Part shown: positions 1 through 40,890 of the stretch, in pieces
Position numbering within the stretch: position 1 is the stretch's first letter
How the letters are laid out: each line of letters opens with the position of its first letter
IMG/VR virus record: IMGVR_UViG_3300011116_000528
Coordinates: 1 to 40,890 of that record
Source of the DNA: a virus
Length of the DNA stretch: 40,890 bases
Strand: one strand, 5' to 3'
Notes under the pieces: model-generated
What the model was told of the DNA's origin: nothing
Databases searched by the model: none
The model's input: only the letters and a program-made list of their open reading frames with translations
Translations under genes and position numbers: made by a program

Positions 1-83
1 CTGAGCTCGCGGTTTTGGATAACAAGCTGCACGTCTTGTATTTTCTCTTCCACGCGGTTTGCAATCATTGGTAAATTGTTCAT
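1..83 (-). CDS. Partial second copy of the replication-partner gene (N-terminus only)
   Basis: These bases encode the first 27 residues of the protein annotated at 40053-40787, starting with MNNLPMIA and cut by the window edge. The copy differs from the one at the other end at five bases and changes Tyr9 to Asn. It exists because the window wraps past one genome length; in the real circular molecule there is one gene, lying 15 bases downstream of the initiator gene at 99-1061. It should not be counted as a separate gene. Confidence 0.85.
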   Translation of the reverse strand, partial: MNNLPMIANRVEEKIQDVQLVIQNREL

Positions 84-186
84 AATTGGTTGGTTTTATT
101 AATCTTGAAACTTTGCCATGCGTTCTGCAAGCAACTCCTGAATCCTGTCATTATACGCTTTGTCCTTCGCCGCTGGGCTTGTCGTT
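1..186. repeat. Left copy of the terminal direct repeat (wraps to 40705-40890)
   Basis: Bases 1-186 match 40705-40890 with mismatches only at positions 6, 15, 18, 59 and 60; from 61 on the match is exact to the window end. Such an overlap is the usual mark of a circular or circularly permuted phage contig. The mismatches sit in coding sequence, which fits population variation between related phages better than a fixed terminal repeat, although the latter cannot be excluded. Confidence 0.9.
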
Positions 187-1061
187 TGGTACGCGGTAAA
201 TATCTTTGAGGCTTGGGAGTATAAATTTGATATGGTGAAATTTGCCCTCAGCCATTTGTCATTCAATGACCACGCGGCTTGGATAAACACCTTCAATGCC
301 TCAATGCTATTGCCCTGCTTATCTATTTTGTCAATGTAACGCATGAGGTTTCCCATTTGCCCCGCGTCTTTTGGCATCATTATGTAATGTCCGTTCTGGT
401 CGGTTGGGTATGCTGCACCAGATAACGATTCAAAGGTTTGGCAAAACACGGAAAAGGCGGCGTACGTGGGGGAGGGTTGGCGGTCGGCTCGGGGTTCATT
501 TTCTTTTTCTTTTTTTCGCCTGCTTTTTTCTTTTTCTTTTTCAACAAGGGAAACAATAGTAAACGGGTTTACTTTGGGGCTTTGGACATTTGGATAATCA
601 TTTGTTTCAACTTTTGTAAAGTGCGAAAATTCCGAAGGATTTTCAATACTTTGTTCAAAGTCTATATTTGTTATAATCTTTCTTTGTTCTAAGTCTTTAT
701 TTATTAGTGCCGACTTTTCCCGTGTCGGTTTTTCTCCGTTGCGGATTTTTACCGTGTCGGCTTTTTTACCACTCGGTGTAAAATTCAGGGTATAATCGTA
801 ACTATCAAATTTACCCGTTTCCCTTCTTTGTTCCCGATGAAGGTAACCCGTTGTCAAAAGTTCTTCAATGTATTTTCTCAATGTATCCTTTGTGTATCCA
901 AGTTCCTTTGCCATTGCGCCTTGATAAAATTTCCAATCGTCTGGCATGGAAGCCATGTAACAGAAAATGAAACGGGCACGGTCGCTCAGGCTTTTGTTTC
1001 GGATAATGTCATTGGGGATAATGGTAAAATTATCCTTGATTTTGTTATTTAACTTATTCAT
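99..1061 (-). CDS. Winged-helix replication initiator-like protein
   Basis: This 320-residue protein probably binds the phage origin and starts replication. Residues 10-95 resemble the winged helix-turn-helix of phage and plasmid initiators: a short lead-in ending IPNDII, then LSDRARFIF, a helix pair with AKELGYTKDTLRKYIEEL, and a wing with YLHREQRR. A charged, low-complexity linker rich in Arg, Lys and Glu follows around 170-195, and a helical C-terminal domain (about 200-310) may recruit a partner, as in DnaD/DnaT-like organisers. Its 5' leader carries the kissing-loop RNA at 1072-1168. The next gene (40053-40787, across the junction) starts 15 bases after its stop, so the two are likely co-expressed. 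A general transcription factor role is possible but less likely given the absence of any other initiator. Confidence 0.7.
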   Translation of the reverse strand: MNKLNNKIKDNFTIIPNDIIRNKSLSDRARFIFCYMASMPDDWKFYQGAMAKELGYTKDTLRKYIEELLTTGYLHREQRRETGKFDSYDYTLNFTPSGKKADTVKIRNGEKPTREKSALINKDLEQRKIITNIDFEQSIENPSEFSHFTKVETNDYPNVQSPKVNPFTIVSLVEKEKEKSRRKKEKENEPRADRQPSPTYAAFSVFCQTFESLSGAAYPTDQNGHYIMMPKDAGQMGNLMRYIDKIDKQGNSIEALKVFIQAAWSLNDKWLRANFTISNLYSQASKIFTAYQTTSPAAKDKAYNDRIQELLAERMAKFQD

Positions 1062-1071
1062 AAAAATGTAT

Positions 1072-1168
1072 AAAAAAACCCAGCAGGTGCAAGGCTACTG
1101 GGTTAGTTGAAACAATGCGGATATTGTCCCGAAGTTCTTTTGAATGACTTGCACCTCGTTCAAAAGAA
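1072..1168 (-). ncRNA. Kissing-loop leader RNA, copy 1, before the initiator gene
   Basis: Read on the minus strand, the leader has three hairpins. Hairpin 1 is a perfect 10-bp stem (1159-1168 with 1135-1144) with a 14-nt loop. Hairpin 2 is ACAAT/ATTGT (1112-1116, 1123-1127). Hairpin 3 pairs 1098-1104 with 1077-1083 and is followed by seven U, as an intrinsic terminator, ten bases before the ATG at 1061. Nine loop bases of hairpin 3 (1085-1093, AGGTGCAAG on the plus strand) are exactly complementary to loop bases of hairpin 1 (1148-1156). The same plan with different loop sequences occurs at 2863-2957. It may be an attenuator of the initiator gene or a short stand-alone RNA; the function is inferred. 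Confidence 0.65.
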
Positions 1169-1172
1169 TGAT

Positions 1173-1180
1173 TAAAGATA
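1173..1180 (-). promoter_or_regulatory. Promoter -7 box of leader RNA copy 1
   Basis: The minus strand reads TATCTTTA, one base from the Bacteroidota -7 consensus TAnnTTTG. It ends five bases before the first hairpin of the leader RNA, so a transcript would begin with that hairpin. The second leader copy has the same box in the same place with a perfect match (2965-2972). Confidence 0.5.
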
Positions 1181-1191
1181 AGGAAAAAAGT

Positions 1192-1620
1192 TTATTTATT
1201 TTTAGATTTTGGTATTTTATACCGAAAAAAAGAGTCAATATTAAAAATTAATCTTTTCTTATCTCCTCCTGTAATAAATTTTTTATCGTCGCCTAATGCT
1301 TCTAAAGTGAACATATTTTGATAAAACATATTTCTTTCTCCTTTCAAATCTATTTCGGGTTCAATTATTAATAAAAATGGAATCATTCCTGTAAGTCTTG
1401 CAATTTTCAATCTAAAGTTAAATTGATAAGGAGGTAAGCCATGACCATCAAATGGAGGCGCCTTAAATCTTTGTTGATGTTTAATTTCCCAAATATAAAT
1501 TTTACCATCTTTTTTATCCACACTTACTAAATCAATTTGACCAAATTGATGTTTACAATCTTTTAAAATCTGGCGAACAATTGCTTCTCCGTCAAAACCT
1601 TGTTTAAACTTATCGTCCAT
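1192..1620 (-). CDS. Putative PD-(D/E)XK nuclease, overlapping the methylase gene
   Basis: This 142-residue protein has the core of a PD-(D/E)XK nuclease: Glu12 in GEAIVRQIL, Asp30 in GQIDLVS, and the Glu45-Ile-Lys47 triad in IWEIKHQ, spaced as in restriction-like and VRR/Mrr-like folds. It probably cuts or nicks DNA. An alternative start at 1647 would add nine residues; 1620 is preferred because it gives a short 11-base overlap with the end of the ParB-methylase gene, typical of translational coupling. The arrangement suggests a methylase-nuclease pair, either a small restriction-modification-like system or a recombination or packaging nuclease. No specificity domain is visible, and the family cannot be named more closely. 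Confidence 0.55.
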   Translation of the reverse strand: MDDKFKQGFDGEAIVRQILKDCKHQFGQIDLVSVDKKDGKIYIWEIKHQQRFKAPPFDGHGLPPYQFNFRLKIARLTGMIPFLLIIEPEIDLKGERNMFYQNMFTLEALGDDKKFITGGDKKRLIFNIDSFFRYKIPKSKNK

Positions 1621-2857
1621 TGGGTAAATATTTTTCTTGTAATTCAATACCGTATGAATTACGGTTTATATTTTTGGCGGCTTTACAAGTACTGAAACTT
1701 CCAGCAAAAGGATCTAAAATATAATCACCTTCATTACTTGATTTTTTAATCAAATATTCTAATATATCCAAAGGCTTTTCGGTTGGGTGAGTTAAATTAT
1801 TTGGAGCAACTCGATTAAATCTTAAAATATCCCTATCTCTATTTCCGTTTAAATCTTTCCATGTTTCATTATACCCAAACAAAACAATGTCATAAGACCT
1901 GCCGTATGTTTTTAAGTCACCCATACCGATAACTTCCCTGTCCCAAATCAATATATTTTTAAGTTTAAAATACTTATTGAAAACTGGCTTTATTTTTTCC
2001 AGTTCGTTTGGATTCCCAAAAATATAAATGTGCGCATCGTCTTTTAAATGCTTTTTTGAAGCCTCGAATACTTTATCTAAAACAATCAAAGTATCTTCTA
2101 TTTTATCATTATCTATTTTGTCCCATTTGTTATCATAATCGAAACCGCTTTTAAAATCCATGCCATAAGGAGGGTCGCTTAAAAATAAACTTATTGGTTC
2201 AAATACATTATTATTTAAAATGTCAATGCTATTTCCAATAATAAACTTTGCCTTGTATTTTTCATCATGCAAAATCTCTTTATTAAATTCTTTTTTCTTT
2301 TCGATAAAATTAATTTCCTTCTCCTCCTTCTTAATTTCCTTAAATGCCTCGTTAATGCTTATTTGCCCAGTGCTTACCTTTGCCTTGATTTCAGGAGAGG
2401 CAAAGGCTTCAATCTTCTTTACCTTGCTTATCGTATCATGTCCGACGTTTGCAATTTTTGCAATTTCCTGCCGTGTTTCAATTTTTTGTTCAGCTGATTT
2501 CAGCGGAACAAAATCAGGTTTTCTTATTTGATTTTCCTTTGCCTTCGCCTTAAACACGTCTTCAAGTTGCAAGGCTAAAACGCTTCGTTGGTAATTGTTT
2601 AAATTCCTTCTCCCGAATTGGTTATTAATCATCCATTCCTTTACCGCGTTCATGTCGGCAAATTCCTTTTCCACGGTTTCAAAATCAATGTCGTACTCCG
2701 TTGCAATCCTGTACCTGTTGTGTCCATCAACCAAAATGCCGTTCCACGTCACCAATGGGTCGCGGATTCCCTCCTCCAGAATGTTACGTTCCAGTTGCTT
2801 AAATTCCTCACTTGTTAACGGTGGGATTAAGACTTCAAGTTCTTTTAATATTTGCAT
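1610..2857 (-). CDS. ParB-domain/DNA adenine-type methyltransferase fusion
   Basis: The 415-residue protein joins a ParB N-terminal-like domain (residues 1-110, key motif LVDGHNRYRIA at 42-52), a helix-turn-helix segment (about 128-148, EIAKIANVGHDTISK) and a beta-class DNA methyltransferase. Catalytic motif IV is SDPPYG (227-232) and the AdoMet-binding motif DPFAGSFST (382-390) comes after it, the beta-class order, with HPTEKP between. It probably methylates adenine N6 or cytosine N4 in phage or host DNA. The ATG at 2857 is chosen because it begins the ParB domain; an upstream start at 2923 would have to be translated through the leader RNA hairpin. The next gene, a PD-(D/E)XK nuclease, overlaps its end. 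Confidence 0.85.
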   Translation of the reverse strand: MQILKELEVLIPPLTSEEFKQLERNILEEGIRDPLVTWNGILVDGHNRYRIATEYDIDFETVEKEFADMNAVKEWMINNQFGRRNLNNYQRSVLALQLEDVFKAKAKENQIRKPDFVPLKSAEQKIETRQEIAKIANVGHDTISKVKKIEAFASPEIKAKVSTGQISINEAFKEIKKEEKEINFIEKKKEFNKEILHDEKYKAKFIIGNSIDILNNNVFEPISLFLSDPPYGMDFKSGFDYDNKWDKIDNDKIEDTLIVLDKVFEASKKHLKDDAHIYIFGNPNELEKIKPVFNKYFKLKNILIWDREVIGMGDLKTYGRSYDIVLFGYNETWKDLNGNRDRDILRFNRVAPNNLTHPTEKPLDILEYLIKKSSNEGDYILDPFAGSFSTCKAAKNINRNSYGIELQEKYLPNGR

Positions 2858-2862
2858 GATGT

Positions 2863-2957
2863 AAAAAAAAATGCCAACGAGTAGCAGTTCGTTGGCAAAG
2901 GTTAGAACAATGGTTTGTTCCAATTTCCTTTTGAATACCTGCTACGCCATTCAAAAG
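2863..2957 (-). ncRNA. Kissing-loop leader RNA, copy 2, before the ParB-methylase gene
   Basis: On the minus strand hairpin 1 pairs 2949-2957 with 2928-2936 (9 bp, 12-nt loop), hairpin 2 is GAACAA/TTGTTC (2915-2920 with 2905-2910, 4-nt loop), and hairpin 3 pairs 2889-2897 with 2872-2880 (9 bp, 8-nt loop) and runs straight into nine U, ending five bases before the start codon at 2857. Seven of the eight hairpin-3 loop bases (GTAGCAG, 2881-2887, plus strand) are complementary to hairpin-1 loop bases 2939-2945. Stem 3 and both loops differ wholly from copy 1 while keeping all pairings; the short GGTTAG and GAACAATG blocks are shared. This supports a selected RNA structure. Confidence 0.7.
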
Positions 2958-2964
2958 AATAATA

Positions 2965-2972
2965 CAAAGATA
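2965..2972 (-). promoter_or_regulatory. Promoter -7 box of leader RNA copy 2
   Basis: The minus strand reads TATCTTTG, a full match to the Bacteroidota TAnnTTTG box. It lies between the stop of the 42-residue gene at 2984 and the first leader hairpin, seven bases before that hairpin begins. The ParB-methylase gene is therefore likely to have its own promoter in addition to read-through from upstream. Confidence 0.6.
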
Positions 2973-2983
2973 ATAAATAAATT

Positions 2984-3112
2984 TTACTTTCCCCTCTTTT
3001 TTTTCCACCCTGGATTCCCCAGTGCGCTTTGCATTTCCATGTATTTTACAATGGCTGGCGGAGTTATGTATGTCAAAACCTTGTCCAAGGCTGCTTTGAT
3101 GAAGTTTGCCAT
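2984..3112 (-). CDS. Small unknown protein, 42 residues
   Basis: A short open frame begins MANFIKAALDKV and ends in a basic tail (WKKKRGK). It starts four bases after the stop of the gene at 3116-3379 and ends just before the promoter of leader RNA copy 2, so it fills the gap exactly and is in the same transcription unit. No domain is recognised. The sequence around VLTYITPPAIVKYMEM looks amphipathic. The tight packing is the main reason to believe it. Confidence 0.5.
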   Translation of the reverse strand: MANFIKAALDKVLTYITPPAIVKYMEMQSALGNPGWKKKRGK

Positions 3113-3115
3113 TTA

Positions 3116-3379
3116 CTAATTTTTTGTTAGGTATTTTAATTTTTTCGCAATTTTAATAATTTCTTCATTAGACATATTGAGCCATTCAATTCCAAATGCT
3201 AAATGTTCTGCATTATCAAAATGCAAATTACTTCTAACTTTTATTTCTCCTTCATCATTATCTAAAGAAATTGAAATATCGTTTAAGTCAATAAATTCAT
3301 AATCGCCTGGCATGACTTCATGAAAAATTAAGCATATTTCATACACCTTTAATCTTAATATAATAAATTCATTAATCAT
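3116..3379 (-). CDS. Unknown acidic protein, 87 residues
   Basis: The protein begins MINEFIILRLK and is not recognised. It looks like an alpha/beta fold with an acidic middle (SLDNDEGEIKV) and a helical end (NEEIIKIAKKL). It starts five bases after the stop of the SAM methyltransferase gene (3385) and precedes the 42-residue gene by three bases, so all are likely co-transcribed from the promoter at 4199-4207. Confidence 0.6.
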   Translation of the reverse strand: MINEFIILRLKVYEICLIFHEVMPGDYEFIDLNDISISLDNDEGEIKVRSNLHFDNAEHLAFGIEWLNMSNEEIIKIAKKLKYLTKN

Positions 3380-3384
3380 TTCCT

Positions 3385-3966
3385 TTAGTTTTTTCCCTCC
3401 CGTTTAACGAACAACAATCCCCACGGCGTTACCTCCGTTGTTTCCCTCAGCAAGTCAAAACCGTGGCGATGAAACAAGGCAACCCATTGTTCCTTTTGCT
3501 TCAGGTTAATATGCCCCCATTCAATGTCGAACGCTGGATCAACTGAGGCATAAGGCGTGGAGGTAAAATAAAAGTACTTTTTACAAACTTGAGACAAAAT
3601 AGGCATAACTTGTTCTATTTCTTTGTCGGTCATGTGTTCAAATACCTCAGTCGAATAAATGGCATCGTAACTGCCTATCAATATTAATTCTCCATAAGCC
3701 AATATATAATTCATTGGCCAAATCCCCTTGCTTATCGCAAATTCCCTTTCATACGGGTTAATGTCGTAACCAATATGGTCTAAGCCAACGCGCTGACACG
3801 CGGATAAAAAGAATCCAAGCCCTGAGCCGAATTCAAAAACACTTTCGCAGCCCAAACTTTGTAAAACCCTTGCGCCGTTGGTATGCAAGTTAACCAGGGC
3901 TTCATAATCCGTGGTGGTAAAACCAAGCTCAACGGATTTGTCGAAGAAAAATTTGTTATCAATCAT
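3385..3966 (-). CDS. SAM-dependent methyltransferase, class I
   Basis: This 193-residue protein has the class I methyltransferase fold: motif I FEFGSGLGFF (44-53), an acidic end of strand 2 in GYDINPYE (66-73), and the motif-IV region YDAIYSTEVFEHM, typical of the Methyltransf_23 type of small-molecule or sugar methylases. There is no DPPY motif, so it is not a DNA methylase of the usual types. The substrate is unknown; a glycosyltransferase lies across the divergent promoter (5320-6324), and the two could modify the same glycan, but this is inference. It is the second gene of the leftward unit. Confidence 0.75.
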   Translation of the reverse strand: MIDNKFFFDKSVELGFTTTDYEALVNLHTNGARVLQSLGCESVFEFGSGLGFFLSACQRVGLDHIGYDINPYEREFAISKGIWPMNYILAYGELILIGSYDAIYSTEVFEHMTDKEIEQVMPILSQVCKKYFYFTSTPYASVDPAFDIEWGHINLKQKEQWVALFHRHGFDLLRETTEVTPWGLLFVKREGKN

Positions 3967-3981
3967 TTGTTAAACATTAAA

Positions 3982-4134
3982 TTATTTTCCTAAAAGTTCT
4001 TTATAATAATAATTTATTGCTTCTTGTTTTGTAAAAGGAGGCAATTTATCTGCTTCTTTTTTAATTTGATACTCTGATTTGTCAGTTGAACCAAAAATAA
4101 AGGCAGTTAGTAATATTAAAATAATTAGTTCCAT
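3982..4134 (-). CDS. Small membrane or exported peptide, 50 residues
   Basis: This short frame opens with a hydrophobic segment (MELIILILLTAFIFGS), followed by a charged, soluble tail ending YYYKELLGK. It is the first gene of the leftward unit, with its ATG about 58 bases from the predicted transcription start. The N-terminus could be a membrane anchor or signal peptide. First position in an early operon and a membrane segment suggest action at the host envelope, for example superinfection interference, but there is no direct evidence. Confidence 0.55.
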   Translation of the reverse strand: MELIILILLTAFIFGSTDKSEYQIKKEADKLPPFTKQEAINYYYKELLGK

Positions 4135-4150
4135 GTTTTTATCATTTTGT

Positions 4151-4191
4151 TGACGTCACCGAAATGGTAACCATGTTCCTGAGGGCAGGAA
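4151..4191. promoter_or_regulatory. Three clustered palindromes in the divergent control region
   Basis: Within 41 bases lie TGACGTCA (4151-4158), ATGGT-A-ACCAT (4164-4174) and a 6-bp hairpin TTCCTG/CAGGAA with a 4-base loop (4176-4191). They sit between the two divergent promoters and inside the predicted 5' leader of the leftward transcript. They could be operator sites for a dimeric regulator, RNA hairpins of the leader, or part of an origin; the sequence alone does not decide. Confidence 0.45.
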
Positions 4192-4198
4192 GAAGGTT

Positions 4199-4207
4199 GC
4201 AAAGTTA
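4199..4207 (-). promoter_or_regulatory. Leftward promoter, Bacteroidota -7 box
   Basis: The minus strand reads TAACTTTGC, a full match to TAnnTTTG(C). It is placed to start the leftward unit about 58-65 bases before the ATG at 4134, so the transcript would open with the hairpin at 4176-4191. Confidence 0.65.
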
Positions 4208-4255
4208 CAAATATATTCTTAAAAAATATTTTAAATTTAATAACAAATAAATTAT

Positions 4256-4264
4256 TATCTTTGC
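4256..4264 (+). promoter_or_regulatory. Rightward promoter, Bacteroidota -7 box
   Basis: The plus strand reads TATCTTTGC, a full match to TAnnTTTG(C), in an AT-rich stretch 18 bases before the ATG at 4282. It is the only clear box seen before the 27-kb rightward block. It also shows that a TTG start at 4261 would lie within the promoter, so the ATG at 4282 is preferred. Confidence 0.65.
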
Positions 4265-4281
4265 AGAAAGAAAATAAGATT

Positions 4282-4527
4282 ATGATAACCGAAAAGATAA
4301 CCGAGGTTGAGCAAATAAAGGATTTGTTTGTGTATTTAAAGGCAAATACAAAAAGACCCGTTAAATATTTGCTTGAATTAACTGGCTTTATAAATGCTGG
4401 TGGTAAAGATCGTTTGTTAGAAATAATTAAATTATCGAATATACCTGATAATAAAAAGGTTGGTCTTAAGAAGAAAACTTTGCAATTAGCAAACCTTTAT
4501 GATAATTATTTAAAACAAATACAATGA
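4282..4527 (+). CDS. Unknown basic helical protein, 81 residues
   Basis: The first gene of the rightward block begins MITEKITEVEQIKDLF and appears mostly helical and Lys-rich, with no recognised domain. Its stop overlaps the ssb start by four bases (ATGA), which argues for translational coupling and a role near DNA replication or late gene control. The predicted leader is only about ten bases long. Confidence 0.6.
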   Translation: MITEKITEVEQIKDLFVYLKANTKRPVKYLLELTGFINAGGKDRLLEIIKLSNIPDNKKVGLKKKTLQLANLYDNYLKQIQ

Positions 4528-4937
4528 TAAAATTAATAATCGCAGGTCGCATTGGTCAGGATGCTGAAATCAAGTCAGTTGGCGATACAACCGTTTGCTC
4601 TTTCTCGGTGGCACACACGGAAAAGACGTTTGGTAATAATCCCACGGAAAAGACGGTTTGGGTGACGTGTTCAATGTGGGGTGAGCGTGGTTCAAAACTT
4701 GCACCGCACTTGCTAAAAGGTACTTATATAGTCGTGGAAGGAACAGGCGGAGTGAATGCGTACATGAAAAATGGAGAACCCACGGGGATTATTCGGTGTA
4801 TGGTAAATAACATTGAGTTTGGAGGCAAGGCAACGGCTGGGGAGAACACGTCTGGCGGTTATGTTAATCCATTGACGAATCCAGTTGCACAGGAATTAAA
4901 AAAAGAATTAAACGCCGACGAACCATTCCCATTTTAA
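4524..4937 (+). CDS. ssb: Single-stranded DNA-binding protein
   Basis: The 137-residue protein is a bacterial-type SSB: an OB fold beginning IAGRIGQDAEI, the conserved WVTCSMWGERG core around 49-60, then a short Gly/Asn-rich linker and the acidic C-terminal tip DEPFPF, which in SSBs docks partner proteins. It coats single-stranded DNA during phage replication and recombination. It is somewhat shorter than cellular SSBs because the linker is reduced. The start overlaps the preceding gene by four bases. Confidence 0.92.
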   Translation: MIKLIIAGRIGQDAEIKSVGDTTVCSFSVAHTEKTFGNNPTEKTVWVTCSMWGERGSKLAPHLLKGTYIVVEGTGGVNAYMKNGEPTGIIRCMVNNIEFGGKATAGENTSGGYVNPLTNPVAQELKKELNADEPFPF

Positions 4938-4938
4938 T

Positions 4939-5163
4939 ATGACACCTGAGTATCAAAAGCAGTATCGGGAAAATATGACCGAGTATCAAAAGCAAAAGTT
5001 AAGGGAATATTTTAGGCTTTATCACCAGAATCAATCGCCTGAGAAAAAGGCTGAAAAAAAACTAAGAAATCAAGCGTGGTATCAAGCAAACAAAGAGAGG
5101 GTGAATAAATACCAAATGGAACGTTATTACAGGTTAAAAGAAAAGAAAAATGAATGTGAATAA
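4939..5163 (+). CDS. Tyr/Lys/Gln-rich repeat protein, 74 residues (paralogue of 35768 and 36018 genes)
   Basis: This very basic, helical protein has repeated Tyr-x-x-Asn-x-Glu and YRxxMTxxYQKQ units (YRENMTEYQKQK, YQANKERVNKYQ). Two leftward genes at 35768-36025 and 36018-36269 share the composition and the YYxxN(K/H)E(A/D)...K pattern. Proteins of this kind occur beside HNH endonucleases and in many phages, but no nuclease motif is present here. It may bind nucleic acid through its basic helices. It follows ssb by one base and overlaps the next gene by 14. Confidence 0.55.
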   Translation: MTPEYQKQYRENMTEYQKQKLREYFRLYHQNQSPEKKAEKKLRNQAWYQANKERVNKYQMERYYRLKEKKNECE

Positions 5164-5323
5164 ACAAACGCCTGCCGTGTTTTCGGTAAGCTATCGGGAC
5201 GAAAAAATAAGAAAGAAGTTGCTTGATTTGCAATTTCAACTTTGGAAGGAAACGAATGTCAAACACTCGATGGAGGAAGTATTAAACCTTTTATTGGACA
5301 CATACCAAAAGAATCACAAATGA
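5150..5323 (+). CDS. Ribbon-helix-helix-like small protein, 57 residues
   Basis: The short frame begins MNVNKQTPAVFSVSYRD. Its layout, a short beta strand (VFSVSY) followed by two helices (EKIRKKLLDLQFQL and SMEEVLNLLLDTY), resembles a ribbon-helix-helix DNA-binding protein, so it may be a small regulator. The stop overlaps the ATG of the glycosyltransferase (ATGA at 5320-5323), and the start lies 14 bases inside the previous gene. The fold assignment is an inference from pattern only. Confidence 0.55.
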   Translation: MNVNKQTPAVFSVSYRDEKIRKKLLDLQFQLWKETNVKHSMEEVLNLLLDTYQKNHK

Positions 5324-6324
5324 GGTTAGGCATTGTAACTAATTTAACTAGCCCAACGACCGACTATTATCGTTCGGTTAATCCATTCATGCGGCTTCGC
5401 TCCCAAATGGTAAATCTAACCATTACGTATTTGAATCCTGAAACCGTAAAATGGTACGATTTTTACGACGTTGACGTTATCCTTTTCCAACGCCCCAATG
5501 GTGACGGCATGTTATCAATGATCGCGGAGGCGAAGAAGATGGGAAAGAAAATCATTCTCGACCACGACGATTTATTGCATGAGCTTAACGCCGCGAATCC
5601 AGCGTCGGCACACTTCGGAAAACCTCAGGTAAAGGAATCGGTTGAAAGGGCTTTTAAGTATGCTGATTTTACCATTGTATCAACACCCTTTCTCAAAGAG
5701 TTTTATAAGCAATTCTTTGACGAAAGTAAAATAATGGTTATTCCAAATGCCATTGACTTTCAAGTAACGCCGCTTTGCCCCGTGTCGCCTGATAAGCTTG
5801 AGGCAAAGGTTAAACGCGTGTTGTGGCGTGGTTCCATGACACACATTGAGGACTTGAAAACGGTGGATATATTTTGGCATTATGTCAGTGAACGCAAAGA
5901 CACCGAGGTTGCATTCATTGGAATCCCTGAGTGGCTCGGAAAAACATTGTACCCAAATGTTAAGGTGATACCGTGGAACAATTCACTTTTCCAATACTTC
6001 GAGCTTATCAAAAACAGTGCGGCACATTACGCCGTGTTTCCATTGACAAATGACAATTTTAACCAAAGTAAGTCAAATAACTTTGCGATGGAAATGCTAG
6101 TCACAGGTTGCATTCCTTATGCACCAAAGGAAATAACGGAGTTCAATGTTCCAGGCGTTCGGTTGTACGAGGGCTCGGACGATTTAACAGGGCAATTTAA
6201 ACAGGATTTGGAAATGGATTATAATTATTTCAACACTTTGCAGGCAGGAAGGAAATGGCTTTTGACGGAGCGAAATTTGCTCACAGTCAACAACAAACGT
6301 AAACAAGTGTTAAAAGGAATATAA
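5320..6324 (+). CDS. Glycosyltransferase, GT-B type
   Basis: The 334-residue protein shows a GT4/GT1-like GT-B architecture: an N-terminal Rossmann half beginning MRLGIVTNLTSP, a sequence KKIILDHDD in the middle, VIPNAIDF at the domain boundary, and the C-terminal donor-binding signature with Glu258, Gly263 and Pro266 (FAMEMLVTGCIP). It transfers a sugar to an unknown acceptor, perhaps phage DNA, virion protein or host surface glycan. The start at 5320 is chosen over an upstream one at 5242 because it begins the Rossmann strand and overlaps the previous stop. It is followed directly by a 56-residue gene (TAATG overlap). Confidence 0.8.
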   Translation: MRLGIVTNLTSPTTDYYRSVNPFMRLRSQMVNLTITYLNPETVKWYDFYDVDVILFQRPNGDGMLSMIAEAKKMGKKIILDHDDLLHELNAANPASAHFGKPQVKESVERAFKYADFTIVSTPFLKEFYKQFFDESKIMVIPNAIDFQVTPLCPVSPDKLEAKVKRVLWRGSMTHIEDLKTVDIFWHYVSERKDTEVAFIGIPEWLGKTLYPNVKVIPWNNSLFQYFELIKNSAAHYAVFPLTNDNFNQSKSNNFAMEMLVTGCIPYAPKEITEFNVPGVRLYEGSDDLTGQFKQDLEMDYNYFNTLQAGRKWLLTERNLLTVNNKRKQVLKGI

Positions 6325-6494
6325 TGACAACAGCAGGAGAAAATATGGAAATCATGGAAGATTTTTCTATATGGCTTTTGGCTAATAATTGGGAATTTAA
6401 TTACACGACAAAAATATGGGAAAATTATGATAATCCTTTCCAATATTCATTTACCGATGTTTACCAACTCTTTTTAAAAAGCAGGGAGGCATGA
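6324..6494 (+). CDS. Unknown acidic protein, 56 residues
   Basis: A short frame begins MTTAGENMEIMEDF and is rich in Trp, Tyr, Phe and Asn. No domain is recognised. Its start overlaps the glycosyltransferase stop by one base (TAATG) and its stop overlaps the next small gene by four (ATGA). This coupling on both sides is the main evidence that it is real. Confidence 0.55.
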   Translation: MTTAGENMEIMEDFSIWLLANNWEFNYTTKIWENYDNPFQYSFTDVYQLFLKSREA

Positions 6495-6622
6495 AGAAAG
6501 ATGACATTTTAACATACATTGTATGTGGCATTGGTTTAATATTAAACGTTGTGGCAACTATTCTTTTATTTGCCTTTCTATTTTTTGCTTTGTTTGAATC
6601 ATTTAAATATTTATTATTCTAA
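6491..6622 (+). CDS. Single-span membrane peptide, 43 residues
   Basis: After a short charged start (MKKDDIL) nearly all residues from 8 to 36 are hydrophobic, forming one long membrane helix (for example LILNVVATILLFAFLF). It lies between glycosyltransferase-linked genes and the ParB-like gene, sharing a four-base overlap upstream and leaving a two-base gap downstream. Function is unknown. Confidence 0.55.
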   Translation: MKKDDILTYIVCGIGLILNVVATILLFAFLFFALFESFKYLLF

Positions 6623-6624
6623 AT

Positions 6625-7137
6625 ATGATAATTGAAAAAAAGCAAATTGCCGATTTAATACCAGCGCCTTACAACCCACGGCAAAGCACGGCAAAGCAGG
6701 AAAAGCATTTGAAGGAAAGCCTTGAAAAGTTTGGCATGGTTGAACCGATTATTTTCAACAAACAAACGGGTTACATCGTAGGCGGTCATTTCCGTGTTCG
6801 GGAGTTGAAGAAACTTGGCATTAAGGAAATTGAATGCGTTATCGTGGATTTGAATGAGGCAGACGAAAAGGAATTGAACATTAGATTAAACGCAAACACG
6901 GGCAGTTGGGACTGGGACACTTTGGCGAACGATTGGGACGTGGTGGACTTGGAAGCGTGGGGCTTGGAGATACCGTTTTACGATGAAGAAGTGAAGGAGG
7001 AACAAAGCAAGGAGGAGGATGATTTTAAAACGCTTGAATTAAATTTCAATGCTTTGGATTATAAAAACGTTGTCGCAAGGTTGAAACAAATAGATAGCAA
7101 GTCGCTTGAATCTGCATTGATTAAAGCTCTTGAATAA
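6625..7137 (+). CDS. ParB-like N-terminal domain protein
   Basis: The 170-residue protein begins with a ParB/sulfiredoxin-like domain: IADLIPAPYNPR near the start and the GGHFRVREL motif (53-61). Unlike the protein at 1610-2857 it has no methylase; the C-terminal third is acidic (EEQSKEEDDF) and ends in a helix. Such proteins often stand beside terminase genes in phages and may nick, bind or use CTP on DNA. It is followed by the terminase small subunit gene, which fits a role in DNA packaging or its control. Confidence 0.75.
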   Translation: MIIEKKQIADLIPAPYNPRQSTAKQEKHLKESLEKFGMVEPIIFNKQTGYIVGGHFRVRELKKLGIKEIECVIVDLNEADEKELNIRLNANTGSWDWDTLANDWDVVDLEAWGLEIPFYDEEVKEEQSKEEDDFKTLELNFNALDYKNVVARLKQIDSKSLESALIKALE

Positions 7138-7155
7138 CGCGATAAAACCGTGAAA

Positions 7156-7494
7156 ATGGCAAACAACCCGAAACATAAAGATAACTTGAAACCATTTCCA
7201 AAGGGAAACAACGCAAATCCGCACGGTCGCCCCAAGAAGCTCCCAGCCCTTGACTTGATAATGGCAAATGTCATGGGGCAGGAAAAAGACGGTATCACGG
7301 CAGCCGAAGCCATTATCATGAAGCTTCGCGAACAGGCGGCAAAGGGTGATATCAAAGCGGCACAGTTGCTTTTGGACAGGGCTTACGGGAAGGCAAAGCA
7401 AAACATTGATATCACGACGCAAGGGGAAAAGGTGACCGTGCCAACGATTATATTTACAAAGGAAAATAATAACAATGAAAAAAATAATGATTAG
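7156..7494 (+). CDS. Terminase small subunit-like protein
   Basis: The 112-residue protein carries PKGNNANPHGRPKK (15-28), the hallmark of DUF5681-type proteins found immediately before large terminases, then a helical region (ITAAEAIIMKLREQAA, KAAQLLLDRAYGKA). It probably recognises the packaging site and delivers DNA to the large subunit. The ATG at 7156 is chosen over a GTG at 7150. Its end overlaps the next gene by 20 bases. Confidence 0.65.
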   Translation: MANNPKHKDNLKPFPKGNNANPHGRPKKLPALDLIMANVMGQEKDGITAAEAIIMKLREQAAKGDIKAAQLLLDRAYGKAKQNIDITTQGEKVTVPTIIFTKENNNNEKNND

Positions 7495-7819
7495 TCAGCC
7501 AATGAATGGCTTGACACATGAGCAAATTGTTGAAACAAGAAATAGGTTTCTTGAATATGCTAAAAAAGAAAACTTGGAGGTTGTAAATACATATTTTCAA
7601 GATGAATGGTATTCAAAAGAATCAATGAGTTCAAGAGGGGTTGTTCAAATACCTTTATGTTTTTTAGCAAAGTCAATAGAAAACATGAGTCTTTGTCATA
7701 AGGCTTATTTTGCAAAAGGCTGGGAAAATGCACGTGGTTGTAAAATTGAGCATGAAGTTGCTTTGCAATATGGCATGGATATTATTTACGAGGAAAATGA
7801 GTTGAACGAATCAGTATAA
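7475..7819 (+). CDS. Nucleoside deoxyribosyltransferase-like (DUF4406-type) protein
   Basis: The 114-residue protein begins MKKIMISQPMNGLTHEQI, the start pattern of the DUF4406/nucleoside 2-deoxyribosyltransferase-like fold, and has the paired motif RGCKIEHEVALQYG where the catalytic-type Glu lies in related enzymes. A role in base salvage or exchange is possible, in line with dCTP deaminase and the dNTP diphosphohydrolase-like protein elsewhere. It is placed oddly between the two terminase genes and has lower GC than they do, suggesting later insertion. Confidence 0.6.
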   Translation: MKKIMISQPMNGLTHEQIVETRNRFLEYAKKENLEVVNTYFQDEWYSKESMSSRGVVQIPLCFLAKSIENMSLCHKAYFAKGWENARGCKIEHEVALQYGMDIIYEENELNESV

Positions 7820-9049
7820 ATGCAGATAAAGGTTAGTGACAAATACCAAGCCCTTTGGCAACCGCAAACGCGTTACTTCCTCATCACTGGGGGGCGTGGT
7901 TCGGCAAAGTCCTTTACCGTGGGGCTTTGGGCTTGTAATATGTTATTGGCTTATAAAAATTGGAAGGTGCTGTTTACCCGGTATACGTTATCAAGTGCCA
8001 ATATTTCTGTTATCCCAGAGTTCAGGGAAAAGATTGACTTGCTCGGCGTTGGTGACGAGTTCAATATGACAAACGCACAGATAAGCCACAAGGTAACAAA
8101 GAGCGAAATAATCTTTTCAGGTATCAAAACAAGCAGCGGAAATCAAACGGCAAAGTTAAAATCGATACCCGCGTTGAATGTGTTCATCGTGGACGAGGCT
8201 GAGGAGTTCGTAAGCGAAAAGGACTTTGATACCATTGACGAATCAATCCGTATGCCTGATACGCCAAACATTGTTATCTTGGTGATGAACCCTCAGGATG
8301 TGGAACACTGGATTTGGAAGCGGTGGTTTGAAAAATCGCACCGCATGGAGACGATTGACGGGCACGCGATTCCTATTAGTACACATGAGGACATAACCCA
8401 CATTCATACAACGTACTTGGATAACTACCATAACATAAGTAAGGATTACATCGCAAAGATTGAGGCAATAAAAAGCAAGTCACCAGAGGCATACGCTCAC
8501 AGGTTCTTGGGCAAATGGCTAGATAAGAAGCAAGGCGTTGTATTTCCGAATTGGGTGGAAGGCGAATTTGATAACTCTTTGCCTTTTGCCTACGGGCTTG
8601 ACTTCGGTTTTTATCCCGATCCTTTGGCACTTGTCAAAGTTGCGGTTGATACCACGGCAAATAAGATATATGTAAAGGAAATCATTTACGAACAAAGCCT
8701 TTCTTATGACATGGTTTTGACAAAGATTAGGAATAGTATTGAAGTTGATTCCATGGTTGTGGCTGATACAAGTGAGCCACGGTTGATTGACGCGCTTACC
8801 TCAAATGGTATCAACGTGCATAAGACGGAAAAGTATGCTGGCAGCGTGGTGGATGGGATTAAGAAAATGTCTGATTTTACCATTGTGGTGACTGAGGAAT
8901 CGTATAATTTAAAGTATGAGTTAAGAAATTATATTTGGAACGATAAGAAATCTTCGACACCAATGGACGCGGATAACCACGGGATTGACGCACTTCGCTA
9001 CGGGTGCATGAGGCTTTTGGAAGGCTCGGACGTTTTAGCATTTAATTAA
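7820..9049 (+). CDS. terL: Terminase large subunit
   Basis: The 409-residue packaging motor has Walker A GGRGSAKS (24-31), Walker B VFIVDE (121-126) followed by AEEF, the coupling segment VILVMNPQ, and a C-terminal RNase H-like nuclease with Asp261 in YGLDFGF, an acidic residue in VVADTSEP and the final HGIDALRYG. It cuts concatemers and pumps DNA into the prohead using ATP. It belongs to the Terminase_3/PBSX-like group by these motifs. The start abuts the preceding stop. Confidence 0.93.
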   Translation: MQIKVSDKYQALWQPQTRYFLITGGRGSAKSFTVGLWACNMLLAYKNWKVLFTRYTLSSANISVIPEFREKIDLLGVGDEFNMTNAQISHKVTKSEIIFSGIKTSSGNQTAKLKSIPALNVFIVDEAEEFVSEKDFDTIDESIRMPDTPNIVILVMNPQDVEHWIWKRWFEKSHRMETIDGHAIPISTHEDITHIHTTYLDNYHNISKDYIAKIEAIKSKSPEAYAHRFLGKWLDKKQGVVFPNWVEGEFDNSLPFAYGLDFGFYPDPLALVKVAVDTTANKIYVKEIIYEQSLSYDMVLTKIRNSIEVDSMVVADTSEPRLIDALTSNGINVHKTEKYAGSVVDGIKKMSDFTIVVTEESYNLKYELRNYIWNDKKSSTPMDADNHGIDALRYGCMRLLEGSDVLAFN

Positions 9050-9055
9050 AAAGAT

Positions 9056-9298
9056 ATGACACCAAAGGAAAAAGCAAGGGAATTGCATTTGATAATTTAC
9101 GACACATTGCCATATAGGCACGTGGTGACGGGTGAATACGACAGTTGGCTGGAGGCAAAGAAAATAGCCTTGCTTTTGACCGACGTAATTATAAGTAATA
9201 ATCAAACGATTTGCGGACAACTTGGCTCAGACGTGGATGAAAACACGGCGTACTGGTTCGAAGTTGAGCTGCATTTAAAAAACATAATAACGAAATGA
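9056..9298 (+). CDS. Unknown protein, 80 residues
   Basis: The protein begins MTPKEKARELHLIIYD and has a short helical profile; no domain is recognised. The pattern AKKIALLLTDVIISNN suggests a small helical bundle. It lies six bases after terL and overlaps the next gene by four bases (ATGA). Confidence 0.6.
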   Translation: MTPKEKARELHLIIYDTLPYRHVVTGEYDSWLEAKKIALLLTDVIISNNQTICGQLGSDVDENTAYWFEVELHLKNIITK

Positions 9299-9594
9299 CG
9301 AACAACGAAAAGGCGGTTTACATCATTCACCTGATTGAGGAAATAACCAAAGAGATACAAGAAAACCCGATGCGAAGGAAACAATTGCTACTCCTTCGCT
9401 CCCACTTGGAAAAGGCGGTACGGTTGACAGGCACGGGAAGGTACAGGGAATTGCAACGCCCTGAATCTTTGCCACTTGTTAGCCATGCAAAAGCATTAAC
9501 CCCAGAGGTTAAAGAAAATGTAAAAGGCGTTGAACCAAGCGCAATAATCGCAGATAACATTCCAGAACCAACAAGAAAAAACAGGCGCAAATAA
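9295..9594 (+). CDS. Unknown protein, 99 residues
   Basis: The N-terminal half is helical and charged (KAVYIIHLIEEITKEI, RRKQLLLLRSHLEKAV); the C-terminal half is disordered-looking and basic, ending RKNRRK. It shares a one-base TAATG overlap with the tail chaperone gene. It could be a small DNA- or virion-associated protein; no family is recognised. Confidence 0.55.
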   Translation: MTNNEKAVYIIHLIEEITKEIQENPMRRKQLLLLRSHLEKAVRLTGTGRYRELQRPESLPLVSHAKALTPEVKENVKGVEPSAIIADNIPEPTRKNRRK

Positions 9595-10487
9595 TGGTAC
9601 AATTTCATTTATCGCATTCAGATACAAAGTATTTTTATCCTGAAACGGCAGCGGATATAACACTGGAACAATATGTTTACTTCCATAAGTTTATTTTGCC
9701 TCAATACCCCGAGGTTGAACTTGATGCCTTGATAGCACAAAAGCAAATGATCGCGGCGTATGAAAAAATTAAACCGTATGCAAAGAAGCTTGGCGTTGAC
9801 TTACTTAAATTGTGGGCGGACGTGGTTCAGGAATGTGAAATAATCCTTTTGACAAAAGATGTCAAAGACAATGTACGTCGTTTCCTTCCTGCATTGATTG
9901 ACCAATTTAATGCAAATCAAAAGGCATTGTACAAGTGTTTTGACATCATGGACGAAGTCTGGGAGGCTCAGGTAAAATACCCGTACATGGCAAAGGTGGT
10001 AAATTATTTTACTGGCATTCCTTTAGATGCTTGTTATGGCAAAGTTGCCGAAAGTCTGGAGTTAAAATACCTTACCTTCATGTTTACAAAGATACTCAAT
10101 GCGATAAGCGTACCCGAAGAACTTAAGTATAAACAGATATACGACTTCAATGGCACTTTGTATTATTTACCTGATAAGTTAATGTCAAAATCCACGTTGC
10201 TTGAATTTGCTGAGGCAGCGCAATTTGACAAGGGACGGAAAGCAATTCAAAACAATGATGCTCAGGGCTTGCTTCATGTTATCGCCGTGTTGCTGAGGAA
10301 AAAGGATGAGGCATACAGCGATGAAGTTTTTCAAAGGAATTGCATTGACTTTTTAAAATTGCCATTACAAGTTGGCTTTGAAATTGGTTTTTTTTTGACG
10401 AAGTTAAGCGAGAATTATACAACCGATTTGCAGACCTCTATGCTCAAAAAGGCGATGCAAAGTATGCCAGTGCTTCACGACAATTAA
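9594..10487 (+). CDS. Tail assembly chaperone, short form (gpG-like)
   Basis: This 297-residue, mostly helical protein precedes tail genes and is read in frame zero to 10487. Near its end it crosses a run of nine T (10388-10396) where a -1 shift would replace its last 29 residues by a 90-residue extension (see 9594-10669). The pair therefore matches the gpG/gpGT arrangement of siphophages, whose products bind the tape measure protein during tail assembly and are absent from virions. The sequence itself is not close to lambda gpG; the assignment rests on position, the slippery site and the open -1 frame. Confidence 0.65.
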   Translation: MVQFHLSHSDTKYFYPETAADITLEQYVYFHKFILPQYPEVELDALIAQKQMIAAYEKIKPYAKKLGVDLLKLWADVVQECEIILLTKDVKDNVRRFLPALIDQFNANQKALYKCFDIMDEVWEAQVKYPYMAKVVNYFTGIPLDACYGKVAESLELKYLTFMFTKILNAISVPEELKYKQIYDFNGTLYYLPDKLMSKSTLLEFAEAAQFDKGRKAIQNNDAQGLLHVIAVLLRKKDEAYSDEVFQRNCIDFLKLPLQVGFEIGFFLTKLSENYTTDLQTSMLKKAMQSMPVLHDN

Positions 10488-10669
10488 ATGACAAGTATGG
10501 TTGGTACTTGACAATTAAGAAAATAGCTGAGTGCGGCTTGTTTAACTTGACAGGGTTCACGCCCTTACAATCAAGCGAAAGGGCAAATTTATATGAGGTC
10601 TTTCAATACCTTGCAAGCAAAGCGGCTGAGGATAACCTTTACAATGAGATACAAAAGCAAAAGAAATGA
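9594..10669 (+). CDS. Tail assembly chaperone, -1 frameshift form (gpGT-like)
   Basis: After frame-zero codon 268 (TTG at 10395-10397) a -1 shift continues in an open frame from GAC at 10397 to TGA at 10667, giving 358 residues. The extension begins DEVKRELYNRFADLY and includes DKYGWYLTIKKI and TPLQSSERANLYEV, a compact helical domain lacking its own start codon. It ends in a four-base overlap with the ATG at 10666, exactly filling the gap between genes. An alternative is a sequencing length error in the T run, in which case a single 358-residue protein is made. Confidence 0.65.
10391..10397 (+). promoter_or_regulatory. -1 frameshift slippery site T TTT TTG
   Basis: Frame-zero codons are TTT (10392-10394) and TTG (10395-10397) with a T before them, a canonical X XXY YYZ heptamer. 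Slipping back one base lets both tRNAs re-pair (TTT TTT) and continues into the open -1 frame. No strong downstream hairpin was picked out by eye. Confidence 0.6.
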
Positions 10670-11121
10670 CACTATTAGAAATAGCAGACTTGTTCAAAAG
10701 TACCACGGACGCAACGCAAGGGTTAAACGGCTTTTCATTCGGTTGGCCGTCGGACAGGACGCGGTCACAGGATTACGATTCAGTTGGCGAAAACAGTACA
10801 AACTTATTCCCCAGGGTTTTCTTTGCCGTGCCAACGCTTACCAACAACCCGATAACACGACGCGACGTGTATCAAATTACTTTGTTCTTTGATGACTTGC
10901 TTGGTTACAATGAAGACGGAACAGTTAACGAGGATACGCAAATAGAAAAGTGGTCAGACTTGACGGTGTTGGCTGAAAAATTCATGTTGCAAATAAATAC
11001 CAATAAGCAGGCTGGTAATATCTCCGAAGGCGTTCAAATGACATTGGACAGTTTTTCCTCAATACAAAGGTTAATAAGTGTACAGGCGACGTTCAACTTA
11101 AATGTTATTTCATCATGTTAG
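10666..11121 (+). CDS. Putative tail terminator/minor tail protein
   Basis: The 151-residue protein begins MTLLEIADLFKSTT and has a mixed alpha/beta profile, including DVYQITLFFDDLLG and ADKFML-like helices near the middle. Length and position, between the chaperone and the HK97 gp10-like protein, suit a tail terminator or completion protein, but the sequence alone does not show the family. The start overlaps the chaperone extension by four bases, and the end overlaps the next gene by seven. Confidence 0.45.
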   Translation: MTLLEIADLFKSTTDATQGLNGFSFGWPSDRTRSQDYDSVGENSTNLFPRVFFAVPTLTNNPITRRDVYQITLFFDDLLGYNEDGTVNEDTQIEKWSDLTVLAEKFMLQINTNKQAGNISEGVQMTLDSFSSIQRLISVQATFNLNVISSC

Positions 11122-11642
11122 ACGAGTTGCAAAGGTTGGCGGATGACATTGCGCAAATGGCAATTGAAGCCGTGGCGAATGAGTGGAAGGCGCAAGGGCA
11201 TAACTTGACGGGGGCAGCTATAAAGAACATGGAAACGGTTATAAAAATGGAAACCGATAAGATTATCATTGAGGGCTTTGTTCCTGATTACATGGCGATA
11301 AATAATTCAGGGGTCACGGCGGCACGTATACCGTATTACCCAGGCAGCGGAAACAAAACAAGCAAGTACATTTCGGGCTTGATTGATTACGTTAAAAAAC
11401 GCATGGGTAAAAGCGACAAAGAGGCAAAGGGTATCGCCTTCGCTATTGCCTCAAAGCATAAAAAGGAAGGGATGCCAACAATAGGAAGCAAACGGTTTAG
11501 CCAAACGGGAAAGCGCACGGGATTCATCGAAGAGGCATTGGATAAGAAGGAGGCTGAAATGACTGAGTTGATAAACAGGGCGATTACATACAGCATTGAA
11601 ACCACGGTTGAAACATTTTACAAATCAATTTTAAACAGATGA
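11115..11642 (+). CDS. HK97 gp10-like tail/neck completion protein
   Basis: The 175-residue protein has the outline of gp10-like completion proteins: an N-terminal helix (LDELQRLADDIAQMAIEAV), the LTGAAIKNM block, a central flexible segment, FSQTGKRTGFIEEAL near 150 and a C-terminal helix. It would join the tail to the neck. It is one of the better supported minor structural genes here because of the RTGFIEEAL end block and the neighbours. It overlaps the next gene by four bases (ATGA). Confidence 0.5.
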   Translation: MLDELQRLADDIAQMAIEAVANEWKAQGHNLTGAAIKNMETVIKMETDKIIIEGFVPDYMAINNSGVTAARIPYYPGSGNKTSKYISGLIDYVKKRMGKSDKEAKGIAFAIASKHKKEGMPTIGSKRFSQTGKRTGFIEEALDKKEAEMTELINRAITYSIETTVETFYKSILNR

Positions 11643-12841
11643 GTTACACGATAAACCCCGATACCATTTCAAGTAGCCTTTACCCCGTGGCGTTTCGTTC
11701 CATTGAACCGTCGGGCGTTATCCAACAGCAAGTCAATGTTTATCTTGATGGAACATTGGAAGGTTCTTTCTTGGCGGCTCAAACGGGAACAAGTGGAACG
11801 TCTGCGGTGTTTGACACAAATGTCCAATCGTTCTTGATTACTCAACTTGCGCCAAAGACAAACGCCAAAACAAGTTTCTTCGGAAACCTTTACGGGTTCA
11901 GTCTTACAAATAATACGGACGTTATTTCATCATTGTATTGCACGGCTTTTAATCAAACGATTAATTCATCGGGCTTCGTCGTTACCTCCACGGCAGCGCA
12001 AAGCAGTACGACGGCATACGTGTTGCCTTCATTGTTTGTGGATGGGAAATACGACATGGGGGATTTTTATCAACCCTCGGCAAATCCTTTCTTATTCCTT
12101 ACACAAAGGAATGATTTTATTAAATGCAATTCATCGGGCAATATATTCCTAAGCTACTTGGGGCGTGGAACCAACGCGGCTCAATTTGAATTTTATTTTA
12201 AGTCAGGTTCTTCAGCCGTTACGATTGTTGATAATTTAAACTCCACGGCTAACAATAATTTATATTCGTTGTCCGTTGGCGTTTCAAATATTTTTGGAAA
12301 GACAGCCATTTTTCATGCTGGCAATTTCCCAACCAACCCAGATCTTTACGATTATTACGACGTGTCCGTTGGCTCATACGATGGTGTATTCACGCGGCGA
12401 AGCGAAAGGCAACGTATTTACATTTATCCAAATTGCAACGATAACATCGAGCTTCATTGGTTCGGTAAGCATGGAGGCGCGGAAAGTTACCAGTTTACGG
12501 GCTTAATGATTGACAAGCAAACAAGCAACGCGGACACGATTAACCTTGCGCAACGGTGGAACATTGCCGCAAGTCCAAAGGCAAACACGTATGACAAAAA
12601 TGTAATTAAGATTAATCAAAGGTTAAACAAAAGTAAGACGGTCACGGTGGCGGTAAGTCATGAGGATGCGTTGTATATTGCCACAATGTTTGATTCCCCT
12701 GAGGTGTACATTGTAGAGAATGGAAAATACGTAAACGTCACCATTGCCAACGGGGAGATAAACACGGATAACAACAGGGCGACGGACATTGGTGTTACCT
12801 TTGAAATCATTTACCAAAATACGCCAGTCGCTCAGCTATGA
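11639..12841 (+). CDS. Tail structural protein, 400 residues
   Basis: The protein is Ser/Thr/Asn-rich and beta-strand-like in the first 300 residues, typical of virion surface proteins. The last 100 residues (from about NVIKINQRLNKSKTVTV) look like a separate beta domain ending FEIIYQNTPVAQL. It sits between the completion proteins and the large baseplate-like gene and shares an ATGA overlap with the latter. It may be a distal tail or tube-tip protein. No enzyme motif is present. Confidence 0.5.
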   Translation: MSYTINPDTISSSLYPVAFRSIEPSGVIQQQVNVYLDGTLEGSFLAAQTGTSGTSAVFDTNVQSFLITQLAPKTNAKTSFFGNLYGFSLTNNTDVISSLYCTAFNQTINSSGFVVTSTAAQSSTTAYVLPSLFVDGKYDMGDFYQPSANPFLFLTQRNDFIKCNSSGNIFLSYLGRGTNAAQFEFYFKSGSSAVTIVDNLNSTANNNLYSLSVGVSNIFGKTAIFHAGNFPTNPDLYDYYDVSVGSYDGVFTRRSERQRIYIYPNCNDNIELHWFGKHGGAESYQFTGLMIDKQTSNADTINLAQRWNIAASPKANTYDKNVIKINQRLNKSKTVTVAVSHEDALYIATMFDSPEVYIVENGKYVNVTIANGEINTDNNRATDIGVTFEIIYQNTPVAQL

Positions 12842-15273
12842 TAAAATTATTTATAAATAATCAAGAGGTCGATTTAAACCAAAAGGATGTCAATGTCACC
12901 ATTGATTATTCCATTGAAAACATTGAGCTTGGTAACATATCAGGAGCGCACTCGAAAAGGAATGTAACATTACCAGGCACAAAGACAAACATTGATATTT
13001 TTGAAAACATTGAAACGCCAAATGTCATTGTAACCAATGCTTACAAATTACTTCCCGCAAGACTTGAGGCAAATGGCGTGCCAATTCTCACAGGGAAAGC
13101 AAGGTTGGATTCAGGCGAATTGAACGCGATGAACCACGGATTCAAAGCGAATAATTACAAGGTTGCATTGATTGGAAACAATGCGGATTGGTTCGCAGAC
13201 GTTGGTAACATTTTAGTCAGGTCACTTGGTTGGCAGGACATAACCGTTTCCACAGCAACGGTAAAAACCAATTATAATCCATTGACTTCGGAACATTGTT
13301 TCATCTTGATGAAATGGAAAGCATGGGAGAATGAAACGTACATCGTTGACAATGAGTTGACGCCTGCCATTTTCATTTGGCAAATATTGGAAAAGGCGTT
13401 TCAAAATAAAGGATACCAATTAAACAGCATTTTTAAAACCGATCCTTTCAGCCGTTTGATTATTCCAATGGGGCTTAACTTGGATGCTGATTATATAAAA
13501 GACTTTGTAAACCTTAGGGCTTCCAATCCTTCGCCTTCGTCCTTCGTTTATTCCTCAGGTGATTACGGAACGATTGACATTGCATTTACAAACGAAACAA
13601 CATCACCCAACTTTGACACAGGGGGCAATTATTCAGGCGGCGTTTATACCGTGCCGATAAATGCGTTATACGAGTTAATCGCTGAGTTAAACGTTACCTT
13701 AACGGCTTCCATCGGTGACTTAAACCAATTTGCAGAACTAATTCTTTTCTTTGAAGTCAACGGAAACAATGTTTCAACGTACGATTTGACCAATGAAACA
13801 TCATTGAATGATTCTATTGCGCTTGAATTCCTGGGGGACTTGGTGGCAGGGGACACGGTTAAAATGCGGCTGAGATACGAGAACGTCACATTTAACTTAG
13901 TTATCGGTGGTTCGTTTTCTGTGGTAGCACAAAAGGAAGGATTAGAGCAAGGCGAAACCGTAAATTTGGAATACATAATACCTAATAGTTGGTATGTAAA
14001 GGATATTATAGCTGACTTAACAACTATTTTTAATTTAGCATGGGAGACCGACGTACTAAGCAAACAAGTGTACGCATACCCAAAGGACAATTACACGGTA
14101 AGGTATCGAGCCAATGCCAGCGGCGCGATTACCCTTACAACTTTTGAAGGCTTTTTTAAGGATACGAATAAGTACGACTTAAATACCCGTGACATTGATG
14201 GAAGCGAATTGACGATTCTTGATAATTACAAATCAAGTCAAGTACTGGCGTATGCCACGGATGATGATACCACGAACAAAGAGGAAGCAAGGCGCGGGGT
14301 TAACATTTATTCAGGCGGTTACAACTTTCCAGAGGATCGTTTTCCAAATGGCATTGAATTTCTTTATACAAAGTTCTTCGCCAAAGCTATTCATATAAAC
14401 GACGTGGCGATTACCACGGGTGGAATATATGGGGCGCAGATGCCCCTTGTTTTCGGTGACGATTATAACACGGTACCAGATGCAGAACCCAATTATAACT
14501 TGGCACCTCGTTTGCTTTATTACGCAGGCAGGCGCAGCGGCTTAGACGGATACGTTCGTTTATATGATGAAGCAAGTTCAGCGGCTTCGGCTTTTGATTT
14601 TCCAGCGGCGTTCATGGTAAATTACAATGACCCGAGCGGCGGTGATTTTAACCTTAGCTTTTCCGATGAAGTCACGAATTATTCAAATGTGATGCAAGGC
14701 GTTTTTAAAACTTTTCATCTTCAAACATACAAACGCATTGAACTTGGGAAGCAATATACCACCTTTGTTAAATGGGAAAATAAGGACATAACGCAACTGT
14801 CATTCAGGCGCAAGGGAATGATAGGAAGTTCTAATTTTATTATTCAGGAATTGGAATACAATCCCAAAAGTAATAGCCCAGCAAGAACCGTAATTTTATA
14901 CGATGAAAAGCCAAATGTAAATGATTTAAGCAAAGTATCAAATACGATTACTTTGGCAGGCGCACCGCCGCAAGGTGGCACGGTAACAGGATCGGGCAGT
15001 GGATTGGTTGGGGCGAATGGAGCGACGGTAAACATTCAGTTATCTTATACGCCGTTCCTTAACTCAATGACCAACGTACTTATATTACCCGTTAACTCAG
15101 GGATAACGCAGGTATCAAACACGAATGCAAATGTACTTGTTTTCCAGAACGGGCAAAAGTTGATACCAACGATTCAATATATTATTGGCGGCTCAACCAT
15201 AGGAATAAACATTGATACCCATTACGATGGGGCAAATTATGAAGTTATTGTAAACGGCGTAACAAAGGGATAA
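12838..15273 (+). CDS. Baseplate/tail hub-like structural protein, 811 residues
   Basis: The protein begins MIKLFINNQEVDLNQKDVNV, a start typical of large tail hub or baseplate proteins in Bacteroidota phages, and has the SKRNVTLPGT segment near 41. It is rich in beta strands with no coiled coil. The last 120 residues form a Gly-rich spacer (GAPPQGGTVTGSGSG) and a small C-terminal beta domain, possibly a receptor-binding or hub extension. It precedes the tape measure gene directly (TAATG overlap), a reversal of the usual order where the hub follows the tape measure. Confidence 0.55.
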   Translation: MIKLFINNQEVDLNQKDVNVTIDYSIENIELGNISGAHSKRNVTLPGTKTNIDIFENIETPNVIVTNAYKLLPARLEANGVPILTGKARLDSGELNAMNHGFKANNYKVALIGNNADWFADVGNILVRSLGWQDITVSTATVKTNYNPLTSEHCFILMKWKAWENETYIVDNELTPAIFIWQILEKAFQNKGYQLNSIFKTDPFSRLIIPMGLNLDADYIKDFVNLRASNPSPSSFVYSSGDYGTIDIAFTNETTSPNFDTGGNYSGGVYTVPINALYELIAELNVTLTASIGDLNQFAELILFFEVNGNNVSTYDLTNETSLNDSIALEFLGDLVAGDTVKMRLRYENVTFNLVIGGSFSVVAQKEGLEQGETVNLEYIIPNSWYVKDIIADLTTIFNLAWETDVLSKQVYAYPKDNYTVRYRANASGAITLTTFEGFFKDTNKYDLNTRDIDGSELTILDNYKSSQVLAYATDDDTTNKEEARRGVNIYSGGYNFPEDRFPNGIEFLYTKFFAKAIHINDVAITTGGIYGAQMPLVFGDDYNTVPDAEPNYNLAPRLLYYAGRRSGLDGYVRLYDEASSAASAFDFPAAFMVNYNDPSGGDFNLSFSDEVTNYSNVMQGVFKTFHLQTYKRIELGKQYTTFVKWENKDITQLSFRRKGMIGSSNFIIQELEYNPKSNSPARTVILYDEKPNVNDLSKVSNTITLAGAPPQGGTVTGSGSGLVGANGATVNIQLSYTPFLNSMTNVLILPVNSGITQVSNTNANVLVFQNGQKLIPTIQYIIGGSTIGINIDTHYDGANYEVIVNGVTKG

Positions 15274-18206
15274 TGTCAAAAGTAATAGGTTTTCAAATAG
15301 TAATAGACGGCTTAGGCAAAACGGTTGAAACGGCAACGGAGTTGAAAAGAGCCATTGCCGACGTAAACGCGGAAATCAAGAAAACAACCGACGTTCAAGA
15401 AATCAAGAAACTTGAAGCGAAGTTAGTTGATTTGAAGGCGGCGCAAATGGAGGTTAACAAAGTTGTTAAAGAGCAAATCAAAAGCCGCAACGAAGAAATA
15501 ACCGCAACCGACAAAGCCAACGGGGCGTATCGAAAGTTAAGCAAAGAGTTAAACGACCAGCGAAACCGATACAAAGATTTGGCGGCGGCTGAGCAAGAAT
15601 CAAGTCAGGAGGCAAAAGATTTATTGGTAAGTATAAATAATCTTGATAAAAAGCTAAAAGGCATTGATGCCACGGTTGGGCAATTTCAAAGAAACGTCGG
15701 TGGTTACACGGAGGCATTGGGGCAATTCTTCCCGAAACTGGGGGGTACATTAGGACAAGTGACGGGTACAATAGGAGGCTTGTCTCAGGGAATAAATGGA
15801 TTAACTCAAACAACAGGAGCGTTTAACAAATCGCTCGGAGCTATTGGAATAGCATTAACTCTTTTTAGTGGCATATCTGAAATATTTCAAAGTATAAATG
15901 AATCGGTTGCTGAAACAAAAGAGTTATCTAATCAGGTTGCAGGATTTACGGGGGCAACAGGAAACGTATTGACTGACTTTGTAAGCAAGTCAAAAGCAAT
16001 ATCAACCACATATAAAAAAGATGTAAATGAAATAACCGTCGCAGCCAACACGGCAAGCAAAGCATTAGGCATTGGTTTCAATGAGGCATTGGATGCCATT
16101 GAGGCGGGATTTAGAAAGGGCGCAGATAGTAATGGGGAGTTCTTAGATAATTTAAAAGAATATCCAGCGCAATTTGCAGCAGCTGGATTAAGCATTAAAG
16201 ATTATTTAGCCATTTCAATCGAGGCGGCAAATCAAGGTATTTACTCAGATAAGGGCTTAGACGTTGTTAAGGAATTTGGATTAAGAATTAGAGAACAAAC
16301 AAAAACTTCCAAAGACGCATTGATAGGTGCATTTGGCGAAGAATTTACAGGAGAGTTATTTGAAAATTTAAACAATGGTTCAATAACAACCGCCGAGGCT
16401 TTGTCCTTAGTAAGCGGAAAAATGGGAGACACTGAGGTTGCAGGCGATAAATTACAGACGGTTATTGCAGATGTTTTTGGCGCGGCTGGTGAAGATGCTG
16501 GATTGGCTTATATTCTTTCGTTGGAAAAGATTTTAAAAAATACCGACGATGTAACAAAGTCAACAAATCAATATCAAACACAACAGGAAATTCTTTATCA
16601 AACAAACTTAGACTTGGAAGCAAGTCAATCAGAATTAAATGAATCATTCACAAAGTTTGGAGGAGAATTTACAATTATATCCTCTAAAGCAAAGATATTT
16701 TTTAACAACTTATTAGGCGGTTTACTTGATTTTGCAAATGAGTTTCCTGCAACCTTAAAAGCAATGGGGGCAGGGTTAACAACCTTTTTTACTACGGGAA
16801 GCATAAGCGGTGCATTGAAAGCGAATCGAGATGTATTTAGAGCCGAAAAACAAAAGATAGATAAGGAGGATAAGTTAGCCATTGAGAAAGCCGAAAAGGA
16901 TCGGATTGCACTTGAAAAGCAGAACGCCGAAGAACAAAAGAAAAGATTAAAAGCTCAAAATAAAGAGTTAAGCACCACGGCAAATAAAGGAGGCAGGGAC
17001 GCGGCAAAAGAATATGCAGCTGGCTCCCTTGCAGCCCTTGAAGATGAACGAAGCAAATTGCAAGCCGCGTTTTCCAACGCCGTGGTTGGCTCGGGGACAC
17101 AGAAAGAATTGGCGGTAAAGTTGAATGCAATTAATAATCAAATCAAGTCAGCGGTTGAACAACAGAATCAAATCTTAGCAGATGCCTCACGTGGAAACTT
17201 GCTTAAAAATCTTCAGGATGCCCAGCAACTTGCGACGCTTCCGTTGACGGTTGAACCTTTGAAAAGTATTAAGGCTTCGGATTTGGCAAAGAAAGAAAAG
17301 GATGATTTGAAAAAGGTTCAAGATGAAATAATTAAAAACTCAGCCGACGCAGCGAAAAAACAAAAAGAAATAAATGACCAGCAATTAAAAGACAAACAAG
17401 AAAATACTCAAAAATTAATTGAATCGGTCAGTAATTCAATTCTTTCTGTTACTGATATTATCGCAACCTTCCAACAAGCAAGAGCCGAAAAGGAAGCTGA
17501 GGCGATTAACGAGCAAATAACTAACACGGAAAACAATATAACAGAACTGGAGGCAAAGGCTGAAAAAGCAAGTGGATTAAGAAAGAAAAGAATTGAAAGA
17601 GACATCGCAAATCAAAAATTATTACTTGAACAACAACAAAAGGAAGCCGAAGCGATAAGAATCAAAGCGGCAAAGGAAGAAAAACGCATTGCCATTATTC
17701 AAGCAATCATTCAGGGTGCTTTAGCTTTTCAAAGGGCTTTGGCACAAGGTAGCTTCTTACTTGCCATTCCAACGGGTATTGCAGCCGCCGCACAAATTGC
17801 AACCATTGCAGCCCAACCGCTTGCTGAGGGTGGCGTGGTCACAGGGCAACGGGTGAATCAAAAGCAAAACATACCAACGCGGTCAAATGGCGACAATGTA
17901 CTTGCGTATGTTAAACGTGGTGAGGTGGTATTGAATCAACGCCAGCAAAGTTTATTAGGTGGTTCTCCCACATTCAGGAAACTTGGTATCAAAGGATTTG
18001 CTGAGGGTGGCATGGTTCCACCGATAAGTCCGCCGATACAAGGCTTGGGTTTACAAAATAACATGAACGAATTTTTGCAAGTCATGGAGGCGAAGACAGA
18101 TGCGATAAACAACAGGATAGACAGACTGCAGGCATACGTTGTGAGCGAGGACATTGCGCGCGATCTTGCCGAGGGAAATAAGTTAAAAATAAACGCCACT
18201 TTATAA
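15273..18206 (+). CDS. Tail tape measure protein
   Basis: The 977-residue protein has long charged coiled-coil regions (about 20-130, 535-570, 690-800), hydrophobic stretches around 180-215 and 810-850 (including LLAIPTGIAAAAQIATIAA), and a Gly-rich C-terminus with RGEVVLNQRQQSLLGG, typical of tape measure proteins. It sets tail length and may form a channel in the membrane. At about 0.15 nm per residue the length predicts a tail near 145 nm, which is inference. It is the longest protein of the tail module after the fibre. Confidence 0.88.
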   Translation: MSKVIGFQIVIDGLGKTVETATELKRAIADVNAEIKKTTDVQEIKKLEAKLVDLKAAQMEVNKVVKEQIKSRNEEITATDKANGAYRKLSKELNDQRNRYKDLAAAEQESSQEAKDLLVSINNLDKKLKGIDATVGQFQRNVGGYTEALGQFFPKLGGTLGQVTGTIGGLSQGINGLTQTTGAFNKSLGAIGIALTLFSGISEIFQSINESVAETKELSNQVAGFTGATGNVLTDFVSKSKAISTTYKKDVNEITVAANTASKALGIGFNEALDAIEAGFRKGADSNGEFLDNLKEYPAQFAAAGLSIKDYLAISIEAANQGIYSDKGLDVVKEFGLRIREQTKTSKDALIGAFGEEFTGELFENLNNGSITTAEALSLVSGKMGDTEVAGDKLQTVIADVFGAAGEDAGLAYILSLEKILKNTDDVTKSTNQYQTQQEILYQTNLDLEASQSELNESFTKFGGEFTIISSKAKIFFNNLLGGLLDFANEFPATLKAMGAGLTTFFTTGSISGALKANRDVFRAEKQKIDKEDKLAIEKAEKDRIALEKQNAEEQKKRLKAQNKELSTTANKGGRDAAKEYAAGSLAALEDERSKLQAAFSNAVVGSGTQKELAVKLNAINNQIKSAVEQQNQILADASRGNLLKNLQDAQQLATLPLTVEPLKSIKASDLAKKEKDDLKKVQDEIIKNSADAAKKQKEINDQQLKDKQENTQKLIESVSNSILSVTDIIATFQQARAEKEAEAINEQITNTENNITELEAKAEKASGLRKKRIERDIANQKLLLEQQQKEAEAIRIKAAKEEKRIAIIQAIIQGALAFQRALAQGSFLLAIPTGIAAAAQIATIAAQPLAEGGVVTGQRVNQKQNIPTRSNGDNVLAYVKRGEVVLNQRQQSLLGGSPTFRKLGIKGFAEGGMVPPISPPIQGLGLQNNMNEFLQVMEAKTDAINNRIDRLQAYVVSEDIARDLAEGNKLKINATL

Positions 18207-18470
18207 ATGTGTAATTGCATGAAGATAGGAAACATTTGGGGAGAGCTTGGTTCACGCATTCCCGAGGAATACAAAGCGCAAGTTATCGCCACGGTCAATA
18301 GAACTTACAGGGTTTTAAGCATTGACCCAGCGGACATGGATTATTTGTTCAATGTTTATAATAATTTTGTTAATCATTACGAGCCTGAGAGGCGAAATTG
18401 TCCCGCGTGTCGGACAAAAGTAGTCGGTAAAATGAGGCAAATCGTACAATATTGGAATGAAAATGGATGA
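18207..18470 (+). CDS. Small Cys-motif protein, 87 residues
   Basis: The protein has Cys2, Cys4 near the start and a CPAC pair in RNCPACRTK around 64-70, so it could bind a metal or form a zinc-stabilised fold. The middle (STVNRTYRVL-like helix and YLFNVYNNFVNHYEP) is helical. It starts directly after the tape measure stop and overlaps the next gene by 14 bases. No family is recognised; position suggests a head or tail assembly factor. Confidence 0.55.
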   Translation: MCNCMKIGNIWGELGSRIPEEYKAQVIATVNRTYRVLSIDPADMDYLFNVYNNFVNHYEPERRNCPACRTKVVGKMRQIVQYWNENG

Positions 18471-18813
18471 CTTTGAAATGATTAACGAAGATTTATTACA
18501 GGATTTTACGCATGAAATACTGAATAAATACAGTGCGTTTTGCCAAAAGGAAGGTATTGTTCCCAGCTTTTTTCATCTTATTTCCTTCCTCGTTAAAACC
18601 GACGTGGTAAAGGAAAAGACGGTGGCGAAATATATGGTCATGCAGCTTTACCCAAATAGCCTTTATTCAAATGATTCAAAGATGGATGCTATGATGGAAA
18701 TAAGCATACGCACGGGTATTTCTAAGAAGCACGTTTATAACATGGTTCAGCACCCTGAGCGGTTTGGTTTTCAAATCAAGCAAAAAAGAAAAGATAAAAA
18801 GAAGACCGAGTAA
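18457..18813 (+). CDS. Helix-turn-helix-like protein, 118 residues
   Basis: The C-terminal half holds a helix-turn-helix-like segment (AMMEISIRTGISKKHVYNMV) followed by a basic tail ending KRKDKKKTE. The N-terminal half is helical. It resembles a small sequence-specific DNA-binding protein, perhaps a late regulator, or a nucleic-acid-binding assembly factor. An alternative ATG two codons later (18463) is equally possible. It precedes the head gene cluster by 26 AT-rich bases. Confidence 0.5.
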   Translation: MKMDDFEMINEDLLQDFTHEILNKYSAFCQKEGIVPSFFHLISFLVKTDVVKEKTVAKYMVMQLYPNSLYSNDSKMDAMMEISIRTGISKKHVYNMVQHPERFGFQIKQKRKDKKKTE

Positions 18814-18839
18814 TTTTGTAAATAAATTATTTTTATTTT

Positions 18840-20222
18840 ATGACATACGCGGATTATCCAGATGCAGCAAAGAACAACGCACGACGCGCACTTGACCATA
18901 AGGAAAAGAATGGTTCGGATTGCGGCACGCTTGTTGGTTGGCAAAGGGCAAATCAAATCGCAAATGGTGAAGGCTTATCGGAAGAAACGGTTCAACGCAC
19001 CTACTCCTTTTTAAGTCGCGCGGAAACGTATGACCAGGGCAAATATTTTGATGAAGATGGTTCAGAGATTTGCGGCTCAGTAATGTACGACGCATGGGGT
19101 GGCAGTGCCATGAGAGTTTGGGCGGAGGCAAAGTACAAGGCGATACAAAAGGACAAAGCAAAAAACATGGCAAAAGTAAGTATAGATATTTTAGGGGAAA
19201 TTTCGGAATCGGTTAATTCTTACAACTCGGTAAGGGCAAAGATTAACCAGGCGAACGGGCAGCCAATTAATTTAACGATATCCTCAGGCGGTGGCTCAGT
19301 CACCGAAGGAATGGGTATTGCTGACTTAGTTGCTAACTATCCCGAAGAAACCACGGCAACAGGAATCGGCTTGGTAGCAAGCATTGCAACGGTTGTACTG
19401 TTGGCAGCGGATAATGTTAAGATGACTGAAAATGCTTTCATGATGATCCACCGACCTTGGAGTTATACGATGGGTAACGCCGACGAACTCGAGGCAACGG
19501 CTGAATTATTAGACAAGATGGAGGCAAAGTTACTTGACATTTACACGGCTTCGGTTATTAAACGCAGGGGATACCAAAACAACCTAAAAGAAATTATTAC
19601 CAATATGATGGCAGCTGAAACATGGCTGACCGCTCAGGAGGCACTTGAATTTGGCTTCATTGATGAAATTGTTAAAGTTGGCGAAAAAAACATAGATATG
19701 TTACCGTTGCAAAATAGCCTAAACAAGTTCTTGAATGTTCCAGCCGCATTATTAAACAATACAAAAAAAGAAGATGAAATGGGTAGTTCTATTTTAGAAA
19801 AAATCAAAAGCCTTCTTAATAGCATAGATGAAACTCCCACCGTGGAAAATGTTATTGAGGAGCAAAAAGTAGTTGAGGATGTGCCAAAAAACGATGAAGT
19901 TGAAATGGCTATTACTTTACTAAAAGATTTAGGTTACTTTGTTTTATCTCCCGATGAAATGGATGCTATTCATTCAAAGCAAAAACAGGAGATGGAATCA
20001 ATGTACAAAAAGACCGAAGAACAAAAGAACTCAATTACTGAAATTGAATCGGTTTTGGAAACATTGGGAAATGAATTAGTCGCACTTAGGGCGCAAGTTA
20101 AAAAAGGCGTTGGACTTCCTTCGGGCGGCTCAGCAAATGAAAAGGTTCAGGAAACAAAAGCGAAATCGAGTTACTTTGATTCTTTCGCTTCATTAGTTCA
20201 AACTAAAATCTCACAAAGATAA
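18840..20222 (+). CDS. Prohead protease (ClpP-type) with N-terminal extension and scaffold-like tail
   Basis: The 460-residue protein has three parts. Residues 1-105 match a domain found near phage protease genes (ARRALDHKEKNG, GWQRANQIANG, LSEETVQRTYSFLSR, YDAWGGSAMRVWAE). Residues about 112-285 are a ClpP/S14-like protease with SSGGGSVTEG (148-157), catalytic Ser181 in GLVASIATV and His204 in MMIHRPW. Residues 314-460 are helical and acidic, like a scaffold. The protease would mature the capsid and remove scaffold. An in-frame ATG (MGSSILEKI, 19779) could give a separate scaffold protein, as in lambda C/Nu3. The stop overlaps the next start by one base. Confidence 0.85.
   Translation: MTYADYPDAAKNNARRALDHKEKNGSDCGTLVGWQRANQIANGEGLSEETVQRTYSFLSRAETYDQGKYFDEDGSEICGSVMYDAWGGSAMRVWAEAKYKAIQKDKAKNMAKVSIDILGEISESVNSYNSVRAKINQANGQPINLTISSGGGSVTEGMGIADLVANYPEETTATGIGLVASIATVVLLAADNVKMTENAFMMIHRPWSYTMGNADELEATAELLDKMEAKLLDIYTASVIKRRGYQNNLKEIITNMMAAETWLTAQEALEFGFIDEIVKVGEKNIDMLPLQNSLNKFLNVPAALLNNTKKEDEMGSSILEKIKSLLNSIDETPTVENVIEEQKVVEDVPKNDEVEMAITLLKDLGYFVLSPDEMDAIHSKQKQEMESMYKKTEEQKNSITEIESVLETLGNELVALRAQVKKGVGLPSGGSANEKVQETKAKSSYFDSFASLVQTKISQR
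19779..20222 (+). CDS. Possible internal-start scaffold protein (nested in protease gene)
   Basis: The ATG at 19779 lies in frame at residue 314 of the protease gene, exactly between the protease and the coiled-coil part, after an A-rich stretch (acaaaaaaagaagatgaa) of the kind preceding Bacteroidota starts. Translation would give 147 residues of acidic, helical scaffold. Nested scaffold genes are known in lambda-like phages, but whether this start is used here is inferred. Confidence 0.4.
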   Translation: MGSSILEKIKSLLNSIDETPTVENVIEEQKVVEDVPKNDEVEMAITLLKDLGYFVLSPDEMDAIHSKQKQEMESMYKKTEEQKNSITEIESVLETLGNELVALRAQVKKGVGLPSGGSANEKVQETKAKSSYFDSFASLVQTKISQR

Positions 20223-20686
20223 TGGCAACAGCAAACGTTAATGGTTTTCTCGATTCAAACACATATATCGGGCAAAACAATTTAAACCGCACCAACCCCT
20301 ATGCAAATGCAGGTGGAATCAACGCGGAAAAATTATATGGAATTGATACCTTCACGGATCGCATTCCAGTTTCCTTCACTTATGGCACTTCCTCAGCTGG
20401 AAAGCGTTTGAACTTTGCGCCGCTTACAGGCGTAACAAGCGCAAGTGATTTTTACAAGGTTACCGTTATGGACGAATCAGGAAAGGAGGCATACGCCAAC
20501 TGGCAGTCCTCAGCACCAACGGCAATTTTACAAATTAATACTTCAGCGTTAAATCCTGGTAATGATTGGAAAGTATTATTTGCAGTGGCAACAACCGCAG
20601 GCGCAAAGACAGAGTTTTCATTTGGTATTGAGGATTCATTTGTTTTAACAAATACGTCTGCAACCATTTCATATCCAAACCTTTAA
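20222..20686 (+). CDS. Probable head-associated or decoration protein, 154 residues
   Basis: The protein is Thr/Ser/Asn/Ala-rich with few charges and a beta-strand profile, and begins MATANVNGFLDSNTY. Position between the protease/scaffold and the capsid gene is where decoration proteins are found in many siphophages, so this role is suggested. No signature proves it. It is followed by 12 AT-rich bases and the capsid gene. Confidence 0.5.
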   Translation: MATANVNGFLDSNTYIGQNNLNRTNPYANAGGINAEKLYGIDTFTDRIPVSFTYGTSSAGKRLNFAPLTGVTSASDFYKVTVMDESGKEAYANWQSSAPTAILQINTSALNPGNDWKVLFAVATTAGAKTEFSFGIEDSFVLTNTSATISYPNL

Positions 20687-20698
20687 AATTAAAAACAA

Positions 20699-21682
20699 AT
20701 GGCATTAGTTGAAATAAGCCAATTAGACGTGTCCTTCAGAGGCACGGAGGCAAATAACATTTTTTTAGAACCAGTATTCTTTGACGATGACCTTCGCGGA
20801 CAATTCCGTGTACTTGGAAACGTTGCTAATAAAAAGAAAATGGTTTTTGTACAACAGTTGGAAAACATTGTAAGAAAATACTCTGGATGCGGATTTAATC
20901 CAATTGGTTCTGTTGATATTTACCAGCGCACCATTGACGTTGAAAAAATGAAGGTTGATTTGGAAATGTGTTGGGATGAATTTGAGGATACCGTTTTTGA
21001 AGAGTTGTTAAAAACAGGTACAAGGCTTCCAGATGTTTCAGGAACATTGATTGAAAATATTTTATTGACCCGTACACAACAGGCGATAAGAAATGACATT
21101 ACCCGTCTTTCTTACTTCGGTGACCAATCTTCAAACAATCCTAACTTTGATTCATTAGACGGTTTTTGGACTGTTTACTATCCTCAGTTAGTTGCACAAG
21201 ATTTGGTTCCACGTTGCAACACTGGTTCAGGTTCTGACCTTGGGGCGGGTGACGGCTTCGCAATCCTTCGCGCGGTGTATGACCAAGCTCCTTTGCAGTT
21301 GAAAGGTTTACCTGCGAATCAAAAGGTATTCAATGTAACGCAAAGCGTTTATTCTCAGCTTCGTGAGGACATTGAAAACGGCGGTGGCGGTGACTACGGT
21401 TTACTTCAGTTAATTAACGGCGTTGAACAATTCACCTTCCGTGGCGTAACCGTGATTCCTCAATTCCGTTGGGACGACATTGCAACGTCACTTGGAACAA
21501 CCAAGCCTCATTACGTTGAATATACCACGCCACAAAACAAGGTACTTGCAACAGACGTGTTAAGCCCTGAAACGGCTTTGGAACTTTGGTATGACCAGAA
21601 AGACGAAAAGGTGTATATTAAAGCGCGCTTTAAAATGGGCGTAAATTATATTCACCCATCATTAATCAGCTTAGGCTACTAA
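20699..21682 (+). CDS. Major capsid protein
   Basis: The 327-residue protein begins MALVEISQLDVSFRG and contains a spine-helix-like segment, a conserved-looking central part around FWTVYYPQLVAQ, and a C-terminal YVEYTTPQNKVLATD/ELWYDQKDEKVYIKA block of the kind seen at the end of HK97-fold capsid proteins in Bacteroidota phages. It is preceded by a protease/scaffold gene and a small virion protein gene, and by an A-rich leader (ttaaaaacaaatg) suiting high expression. Cleavage by the neighbouring protease is expected but no site is evident. Confidence 0.75.
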   Translation: MALVEISQLDVSFRGTEANNIFLEPVFFDDDLRGQFRVLGNVANKKKMVFVQQLENIVRKYSGCGFNPIGSVDIYQRTIDVEKMKVDLEMCWDEFEDTVFEELLKTGTRLPDVSGTLIENILLTRTQQAIRNDITRLSYFGDQSSNNPNFDSLDGFWTVYYPQLVAQDLVPRCNTGSGSDLGAGDGFAILRAVYDQAPLQLKGLPANQKVFNVTQSVYSQLREDIENGGGGDYGLLQLINGVEQFTFRGVTVIPQFRWDDIATSLGTTKPHYVEYTTPQNKVLATDVLSPETALELWYDQKDEKVYIKARFKMGVNYIHPSLISLGY

Positions 21683-21692
21683 TCAATAACGA

Positions 21693-22241
21693 ATGAGCGC
21701 AATAACAGGCGGTTGGCTTAATCAATGTACGGATGGCACTTGCGCAGGAGGTATTGGCAAATTTTATGTTGCCAATGCTAATCAGGTGACAAGCATAACC
21801 AACAACGCATCAGGAGCAACCACGGCAATAACAATGACTTCCACGGCTGCCGTGTTTTACGAGATTGAATTCAGGGATAATTCAGGCGCGTTCACGGAAA
21901 CGGTTACGCAAGACCCTGATACCTTGTCAGTAGCCATTGAGCAAAGTTTAACAGGTGTAATCAACTGCCGTGACCAGGAATTACGCAACCTTATTCAAGA
22001 CATGGCAAATCAAGCGTGCGGTTTGGTTTGTGTGCACGTTGAAAATACGGGTAACTATTGGATTTGGGGCGTTGAACCAGTTGGCGGTAAGAAAAGGGTT
22101 GCAAGGTTAACAAGTGCGGAGGGTTTATCAGGTGCATTGTTTACCGATTCGAATCAAGAAACGCTTACCATTACCTGCAGAACCACGGAGAAAGCAAGAT
22201 TTATTGTTAACGGCGCAACAGTGATGAACGCCTTAGATTAA
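21693..22241 (+). CDS. Putative tail tube protein, 182 residues
   Basis: The protein has the size and beta-rich profile of a tail tube subunit: early Cys-rich segment (LNQCTDGTCAGGIGK), FYEIEFRDNSGAFTETV, a helix (DQELRNLIQDMANQA) and strands YWIWGVEPVGG and ETLTITCRTTEKA. Tube proteins commonly combine such a helix with two sheets. Its position next to the capsid gene and ten bases after it means tail and head genes are mixed here. A head-joining role remains possible. Confidence 0.45.
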   Translation: MSAITGGWLNQCTDGTCAGGIGKFYVANANQVTSITNNASGATTAITMTSTAAVFYEIEFRDNSGAFTETVTQDPDTLSVAIEQSLTGVINCRDQELRNLIQDMANQACGLVCVHVENTGNYWIWGVEPVGGKKRVARLTSAEGLSGALFTDSNQETLTITCRTTEKARFIVNGATVMNALD

Positions 22242-22248
22242 TAAAAGT

Positions 22249-22485
22249 ATGATAGTTAGAGAAAAAAGCAAACAAATGCTTTACGTGGGGGCTGACCTTT
22301 CGGGCAAAGCTGGCATTATTCGAAAAACTATCGGCGAACTTTCACAAAACGAATTGAGGGCTTGGTATCAATCAAGCCCTCAGGACGTTGGGCAACACGT
22401 CATTTATACCCCTGAGAAAAAAAGCTATGAGCCAACAATTAAAGAAAATACAGGCAGTCCCGAATCGGAACAATCGAGTAAGTAA
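22249..22485 (+). CDS. Unknown small protein before the portal gene, 78 residues
   Basis: The protein begins MIVREKSKQMLYVGADL, has a helical middle (IGELSQNELRAWYQ) and a hydrophilic tail (SPESEQSSK). It overlaps the portal gene by 59 bases, an unusually long overlap that suggests coupling. No domain is recognised. Confidence 0.5.
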   Translation: MIVREKSKQMLYVGADLSGKAGIIRKTIGELSQNELRAWYQSSPQDVGQHVIYTPEKKSYEPTIKENTGSPESEQSSK

Positions 22486-23836
22486 ACGGAATCAAAGCCC
22501 TTTACTTGCTTCGGTTACCTTAGATACCTCCAATACAATGCTTGTAAAGGAGGACATTTTTAATGAGCCGTCACGGGAAAGGCTTGATTTTACGGGGGCA
22601 AAATGGGTGCGGTTCTTTACACAAAAGGATGACTTTTTAAAGAGCCTCATAGCTATTGTAAATAATTCGCCGACTTTACGAAGAATAATCGAAGATAAAA
22701 CAAACATGGTTGTCGGTGACGGCTTCATCCCGATGAAGGGCAAAGCAAACACATTGCTTACCACGTCCATGAAGGGTGAAGTTATTACCGACGATTCTTT
22801 AAGCGAAATAGAAGATGTTATTTCACAGGTTAATTTACACGGGCAAAATCTTCAGGAGGTTTTGGCTCAACTTGCTTTTGACTATGATGCTTTTGGAAAT
22901 AGCTTTTGCGAAATTGTTAAAGGCAAAGTAGGCAGCGAACCATTTACTTATATTTATCATGTACCAGTTTATAACGTTGGTATTCGAAAAGCGGAAGCCG
23001 ACCAAATAATTAAATCCGTTGGTATTTATGATAATTGGGAAGAAGTGCCACTCACCACCGACGGCGTATTTTATGAAAGCGAAGGATTTAGGGAAGTGCC
23101 GATTTATCCTGACTTTAAGAAATTTGAAGACGGAACGCAAAGAAGCGTTATCCATGTGAAGCAATACGCCGCAGGCTATTTTTACTTTGGTTTACCTGAG
23201 TGGATTGGCGCAAAAATGTGGGCTGAAATTGAATACAGGATTCAGCGGTTTAATACAAGTAAATTTGAAAACGGCTTCATGCCTTCTGGGGTGATGCAAT
23301 TCTTCGGCTCAATTACGCCCGACCAAGCAAAGAAATTGGTTGAAGGTATTGAAAGCAAGTTCACAGGAATGGGGAATAATCATAAGTTATTTGTTCAGGT
23401 TCTCCGTGACGAAAAATTAAAAGCAAATTGGATTCCCACCTCCAAAGAAAGTGAGGGAGAATTTTTAAACTTGCAAAACTTGGCAGCCTCAGCCATTGTT
23501 GTGGCTAACAGGTGGAGCAAGTCACTTGCAGGCTTCGCCACGGCGGGGCAACTTGGAAGCAATCAACAGATACGTCAGGAAATGGAGTACCTTCAAAGTA
23601 CGGTGATTAAGCCGCGCCAAAACTTGATGCTATCTAAAATTATAAATCCTTATTTAGCCGAAATTGGGCTTTATAACCCAGCCTTTAAAGACGTTCAATT
23701 CTCCATATCAAACACTTTGCCTGTGTCATTCATGGGCGAAATAAAGGTTGAGGATAATTTGACGCAAGATGAAAAAAGGGAAATATTAGGTTATTCACCA
23801 ATCGAAACAAATGAGCCAACTAATACAACCGTCTGA
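22427..23836 (+). CDS. Portal protein
   Basis: The 469-residue protein has the features of a phage portal: an N-terminal disordered basic region, helix-rich wing with LKSLIAIVNNSP and RRIIEDKTNMVVGDG, the FDYDAFGNSFCEIVKG strand-loop segment, and a C-terminal crown with NLQNLAASAIVVANRWS and QQIRQEMEYLQSTVIKPRQ. It forms the dodecameric channel for DNA packaging and tail joining. Start at 22427 is preferred over 22388 because the latter would lie deeper in the preceding gene. It lies far from terL, 13 kb downstream. Confidence 0.85.
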   Translation: MSQQLKKIQAVPNRNNRVSKRNQSPLLASVTLDTSNTMLVKEDIFNEPSRERLDFTGAKWVRFFTQKDDFLKSLIAIVNNSPTLRRIIEDKTNMVVGDGFIPMKGKANTLLTTSMKGEVITDDSLSEIEDVISQVNLHGQNLQEVLAQLAFDYDAFGNSFCEIVKGKVGSEPFTYIYHVPVYNVGIRKAEADQIIKSVGIYDNWEEVPLTTDGVFYESEGFREVPIYPDFKKFEDGTQRSVIHVKQYAAGYFYFGLPEWIGAKMWAEIEYRIQRFNTSKFENGFMPSGVMQFFGSITPDQAKKLVEGIESKFTGMGNNHKLFVQVLRDEKLKANWIPTSKESEGEFLNLQNLAASAIVVANRWSKSLAGFATAGQLGSNQQIRQEMEYLQSTVIKPRQNLMLSKIINPYLAEIGLYNPAFKDVQFSISNTLPVSFMGEIKVEDNLTQDEKREILGYSPIETNEPTNTTV

Positions 23837-24350
23837 GGTTATAAGCGGCGGAGTTGCAAGACCAACGCCAGCGGATATACGACTTGATAAAAGCCTTATA
23901 AGCCCTCACATTCAGGATGCAGAATTTCAATGGATTGTCCCAGCTATCGGCGTATCTTTTTACGACACCTTGGTGGCTGCAAAAGGGAGTTCAACCGCCT
24001 TCACGTCAACGGCTTATCAAGCGTTATGGAATGACCATTTGAAAAGCTTTTGCGCCAACGCCGTGTTATATGAAGCAGCCCCTTATATGGTGATGCAACT
24101 TGGTACAAATGGACTTTATACATTGGATAACGAGTACGGGCAAAACGTGGGGGTTGACGGCTTAAAATTTTATCAAGACACCATGCTTCAAAGATTGGGA
24201 GTAAAGAAGAAAAGGATTAAGGACTATTTGTGTACTTGCGCAAGTAATTTACTTGGATTTATTCCCAGCGCCATTGGTTGCCCTGAGGCAACTTGTAATG
24301 AGGATGACGAAATATTTGATATTTATAACACGATGGGAATAGTACTATGA
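23811..24350 (+). CDS. Head-tail connector/adaptor-like protein, 179 residues
   Basis: The protein is a mixed helical protein (IRLDKSLISPHIQDAEFQWI and a helix bundle around KSFCANAVLYEAA) of the size of head-tail adaptors; its length, start block and position after the portal fit DUF6712-like connectors of Bacteroidota phages. Four Cys near the C-terminus (LCTCASN, GCPEATCN) are notable. It overlaps the portal gene by 26 bases. Confidence 0.55.
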   Translation: MSQLIQPSEVISGGVARPTPADIRLDKSLISPHIQDAEFQWIVPAIGVSFYDTLVAAKGSSTAFTSTAYQALWNDHLKSFCANAVLYEAAPYMVMQLGTNGLYTLDNEYGQNVGVDGLKFYQDTMLQRLGVKKKRIKDYLCTCASNLLGFIPSAIGCPEATCNEDDEIFDIYNTMGIVL

Positions 24351-27300
24351 GTGAAGAAATAAAACCAAAAAAGGAACGTAAGTTTTTAAAGGCATTAGGA
24401 AAAATCGGAGAGGTTTTGATTCAAGAACTTTTTTTCAGAGTAGGGAGCAATTTGATTCGAAAGATTGGAGGCAAAAAAACATTGCCTTCAATTCTTTTTT
24501 TATTCCTTTCCCTCAGCCTTTTCGCGCAATACCCAAACACATTAAACAAACAACGGCTTGGATTCCAGACCACAGCCGACGGGCTTGTTTGGCGTGGGGC
24601 ATTGTCCGACACGGCTTCCATTCAACCGATAAACAATCAAAACGCGTGGGTGATTCTTGATACGGTTAACCTTAAATTTTATACGTTTGATTTTACCTCC
24701 AATGTTTGGAACTTGGTCAACGGTGGAACAAGCGGTTTAACAATGCCATTTGATTCCATCACCTTCAACACGACAAAGAATGGCACGGTGGGTGTGGGAG
24801 AAGTAGAATACAATGATACACAGGGTTCTTTGATACAAGGGCTAAAAGGTGGTAACGTTACCAATGTCATTGGGCAACAATTACACCAACGCGTGAACAA
24901 CAGAACAGGTGCACCATTGGCAAAGGGTGACGTGGTTTATTTGGCAGGAAGTCAGGGCAATCGAATAACAGTGGCAAAAGGTTTAGCGGTAACGGATGCT
25001 TTTTCGGCTAACACTTTTGGTGTAGTGGCTGAAAACATTGCGGACAATCAAAGCGGTTTTATAATTACCGAAGGCTTAATAACAGGCTTAAATACCTCAG
25101 CCTTAACGGAAGATAGCGCGGTTTATTTATCGCCAACGGTGGCAGGTGCATTGACTTCAACAAAGCCACAAGCACCACAACACAGCGTATATATTGGCGT
25201 ATGTGTTAAAAGTAATAACGGTTCGGGGGAATTGTTTGTCAAAATTCGCAACGGGCAGGAATTGGATGAGCTTCACGATGTTCGGATAACCTCACCCGTT
25301 GACAGGGCTTCTTTGTATTATAAATCAAGTGAAAAACTTTGGCGCGACACAACGGCAGCCCTTTTGGTAAGTGACACGGCTTCGATGCTTGCTAACTATG
25401 CCACAAAAGCATACGCGGATACAACGGGAAGGTTATATGCAAGGCAGGATTATACCACAGGGGTAACATCTTCAACTTTAACATGGACACAAAGTGACAC
25501 TTTGATTCCTGGGGGAGTTACCGTCGTTCAAGTTTATCGTAACGGACAAATACTTTTGCCTTCGCAATACACGATACCAACTTCAACAAGCGTGGTAATT
25601 GCAGCTTCATCATTCAAAGTCAATGATAATTACACGGTTATTTTTCCGCGTGGTGGCGGTGCAGGAAGTGGTGGAGGATCGGGAAGTTTAACTTCTATTT
25701 CAGGAGGTACGGGAATCCTTGTTTCACCTGACCCAATCACAACAACGGGTACGGTTTCGGCTGACCTCAGTGTTTTAATGGAGTTAACAGATACGTCTTT
25801 ATTAAAGCTTTCATCAAGACTTGCAACAAAATTAAATACAAGTGACACGGCTTCGATGTTATCGAATTATAACACGCGTATAAATAGCAAATTAAATATA
25901 TCTGACACGGCTTCAATGCTTGCGCCTTACTTTCGAGATGCTGATACAAGTTTATTAAATCTTACCTCAAGGTTTGCATTAAAATTAAACGCAACCGATA
26001 CCGCTTCCCTTTCCAACAGGATAAACGCAAAGGGCAACGGCACGGTTACAAGTGTTGCCACGGGCTACGGATTAACAGGTGGAACAATTACCACGACAGG
26101 TACTTTGTTACTTGATTCAGCCGTTGTATTTTCGAGGATACGGGATTCAATTGTTGACGTGGCAATTGGGAATGATACCATAAAGATTTTAAAACAGGAA
26201 TATGCACCAGCTACTTCAAGCGTTTTAACTTGGACGGTAACATCAAAATTTCCCATCCAATCTAAGTCTTTTATTTTGGTGTTTAGAAATGGGCAGCTTC
26301 TTATAAATACTCAATACAATTTAACAGATACTAATAAAATTACCATTGTTTCCAACTCATTCAAATCAGGCGCTAATTACACGGTTGTTACGGTGTCGGG
26401 AATTGGTTCGGTTGGTACGGGTATATTTCCTAATCCCGTTTACCCTGAGGCAGGAATAGCGGTATCCACGGGCAGCGCTTGGGCTTCAAGCATTGCAAAT
26501 AATTCAAGCAATTGGAATGTTGCATTCAATGACAAAATAAACAATGCTGAGTTTTCAGGAACAACGACAAAGACGTTGACTTTAACCCAATATGACGGAG
26601 GTACATTTACGCCAACGTTTACCGACTTACAAGGGGTGACAGGCGTCACGGCAGGAACAGGGTTAACTGGTGGAACGATAACAACCACGGGCACGGTGGC
26701 AGTTGATTTTACCACGGTTGCACCGTTGGCAAATCCCACGTTTACAGGTACGGTTTCGGGAATAACGAAAATCATGGTAGGTTTGGGTAATGTGGATAAT
26801 ACTTCGGATGCTAATAAGCCCGTATCAACAACAACGCAAACGGCGTTGAATTTAAAGGTAAACATAAGCGACACGGCTTCCATGCTTACTCCTTATTTTC
26901 GAGATACTGACACAACTTCTTTAAATCTTACATCAAGATTTAACACAAAATTAAATTTATTGGACACTTCAAATATGTTGGTCCCATACCTTCGGAAAGC
27001 TGACACGACAAATATGTTATTACCTTACTTTCGAGATGCTGATACATCTCAATTAAACCTTACATCAAGATTTAACACAAAGCAAAACACGTTAAGCGGC
27101 ACGGGCTTTGTCAAAGCAAGTGGAATAAGTATAACGTATGATAATTCAAATTATCTCACAACAGGGGCAGCGGCATTAACTTATTTGCCATTGACAGGTG
27201 GAACATTGACGGGTAATTTAAGATTATCAAGTAGCGTTGGTACGCAATTAAACATAGATGCAAATGATAATAATTTAGAAAGTAGAATTACTTTTTCAAC

Positions 27301-27985
27301 TGCTGGAAGTGCAAGGTCTAAAATATATACAACATCAAGCGTATCTTCAATGACATTTGAAAGTATAGCTCAAGCCTCGGCAAAGCGTGGTTTTAGATTT
27401 ATATCAAGTACAGAGGGAACACAGTATTTAGGATTAGTTCAAGACCCTCAAGGTAATGTTGGAATAAAATCAGATGCAACGGGTAATGATTTACATCCAA
27501 ATACATTGTATGTTAATGGTACTCTTGGTGTCACAGGCAACATCACGGAAGCTGGAAACAATGTTCTTACCAACTTAGACACAGCATCATTATCAAGTAG
27601 GATTGATTCAAAATTCAATAGTTCAGGAGGCACAATTTCAGGCGCGGTGACTTTATCCACAACCACGGCAACGCCTTCAAGTTTACTTGGTAAAGATGGA
27701 AGCAACGTCGTTGGCATGGTAACAACGGTGGCGCAAACTGGGTTAATGACAAGGGGCTTAGAAAGCAACCGTTCAACCATTTCAGGAAGTGAATTAATAA
27801 GTGTAACGCATAATTTAGTAAGTGAGCCAACCTCTGTTTTACTTACTGTATTTGGAAGCACATCATACATTTTACAAGTATCAAGTAAAACTTCAAGTAC
27901 ATTTACCGTGCAAGTAAAAAATTACGACGGCACTCCTGCAATAAACGCAACCTTGGTATCATTCTCATGGCTGGCAATTAAATAA
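24347..27985 (+). CDS. Large tail fibre-like protein with internal signal-like segment
   Basis: The 1212-residue protein starts with a basic cytosolic-looking stretch (residues 1-44), then a hydrophobic segment ILFLFLSLSLFAQ (about 49-61) that looks like a signal peptide. Residues 62-130 share TTADGLVWRG with the next fibre. The rest is a Thr/Ser/Gly/Asn-rich beta array with repeats of SDTASML, PYFRDADTS and NLTSRF...KLN, and GLTGGTITTTGT blocks typical of fibre triple helices. It would bind host surface receptors. A TTG at 24482 could start a protein whose signal is at the very N-terminus. Residues 1-44 may be a fused small gene. Confidence 0.8.
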   Translation: MSEEIKPKKERKFLKALGKIGEVLIQELFFRVGSNLIRKIGGKKTLPSILFLFLSLSLFAQYPNTLNKQRLGFQTTADGLVWRGALSDTASIQPINNQNAWVILDTVNLKFYTFDFTSNVWNLVNGGTSGLTMPFDSITFNTTKNGTVGVGEVEYNDTQGSLIQGLKGGNVTNVIGQQLHQRVNNRTGAPLAKGDVVYLAGSQGNRITVAKGLAVTDAFSANTFGVVAENIADNQSGFIITEGLITGLNTSALTEDSAVYLSPTVAGALTSTKPQAPQHSVYIGVCVKSNNGSGELFVKIRNGQELDELHDVRITSPVDRASLYYKSSEKLWRDTTAALLVSDTASMLANYATKAYADTTGRLYARQDYTTGVTSSTLTWTQSDTLIPGGVTVVQVYRNGQILLPSQYTIPTSTSVVIAASSFKVNDNYTVIFPRGGGAGSGGGSGSLTSISGGTGILVSPDPITTTGTVSADLSVLMELTDTSLLKLSSRLATKLNTSDTASMLSNYNTRINSKLNISDTASMLAPYFRDADTSLLNLTSRFALKLNATDTASLSNRINAKGNGTVTSVATGYGLTGGTITTTGTLLLDSAVVFSRIRDSIVDVAIGNDTIKILKQEYAPATSSVLTWTVTSKFPIQSKSFILVFRNGQLLINTQYNLTDTNKITIVSNSFKSGANYTVVTVSGIGSVGTGIFPNPVYPEAGIAVSTGSAWASSIANNSSNWNVAFNDKINNAEFSGTTTKTLTLTQYDGGTFTPTFTDLQGVTGVTAGTGLTGGTITTTGTVAVDFTTVAPLANPTFTGTVSGITKIMVGLGNVDNTSDANKPVSTTTQTALNLKVNISDTASMLTPYFRDTDTTSLNLTSRFNTKLNLLDTSNMLVPYLRKADTTNMLLPYFRDADTSQLNLTSRFNTKQNTLSGTGFVKASGISITYDNSNYLTTGAAALTYLPLTGGTLTGNLRLSSSVGTQLNIDANDNNLESRITFSTAGSARSKIYTTSSVSSMTFESIAQASAKRGFRFISSTEGTQYLGLVQDPQGNVGIKSDATGNDLHPNTLYVNGTLGVTGNITEAGNNVLTNLDTASLSSRIDSKFNSSGGTISGAVTLSTTTATPSSLLGKDGSNVVGMVTTVAQTGLMTRGLESNRSTISGSELISVTHNLVSEPTSVLLTVFGSTSYILQVSSKTSSTFTVQVKNYDGTPAINATLVSFSWLAIK
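25846..27094 (+). repeat. Diverged direct repeats within the fibre gene
   Basis: Segments near 25909-25973, 26869-26932 and 27021-27074 encode the same PYFRDxDTS/T...LNLTSRF unit with scattered silent and coding differences. Similar SDTASML units also occur near 25371 and 25846. They are protein-level repeats of the fibre shaft and could recombine with each other, altering shaft length. Confidence 0.6.
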
Positions 27986-27998
27986 CAAAAACATAAAC

Positions 27999-29378
27999 AT
28001 GAAACAACTTCTTTTCCTCCTCCTTTTCCCAGCCTTTGCCATGGCACAATATCAAGGGAATGCAAATCAAAAGATAACATTGGGTGAACAAACGACTGCC
28101 GACGGGCTGGTGTATCGAGGCATAAGAGCAGATACCACAAGTAAAATTGTTCCCTTTTCAGATACCTCGGCATATATCATTCTTGATACAGTTGAAAAGA
28201 CATTGTGGCTTTACAAGGCTGGGCAAGTACCAAAATGGCAACAAGTCGGTGGAAGTGCTGGTGGCGGTGGAACAGTCACAAGCGTAGCGGCATTGACATT
28301 AGGAACAACTGGCACGGATTTAGCATCAACCGTAGCAAATAGTACAACAACGCCAGTCATTACTTTAAATGTACCAAACGCAAGTGCAACTGCAAGAGGC
28401 GTTGTTACAATAGGCACACAAACATTTAAAGGTTTTAAAACATTTAGTGATTCAATACAAATTAGAAATATAGTTATATCTAATGGAAAGTCATCTAATA
28501 ACAGTAATCTTGCGATAGGATTTGATGCTTTAGTAAACAATACACCAACTGGAGGTAACAACGGCGCAGCAAATACGGCTATTGGATATGAAGCAATGAA
28601 ATCAAATACAACTGGATTTATGAACGTAGCTTTAGGTTACAGGGCATTAACTTCAAATACAACTTCTACGTATAATATGGCAGTTGGAATGGATGCAATG
28701 TTTTCAAATACAAGTGGTAGTCAAAATGTAGCTTTAGGTAGACAGTCATTATATTCAAACACTACCTCAAGCAATAATGTTGCTATTGGTTACGCTTCTT
28801 TAGGTGGTTCAACTGGGCTTGGAAATACGGCAGTTGGTTCATTAACTCTTTATGAAAATACAACTGGGATTCAAAATACGGCAATAGGTTATTATGCTGG
28901 ATGGAATGCTGGGACAAATGCAAATATTACTGGTTCAAACAATACCTTTATTGGTAATGGTGCTGTAAATACAGCATCTAATGTAAATAACACTATAACG
29001 CTTGGAAATAGTTCAATTGCAACTATTCGCGCTCAAGTAACTACAATAACAGGACTTTCAGACATTCGAGATAAAACAGATATATTACCTTTAAATTATG
29101 GTATGAATTTTATTGATAAATTAAAGCCTGTTTCTTTTGTTTGGGACATGAGGGATGGAGGTAAAATAGGCATTCCTGAAATAGGTTTTGTAGCTCAAGA
29201 TTTACAACAAGCGCAAATAGATTTAGGAATAAATATACCTAATCTTGTTAGCGGTGTAGATGAAAAACTTGAAGCATCATACGGTGTACTTTTGCCTATA
29301 ATTGTCAAAGCATTGCAAGAGGCAAATAATAAAATAAAGTCACTTGAACAAAGATTATTAATTCTAGAAAACAAATAA
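27999..29378 (+). CDS. Fibre/adhesin with Sec-like signal, YadA-like repeats and S74 chaperone
   Basis: The 459-residue protein opens with a Sec-type signal (MKQLLFLLLFPAFAMA, cut before Gln17), then TTADGLVYRG as in the previous fibre, a Gly linker, and from about 160 a run of beta-roll repeats (NTAIGYEAM, NVALGYRAL, NMAVGMDAM, NVALGRQSL, NVAIGYASL). Residues about 354-459 are an S74-type intramolecular chaperone/autoprotease (SDIRDKTDILPL, GKIGIPEIGFVAQDL) followed by a coiled coil. In phages such domains trim the fibre after trimerisation. A signal peptide on a virion fibre is unusual. Confidence 0.85.
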   Translation: MKQLLFLLLFPAFAMAQYQGNANQKITLGEQTTADGLVYRGIRADTTSKIVPFSDTSAYIILDTVEKTLWLYKAGQVPKWQQVGGSAGGGGTVTSVAALTLGTTGTDLASTVANSTTTPVITLNVPNASATARGVVTIGTQTFKGFKTFSDSIQIRNIVISNGKSSNNSNLAIGFDALVNNTPTGGNNGAANTAIGYEAMKSNTTGFMNVALGYRALTSNTTSTYNMAVGMDAMFSNTSGSQNVALGRQSLYSNTTSSNNVAIGYASLGGSTGLGNTAVGSLTLYENTTGIQNTAIGYYAGWNAGTNANITGSNNTFIGNGAVNTASNVNNTITLGNSSIATIRAQVTTITGLSDIRDKTDILPLNYGMNFIDKLKPVSFVWDMRDGGKIGIPEIGFVAQDLQQAQIDLGINIPNLVSGVDEKLEASYGVLLPIIVKALQEANNKIKSLEQRLLILENK

Positions 29379-29379
29379 T

Positions 29380-29982
29380 ATGAAAAAAATACTTTTTTTA
29401 TTCCTATTTCCTTCTATCATTTATTGTCAAGATGTTATATCTGATACGATTTTTGTAAGGAAAGCAAACAACACTTATTTTGTTGTCAAACAAACACTAT
29501 TTACTGATTCAAGCATAATTGAAACAGTTGATAATTATGGAGACAGTTTAAAAGCTATTAACCGCATACTTTATTTAGCAAATAATTATTCTAACAAAAT
29601 AGCAGAAATAGCTCGCGGTTATATTGGGCGTGGAAAAATTAATCAGTTGATTAAATTACAAAATGATTTGCACCAACAGATAAGCGGAAGACCTGTTTAC
29701 ACATCAACGGCAATCAGGGATTCAACGGCTTTCCTTGGCGATTGGACATTGGTATTTAATGGTGAAAATATCCTTGGTGAAATACAGTTGAATGCTAACA
29801 AAAGATTAATCTTTAATCCTGACAACGGCAAAGTATATACCATTTCAACAAACCTATTACTCTCGACTTTTACAAATCAAATCACTTTTTCATTTAACGG
29901 TGTGCGCTATGACTTATACAAGTTTGCTAACGGTAAATTTGCAACCGTGGACAATGATGTTAGGCTAATAAAAAAAGAATAA
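29380..29982 (+). CDS. Secreted protein with Sec-like signal, 200 residues
   Basis: The protein starts with MKKILFLFLFPSIIYC, a signal peptide like the two preceding fibres, giving a mature protein beginning QDVISD or a lipid-modified Cys16. The rest is helical then beta, with a TSTAIRDSTAFLGDWT segment and VYTISTN strands; no enzyme motif is seen. It follows the S74 fibre by one base and precedes the holin by one-base overlap. It may be a fibre accessory, a periplasmic lysis factor (spanin-like role) or a host-surface effector. Confidence 0.6.
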   Translation: MKKILFLFLFPSIIYCQDVISDTIFVRKANNTYFVVKQTLFTDSSIIETVDNYGDSLKAINRILYLANNYSNKIAEIARGYIGRGKINQLIKLQNDLHQQISGRPVYTSTAIRDSTAFLGDWTLVFNGENILGEIQLNANKRLIFNPDNGKVYTISTNLLLSTFTNQITFSFNGVRYDLYKFANGKFATVDNDVRLIKKE

Positions 29983-30386
29983 TGAAAACAACATTAATCA
30001 ACTTTTTGCACCTTGGATGGGAGAAAATAACATATGCGATTTGCTGCGGTTATATTTTTTCTTTTTTCATACCAATAAAGGGATTTTTAATATTCACGGT
30101 ATTTGTCGTATTTGCGGACATGGCAACTGGGATCCTGGCAGCAAGAAAAGAGCAGCAAAAGATAAATAGCAAAGGGCTTTATAGGACAATGGAAAAGATA
30201 GTTGTATATTTTTGTGGTATCCTAATTTTCGAGGGTGCAAGAAATACGTTTTCCCTGCCATTCAACATTACGTACATGGCAGCGTTCTTGATTGCAACGG
30301 TGGAGCTTTATTCTATTGCTGAAAATATTAAGCGCATTACAGGCGTAAACCTTGGCGTTTTAATTACACGTTTTTTTAATCGTTAA
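29982..30386 (+). CDS. Phage holin
   Basis: The 134-residue membrane protein has about three to four hydrophobic segments (ITYAICCGYIFSFFI, GFLIFTVFVVFADMATGIL, KIVVYFCGILIFEGA and MAAFLIATVELYSIA) and the holin pattern ADMATGILAARKE then SKGLYRTMEKI, as in Phage_holin_4 family proteins. It would form membrane lesions that let the amidase at 30764 reach peptidoglycan at the time of lysis. It lies just before the lysis genes, which supports the call. Confidence 0.85.
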   Translation: MKTTLINFLHLGWEKITYAICCGYIFSFFIPIKGFLIFTVFVVFADMATGILAARKEQQKINSKGLYRTMEKIVVYFCGILIFEGARNTFSLPFNITYMAAFLIATVELYSIAENIKRITGVNLGVLITRFFNR

Positions 30387-30397
30387 AATAAATAATC

Positions 30398-30691
30398 ATG
30401 CAGACTAATTTAAAAGAAGCCTTAAAATCGGCTGATACAGTTAAAAGTCCACTTGGTGACATCGCTTGTTATTCAATGAACTTTGCGGAGCTTGCAAGTG
30501 AAATCAATGTACACTTGGAAGGCAATAAAGTGAAATTCACGTGGCGCGAATATATCCAGTTAGCCCAAATAATTTGGGATAAGATTAAGGAAACAAGCCG
30601 CGAATGTGCTGGAAAAGAAATTGAAGTAAAATTGCCTGCAAAGTTATCATTGATTAGTGCAGCTTTTGCATTGATTGGATTCAAATTATAG
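30398..30691 (+). CDS. Unknown protein in the lysis cassette, 97 residues
   Basis: The protein begins MQTNLKEALKSADTVK and appears alpha/beta, with FTWREYIQLAQIIWDKI as an amphipathic helix and a mildly hydrophobic C-terminus (LSLISAAFALIGFKL). It lies 11 bases after the holin gene and 72 bases before the amidase gene. A role in lysis is suggested only by position. Confidence 0.55.
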   Translation: MQTNLKEALKSADTVKSPLGDIACYSMNFAELASEINVHLEGNKVKFTWREYIQLAQIIWDKIKETSRECAGKEIEVKLPAKLSLISAAFALIGFKL

Positions 30692-30720
30692 GCGCAGCAG
30701 GATTCGCTACCTTAGTGCCG

Positions 30721-30748
30721 AGGGGAGTAGATTAATTTCTATTCCCCT
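30721..30748 (+). promoter_or_regulatory. Hairpin before the amidase gene
   Basis: AGGGGAGTAGA pairs with TCTATTCCCCT around a six-base loop (one G-U pair, 11 bp). It is not followed by a T run, so a terminator is unlikely; the sequence TAAAAATATAAAAATATG follows, an A-rich start. It probably acts on the mRNA, for example on translation or stability of the amidase message. A smaller possible stem, GGCGC/GTGCC, lies just upstream (30691-30719). Confidence 0.5.
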
Positions 30749-30763
30749 TAAAAATATAAAAAT

Positions 30764-31426
30764 ATGAAAGCATCTAAATTTTGCATCTTTATTGACGCGG
30801 GTCATGGAGGCATTGACGTAAAAAAAAAGTTACCTTACAATTATACGACATACCCGTCAAAGTGCGCTCAGCATAACAATGCAAAGTTCCACGGTTACGG
30901 GTGGTTCTTTGAGGGCGTGTTCAACCGAGACGTTGCGGCAAAGATTGAGCAGTATTTAATTGACTGGGGGTTTCCAGTGGTTCGCGTTTACGATTCTGTC
31001 TTGGATATTACCCTCGCAAAGCGCGTGGCGAAGGCAAATATTAACGCAAAAAATTACGAAGATTCGTTATACCTAAGCATCCACGGTAACGCGGCGGCTT
31101 CGCCCAATGCAAGGGGATTCGAGGTGTTTACGAGCAAGGGCAAAACAAGGTCGGACATTTACGCTGAGTTCTTGTTTAACGAGGTTCAGGAGGCTTTTCC
31201 CAAATGGGTTTATCGCATGGATACCACGGACGGGGATAAGGATAAAGAAGAAAGTTTCTTTGTTATTACTCAAACAAATATGCCAGCGGTATTAAGCGAA
31301 AACGGCTTCTTTACAAATTACCACGACGCGTTAATGATGTTTGACCCCGTGTTTCAAAATACGTTGGCTTTGTCTCATGCACGGGCGGTGGTTGATTATG
31401 CGAAAACGCAAGGGGTAATCTTTTAA
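30764..31426 (+). CDS. N-acetylmuramoyl-L-alanine amidase (endolysin)
   Basis: The 220-residue enzyme has the Amidase_3 signature with zinc ligands His14 (DAGHGG), Glu50 (FEGVFNRD), His107 (LSIHGN) and Glu179 in VLSENGFF as catalytic residue. It cleaves the bond between muramic acid and the peptide stem, lysing the cell once the holin opens the membrane. No signal peptide or extra cell-wall domain is present, so it depends on the holin. It is the last gene of the rightward block. Confidence 0.92.
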   Translation: MKASKFCIFIDAGHGGIDVKKKLPYNYTTYPSKCAQHNNAKFHGYGWFFEGVFNRDVAAKIEQYLIDWGFPVVRVYDSVLDITLAKRVAKANINAKNYEDSLYLSIHGNAAASPNARGFEVFTSKGKTRSDIYAEFLFNEVQEAFPKWVYRMDTTDGDKDKEESFFVITQTNMPAVLSENGFFTNYHDALMMFDPVFQNTLALSHARAVVDYAKTQGVIF

Positions 31427-31434
31427 ATAAAAAA

Positions 31435-31456
31435 GGGCTGGTTCAAATGCCAGCCC
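31435..31456 (-). terminator. Intrinsic terminator at the convergence of the two blocks
   Basis: GGGCTGG (31435-31441) and CCAGCCC (31450-31456) form a 7-bp stem with an 8-base loop. On the minus strand the hairpin runs into six T, ending the leftward transcript just after the gene at 31490. On the plus strand there is no T run, so it is weaker for the late transcript. Confidence 0.7.
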
Positions 31457-31489
31457 CGATATACACATCAACAATTTAACAAATGATAA

Positions 31490-31774
31490 TCAATCAATTA
31501 TAAGCTTTATAAGCCTTGCGGCTGATTCTTTTAAAGTATCGGTTTCCTTTGCATGATAAAGTTGGTAACAAATGCTTATCATTCTTTCTTTATTCATTGA
31601 TTGATAGGCAGGCATCGTCTCAGGAATCAAAGGATTCAAGTAAAAATTTATTACCGATTGTTTGCTATTTACCGTGTCGGCAAAGCGAATAGGAGCTGGG
31701 CGCGCGTTGAAACATCTTTGCGCCTCCTTCCATTGTTCGATGGTTAATCCGTCGGTTAATTCGTTATTTTTCAT
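31490..31774 (-). CDS. Unknown protein, 94 residues
   Basis: The last gene of the leftward block begins MKNNELTDGLTIEQWKEA and is helical, with no recognised domain. It includes NKERMISICYQLYHAKE and ends ARLIKLIID. It lies 11 bases after the zinc-ribbon gene and upstream of the terminator at 31435. Confidence 0.55.
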   Translation of the reverse strand: MKNNELTDGLTIEQWKEAQRCFNARPAPIRFADTVNSKQSVINFYLNPLIPETMPAYQSMNKERMISICYQLYHAKETDTLKESAARLIKLIID

Positions 31775-31785
31775 TTTGCTTTGTT

Positions 31786-32121
31786 TTATTTGTGTACAGC
31801 GTTATATGTTATTTCACACATTATTGGTTGAATAATTCTGTTGTATCCAACGGTATAGCGACTGAAACAACTTTCGCAAGAAAAATACTTTGACATACAT
31901 TTACCTCCACTTTCGGTGTGCGAATATTGTGAATCAGAATCAACTTTGCCATCGCAAACAGGGCATTTATCCTTAAGGTACTTTTGCCATATCAAATCAT
32001 GCGTATATTCTCTTTTCTCAGGCATCGTTTTTTCCCTTGTAAAATCTCCGCAATCTTCGCAATACTCCCCAAAATCCATATTATTTGATTCAGAGCTGCA
32101 ATTTTTACATATATAAATCAT
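31786..32121 (-). CDS. Multiple zinc-ribbon protein, 111 residues
   Basis: Cysteine pairs CKNC (5-8), CEDC (21-24), CPVC (53-56) and CESC (78-81) suggest two zinc-ribbon modules, each with two CxxC pairs. Such proteins bind nucleic acid or proteins. It overlaps the RuvC-like gene by four bases, hinting at a link to DNA processing, but the function is unknown. Confidence 0.65.
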   Translation of the reverse strand: MIYICKNCSSESNNMDFGEYCEDCGDFTREKTMPEKREYTHDLIWQKYLKDKCPVCDGKVDSDSQYSHTESGGKCMSKYFSCESCFSRYTVGYNRIIQPIMCEITYNAVHK

Positions 32122-32594
32122 CTTTTGATATAATTTTTTGCCATAAGCGCAAGGAAAAAAGCGTCGATTTCGTCTTGGCTTATTTTGGCTGGTTTAAAAT
32201 CTGGTTCAAATTTCAATCGCTCACTTGCGACCACTTTCATAAATATGTCTTTATTAAACTTTTTACCCTTTGCCTCAGGGCTAATATTGTATGCTTCCAA
32301 GTTGTAACTTTTTATCCATTCATAAGCAATTCGCGAAGCGGCTTGGTTCATGCCAACGTTGCGGGACATTTTGGAAAGGATCGCGCGGTTTATTGAATTA
32401 TTAAAAGTCACATTCTGAAGGCTTGAATCTTCGACAAGAACAATGGGGTTTTCATATGCCACCCAGGTTATAACGTCTCCGATGAAATCAGCAAACCTTT
32501 TATACTTTCTAAAAATCATGGTTCGGTCTGCAATAATGCAAACCGCCATGCCACTTAATCTTAACGCTGGGTCAACACCTATTAGTGTCCTCAT
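32118..32594 (-). CDS. RuvC-like Holliday junction resolvase
   Basis: The 158-residue protein has the RNase H-like core of RuvC-type resolvases: Asp8 in IGVDPALRLSG, Glu55 in VLVEDSS, and Asp141/Asp144 in SQDEIDAFFLA. It would resolve branched DNA before packaging. The length is near that of bacterial RuvC. It overlaps the gene upstream (32591) by four bases. Confidence 0.8.
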   Translation of the reverse strand: MRTLIGVDPALRLSGMAVCIIADRTMIFRKYKRFADFIGDVITWVAYENPIVLVEDSSLQNVTFNNSINRAILSKMSRNVGMNQAASRIAYEWIKSYNLEAYNISPEAKGKKFNKDIFMKVVASERLKFEPDFKPAKISQDEIDAFFLALMAKNYIKR

Positions 32595-33019
32595 TTGTTT
32601 TTAATTGTTTCAATCATTTTTTGCAAAAGCATTAATTCTAATTGATTTTTATTTACAAACGTTGCAATCTCTCCGTCTATTCTAATTATTTCTGCCTGAA
32701 CATTCATATTTTTATAATATCTATAAATAACAGCATTAAAAAATTTTAATGAATTATTTTTGATAAATTCAGAATATGGTATAATTGAATAATCTAAACC
32801 ATAATTTTCACTAAAAAATCTAAATGCCTGGGAAAATGTTGGCGCTAAAGTAATTCCTAATTTTTTGTTAAGCATGTAATTCAAATCATTATCTATATCC
32901 ATAGATAAATTTGTTCTTAATTTACCAGTAACGTTATAATAATATGTAAAACAAGGTTCATTAAATCCAAATTCCCTGAGCGCTAAAGCCATTTCATAAC
33001 TTACAAATTCATTTATCAT
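32591..33019 (-). CDS. Unknown protein common in Bacteroidota phages, 142 residues
   Basis: The N-terminus FVSYEMALALREFGFNEP and the middle block APTFSQAFRFFSENYGL resemble a hypothetical protein family seen in Bacteroidota phages and prophages (recalled from family pattern, not looked up). It is helical with no catalytic motif. It lies between the membrane protein at 33022 and the resolvase gene, with overlaps of a few bases, so it is co-transcribed. Confidence 0.6.
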   Translation of the reverse strand: MINEFVSYEMALALREFGFNEPCFTYYYNVTGKLRTNLSMDIDNDLNYMLNKKLGITLAPTFSQAFRFFSENYGLDYSIIPYSEFIKNNSLKFFNAVIYRYYKNMNVQAEIIRIDGEIATFVNKNQLELMLLQKMIETIKNK

Positions 33020-33021
33020 GG

Positions 33022-33570
33022 CTATAAGGTTATTGTTTTGAATGAAGATACAAAGTTTTTTGCCGTTGTTCCCGTGGTTTCATTGTTTTCTTTTACCTCA
33101 ACCTTTACGCGTGGTTTCCTTTTGCGCTTTGGCTTTGGCTCAGGTGCATTGATACCATAAGCCTCAACGCCCTTGTCAACAAAGTTGATTTCAAGAAGGT
33201 AACCGAAAACAATGATGGTTCCAACGAATAAAAACATGGTGATAAATTCGCCGCCTTCATATTGTTCCTGTAAGCCAAAGAAGATTTCAACCAAGGCGAC
33301 AAGGGTAGCTCCCAGGGCAATCTTCGGAGGGTAAGTACTTCGCCCTTTGGTTGGATTCAAGAAATCCATGAAAACCACGGCAAACCTTCCGAGTTGCAAG
33401 ATACTGGCGGCAATAATCGCAAGCCAAAAGTCAATGGGGAGAAAAATGGCGGTTAGGTAGGCGTTAATGCCATACGTTAAAACGATTGTTAAAAGCATGA
33501 TGGTTGGGATGTTATCCGAAATTGATTCGAATGTCCATTTAAATTGTAAATTGTTGAAATTTTTTTCCAT
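33022..33570 (-). CDS. Integral membrane protein, 182 residues
   Basis: Four hydrophobic segments are visible (TIMLLTIVLTYGINAYL, FWLAIIAASILQLGRFAV, ALGATLVALVEIFFGL, FITMFLFVGTIIVFGYLL), followed by a basic linker (PKPKRKRKPRVKVEVK) and soluble tail. The pattern is of a small four-span membrane protein with its C-terminus probably inside. Function is unknown; an envelope-modifying or superinfection role is possible. Confidence 0.65.
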   Translation of the reverse strand: MEKNFNNLQFKWTFESISDNIPTIMLLTIVLTYGINAYLTAIFLPIDFWLAIIAASILQLGRFAVVFMDFLNPTKGRSTYPPKIALGATLVALVEIFFGLQEQYEGGEFITMFLFVGTIIVFGYLLEINFVDKGVEAYGINAPEPKPKRKRKPRVKVEVKENNETTGTTAKNFVSSFKTITL

Positions 33571-33602
33571 GATTAATTTGTTTTTGTTGTGTGTAAAAAA
33601 TT

Positions 33603-33625
33603 AGGGCAGCTGGGGGTGCTGCCCT
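33603..33625 (-). terminator. Intrinsic terminator before the membrane protein gene
   Basis: AGGGCAGC and GCTGCCCT form an 8-bp stem with a 7-base loop. On the minus strand it is followed by AA and six T. It ends the message of 33643-34134 and lies 33 bases upstream of the start at 33570, so it could act as an attenuator as well as a terminator. Confidence 0.65.
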
Positions 33626-33642
33626 GTTGAGGTGATTAATAA

Positions 33643-34134
33643 TTATTTTCTTCTCCATTCGTAGCGCACATCTTCTTTCATCCAAGAATAGCTGTGTAGT
33701 AAATTACCTTTTTTGCCGATAACTTCGCCTAAGAAAGTAGGCTCTGTCAAAGTATTGAATGGCTTGCGACCTACTTGAAAATTAGATGTTAATACATCGC
33801 CAGTCAATGTTCTAATTTCAACTTGCTCAAATCTTTCAGGATAAACCGCTCTTTCAACTCTTGAAATTAAATCATCAAGATTAAATCTTACTAAATCTAC
33901 CATAATTTCAGTAGCCTGTCTTACGCTATTGGTAGCTGAATGATCGCTAATTCTTACTTTACATACATTGATTAAATATTCAACTGGACATTCTTTTTTA
34001 ATGATAAGATAACCGCTATTTCCAAAATCAGTAGATGAAAGTGCCTGTCCAACAAAATATCCTTCTGGAAGAATAGCGTTAATAGCTTGTAATGCTACTT
34101 CCATTTTTTGTTCGATGAGTTCTAAAGTTGTCAT
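33643..34134 (-). CDS. Unknown protein, 163 residues
   Basis: The protein begins MTTLELIEQKMEVALQ, with a mixed alpha/beta profile and no recognised domain. The start at 34134 is preferred over 34209 because the upstream frame covers a promoter-like repeat (34176-34231). It has its own leader and is followed by a terminator, so it is likely a monocistronic unit. Confidence 0.6.
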   Translation of the reverse strand: MTTLELIEQKMEVALQAINAILPEGYFVGQALSSTDFGNSGYLIIKKECPVEYLINVCKVRISDHSATNSVRQATEIMVDLVRFNLDDLISRVERAVYPERFEQVEIRTLTGDVLTSNFQVGRKPFNTLTEPTFLGEVIGKKGNLLHSYSWMKEDVRYEWRRK

Positions 34135-34175
34135 TTTGTTTTGTTTTTGTTGTGTGAAATATCGTTTCGTTCTTT

Positions 34176-34231
34176 CGATATGTAAATATACAAAGTAATA
34201 TTTAAACAAAAAAATATTTACAAAAATAAAT
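34176..34231 (-). promoter_or_regulatory. AT-rich promoter-like repeat, copy C
   Basis: The minus strand shares an AAATATTTTTTT core (34208-34231 on plus: aaaaaaatatttacaaaaataaat) and a downstream TATATTTAC box with two stronger copies at 35377-35445 and 39935-40003. All three stand just upstream of leftward gene starts, with the box 29-48 bases before the ATG. The box resembles the TAnnTTTG motif with the final G changed to A. Confidence 0.5.
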
Positions 34232-34241
34232 GCAAAATAAT

Positions 34242-35084
34242 TTAAAATTCATCTCTTTTCCCTTTCAATGGGTAATGGTTCTTTTTCAACTCCCAGAACT
34301 CAGCCATTAACGAGGCGCGAAACTTGTAATCTCGATCCGTGTGATACCCTGACTTGTACACGCATTTACAAATGCTTTCGTATAACCGTATGCCTTTCAA
34401 CTTGTAATTTGCCTTCTTACAGGCGGCGTACCTTCCAGAATTTAAAACGTCTGCCCAAAGCTTCATGCCTTCTTCCGTTGTGCTTGCACTCATGAACTTG
34501 GCGCGAATATACTTGTCACGTCCGCGAATAACCTCCCGTGTTTTGTACGTTACGGATTTTTGATTTTTCAAAGCCTTCACGCCGCCAGCGTTCGCGTGCT
34601 TGCGCCAAAGTTCGGTTTCAACGCCTGATGTTGTCGCCTCAATGATGAAAAAGGAATAGATCATGGAAACAGGGAAGTCGGTCAGGTGGTGCACGTTCAT
34701 AAGCATGGATTCGTATGAATAGGCCAACCATATACGACGCATTTTAAACAAGTCTATTTTATCGAGGTTCCTGAATCCTTTGCCTTCCAGATTTCGCCTT
34801 AATTCATGATTATTCATTTTTCGTATTTCCCAACCATACGACCTTGAGCCATAAGCCTTTTCATTTACTTCGCCTTTTTCTTCCTTTGCAGGAAAGGTAA
34901 GCGTGGTAATTTTGTGAACGTAAACGGTGTCACGCTCAATGACTGGCACAAATGAAGTGTAATGATACTGGGTGTTGATTGGGGAATAAATCAACCCAAC
35001 CACGAAGGCAACGCCAACACCAGCCGCAACTTGGTACGGGAGGCGCTTGTTTTGAGGAACGTAGTCAATTATTTTGTCTTTCAT
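34242..35084 (-). CDS. Membrane-anchored glucosaminidase-like (GH73-type) protein
   Basis: The 280-residue protein has an N-terminal membrane segment (VAAGVGVAFVVGLIY, 19-33) and a domain resembling GH73/FlgJ-like glucosaminidases: FPVSMIYSFFIIEATTSG (137-154, Glu149 a catalytic candidate), ETELWRKHANAGGVK (156-170) and a helical end with AAGRYAACKKA-like features. It would trim peptidoglycan from the inner membrane. Its presence in the early, leftward block, not the lysis cassette, suggests envelope modification during infection rather than final lysis, although a second lysin role is possible. Confidence 0.6.
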   Translation of the reverse strand: MKDKIIDYVPQNKRLPYQVAAGVGVAFVVGLIYSPINTQYHYTSFVPVIERDTVYVHKITTLTFPAKEEKGEVNEKAYGSRSYGWEIRKMNNHELRRNLEGKGFRNLDKIDLFKMRRIWLAYSYESMLMNVHHLTDFPVSMIYSFFIIEATTSGVETELWRKHANAGGVKALKNQKSVTYKTREVIRGRDKYIRAKFMSASTTEEGMKLWADVLNSGRYAACKKANYKLKGIRLYESICKCVYKSGYHTDRDYKFRASLMAEFWELKKNHYPLKGKRDEF

Positions 35085-35112
35085 AAAATTGGTTTTTTAT
35101 AAATGAAAAATT

Positions 35113-35132
35113 GGGCGGATTGGTTACCGCCC
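35113..35132 (-). terminator. Intrinsic terminator after the 72-residue gene
   Basis: GGGCGG and CCGCCC form a 6-bp GC stem with an 8-base loop; the minus strand continues AATTTTT. It ends the message of 35140-35358 and lies 29 bases before the glucosaminidase-like gene. Confidence 0.65.
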
Positions 35133-35139
35133 TGCTTAA

Positions 35140-35358
35140 TTAATAATTTACTCTCCTTGCGCCTACTAATTGGTTTTCATTAAACTTACATTCCTGTACT
35201 GCTTTCATGAAGCATTCATGATAATCTTTGCCATCGGTTACAATGAATGAACATTTGCTATTTCTTCCTTCTTTCAATGCACCTGTTTTTGTTACTGCTT
35301 GTTTTACACTTCTGTGACGAGTGTATAAAAATCTCCAAGATTGAATTTCGTTTGTCAT
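35140..35358 (-). CDS. Unknown basic protein, 72 residues
   Basis: The protein begins MTNEIQSWRFLYTRHRS and looks beta/alpha, with KCSFIVTDGKDYHECF in the middle. No family is recognised. It is preceded by the AT-rich promoter-like repeat at 35377-35445 and followed by a terminator, so it forms a short unit of its own. Confidence 0.6.
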   Translation of the reverse strand: MTNEIQSWRFLYTRHRSVKQAVTKTGALKEGRNSKCSFIVTDGKDYHECFMKAVQECKFNENQLVGARRVNY

Positions 35359-35376
35359 GATTGATATATTTTTGTT

Positions 35377-35445
35377 TTTTCAATACGTAAATTTAATATT
35401 AATTATTTGAATAAAAAAATATTTACAAAAATAAATTAAAAAAAA
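35377..35445 (-). promoter_or_regulatory. AT-rich promoter-like repeat, copy B
   Basis: This 69-base element is identical to 39935-40003 at 66 positions. On the minus strand it begins with eight T that also form the tail of a terminator, then TAAATATTTTTTTATTC and the box TAAATTTAC (plus 35387-35395). It stands 29 bases before the ATG at 35358. It probably acts as a combined terminator tail and promoter between units. Confidence 0.6.
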
Positions 35446-35469
35446 TGTCCGCATCGGTTGACACGGACA
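35446..35469 (-). terminator. Intrinsic terminator of the dcd-containing unit
   Basis: TGTCCG and CGGACA form a 6-bp stem with a 12-base loop, followed on the minus strand by eight T (35438-35445) shared with the repeat element. It closes the unit that includes the small genes 35504-36805. Confidence 0.65.
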
Positions 35470-35503
35470 CAGAAGAACACTTTAACAACTTACTACTTCA
35501 CAT

Positions 35504-35650
35504 TTATTTCCTGTATTCTCCAAACTTTGAAATGCTTATCTCAAAGTTTTTAATATCAATTTTTAATTCCTTAAATTGTTCCAATGCCTTTTCCATATTT
35601 TCGGCTTCGATAATCATTCGTTTGTCATTGTACTTGATTTCATATTTCAT
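35504..35650 (-). CDS. Small unknown protein, 48 residues
   Basis: The short frame begins MKYEIKYNDKRMIIEAEN and ends SISKFGEYRK. A beta strand plus helix plus strand layout is likely (ALEQFKELKIDIKNFEI). It overlaps the stop of the preceding 41-residue gene by one base (TAATG), the main evidence that it is real. Confidence 0.55.
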   Translation of the reverse strand: MKYEIKYNDKRMIIEAENMEKALEQFKELKIDIKNFEISISKFGEYRK

Positions 35651-35775
35651 TAGTACCATTTTTTTAAAAGGTCAACAATAAAATAAATGGCAAATACCAA
35701 AGTTACAATGCCTCCCGCGGCAACGAAGATGTTGGCAAGGTCTTTGATTAACTTTTCTTTTTCTCTTTCAGTCAT
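35650..35775 (-). CDS. Small single-span membrane peptide, 41 residues
   Basis: A charged start (MTEREKEKLIKDLAN) precedes a hydrophobic span (IFVAAGGIVTLVFAIYFIV), then DLLKKWY. It begins inside the end of the 35768 gene, with an overlap of eight bases (or eleven if ATG at 35778 is used), and overlaps the next gene by one base. Function is unknown. Confidence 0.55.
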   Translation of the reverse strand: MTEREKEKLIKDLANIFVAAGGIVTLVFAIYFIVDLLKKWY

Positions 35776-36025
35776 CATGGTTTTCTTTTTTTTTGTTTTC
35801 TTGATAAATTTTCATTTTAGCCAATAATATATCCTTATTTTTTGCATAATAAGTCCTATTTCTTTCTCTCATTTTTTCCAAATACTCAGGCGTCCATTTT
35901 TCGCGAGCCTTCTTTCTATATTCATTATTTTTTAATCGCCGTTTTTCCTTTATAAATGCGTTTAAATTTGCCTTCCATTTAACCATATAGGCGGCGCGTT
36001 TTGCTTTCTTTTCTTCGTCACTCAT
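35768..36025 (-). CDS. Lys/Arg-rich repeat protein, 85 residues (paralogue)
   Basis: The protein is highly basic and helical, with RNRTYYAKNKDILLAKMK near the end; it shares composition and the Y-Y-x-x-N-K/H-x-x-x-x-K pattern with the adjacent gene at 36018 and the rightward gene at 4939. Its start overlaps the preceding stop by eight bases. It may bind DNA or RNA; no catalytic residues are evident. Confidence 0.55.
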   Translation of the reverse strand: MSDEEKKAKRAAYMVKWKANLNAFIKEKRRLKNNEYRKKAREKWTPEYLEKMRERNRTYYAKNKDILLAKMKIYQENKKKENHDD

Positions 36026-36269
36026 ATTTACTTTTTAATTTTCGTTCACGATATTCTTTTGCTTTGATTTTCAATGCCTCATGGTTTGCATAATAATAAG
36101 CAAGGCTTTTGTCTTTCCTTATTTGCCTTTCTTCGTCCGTCAACTTCCAGTAATTGTCCTTATTCCTGAGGCGTGTTGCCTCCCTTCTTTTATCCTTTTG
36201 GAAGGCTGGCATATTATGGTAATATTCACGGTCATACGCCCGTTGCTTTTCCCTTTCTTCGTCTGTCAT
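36018..36269 (-). CDS. Lys/Arg-rich repeat protein, 83 residues (paralogue)
   Basis: Like its neighbour at 35768 it begins with a D-E-E-R/K-x-K run (MTDEEREKQRAYDREYY) and continues with LTDEERQIRKDKSLAYYYANHEAL. The repeat of TDEER within the same protein suggests an internal duplication. It overlaps the dcd gene by four bases (ATGA) and its neighbour by eight. Possibly a small nucleic-acid-binding protein. Confidence 0.55.
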   Translation of the reverse strand: MTDEEREKQRAYDREYYHNMPAFQKDKRREATRLRNKDNYWKLTDEERQIRKDKSLAYYYANHEALKIKAKEYRERKLKSKYE

Positions 36270-36805
36270 GGCTGCTTGTTTAAATAATTCTTTGAAGCAA
36301 CTGGATCTTTGCCTTGATTTGAATACTTTGCATCCTCCTTTTTATCGTAGCTTATTTTAGGCATCTCGCTAATTTCATGATAAACTATTTGCGCTATTTT
36401 CATTCCAGGATAAATCTTTATTCTTTGCACAGCAATTAATTCCAATGTCCAATGTCCTTTGAATCCAACGTCGCCAAATCCTGCAGTAACGTGGACAAAT
36501 AATCCTAATCTTCCTAATGATGACTTTCCCTGTATCACTGGCACATGGCGAAGTGTTTCCGTATATTCCACAGTTGAGGCAAGGTAAACAATGCCAGGTT
36601 GCAAAATCAAACCTTCATCGGGAATAATCATTGGAGTGGATGGGTTTTTCTTGCGAACGTCCAACACGCGCTCCGTGTAAAGAACAAGGGTATTTGACAA
36701 AGTTAAATCGTAACTATTAGTACCAAGGTTTTCAAGGTTGAAAGGCTCAATAACGATGTTTCCTTCGCTAATTTCGTCAATGATGGTTTTGTCGGTTAAA
36801 ATCAT
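36266..36805 (-). CDS. dcd: dCTP deaminase
   Basis: The 179-residue enzyme has the trimeric dCTP deaminase fold: GTNSYDLTLSNTL (28-40), GKSSLGRLGL (93-102) with the conserved Arg99, and the catalytic Glu122 in GHWTLEL. It converts dCTP to dUTP, feeding thymidylate synthesis or biasing the dNTP pool. The end segment (KYSNQGKDPVASK) matches the usual flexible C-terminus that closes over substrate. It is co-transcribed with a dNTP diphosphohydrolase-like gene upstream. Confidence 0.9.
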   Translation of the reverse strand: MILTDKTIIDEISEGNIVIEPFNLENLGTNSYDLTLSNTLVLYTERVLDVRKKNPSTPMIIPDEGLILQPGIVYLASTVEYTETLRHVPVIQGKSSLGRLGLFVHVTAGFGDVGFKGHWTLELIAVQRIKIYPGMKIAQIVYHEISEMPKISYDKKEDAKYSNQGKDPVASKNYLNKQP

Positions 36806-37017
36806 TTTGTTTCGTTTTTATAGGTTTCGTTGTAATATTGTTCACCACATTTAATAATAAAACCATTTGGATTTCCCTCATCAAAAGCATCTTTTATCTG
36901 CTCCTTTTCCATTTCTTTGGCTTGTTTAAAAATATCTTTAAGATATAATCTTTGGTCAAAATTTAAATGAATTATTATTTCATCATTAAACCATTCAACT
37001 GCCGTTTGTTTACTCAT
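36802..37017 (-). CDS. Short acidic protein, 71 residues, paralogue of 37014-37307
   Basis: The protein begins MSKQTAVEWFNDEIIIHL, with QAKEMEKEQIKDAFDEG in the middle, and ends with the eleven residues YYNETYKNETK, shared exactly with the next gene. The ATGA overlaps on both sides show coupling. A related family is known in Bacteroidota phages and prophages from pattern memory; function is unknown. Confidence 0.6.
   Translation of the reverse strand: MSKQTAVEWFNDEIIIHLNFDQRLYLKDIFKQAKEMEKEQIKDAFDEGNPNGFIIKCGEQYYNETYKNETK
36803..36840. repeat. 38-base direct repeat at gene 3' end, copy 1
   Basis: This element differs from 37015-37052 at two positions. It covers the last codons of the 71-residue gene and the start of dcd. 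It probably arose by duplication of a gene end, and it marks these paralogues as a tandem duplication. Confidence 0.75.
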
Positions 37018-37307
37018 TTTGTTTCGTTTTTATAAGTTTCGTTGTAATATTCTGCTGCTTGTTTTTTTAACTCTATTCTAATTTCATCAACGGAAAGCCC
37101 TTTGTAATTTTTCATTATTAAAGGATCAATAAGCCCAGTTACATAAGAATCCATTATTTTCTCCTTTTCCATTTCTCTACCTTGTTCTTGTTGCCATTTA
37201 GAACCAGCGATAAAACCAGTTATATAAGCTTGTTGGACATAATCAGACATAGTTTCATCATTTCGCCAAAATCTTTCTGCAACTTCTTCAATTGTTTCTT
37301 TTTTCAT
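37014..37307 (-). CDS. Acidic protein, 97 residues, paralogue of 36802-37017
   Basis: The protein begins MKKETIEEVAERFWRND and contains REMEKEKIMDSYVTGLID, ending with YYNETYKNETK as in the gene downstream. It has 26 extra residues at the N-terminus, including YITGFIAGSKWQQEQG. Function is unknown. It sits between the diphosphohydrolase-like gene and the shorter paralogue, with ATGA overlaps. Confidence 0.6.
   Translation of the reverse strand: MKKETIEEVAERFWRNDETMSDYVQQAYITGFIAGSKWQQEQGREMEKEKIMDSYVTGLIDPLIMKNYKGLSVDEIRIELKKQAAEYYNETYKNETK
37015..37052. repeat. 38-base direct repeat at gene 3' end, copy 2
   Basis: This copy pairs with 36803-36840. It covers the last codons of the 97-residue gene and the start codon of the next. 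Confidence 0.75.
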
Positions 37308-37633
37308 TTCTCGTACTTTTTTCGGTTATCAAATTCCTTTTTAGTAAAATAATATTCAGTCAGCATTTGCGCGTTGCATTGCAAGTGAGCCGCATGAAGG
37401 CAACCGTCCTCTGGGTCAATGTCCTCACCGAGGCGAATGGCTTCAATGTGACGCAAGGCAGAGGCAATCACCTCGCTCCATGGCATCCCCTTTTCCCAGT
37501 TGCCAGCAGGATATTTATCAAGTCCCTTCGTCCAGACTTTGGCACATTCACGCTGAGCCAACGGGGGGATAAGGTCGTATCTGATTTTTTCATCATTGAA
37601 CCTTAAACCCCTTGTTTCGTTTTTCTCATTCAT
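37304..37633 (-). CDS. dATP/dGTP diphosphohydrolase-like protein
   Basis: The 109-residue protein has the block RFNDEKIRYDLIPP (11-24), KYPAGNWEKGMPW (41-53), SALRHIEAIRLGEDIDPEDG (58-77) and LHAAHLQCNAQML, which is the pattern of the phage dATP/dGTP diphosphohydrolase N-terminal (PF18909) family. Members with a PurZ partner help make 2-aminoadenine, but no PurZ gene is seen here. A pool-balancing role with dCTP deaminase is more likely. It overlaps the RecB-like nuclease gene by eight bases. Confidence 0.75.
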   Translation of the reverse strand: MNEKNETRGLRFNDEKIRYDLIPPLAQRECAKVWTKGLDKYPAGNWEKGMPWSEVIASALRHIEAIRLGEDIDPEDGCLHAAHLQCNAQMLTEYYFTKKEFDNRKKYEK

Positions 37634-38225
37634 TTAAAAATCTTTTGTAGTACTCGCTTATTTCCTTACAAGTATGCTCAATTAAGACAATGGCTTTGAG
37701 TAAGTCATCCATTTCAAAGGTATGGTTTAATTCATAACTTTCGCCCGTAAAAGATAATCCGTTTTTTGTTCTCTTTGTTCCCAGCCAGTTGATTTGGCTT
37801 TCGGGAATCGTATCACCATTGACAAACATTGCCAGCGCGTAAACTTTCATTTGAAGGCTTGTTTTCAATGTCTCCATTGTCCAAGGTCTCCCTGAGGTTT
37901 TGAAGTCAATAACGCGGTTATTTTCCCTGTCCCATGCATCAATATATCCAACGACTTGAATGTCGTTTATGGAGAGGCTAATTGGTTTCTCAGCCTCAAG
38001 TCCTTTGAAGCTTTGTATTTTATCAATGTAAAAATCGGGAAAGGTCTCCATGATTATGCCGTTTTTAATAAACGCCTCCGTATCCTCGGCAAAGCGTTTG
38101 CCAAAGTCCATATAAATGGATGGTTCTTCGGGAAGGTTTAAAAAGTATCTATTGATATACTTTTGGCGGTCACTGTACCAAAGATTTATTTGGCTGACTG
38201 ATATATATTTTTTTGGAAGGAGCAT
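37626..38225 (-). CDS. RecB/Cas4-family PD-(D/E)XK nuclease
   Basis: The 199-residue protein has the nuclease core of RecB-like exonucleases: Asp96 in GYIDAWDR, Asp107 and Lys109 in VIDFKTSG, and the QMKVYALAM motif (125-133) with its conserved Gln and Tyr. No iron-sulphur cysteines are seen, so it is RecB-like rather than Cas4 proper. It probably processes phage or host DNA ends in recombination, paired with the single-strand-binding-like gene upstream. Start at 38225. Confidence 0.75.
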   Translation of the reverse strand: MLLPKKYISVSQINLWYSDRQKYINRYFLNLPEEPSIYMDFGKRFAEDTEAFIKNGIIMETFPDFYIDKIQSFKGLEAEKPISLSINDIQVVGYIDAWDRENNRVIDFKTSGRPWTMETLKTSLQMKVYALAMFVNGDTIPESQINWLGTKRTKNGLSFTGESYELNHTFEMDDLLKAIVLIEHTCKEISEYYKRFLNE

Positions 38226-38227
38226 GG

Positions 38228-38536
38228 TTATCTTAATTTTATGTTTTTAAACAAATCAATGATACTTTTAATCGTTTCGTAAGAATAAATCTTAAATCCA
38301 TTTAAATAAGCCGCATCTTCAAAACAAAAATCAACATACCAATTATCGTTTAGTATATCTTCGTTGTTTATAATATCTTCATTTGCATTAGAATTAAATA
38401 TCATTTTATTTTCTAATATTAATTCATACCAAAAATAAATATTTTCTAAATCTACTGATTCTTCATCAATTATATTTGAGTGTTCATCTAAGTAAATTCT
38501 TTGAAATCCTAAATCTACAAGTTGTTTCTCTGTCAT
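38228..38536 (-). CDS. Unknown acidic protein, 102 residues
   Basis: The protein begins MTEKQLVDLGFQRIYLD and is acidic and mixed alpha/beta, with NIYFWYELILENKMIF and DNWYVDFCFEDAAYL. The start at 38536 is chosen because the upstream frame would run through the hairpin at 38565-38588. It is followed by the RecB-like gene within two bases. Function unknown. Confidence 0.55.
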   Translation of the reverse strand: MTEKQLVDLGFQRIYLDEHSNIIDEESVDLENIYFWYELILENKMIFNSNANEDIINNEDILNDNWYVDFCFEDAAYLNGFKIYSYETIKSIIDLFKNIKLR

Positions 38537-38564
38537 CTTTCTTTTGTTTTGCGGCGCGGTAAAA

Positions 38565-38588
38565 CCCCAGCCATTTTTCAGGCTGGGG
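38565..38588 (-). terminator. Hairpin between the OB-fold-like gene and the next gene
   Basis: CCCCAGCC pairs with GGCTGGGG (8 bp, 8-base loop) and the minus strand ends it with four T. The T run is short, so it may act as a partial terminator or attenuator between the genes at 38608 and 38536. Confidence 0.5.
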
Positions 38589-38607
38589 AAAAAACGTACC
38601 AAATTGA

Positions 38608-39066
38608 TTAAAAATATTTTCCTAATTGAATAAATATCGTGGCAGCGGCAGGTTGTGCCTGCGCAGGTTCAAGCCCCGATGCTTGCAACTGGTGAAATAT
38701 GTCGGCGTAAACCGAGGTCATTAACGTGGCTTTCTCCGTGATTTCGTCGTGTGTCATTTTACCGTTGGTTCTTGGCGGTACATTTGCCGCCTGCTGCACG
38801 TTTGCGCCTTCGGTGGGTGTTTGTACCTTTTCAGGTATTTCGTTCGCTGTGACCATGTCAAAAGCGACTTTGTAACTTTTGCCGTCGTGGATAACAGTCA
38901 CGGCGTCGTCTTTTTTCAATGCCATTAACTTTGTATCGTCGGCTTTCCCGTAAACGCGCGCCTCCGTGCCATTGTCTAATGTAATGACGGCGTTGATTGA
39001 TGGTCCGTATTGACCCTCAAACACTTTGCCCGCCGTGTATTTAACCTTGCCTTTTAGAATATTCAT
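38608..39066 (-). CDS. OB-fold-like DNA-binding protein, 152 residues
   Basis: The first 75 residues (MNILKGKVKYTAGKVFE, ARVYGKADDTKLMALK and DAVTVIHDGKSYKV) have a beta-barrel-like pattern of the OB type. A Pro/Asn/Gln linker follows and a helical C-terminus (LMTSVYADIFHQLQASG) closes the protein. It may bind single-stranded DNA or pair with the nuclease at 37626. The start at 39066 is preferred over 39123. It overlaps the upstream gene by 26 bases. No acidic SSB-type tip is present. Confidence 0.5.
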   Translation of the reverse strand: MNILKGKVKYTAGKVFEGQYGPSINAVITLDNGTEARVYGKADDTKLMALKKDDAVTVIHDGKSYKVAFDMVTANEIPEKVQTPTEGANVQQAANVPPRTNGKMTHDEITEKATLMTSVYADIFHQLQASGLEPAQAQPAAATIFIQLGKYF

Positions 39067-39301
39067 TTCCTGCTTGAATTTGAAAATTTTGAGAATCGTA
39101 CCACATTTGTTTTTTGTGGTCACTTATTGCCTTCCAGTCTATTTCCTGATCGTAACTTATTTTCTTTCCCGTCCAAAAGTATTTTTCAATTTCACCTACT
39201 CCTTTTTCCCTCCACCATTTTTGCAAGTGCTTTGGTTCAACTATATGGTTGGGGCAAATGGATATACAGGCGTTTAACGCGAAGTCTTGTATGTTAATCA
39301 T
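39041..39301 (-). CDS. Unknown protein, 86 residues
   Basis: The protein begins MINIQDFALNACISICPN and is rich in Trp and Lys (LQKWWREKGVGEIEKYFW). No domain is recognised. Two Cys (ACISIC) lie near the start. It overlaps the next gene by 26 bases and the previous one by four bases (ATGA), so it belongs to the same unit. Confidence 0.55.
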   Translation of the reverse strand: MINIQDFALNACISICPNHIVEPKHLQKWWREKGVGEIEKYFWTGKKISYDQEIDWKAISDHKKQMWYDSQNFQIQAGNEYSKRQG

Positions 39302-39639
39302 TTCGTTGGTATTTTTTCCATTTCCTTTAGAGCATTTCCGCAATATTCAATAATACTAATATTTAAATTAAACATTCTTGAATTTTTGTTATTTGCCGCG
39401 TGCTTTTCAAATTTGTGCATCATTTCAATAACCTCGTCTTTGTAAAATTGTATCGGTGTTACTTTGTAAGAATCAACCAATTTAAATGTATATCTCAAAG
39501 AATACATATACATATCTAAAGACATAAGCCAATCGTTTTGGCTATCAAGGCTTAACTTGTTGAGTTCTTGTCTAAGTTTAATAACGGTTTCTTCGTAATA
39601 ATTTAAAAGGTTGTTGGCTTGCTCTAATGAATTGTTCAT
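39298..39639 (-). CDS. Unknown helical protein, 113 residues
   Basis: The protein begins MNNSLEQANNLLNYYEE and is mostly helical, including NNLLNYYEETVIKLRQEL and a MHKFEKHAANNKN stretch. No enzyme motif is seen. It overlaps the next gene by four bases and lies 21 bases after the 84-residue gene. Confidence 0.55.
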   Translation of the reverse strand: MNNSLEQANNLLNYYEETVIKLRQELNKLSLDSQNDWLMSLDMYMYSLRYTFKLVDSYKVTPIQFYKDEVIEMMHKFEKHAANNKNSRMFNLNISIIEYCGNALKEMEKIPTK

Positions 39640-39660
39640 ATTGGTTTGTTTTTAAAGTGA

Positions 39661-39915
39661 TTAATTATTTATAATTACCCAGTCCATTTCATTCTCCTCC
39701 ACAAGAGGCATGAGGTTGTAACGGTTGATTTTTGGATATAACTCCAAGTCAATGGTTTCTGGCTCAAATGTCCAGCCGTGAATCTCCATGTTATCCTCAG
39801 GAGAATGCGGCGACGTTTGTCCGTACAAGCCGAAGCCGTACGAGAAAATAACGTGTACAAAGTGACCCAGCTTTTTATCAAGGGTACATTTGCAGGTGTA
39901 TTTTGTAATATTCAT
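39661..39915 (-). CDS. Unknown protein, 84 residues
   Basis: The protein begins MNITKYTCKCTLDKKLG and appears beta-rich, with FVHVIFSYGFGLYG and EIHGWTFEPETIDLELY. It is the first gene of the unit driven by the promoter-like repeat at 39935-40003, with the box 30 bases before the ATG. Function unknown. Confidence 0.6.
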   Translation of the reverse strand: MNITKYTCKCTLDKKLGHFVHVIFSYGFGLYGQTSPHSPEDNMEIHGWTFEPETIDLELYPKINRYNLMPLVEENEMDWVIINN

Positions 39916-39934
39916 TTTGGTAAGTTTTAAAATA

Positions 39935-40003
39935 TTTTCAATACGTAAATTTAAATATAATTATTTGAATAAAAAAATATTTACAAAAATAAATTAAAAA
40001 AAA
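39935..40003 (-). promoter_or_regulatory. AT-rich promoter-like repeat, copy A
   Basis: This 69-base element is identical to 35377-35445 at 66 positions and related to 34176-34231. On the minus strand its T-rich start is shared with the tail of the terminator at 40004-40028, and the box TAAATTTAC (plus 39945-39953) stands 30 bases before the ATG at 39915. It separates two leftward units. Confidence 0.6.
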
Positions 40004-40028
40004 GTGAGGCATAATTTCTATGCCCCAC
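40004..40028 (-). terminator. Intrinsic terminator of the replication unit
   Basis: On the minus strand GTGGGGCATA pairs with TATGCCTCAC (10 bp with one G-U, 5-base loop), followed by eight T (39996-40003). It ends the unit that includes the initiator and its partner, 24 bases after the stop at 40053. Confidence 0.75.
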
Positions 40029-40052
40029 CAAAACAAAACCAAATTATGAAAC

Positions 40053-40787
40053 TTATCTTAGTAACACCTTGCGCCAGACGGCTAACTTGTAAGCAAGTGC
40101 GCGCGCGCGTGGCATATTTCCTTCTTCTATTTTCCTCATGTGGTTCTTGCGATCAATTAAATTATCTGAATCGGGCTTTTCGTTCTTTGCCATTTCCTGC
40201 GCCTCAGCCCACAAGGCTTCCTTTTCGCCTTCGCCCCATTCATTGATATAACCACGCTTAACGCATTCGTCGTACCAAAATACGGGTATTTCTTCCAACG
40301 GCTTTTGAAAGTTCTTCAGCTTATTATCAAAGTCCTTGTCGTATTCCTCAGCAACCTTTCCCAGGCGTTTAATGCGATCTTCTTCTTCTTTCTTTGCTTG
40401 CAAATCGGAATCCATGGCAAAGTATATCTTTTGTCTCCATGTTATATAAGCCGTGATTATTCGCCCAATGGCATGAAGGTCAACTTTACCGTATAATTTA
40501 TGGTCATTAATATCAAGTTCTTGTTTGGCAAACTTTTCAAAAGCAAGTTTAATTTCATCGACGGCTAACAACTTGTAATTTGAAATAAATTCGGTAACCT
40601 CCATCAAGTGTTCAGGCTTTGGCTCAATGCCATACACGGGGAGCAATTGGCTTAATGTTTGGGCAATCTTCGGGATCGCTTCTTTTGTCCCTGTTTTAAA
40701 AATCCTGAGTTCGCGGTTCTGAATAACAAGCTGCACGTCTTGTATTTTCTCTTCCACGCGGTAGGCAATCATTGGTAAATTGTTCAT
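40053..40787 (-). CDS. Replication partner protein following the initiator gene, 244 residues
   Basis: The helical protein begins MNNLPMIAYRVEEKIQDV; motifs include LMEVTEFISNYKLLAVDEI (81-99), YGKVDLHAIGRIITAYITW (119-137) and a charged coiled coil (DSDLQAKKEEEDRIKRLG). No Walker A motif is seen, so it is not a DnaC-type ATPase, though it occupies the place of a helicase loader gene. Its ATG is 15 bases after the initiator stop across the circular junction. It may recruit the host replicative helicase, or help the initiator. The product is otherwise unknown. Confidence 0.6.
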   Translation of the reverse strand: MNNLPMIAYRVEEKIQDVQLVIQNRELRIFKTGTKEAIPKIAQTLSQLLPVYGIEPKPEHLMEVTEFISNYKLLAVDEIKLAFEKFAKQELDINDHKLYGKVDLHAIGRIITAYITWRQKIYFAMDSDLQAKKEEEDRIKRLGKVAEEYDKDFDNKLKNFQKPLEEIPVFWYDECVKRGYINEWGEGEKEALWAEAQEMAKNEKPDSDNLIDRKNHMRKIEEGNMPRARALAYKLAVWRKVLLR

Positions 40788-40890
40788 AATTGGTTGGTTT
40801 TATTAATCTTGAAACTTTGCCATGCGTTCTGCAAGCAACTCCTGAATCCTGTCATTATACGCTTTGTCCTTCGCCGCTGGGCTTGTCGTT
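40705..40890. repeat. Right copy of the terminal direct repeat
   Basis: This copy matches bases 1-186 with five mismatches, all within the first 60 bases. The genome unit therefore ends at 40704 and bases after it repeat the start of the window. Confidence 0.9.
40803..40890 (-). CDS. Partial second copy of the initiator gene (C-terminus only)
   Basis: These bases repeat the end of the gene annotated at 99-1061, encoding its last residues up to MAKFQD and the stop, and are cut by the window edge. They are an effect of the circular overlap, and are not a separate gene. Confidence 0.85.
   Translation of the reverse strand, partial: TTSPAAKDKAYNDRIQELLAERMAKFQD

Follow-up and report, generated by a model that had tools for sequence, protein, structure and literature searches.

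A three-hairpin leader precedes the ParB-methylase gene

The window analysed here is the whole stretch of 40,890 nt of the IMG/VR virus record IMGVR_UViG_3300011116_000528. The minus strand of positions 2863-2972 carries, from 5′ to 3′, a -7 box of the Bacteroidota type, three hairpins (H1, H2 and H3), a run of nine U and then the ATG of a ParB-methylase gene. In Flavobacterium johnsoniae, the -7 box occupies -12 to -5 relative to the start (PMC6847099), and the transcription start was predicted from this spacing. The features are the following:

2965-2972, minus strand: -7 promoter box TATCTTTG, with the spacing measured in Flavobacterium johnsoniae
2960, minus strand: predicted transcription start, 1 base before H1, from the -7 box spacing
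2926-2959, minus strand: hairpin H1, RNA 5′ end, from folding; its stem covaries across homologues
2939-2945, minus strand: kissing arm in the H1 loop, GTAGCAG, Watson-Crick to the H3 loop
2902-2923, minus strand: hairpin H2, a spacer hairpin of 9 bp, from folding
2872-2897, minus strand: hairpin H3, terminator-like, 9 bp and an 8-nt loop, from folding; 9/9 stem pairs covary
2881-2887, minus strand: kissing arm in the H3 loop, CTGCTAC, complementary to the H1 loop
2863-2871, minus strand: U9 run, 3′ of H3, from the sequence
2857-2855, minus strand: ATG of the downstream gene, five bases past the U run, from the sequence
1610-2857, minus strand: ParB-like N-terminal part and N6_N4 DNA methylase, 415 aa, by domain assignment

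The leader folds at -35.1 kcal/mol, compared to -18.1 ± 3.1 kcal/mol for shuffled sequences (z = -5.5, with none of 200 shuffles as low), and the three hairpins without their flanks give z = -7.1. The initial annotation had described this architecture, and H3 at 2872-2897, the nine U, the -7 box and the ATG five bases after the U run are all present. The seven-base pairing that it proposed between the loops (2881-2887 with 2939-2945) consists of seven Watson-Crick pairs. The spans given there for H1 (2928-2957) and H2 (2905-2920) correspond to the core of H1 and to a shorter core of H2 as delimited here.

A second copy and other hairpins in the window

A search for the H1 stem pattern gave two occurrences in the window, with none expected. 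The second occurrence belongs to another leader (copy 1), which precedes a replication initiator gene:

1070-1180, minus strand: leader copy 1, same plan as the leader at 2863-2972, from the sequence
1173-1180, minus strand: copy 1 -7 box TATCTTTA; predicted start at 1168, from the -7 box spacing
1135-1168, minus strand: copy 1 H1, with kissing arm GTGCAAG at 1148-1154, from the sequence and the homologue model
1109-1130, minus strand: copy 1 H2, from the sequence
1077-1104, minus strand: copy 1 H3 followed by a T run, with kissing arm CTTGCAC at 1087-1093, from the sequence
99-1061, minus strand: replication initiation protein with HTH_36, behind copy 1, by domain assignment

The loops of the two copies had been described as entirely different, and their kissing bases as sharing no sequence. 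The kissing words do differ, but both descriptions were overstated since GTAGCAG and GTGCAAG agree at 4/7 positions and the H1 stems are nearly the same.

We also searched the window generically for pairs of hairpins, the downstream one terminator-like, whose loops are complementary to each other. Both leaders were recovered together with sites at 24473 (plus strand) and 40021 (minus strand), as opposed to none in four shuffles. The latter two are AT-rich 6-mers; they were taken as chance matches and rejected as third kissing sites. Three terminator-like hairpins with T-rich tails (33603-33625, 35113-35132 and 35445-35470, minus strand) are located between same-strand genes and have no kissing partner, and could be useful as internal controls.

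Two further observations were made near the leaders. The rep gene includes a pair of direct repeats of 26 nt at 32-nt spacing (708-765, plus-strand coordinates); they contain CCGTGTCGG and could be origin iterons within the replication initiator gene. The ParB-methylase gene is followed by a small ORF (1192-1647, minus strand) with no PHROG or Pfam match. A D...ExK pattern can be recognized by eye in its translation (QIDLV...IYIWEIKH), and it may encode a PD-(D/E)XK nuclease paired with the methylase.

Homologues are found in uncultured phage contigs

Related contigs were collected by two pattern scans of IMG/VR and by protein searches with the rep protein and the ParB-methylase. A covariance model was built from 21 leaders on the H1 and H3 stems only, the kissing pair being left out; these seeds were picked partly by complementarity, while the 82 homologues were not. 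The model gave 196 matches in 140 sources including the window, which correspond to 82 distinct leaders on uncultured phage contigs. The phage is known from metagenomic contigs only. When 41 loci without a model match were searched for divergent leaders, one chance match was obtained.

No Rfam 15 family matched at its gathering threshold (27 bits for the best weak match, 60 needed), and named phages and plasmids gave chance matches only. Among the genome contigs examined for hosts by pattern scan, none of 25 matches had the architecture or a strong model score. No leader was detected at E 1e-6 in 395 Bacteroidota genomes, which is weak evidence because the filters were strict and few candidates were scored. 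We found no description of this leader RNA in the literature searched, most subscription journals lying outside that search. The promoter type, as sole basis, suggests a member of the Bacteroidota as host.

The H1 and H3 loops covary as a kissing pair

In all 82 leaders, the loops of H1 and H3 are Watson-Crick complements, as established by script for 80 of them and by eye for two that were mis-parsed (L198 and L250). Nineteen different kissing words are used. Complementarity between loops of leaders that carry different words was seen in only 4 of 6090 ordered pairs.

Covariation was assessed on 45 leaders trimmed to stems and loops and aligned without gaps. The kissing helix is paired in 315/315 cells. 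Changes of both partners affect six of its seven pairs and amount to 90 cells, and 9/9 pairs of the H3 stem covary; these counts come from related sequences and not from independent events. Despite this kinship, 19 words require at least 18 changes. For the structure as a whole, the observed measures were not reached in any of 500 shuffles, and when the partner columns were offset by 1-3 positions, pairing in the kiss fell to 33-50%. As regards a metabolite riboswitch, which would be marked by an unpaired, conserved ligand pocket and by downstream genes of related function, the only invariant columns of this alignment are paired ones. No G-U was present in the 315 kissing cells (alignment A5, columns 13-19 with 41-47), compared to dozens in the H3 stem; either wobble pairs are not tolerated or words are exchanged whole.

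Compensatory swaps of the kiss could be followed among leaders that have the same H1 stem, H2 and linkers and carry GTGCAAG, GTGAAGG or GTGATAG. These leaders also vary in the H3 closing pair or in a few bases flanking the word in the H1 loop.

The initial annotation had argued for a selected structure from two copies, and had pointed to covariation among homologous leaders as the way to check it. This comparison on 82 distinct leaders strongly supports the proposal: the loop-loop pair covaries and the kiss is intact in every one. Since the pairing is kept in 82 versions while the letters change together, the structure is real, and it probably serves as a gene switch.

Promoter, hairpins and start codon form a fixed-register unit

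A TANNTTT box is present in 82/82 leaders, and the start predicted from it falls 0-1 nt from the H1 base in 77/82. Downstream of H3, at least 5 T are found within 8 nt in 80/82 homologues, and the end of the H3 stem is separated from the start codon by a median of 15 nt (25-75% range, 14-17). These spacings define a unit of fixed register including promoter, RNA 5′ end, three hairpins and start codon, in which H3 is a putative terminator.

We looked for a conserved antisense promoter by a scan that covered the -7 box type. None was found: an antisense -7 box was present near 3/82 leaders, as opposed to 18 control regions. An antisense RNA partner was judged unlikely on this basis, which leaves the leader itself as the only obvious trans partner.

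Two copies in one genome carry different words

The initial annotation had also suggested that differing loops would prevent cross-talk. Among two-copy contigs, the words do differ in 19/19 distinct combinations, but chance may account for this. From pooled word counts about 1.3 same-word matches are expected in 19, and the observed zero is not significant. The two sites use mostly different word sets that hardly overlap; a permutation test of the per-genome difference therefore has no power and was not used. In one genome, GTAGGAG and GTAGCAG co-occur with a single base between them. Independence of the two copies in one genome is plausible.

The leader precedes unrelated genes

Long contigs carry 0-2 leaders each. 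The genes behind them are varied and belong to several unrelated families. Typically, the leader stands in front of the replication initiator or one gene further upstream; the list includes replication initiators, ParB-like proteins with or without a methylase, methylases, HNH nuclease-helicases, HNH/AP2 and T5orf172 proteins and others, with a bias to the rep/ParB-methylase neighbourhood because many contigs were fetched via those proteins. Nothing in these results points to a ligand or signal, nor do the families of the downstream genes hint at one.

Leaders with an identity of at least 88% formed 136 pairs, and in 68 of these the flanking DNA is unrelated both upstream and downstream. The L208 and L220 leaders, for instance, are identical over the compared stretch and have unrelated flanks. 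Such near-identical leaders in unrelated surroundings show that promoter and leader constitute a mobile cassette.

At the rep site of four contigs (L143, L175, L213 and L219), the replication initiators share a common C-terminal part and have exchanged N-terminal DNA-binding parts (MNKLNN, MEFSFN, MINIDT and MKNLLI), the exchange beginning at the leader. Directly behind two other leaders (L134, 7112-7220; L229, 669-776), proteins combining HNH and AP2 as in homing endonucleases are encoded; the assignment was obtained by Pfam for the L134 protein and by eye from similarity for L229.

Possible modes of action

On balance, we lean towards a kiss-controlled attenuator, divided roughly evenly between a trans and a cis mode. 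It would be a promoter-proximal leader moved about by phages as a cassette. A host-type promoter sets the predicted start of the RNA at the foot of H1, and the H1 and H3 loops are selected for 7-bp pairing. H3 would act as an intrinsic terminator, such that a large part of transcription would yield only a leader RNA of ~95 nt, and expression of the downstream gene would depend entirely on read-through. The H1-H3 kiss would set the efficiency of termination at H3. Some observations count against this explanation. No antiterminator pairing was found conserved across the leaders, nor was any alternative fold of this kind (in 23/82, no upstream partner is available to the 5′ arm and loop of H3 once the 3′ arm is removed). 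The difference in words between copies of one genome is within chance. Moreover, the intergenic terminator-like hairpins without kissing partner indicate that terminators before genes are ordinary in this window.

A kiss within one RNA appears about as likely as one between two leaders. With median lengths of 12 bp for H1, 7 for the kiss and 10 for H3, a straight coaxial stack would measure ~81 Å, while the linkers (medians 3 and 4 nt) and the width of H2 reach ~70 Å. By these rough numbers from standard A-form values, the linkers are too short for a straight H1-kiss-H3 rod in 62/79 leaders. A hinge of ~60 degrees at H1, whose loop has unpaired bases, would make the kiss within one RNA possible. 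A double-kissing dimer would, as a rough estimate, bring the RNA ends together.

The sub-case of the attenuator without a trans step is possible though clearly short of even odds. Here the kiss within a single nascent RNA would hold or speed the terminator hairpin, and the signal would be a protein or a polymerase state reading H1/H2. The sequences of H1 and H2 are indeed kept beyond the need of pure structure, local concentration favours intramolecular pairing and the bend described above would suffice. The short linkers argue in the other direction, as does the negative correlation between rod and linker lengths, which is partly trivial and is the opposite of a spanning constraint. Word diversification is also left unexplained.

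In the trans mode, of which we are less certain, the kiss would be formed at least in part between two leader RNAs, each offering its H1 to the H3 of its partner, and the accumulated leader would sense its own dosage, so that each locus would need its own word. Such a self-sensing attenuator, in which the terminated and the nascent leader would join in a double kiss specific to their word and so provide dosage feedback on replication genes, is put forward tentatively, with a weight similar to that of the purely intramolecular form. If true, words would diversify like immunity groups, and loci, perhaps competing phages, would stay independent.

The unrelated flanks of half of the closely related leader pairs, L208 and L220 included, and the homing-type nuclease genes (HNH/AP2, T5orf172) behind some copies could also be accounted for by a PeSL-like cassette, in which promoter and strong terminator insulate modules and offer homology for their exchange, the kiss strengthening an always-on terminator. 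We regard this as rather improbable, since a terminator that is always active between promoter and ATG would shut off the gene behind it and the loop-loop selection would have no explanation. It and the kiss-controlled attenuator are not mutually exclusive.

An antiterminator of the HK022 put type, with 5′ hairpins binding RNA polymerase so as to pass H3 and later terminators, is unlikely. The hairpins do begin at +1, as putL is found just downstream of its promoter (PMC9378689), but 0-2 copies per long contig do not equip every early promoter, the H1 and loop sequences vary widely, and put consists of two hairpins without a kissing terminator. Translation control, where H3 and the U run would tune ribosome access to the start codon and not transcription, has equally little to recommend it, or slightly less. 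The tight distance from H3 to the start codon is in its favour, and structure near the start codon lowers initiation in Flavobacterium johnsoniae (PMC6847099); nevertheless, ~15 nt of U-rich, unstructured sequence separate the end of H3 from the start codon, and a G+C-rich stem followed by a U run is the signature of a terminator. Finally, an element acting as DNA, for instance through hairpins that form in single-stranded DNA and serve replication initiation close to the rep gene, is very improbable: many copies lie at or beside a replication initiator gene, but the promoter register, the polarity of H3 with its U run and the start-codon distance fit RNA.

Comparison with known systems

In plasmid pIP501, RNAIII induces attenuation of the repR mRNA (PMC4981023); to judge by the title of Heidrich and Brantl 2007, cited therein, two complementary loop pairs are needed. 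In the rep attenuators of pIP501 and pT181, leader hairpins and a terminator precede the replication initiator and loop-loop contact sets termination (PMC4981023, PMC5703833). Similarly, a terminator-like hairpin is located between promoter and rep gene in copy 1 and its homologues. The partner in the plasmids is a separately transcribed antisense RNA, whereas here both complementary loops belong to the same leader and no conserved antisense -7 box for an RNA across it was detected; in addition, many leader copies precede other genes.

In satellite phage P4, the leader's own CI RNA pairs with the leader and stops transcription of replication genes (PMC4825925). Processing of the transcript releases the CI RNA, whose pairing targets are seqA/seqC; in the present leader, both complementary stretches lie in hairpin loops, including that of the terminator-like hairpin itself.

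The PeSL cassettes of T4-like phages combine a promoter with a stem-loop in one motif and serve in the shuffling of modules, according to work cited in PMC4503421. A promoter and a stem-loop terminator motif, the terminator being recognized by sequence only, are likewise common to unrelated modules here. Instead of a T4-like myovirus with sigma-70 early promoters, the record is of 41 kb with a -7 box of the TANNTTTG type, in line with phages of ~40 kb genomes and Bacteroidota-type promoters. PeSLs are not known to have a conserved loop-loop pairing.

HK022 putRNA also places phage RNA hairpins at the transcript start, but its two hairpins bind polymerase and suppress termination, and no kissing terminator is described (PMC9378689). 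The put hairpins target the polymerase beta′ zinc domain; the present leader has three hairpins, the third terminator-like, and kissing loops.

Taken together, the pIP501/pT181 attenuators, P4 CI RNA, PeSL and put appear to be the closest working analogies, none of which matches the leader in all the defining features examined. The leader represents a structured RNA family without an Rfam match, with an unusually clean loop-loop covariation that includes a terminator-like hairpin. Its 19 natural kissing words offer a ready set for testing control of intrinsic termination by a distant hairpin, and are also suited to testing phage self-recognition by matching words. If the trans mode is true, it would be a phage counterpart of plasmid copy control that operates without an antisense gene.
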